This document shows, in pieces, positions 1-6,029 of a stretch of 6,029 nt of DNA (positions are counted from its first letter, which is position 1; each line of letters opens with the position of its first letter). The notes below the pieces were generated by a model. It did not search any database. It worked only from the letters and a program-made list of their open reading frames with translations, and had not been told where the DNA came from. A program made the translations under genes and the position numbers. This DNA is from Desulfuromonas sp. SDB (lineage in GTDB: Bacteria; SDB-A): assembly GCA_001412365.1 (NCBI GenBank), contig LKUE01000419.1, positions 1-6,029 on the forward strand. Direction: 5' to 3'.

Positions 1-186
1 TGATATTTACCTGATTGACATTTAATTTACCCATCTTGAATCTCATCCCCACTCCACCTGGAGATTGATAGACCATGGAAACACCAGGTGAAGGTGTAAA
101 ACCCTCACTGAAATCAAAGGTTTCCGCAGTTAAATTGCCAATGAGTAATAGGAAAGAAAGAAAGAAAGAAAGAAAGAAAACTTCAT
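1..186 (-). CDS. Secreted or outer-membrane protein, 5' end only, apparently phase-variable and OFF
   Basis: Minus-strand gene cut by the left window edge. ATG at 186-184 follows a strong Shine-Dalgarno (GAGAGGGG, 6-base spacer). The start runs through a 28-base TTTC tract. As written it encodes MKFSFFLSFFLSYYSLAI and stops at TAA (132-130). The frame that stays open to the window edge is offset by one base: it reads LLLIGNLTA, then ETFDFSEGFTPSPG, then VSMVYQSPGGVGMRFKMG, then KLNVNQVNI. That frame has no ATG, GTG or TTG upstream of the tract before an in-frame TAA. Adding one tetranucleotide joins it to the ATG and gives a 22-residue signal peptide (MK, Phe/Leu/Ser core, cleavage at LTA|ET). 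The mature start, with Gly-rich short strands, would fit a surface beta-protein, but I do not recognise the family. A sequencing or assembly slip in the tract is the main alternative. Frame logic is seen directly; phase variation is inferred. Confidence 0.72.
152..179. repeat. Tetranucleotide microsatellite (GAAA)7 inside a signal-peptide coding region
   Basis: Seven perfect GAAA units on the plus strand (TTTC on the coding minus strand), followed by one extra A. It begins six bases after the minus-strand ATG. A tetranucleotide unit changes the reading frame by one base per copy gained or lost. Counting from the ATG, 5, 8 or 11 copies fuse the start to the downstream open frame; 7 copies stop at 132-130, and the third frame meets a TGA soon after (in the Thr-Phe-Asp region of the open frame). 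Read as codons the tract cycles Phe-Leu-Ser-Phe in every frame, so it always makes a hydrophobic core. This is the layout of contingency loci known from Haemophilus and Neisseria. Confidence 0.9.
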
Positions 187-409
187 CTTTTACCCCTCTC
201 GATTAAGTTTTCAGTATTTTAATGGATATTTTTTATTAAGTAAACTTTTATGTAATCTAAGTGCTATAAATTGTGTAAAATCCTCATTAATGATCATTTT
301 ATATTTATTAAAATCAACATTCATATTATCATTAATTGTATTATTGAAAAACAATGAAGTTTCAAAGTGATACAGATAAAATCATTTTACAATTTTAAAC
401 CATAAGTAT
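187..409. promoter_or_regulatory. Divergent intergenic region, AT-rich, presumed back-to-back promoters
   Basis: About 220 bases between two divergent starts, strongly AT-rich, without an open frame worth calling. It should hold promoters for both directions, but I see no convincing -35/-10 pair: TTGAAA at 344-349 lacks a good -10 at normal spacing, and a TTTACA on the minus strand is equally unsupported. It contains a 10-base palindrome AATGATCATT (289-298) and a 9-base inverted pair ATTAATGAT (286-294) / ATCATTAAT (328-336) whose arms are 42 bases apart. These could be operator sites or chance in AT-rich DNA. Confidence 0.4.
193..200 (-). promoter_or_regulatory. Shine-Dalgarno for the minus-strand gene
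   Basis: On the minus strand GAGAGGGG is followed by a six-base spacer (TAAAAG) and ATG at 186-184. This fixes the start in front of the repeat tract, and so supports reading the tract as coding. It matters because no start codon exists in the downstream open frame before the tract. Confidence 0.7.
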
Positions 410-475
410 ATGAAGCACAATTTACTTTTAATAATTCTTCTGATTTGGATTTTATTACCCTGTTTATGCCTTTCC
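410..475 (+). other. Signal peptide of the repeat protein
   Basis: Residues 1-22: basic MKH start, a Leu/Ile/Trp core (LLLIILLIWILLP), then CLCLS before QQAD. Ser at -1 and Cys at -3 are small residues compatible with signal peptidase I. A lipoprotein signal is less likely because the residues before C18 (LLP) and C20 (PCL) do not fit the lipobox. Confidence 0.75.
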
Positions 476-2563
476 CAACAAGCGGATATAGAAAACTTAA
501 ACTACAGCTTAGAGGACATCTGCCCATTGGATTCAGTGTTGGGATTGATTAATCTGAGTATTGAGGATCTGGGTTACCATCCTCAGCATTACTGGATATC
601 CTACCCCCATCCTGATCAGATCCCTTACACTCTTCCGGTATTCAGCGATCTTTTTGCCCAACCCCAATTCATTTATCCCTATATACGGCAGGCAGCCCGG
701 GAGTTTCAGGTTTATTCTGATTCCCAACAGGTGGACAGCAATCCTCAGTTTCTGTATAAGCTAAGCCATCATCTGGGGATAAACCGGATTTACACCGGTT
801 TCCGCTCCTACCGATCAAACCTGGAGTTATTTGAAACCTCCGGGGACTCCTCAGAGATTTTAACTGAACTGCGCCTGCTTGAAAAATCGCTGGATTATGT
901 CGAGGAAATTTCCCTCAAATGGGGATACTTAGCTGATTCAGGTCAACAATATGCTCAATGGAGACAAAACCGTAATTTATGGTTTGATTGTTTTAATAAT
1001 AATAGCAGGGGACAGAAATACTATGCAATTCTGCTGTACAACCTGGCGGAAACAGTAAACCAACTGAACCTGGGACTGAGAAATGTTGATCGGGAATTGA
1101 TCATTTCATATTTAAGTAACTGCCAATCAGATGATCCAGATCAGTTGAGATTAAGGGAAGATATCTACGACAAAATTGACTTTGCCAGTTTATGGTACGG
1201 CAGTTTGAAATTATCGGAACTAGCTGGCTATTTAGTAGTCCATGGTAAAAACTCCGAGTTAATCCCTGATACCACCCTCTCTCTTTTCACTCCCCTGGGT
1301 CAGGTCATTATCGGCGGCAGCGGAGAAGACAGTTTCATCTGTGGTGATGAACCAATTTTAGCAATGGTGGATTGGGGCGGTTCTGACTATTACCTGAGCA
1401 AGCCTGATTCCGGAAATTTTTATTTAATCCTGCTTCTGGACTGGCAGGGAGATGATATTTATCAATCCGTTCAAACTCCCGGTCTAGCCTGTGGTATTTT
1501 AGGCATTTCCATTCTGGTGGATGTTGAGGGAAATGATCATTACACTGCTGACCGCAACAGTTGGGGGTGGGCTGACCTGGGATTTTCCGCTTTGTACGAC
1601 CTGGATGGGGACGACTACTATTCCTGCGGGCAGCAGGGTTTGGGGGCAAGTTATTCCGGAGTGGGAATTTTAGCTGATTTTAAGGGTGAAGATCAATACT
1701 CTATTTATCAGGAAGGTATTGGGTTCAGCGCTTACGGAGGCATCGGTATCTGTGCTGACCGGGAGGGAGATGATTTTTACTACGCTGAACCGGAAGCGGA
1801 GAAAGCAGGATTAGAAGGAGATTATCACTCCGGGGGAAAAATTCTGAGTAATTTAGCCATGGGAGCAGGATGGGGACGCCGGGCGGATATGACTGATGGG
1901 CATTGCTACGGAGGAGGATTGGGCATGTTAATTGATCTGGAGGGAGACGATGATTACTACGCAGGTAATTGGGCCCAGGGGGTAGGTTACTGGCTGGGGA
2001 TGGGATTTCTATACGACGGTAAAGGTAATGATATCTACCAGAGCTGTTATTTTGCCACCGCTTCCGGAGCCCATTATGCCATGGGGGCAATGATAGATGA
2101 AGGGGGAAATGACTTCTACCAGATGTGGGGAGATTCAGTGGAAGTCCCGGAATGGGGATGGGCGGGAGCGGGGATTAGTTTCGGCTGGGATTATGTAATT
2201 GCCCTGCTGGTCAATTTAGGCGGAGATGACTTTTACCAGGCAAAAAAAATTGCACTGGGTTGTTCCCAGATAAGATCCAATGCTCTGTTCATAGATATCA
2301 GCGGTGACGACTGCTACCAGTTCCCCCAACAGCAGCAGGGGATGGGATCTTCGGACTTCCGGGATTACTATGTGAAACCATTTTACTGTTTCAATAAAAG
2401 CATTGGAATTTTTATTGACCAGGGAGGAGAGGATAAATACTTAAACTACCTCTATTGCCCTGATCAATTAATCCCCTCCTCCATCTGGTCTAACAATTCT
2501 TTCTGGCTAAACCCTGAATCCACCTATCTGGACTGCTACGGGGTAGGGATTGATCTTCCGTGA
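410..2563 (+). CDS. Secreted DxxGxDxY-repeat protein, predicted beta-solenoid, unknown function
   Basis: 717 residues. The start is chosen because it opens a clean signal peptide: MKHN, hydrophobic core 5-17, likely signal peptidase I cut near LS|QQ (22/23). C18 and C20 lack a proper lipobox. Residues ~25-290 are mixed, helix-rich and rich in Tyr, Trp and Asn; I recognise no domain. Residues 302-678 carry 13 copies of DxxGxDxY (anchors at 302, 321, 344, 371, 397, 423, 450, 509, 536, 563, 602, 629, 670), mostly 26-27 apart, with GxG-rich linkers such as QGLGASYSGVGILAD. This suggests a solenoid with one turn per repeat. The GGxGxD flavour recalls RTX calcium repeats, but the period is three times longer. 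The mature part has about 14 Cys and no membrane segment. No Shine-Dalgarno is visible before the ATG. It ends four bases into the next gene, in GVGIDLP, which looks like the start of another repeat. Surface or periplasmic location is inferred; function unknown. Confidence 0.85.
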   Translation: MKHNLLLIILLIWILLPCLCLSQQADIENLNYSLEDICPLDSVLGLINLSIEDLGYHPQHYWISYPHPDQIPYTLPVFSDLFAQPQFIYPYIRQAAREFQVYSDSQQVDSNPQFLYKLSHHLGINRIYTGFRSYRSNLELFETSGDSSEILTELRLLEKSLDYVEEISLKWGYLADSGQQYAQWRQNRNLWFDCFNNNSRGQKYYAILLYNLAETVNQLNLGLRNVDRELIISYLSNCQSDDPDQLRLREDIYDKIDFASLWYGSLKLSELAGYLVVHGKNSELIPDTTLSLFTPLGQVIIGGSGEDSFICGDEPILAMVDWGGSDYYLSKPDSGNFYLILLLDWQGDDIYQSVQTPGLACGILGISILVDVEGNDHYTADRNSWGWADLGFSALYDLDGDDYYSCGQQGLGASYSGVGILADFKGEDQYSIYQEGIGFSAYGGIGICADREGDDFYYAEPEAEKAGLEGDYHSGGKILSNLAMGAGWGRRADMTDGHCYGGGLGMLIDLEGDDDYYAGNWAQGVGYWLGMGFLYDGKGNDIYQSCYFATASGAHYAMGAMIDEGGNDFYQMWGDSVEVPEWGWAGAGISFGWDYVIALLVNLGGDDFYQAKKIALGCSQIRSNALFIDISGDDCYQFPQQQQGMGSSDFRDYYVKPFYCFNKSIGIFIDQGGEDKYLNYLYCPDQLIPSSIWSNNSFWLNPESTYLDCYGVGIDLP
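1313..2443 (+). repeat. 13 coding repeats, DxxGxDxY, period 26-27 residues
   Basis: Encodes residues 302-678 of the repeat protein. The invariant core is G at position 4, D at 6 and an aromatic (nearly always Y) at 8, preceded by a hydrophobic strand such as GILVD or LFID. Copy-to-copy spacings are 19, 23, 27, 26, 26, 27, 59, 27, 27, 39, 27, 41. The long steps equal one turn plus insertions of about 32, 12 and 14 residues. The copies differ at DNA level, so this is an old protein repeat and not a recent tandem duplication. The first copy (GGSGEDSF) is degenerate, with F in place of Y. The stretch is visibly more GC-rich than the next gene, partly from Gly and Asp codons. Confidence 0.9.
2545..2563 (+). 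promoter_or_regulatory. Shine-Dalgarno and GTGA start/stop overlap
   Basis: AGGGA at 2545-2549 lies 10 bases before GTG at 2560, and the GTG shares bases with the upstream TGA (2561-2563). No other usable start occurs before the cyclase core, so GTG is well supported. Such 4-base overlaps normally mean one mRNA and coupled translation. Confidence 0.75.
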
Positions 2564-5500
2564 AATTATTTAAAGAATTAGATAAGCTGCTTGATCAGGA
2601 TAGTTACAATGAATTTTATAAAACTTCTTCCGGAAAGGAAAAATTAAATCTTCAGGAAGGGGAACGAAGGAATGTAACAATCCTATATGCCGATCTCAAG
2701 GGTTTCACCTCTTTATCAGAAATATTGGATCCGGAACAGCTTAGGGAAATTGCCGACCGGATACTGCAGCTGTTCACTATTTCAATAAAAAAATACGGTG
2801 GTTATGTAGATAAATACGAAGGCGATCTGGTAATGGCTTTATTTGGAGCAAAAAAAACTACCGAACAGGATACTCCACGGGCAATATCTGCCGGTCTATC
2901 CATGATTGAAAAGCTTAAGGAATTCAACCACGCTTTACATAAGATCGAAGGATTTGAAAACTACAGCTTCCAGGTCAGGATAGGGATAAATTCAGGATTA
3001 GTTACTACAGGAAGAGTCGGTGAAAAAAGGGAAGGTGACTTTACCGTATACGGGGATCCAGTTAATCTTGCTTCCCGTTTGGAATCTAATGCTCCGGTAA
3101 ACCGCATCATGATAACCCAGGCAACCATGGAACAGGTAAACAAATGGTTTGAATTTGACAATTTAACTGAAATAATGGTTAAAGGCAAATCCAAGCCAAT
3201 TCCAGTATGTGTAGTCAAAAACCAAAAAAATAAAAATGTTTTATCTGAAGATGTTCATGCACCAATCATGGTGGGCAGAGAAAAGGAATTAAACCAGATT
3301 TATGAAATATACCAAAAAATTGGCAAACAGCAGGATCATTTTTCGGTAACAGTTATTGGCATCAGGGGGAAAGCGGGAATAGGGAAAACCAGATTTATCT
3401 CTGAATTTTTAAGCAAGATAGGTCCACGAAGAAATATTTTATGGGGGGAACCACCCCGCTATGCTCAATATCCTTACTGTCTTTTCAACTCTCTGTTAAA
3501 AAATTTCTTTGAATTGACATCAAATCACTCCATAGATTTAGAGGAATTTAATACAGCTTGGAATAAATTCATAACATCTTTATATGAAGATGATATTTTT
3601 GAAGAATTAGAAGATGCAGCAAATCTTATTGCAAATGTATTAGGAATTAAAACTGATGACCCCAGACTGAATCTGGGAACAGAAGAAAGAAAAATTCACC
3701 TTAAGTCAGCTATAAGGTTATTTTTAACTGCCCTGGCTGTAAAAGAAAATAAATCAAATAAACCTTTGGTTATAATTCTGGAGGACCTTCATTTAAGTGA
3801 TGAAATCTCCAGGGAAATTCTGGATTATTTTCTTACCTGTCTGGATATTCAGGAACTATCCCTAGATATCATGATCGTAATATCTTACCGGGACGAATTT
3901 AATTTAAGCAGTCAAATTATTGACCAAAGTCAATTTCAGGAAATAAATCTGAAACCGCTGGGGGTAAAACAACTTAAAATTCTATTAGTGAATTTAAGCA
4001 AAGATCAGGAAATGGACGAGATGATCATAAAAAATCTAATGATAAAATCCCAGGGTAACCCCCTTTATTTAAGAGAATGGATTAAATTGATTAACAATCT
4101 TAAAGATATAAAGGTAAATGAACTGCCTTTGCCGGATAGTTTAAATGCATTGATCTTATCCAGAATTGACCAACTCCCCCCAAAACCAAAAAAGTTACTC
4201 CAAACATTATCTGTTTTTGGAGAGAAGTTCAGCTACGATTTAGTAGCGAAATTATACCAAAAATTTGATGATGGTAATGATTTAAAATTCCTGCTGGAAA
4301 TATTGACAATTTCCGGATTTATTGAGAAAGATTTAGATTTTCAATCAGGTCAGTTTTCATTTACCAATATTTTAATTCAGCAGGTTGCCTACCAGTCCAT
4401 GCTAATTTCCAACCGGAAAATCTTACATAAGCTGGCAGCTGAAATAATTGAAGAAAATTATACAGAAAGACTGGAAGATTACATCTATCAGCTGGCTGAT
4501 CATTATAAAAACACCGATAATAAACAAAAAGCGATGACTTACCTGAATCAAGCAGGTCAAAAAGCAATGTTTAATGAAGATTATCCCCAGGCTTATGAGT
4601 TTTACTCCATCCTGAATAAATTTTATCAAGCGGATGGCATCTCCATCACTCAATTGACGGTTAAAAAAACTCCCGTTGACAATAACCTAAAATATTACAT
4701 TGAAATGCTGCTCGATCTTTGCCGGGTTTGTCTGGTATTAGGCTACTGGCAGGAGACAGAAAGATATTTACAGTTAACTGTAACTTACCTGGAATCCCAG
4801 AAGCGAAGCCATTTATTGGGAACTGCCTATAATGAAATAGGAAAATTTTTACTGCAGAAGGGAAAAATACAAGAAGCCATTGGATGTTATAAAAAAGCAG
4901 AGAAAATCTTTTCCGATCCTCCTGACCCTCAACAACTTTTTATCACCTACGATGGAATGGGTATTGCCCACACCGTACAAAGTGAATATCAGGAAGCGCT
5001 AAATTATCTTCAGAAAAATTATAAATTAGCAAAGACAACTAATAATCTAGATAATCTTTCAACCGTAATTGGCCATATTGGAATAATCCATAATATGACC
5101 GGAAATAAACAAAAAGCACTAAAGTGTTTTTTCGAGCAATCAGAAATATCTAAGAAGATACAGGGAAAAAAAGGTTTATCCGCTGCTTACGGAAATATCG
5201 GCACTTTATTTATGGAAACGAAGAAAAACAGGCAGGCTTTGGAATATCTGGAAAAAGATCTACATCTATGCCTGGAGATTGGAGACAAGCGGGGTTTGGG
5301 AATAACCTATACCAATATGGGGATAGTATACTTTCAGCTGAAGAAATTGAAGGAAACATTATCTTACCTCAATAAAGCAAAAAAGATATCTGAAGATTTA
5401 GGGGATCGGGAAGGATTAGCCATTGCCTACGGGTATCTGGCGGATGTTTTTTTCCAACAACAAAATATGGAGAAGGCAATTGAATTTATTAATAAAAGTT

Positions 5501-5847
5501 TAGAACTTTGTACCGAAATAAATAATTTATACTTTAAAAGCCATTTTATTGAAAAAAAATCAGAGTATTTATTCACTCTGAACAAAATAAGTGAATCAGA
5601 AAAAGCAGCTATTCAATCCAGGGACATTGCTGAGGAGATTCAATATTATCCCGCCTATATTAGCGCTCTAAGTCAACTAATTATAATTAAAATTTCGAAA
5701 GTTGAAGACCGTGATTCAGCTGAAAAATTAATTGATCAATTTATAGAAAAAACAAAGAAATACAAATCAGATTCTGATTTACAGTCAACAATTGATAATG
5801 CTTTAAGTAATATCAATAAATTTATAAATAAAAAATGGCTTAAATAA
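2560..5847 (+). CDS. Class IIIb adenylate cyclase - STAND/AAA ATPase - TPR protein
   Basis: 1095 residues, cytoplasmic, no signal or membrane segment; predicted to make cAMP from ATP. Cyclase domain ~35-220: metal Asp D45 (ILYADLKGFTS) and D89 (DKYEGDLVMALFG), adenine-specifying K85 and T162, transition-state N169 and R173 (FTVYGDPVNLASRLE). The spacings match class IIIb enzymes such as cyanobacterial CyaC. ATPase ~235-515: VGRE entry, Walker A GKAGIGKT (270-277), Walker B-like VIILEDLHLSDE (404-415), SYRDEF (442-447), NPLYLREW (500-507). A winged-helix-like part follows (525-600: LPDSLNALILSRIDQLP; SVFGEKFSYDLV), then FTNILIQQVAYQSML (601-615). TPRs ~716-1027 serve protein contacts. Domain order resembles mammalian soluble adenylyl cyclase, with one cyclase domain instead of two. 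Translation is likely coupled to the upstream repeat protein. Guanylate cyclase activity is unlikely given K85/T162. The regulating ligand is unknown. Confidence 0.93.
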   Translation: MKLFKELDKLLDQDSYNEFYKTSSGKEKLNLQEGERRNVTILYADLKGFTSLSEILDPEQLREIADRILQLFTISIKKYGGYVDKYEGDLVMALFGAKKTTEQDTPRAISAGLSMIEKLKEFNHALHKIEGFENYSFQVRIGINSGLVTTGRVGEKREGDFTVYGDPVNLASRLESNAPVNRIMITQATMEQVNKWFEFDNLTEIMVKGKSKPIPVCVVKNQKNKNVLSEDVHAPIMVGREKELNQIYEIYQKIGKQQDHFSVTVIGIRGKAGIGKTRFISEFLSKIGPRRNILWGEPPRYAQYPYCLFNSLLKNFFELTSNHSIDLEEFNTAWNKFITSLYEDDIFEELEDAANLIANVLGIKTDDPRLNLGTEERKIHLKSAIRLFLTALAVKENKSNKPLVIILEDLHLSDEISREILDYFLTCLDIQELSLDIMIVISYRDEFNLSSQIIDQSQFQEINLKPLGVKQLKILLVNLSKDQEMDEMIIKNLMIKSQGNPLYLREWIKLINNLKDIKVNELPLPDSLNALILSRIDQLPPKPKKLLQTLSVFGEKFSYDLVAKLYQKFDDGNDLKFLLEILTISGFIEKDLDFQSGQFSFTNILIQQVAYQSMLISNRKILHKLAAEIIEENYTERLEDYIYQLADHYKNTDNKQKAMTYLNQAGQKAMFNEDYPQAYEFYSILNKFYQADGISITQLTVKKTPVDNNLKYYIEMLLDLCRVCLVLGYWQETERYLQLTVTYLESQKRSHLLGTAYNEIGKFLLQKGKIQEAIGCYKKAEKIFSDPPDPQQLFITYDGMGIAHTVQSEYQEALNYLQKNYKLAKTTNNLDNLSTVIGHIGIIHNMTGNKQKALKCFFEQSEISKKIQGKKGLSAAYGNIGTLFMETKKNRQALEYLEKDLHLCLEIGDKRGLGITYTNMGIVYFQLKKLKETLSYLNKAKKISEDLGDREGLAIAYGYLADVFFQQQNMEKAIEFINKSLELCTEINNLYFKSHFIEKKSEYLFTLNKISESEKAAIQSRDIAEEIQYYPAYISALSQLIIIKISKVEDRDSAEKLIDQFIEKTKKYKSDSDLQSTIDNALSNINKFINKKWLK
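2662..3219 (+). other. Class IIIb cyclase catalytic domain
   Basis: Residues 35-220 of the cyclase protein. All six active-site positions are present: D45 and D89 (two metals, 44 apart), K85 and T162 (adenine recognition), N169 and R173 (transition state, 4 apart). Thr at 162 instead of Asp defines the IIIb group, whose studied members are often stimulated by bicarbonate. Class III enzymes work as dimers, and with one domain per chain this one should homodimerise. Confidence 0.92.
3262..4104 (+). other. STAND/AAA-type ATPase domain
   Basis: Residues 235-515. Walker A lysine K276 and T277 are intact. The Walker B region reads ILEDLHLSDE, where the usual form in cyclase-linked ATPases is LEDLHWAD; the acidic pair E408/D409 is kept and Trp is replaced by Leu. 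The YRDE and NPLYL motifs downstream are standard. In STAND proteins nucleotide state switches an effector domain on ligand binding to the C-terminal repeats; applying this to the fused cyclase is inference. Confidence 0.88.
4705..5640 (+). repeat. TPR array with 40-residue period
   Basis: Encodes residues ~716-1027. Six clear repeats start at 756 (AYNEIG), 796 (TYDGMG), 836 (VIGHIG), 876 (AYGNIG), 916 (TYTNMG) and 956 (AYGYLA), exactly 40 apart. Each continues with a second helix such as QEALNYLQK or RQALEYLEKD. Weaker copies flank them near 716 and 996. Forty-residue TPRs form an extended superhelix and are typical of sensors that bind peptides or partner proteins. Confidence 0.9.
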
Positions 5848-5865
5848 TTCTATTCATCCAGTTAA

Positions 5866-5874
5866 CCCCCCCCC
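5866..5874. repeat. C9 homopolymer tract in intergenic DNA
   Basis: Nine consecutive C, 18 bases after the cyclase gene's stop. Not within a gene visible here. It could pair weakly with ATGGTGGGTT (5892-5901), but the stem needs an internal loop and has no T-run after it, so it is not called as a terminator. Confidence 0.85.
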
Positions 5875-5907
5875 ATCTGTATTCTATTATTATGGTGGGT
5901 TGTGGGC

Positions 5908-5965
5908 ATTAGTGTCCATTCGTGTTCTTGGCGGGGAAGTGTGCAGGGATTCGTGTAAATTAGTG
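5908..5965. repeat. Two copies of an ATTnGTGT-type extragenic repeat
   Basis: ATTAGTGTCCATTCGTG (5908-5924) and ATTCGTGTAAATTAGTG (5949-5965) match at 13 of 17 positions, 41 bases apart, and each is itself two ATTnGTG half-units 10 bases apart. I recall similar extragenic sequence in several environmental bacterial genomes, which would make this part of an interspersed family, but I cannot check its copy number. Confidence 0.6.
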
Positions 5966-5973
5966 GGTAAATG

Positions 5974-6011
5974 GCTGTTTTCCAAACAGCTTGGCAGTAC
6001 TGCTGTACTGC
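5974..6011. repeat. Pair of adjacent short hairpins
   Basis: GCTGTTT-TCC-AAACAGC (5974-5990) is a perfect 7-base stem with a 3-base loop. GCAGTAC-TGCT-GTACTGC (5994-6011) is a perfect 7-base stem with a 4-base loop, and also contains the 10-base palindrome GCAGTACTGC (5994-6003). Only three bases separate them. No T-run follows, so neither is a standard intrinsic terminator; together with the repeats before them they look like a REP-like or mobile extragenic element. They could still stabilise the 3' end of the operon mRNA. Confidence 0.65.
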
Positions 6012-6029
6012 ATTTCCCCTCACATATTC

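Follow-up and report, generated by a model that had tools for sequence, protein, structure and literature searches.

A TTTC Repeat Tract in the Predicted Signal Peptide of a Desulfuromonas sp. SDB Gene: A Candidate Phase-Variable Locus

The Locus and Its Genomic Context

The stretch of DNA analysed here (hereinafter, the window) is a complete contig of 6029 bp (G000:C419) from the draft genome of Desulfuromonas sp. SDB (3.14 Mb in 433 contigs), an uncultured bacterium belonging to a deep and poorly known lineage and possibly free-living. Close to its left end, on the minus strand, an ATG codon is followed by a run of seven TTTC units, which raises the question of whether the number of units decides if a secreted protein is made. 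In our opinion, the (TTTC)7 locus is probably a simple-sequence (SSR) contingency locus of a phase-variable secreted protein, to which we assign a probability of about 0.58; its chief competitors are an assembly error of one unit and a neutral slip that may have inactivated the gene. The features involved are the following:

1–151, minus strand: downstream coding frame, i.e., the end of the signal peptide plus about 41 mature residues; open, with a codon log-likelihood of +7.8 bits over 49 codons
130–186, minus strand: short ORF of the seven-unit (OFF) allele, 18 codons plus stop (from translation)
152–179, minus strand: perfect tetranucleotide microsatellite (TTTC)7/(GAAA)7 of 28 bp, inside the signal-peptide coding region (TRF)
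184–186, minus strand: ATG start codon of the secreted-protein gene (from the sequence)
193–200, minus strand: Shine-Dalgarno-like GAGAGGGG, a moderate match (from the sequence)
187–409, no strand: AT-rich divergent intergenic region between the putative switch gene and the 717-aa gene (from the sequence)

The GC content of the contig (0.383) equals the median of the other 6-kb stretches of the genome, and in tetranucleotide profile it agrees with the bin, so that contamination was rejected. No contig overlapping the left end (position 1) was found; an 83% match of the left end in C35 lies inside a MgtE-like transporter gene and was discarded as a chance resemblance. Viral contigs searched for the locus gave no match.

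Two genes on the plus strand occupy most of the window. The first one (410–2563) encodes a secreted-looking protein of 717 aa with repeated GDD.Y-type motifs, which matches no model in Pfam or NCBIfam; its homologues are distant (29–39% identity) and were retrieved in 13 out of 60 genomes, one of which is its own, as well as in a Zixibacteria MAG. A truncated partial duplicate of this gene (L002, G000:C146:6529-6852) is located beside a TPR gene: about 110 bp upstream and the first 68 codons are 84–90% identical, after which the frame diverges and stops. The second gene (2560–5847) encodes a 1095-aa fusion of an adenylate/guanylate cyclase, an AAA ATPase and TPR repeats, with a partial match, far below the model cut-off, to a TOMM kinase/cyclase model. 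Its GTG start codon overlaps the 3' end of the preceding gene, which suggests that the two genes might be translationally coupled.

The Repeat Tract and Its Rarity

According to TRF, positions 152–179 consist of GAAA × 7.0, 100% perfect, with a score of 56 and no mismatch; on the minus strand the tract begins 7 nt into the ORF, and both TRF and the sequence thus bear out the description of (TTTC)7 after an ATG given in an earlier note on this DNA. The tract is longer than expected by chance and its unit length is not a multiple of three: under a third-order Markov model, the expectation for any seven-unit tetranucleotide tract is ~3e-6 per 3.14 Mb genome. A genome sample of about 738 kb (15% masked) was also inspected, and the unmasked part of it (~626 kb in 140 contigs other than the window) contains neither tetranucleotide tracts of at least 4 units nor homopolymers of at least 10. 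No second copy of GAAAx4+G exists on either strand of the unmasked genome or in the three other genomes of the family used as relatives, and the best imperfect matches to TTTCx5 elsewhere in the genome carry three mismatches. The arrangement of tract, ATG and frame is real and far from chance. The fact that this locus is single, no other SSR of such a kind having been found in the genome, is a point against its being a switch.

At the opposite, intergenic end of the contig, a C9 homopolymer (5866–5874, plus strand), near the upper homopolymer length for this genome, adjoins a short imperfect repeat (5907–5925).

Reading Frames and Coding Evidence

The tract is located inside a reading frame, and the number of its units decides whether that frame is open or stopped. 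With seven units the ATG frame encodes MKFSFFLSFFLSYYSLAI followed by a stop, i.e., 18 codons, and the third phase meets a stop 11 codons beyond the tract, so the early closure of both other frames proposed in the earlier note holds. The same is true of the one-base offset, the open frame being shifted by −1 with respect to that of the ATG. The frame is open at n = 2, 5, 8 and 11 (n = 2 mod 3), and with any other n it stops after about 14–30 codons; at n = 8 it begins with MKFSFFLSFFLSFLLLIGNLTA and continues with ETFDF. The assembled n = 7 allele is, as predicted from its translation, OFF. The frame at 1–151 is in register only with n = 2 mod 3, and the gene is cut by the contig end: what had been called a long open frame does stay open up to that point, with only 61 codons seen from position 184 because the window is the whole contig and the gene runs off its end.

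In order to assess the coding potential of the region behind the tract, a codon-usage score was trained on 291 ORFs of the same genome. In the 49 codons that follow the tract, the open frame reaches +7.8 bits, the other two phases, both containing stops, score −29 and −43, and all the plus-strand frames fall below −23; in the calibration, true coding frames ranged from 4.7 to 21.8 bits (5–95%) and shifted frames mostly fell below −10. The probability that 49 codons stay open by chance alone is about 4%, which has to be counted against a switch; the codon score is stronger evidence for a coding frame than mere openness. Up to the contig end, these codons are open and codon-biased.

Concerning the signals preceding the tract, GAGAGGGGTAAAAG precedes the ATG (186–184, minus strand). 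The Shine-Dalgarno had been described as strong; it is rather a moderate one, its GAGG core giving a 4-nt match to AAGGAGGT, a level (at least 4 nt) reached by about half of the 347 sampled ORFs of the genome; about 13% of the 347 match at least 6 nt. Promoter-like matches in the intergenic region 187–409 are at chance level only. From the upstream stop (a TAA located 6 codons before position 184) to the tract, the open frame contains no ATG, GTG or TTG, and the seven-unit allele therefore has no other ordinary start.

The Predicted Signal Peptide and the Mature Protein

The repeat codes for the hydrophobic core of a signal peptide predicted from composition, as in opa-like mechanisms. The ON leader MKFSFFLSFFLSFLLLIGNLTA (n = 8) is more hydrophobic than about 90% of the 347 sampled N-termini. 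Counted up to NLTA, the leader has 18 residues with 5 units, 22 with 8 and 26 with 11; judging from composition, each of these ON lengths is plausible for Sec export. The residue at −3 of the predicted cleavage site is Leu, acceptable but not ideal, which is a point against a switch.

As to the mature protein, no recognisable homologue of its 41-residue fragment was found in the family genomes, 290 genomes, Pfam, NCBIfam or PDB. Weak matches in C12 and G001 turned out to be out-of-frame readings and were rejected, as was a resemblance to biotin carboxylase: it involves a PSPG...SPGG motif of about 28 residues which recurs without any extension and is ascribed to chance. The comparison with the Opa family could make use of about 41 mature residues only, with Pfam and PDB matches devoid of meaning. 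Likewise, the fragment did not convincingly match the N-termini of peptidase C25 (gingipain-like) proteins, and its resemblance to a gingipain-type propeptide is pattern-like only, so that it cannot be assigned to that family. The peptidase C25 (gingipain) family itself has 18 matches in this genome, 16 of which are above the Pfam cut-off, and none in 14 control genomes.

A Possible Mechanism

On the basis of these data, the following mechanism might be envisaged. Slipped-strand mispairing at (TTTC)n would add or remove units of 4 nt; with a wrong unit number, translation from the ATG would meet a stop after about 14–30 codons, whereas with n = 2 mod 3 (5, 8, 11) a complete Sec signal peptide would head a secreted or surface protein. 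The TTTC repeat reads as Phe/Leu/Ser in all three frames and never as a stop; thus, three added units simply put another four residues (FFLS) into the core, any length of the tract extends this hydrophobic stretch, and the one thing that changes is the frame of what follows. Every ON length would then remain a plausible export signal. What the sequence shows directly is the tract, its rarity, the frames and the coding signal; variation in the number of units, export, a function for the protein and a benefit of switching are inferred. The earlier note had proposed an ON/OFF switch by slippage: the layout is exceptional in statistical terms, codon usage marks the alternative frame as coding, and no ATG, GTG or TTG in the open frame would rescue the OFF allele, all of which partly supports the proposal, built as it is on one allele and the first 61 codons of the gene.

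TTTC Tracts in Other Genomes

A search for (TTTC)6 or longer tracts in 387 genomes from across the domain, most families being represented by one or two, retrieved only four genomes (that of Desulfuromonas sp. SDB, G072, G093 and G292), which are too few for statistics. The following tract is the one most similar to the (TTTC)7 locus:

1501–1524, minus strand, G072:C38 (L185): (TTTC)6, signal-peptide core of an SBP_bac_5 protein

It forms, in frame as assembled, part of a 519-aa family-5 solute-binding protein, whose frame would be shifted by any change of units that is not a multiple of three. The two tracts share the TTTC unit and the FFLS signal-peptide core; they differ in that the solute-binding protein, of an unrelated family, is in frame (ON) and the (TTTC)7 locus is OFF. 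That a tract of this kind again makes up a signal-peptide core, as in G072, counts in favour of a contingency locus. The tract of G093 is intergenic, and that of G292 belongs to a pyrimidine-rich stretch of low complexity in which no gene is listed; hence, of the other (TTTC)6 tracts, two out of three are outside signal peptides, which speaks against a switch.

Alternative Explanations

The possibility that slippage, neutral or recent, has simply expanded a signal peptide rich in Phe, Leu and Ser in a gene of AT-rich sequence, and that a single event has turned this gene off (or it is becoming a pseudogene) with no selected switching, is unlikely, although it deserves consideration. It would agree with the assembled allele being OFF, with the presence of one such locus only in the genome and with the existence of TTTC tracts where a switch is implausible (the intergenic one of G093 and the low-complexity one of G292); moreover, the in-frame tract of G072 reveals that signal peptides can bear TTTC as an expressed core. 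However, the 49 codons past the tract keep their codon bias and show no further lesion, and 28 bp is far above what this genome otherwise tolerates. A tract of such length is expected to be hypermutable anyway, and the gene would therefore switch with or without selection favouring it. An assembly or consensus error, in which case the true tract would count 8 (or 5) units, a stable if unusual repeat, and the gene would simply be ON, is somewhat less probable again: the draft is in 433 pieces and a one-unit error would restore the frame, but the contig breaks 151 bp from the tract and not at it, and a tract of 28 bp fits well within a single short read, the majority length being the one usually assembled.

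Two further explanations carry far less weight. The seven-unit allele might be expressed if ribosomes underwent programmed −1 frameshifting at the pyrimidine-rich tract, or from a non-canonical start; even though the open frame is indeed at −1 with respect to the ATG and the tract probably offers repeated near-cognate codons, its sequence contains no X-XXY-YYZ heptamer, no ATG, GTG or TTG precedes it in the open frame, and we know of no frameshift site within a signal peptide, so that this explanation is very improbable. That there is no gene at all, with ATG, tract and open frame combined by chance in an intergenic region, is hardly credible: apart from the chance-like resemblance to biotin carboxylase, the mature fragment lacks homologues in Pfam, NCBIfam, PDB and the 290 genomes, as this explanation would have it, but the codon score falls within the range of true coding frames and both alternative phases and the three plus-strand frames are far lower.

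Comparison with Known Systems

In the opa genes of Neisseria, CTCTT repeats are located in the region coding for the leader peptide (PMC3960869). Like them, the (TTTC)7 locus carries its pyrimidine-rich repeat close to the start codon, within the part that codes for the predicted signal peptide, where the frame would lead either to full-length export or to an early stop (PMC3960869). The opa repeat is a pentanucleotide, and the genes are multi-copy, encode outer-membrane adhesins of a host-restricted pathogen and have had their switching measured; the locus described here is, by contrast, a single tetranucleotide locus without a recognisable homologue, in an uncultured lineage. In autB, AAGC tetranucleotides occupy the signal-sequence region and are mostly OFF (PMC5118866). 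As in autB (and autA) of Neisseria and Haemophilus, a tetranucleotide tract right after the start leaves one third of the lengths ON, and the allele at hand is OFF, as is usual in those genes (PMC5118866); those genes differ in encoding autotransporters, in the AAGC unit and in their polymorphism in many isolates, and the likeness is one of layout. In Haemophilus influenzae, where tracts of at least 3 units have been flagged as putative switches, tetranucleotide tracts change at a rate of about 1e-4 per generation (PMC2651432). Long 4-nt tracts within coding regions are common to H. influenzae and to the (TTTC)7 locus, but the former has many per genome, affecting surface structures such as lipopolysaccharide, and here there is one.

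The mechanism is already known; what would be new is the host lineage, a modest novelty. A broader proposal is that a working signal-peptide phase switch exists in a deep, uncultured, possibly free-living lineage and that TTTC is a convergent, recurrent design. It is based on the (TTTC)7 locus and on the solute-binding protein of G072, and we advance it tentatively, considering it rather doubtful; if it holds, TTTC, whose translation is a hydrophobic core for export whichever frame is read, would be prone to turn into an ON/OFF switch of secretion in bacteria not related to one another. According to a 2025 review, multi-locus phase variation is apparently restricted to pathogens, possibly owing to database bias, and other phylogenies are wanted (PMC11868660). 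A solid case in an uncultured lineage, together with a second TTTC tract in a signal peptide of an unrelated family, would bear on this question.
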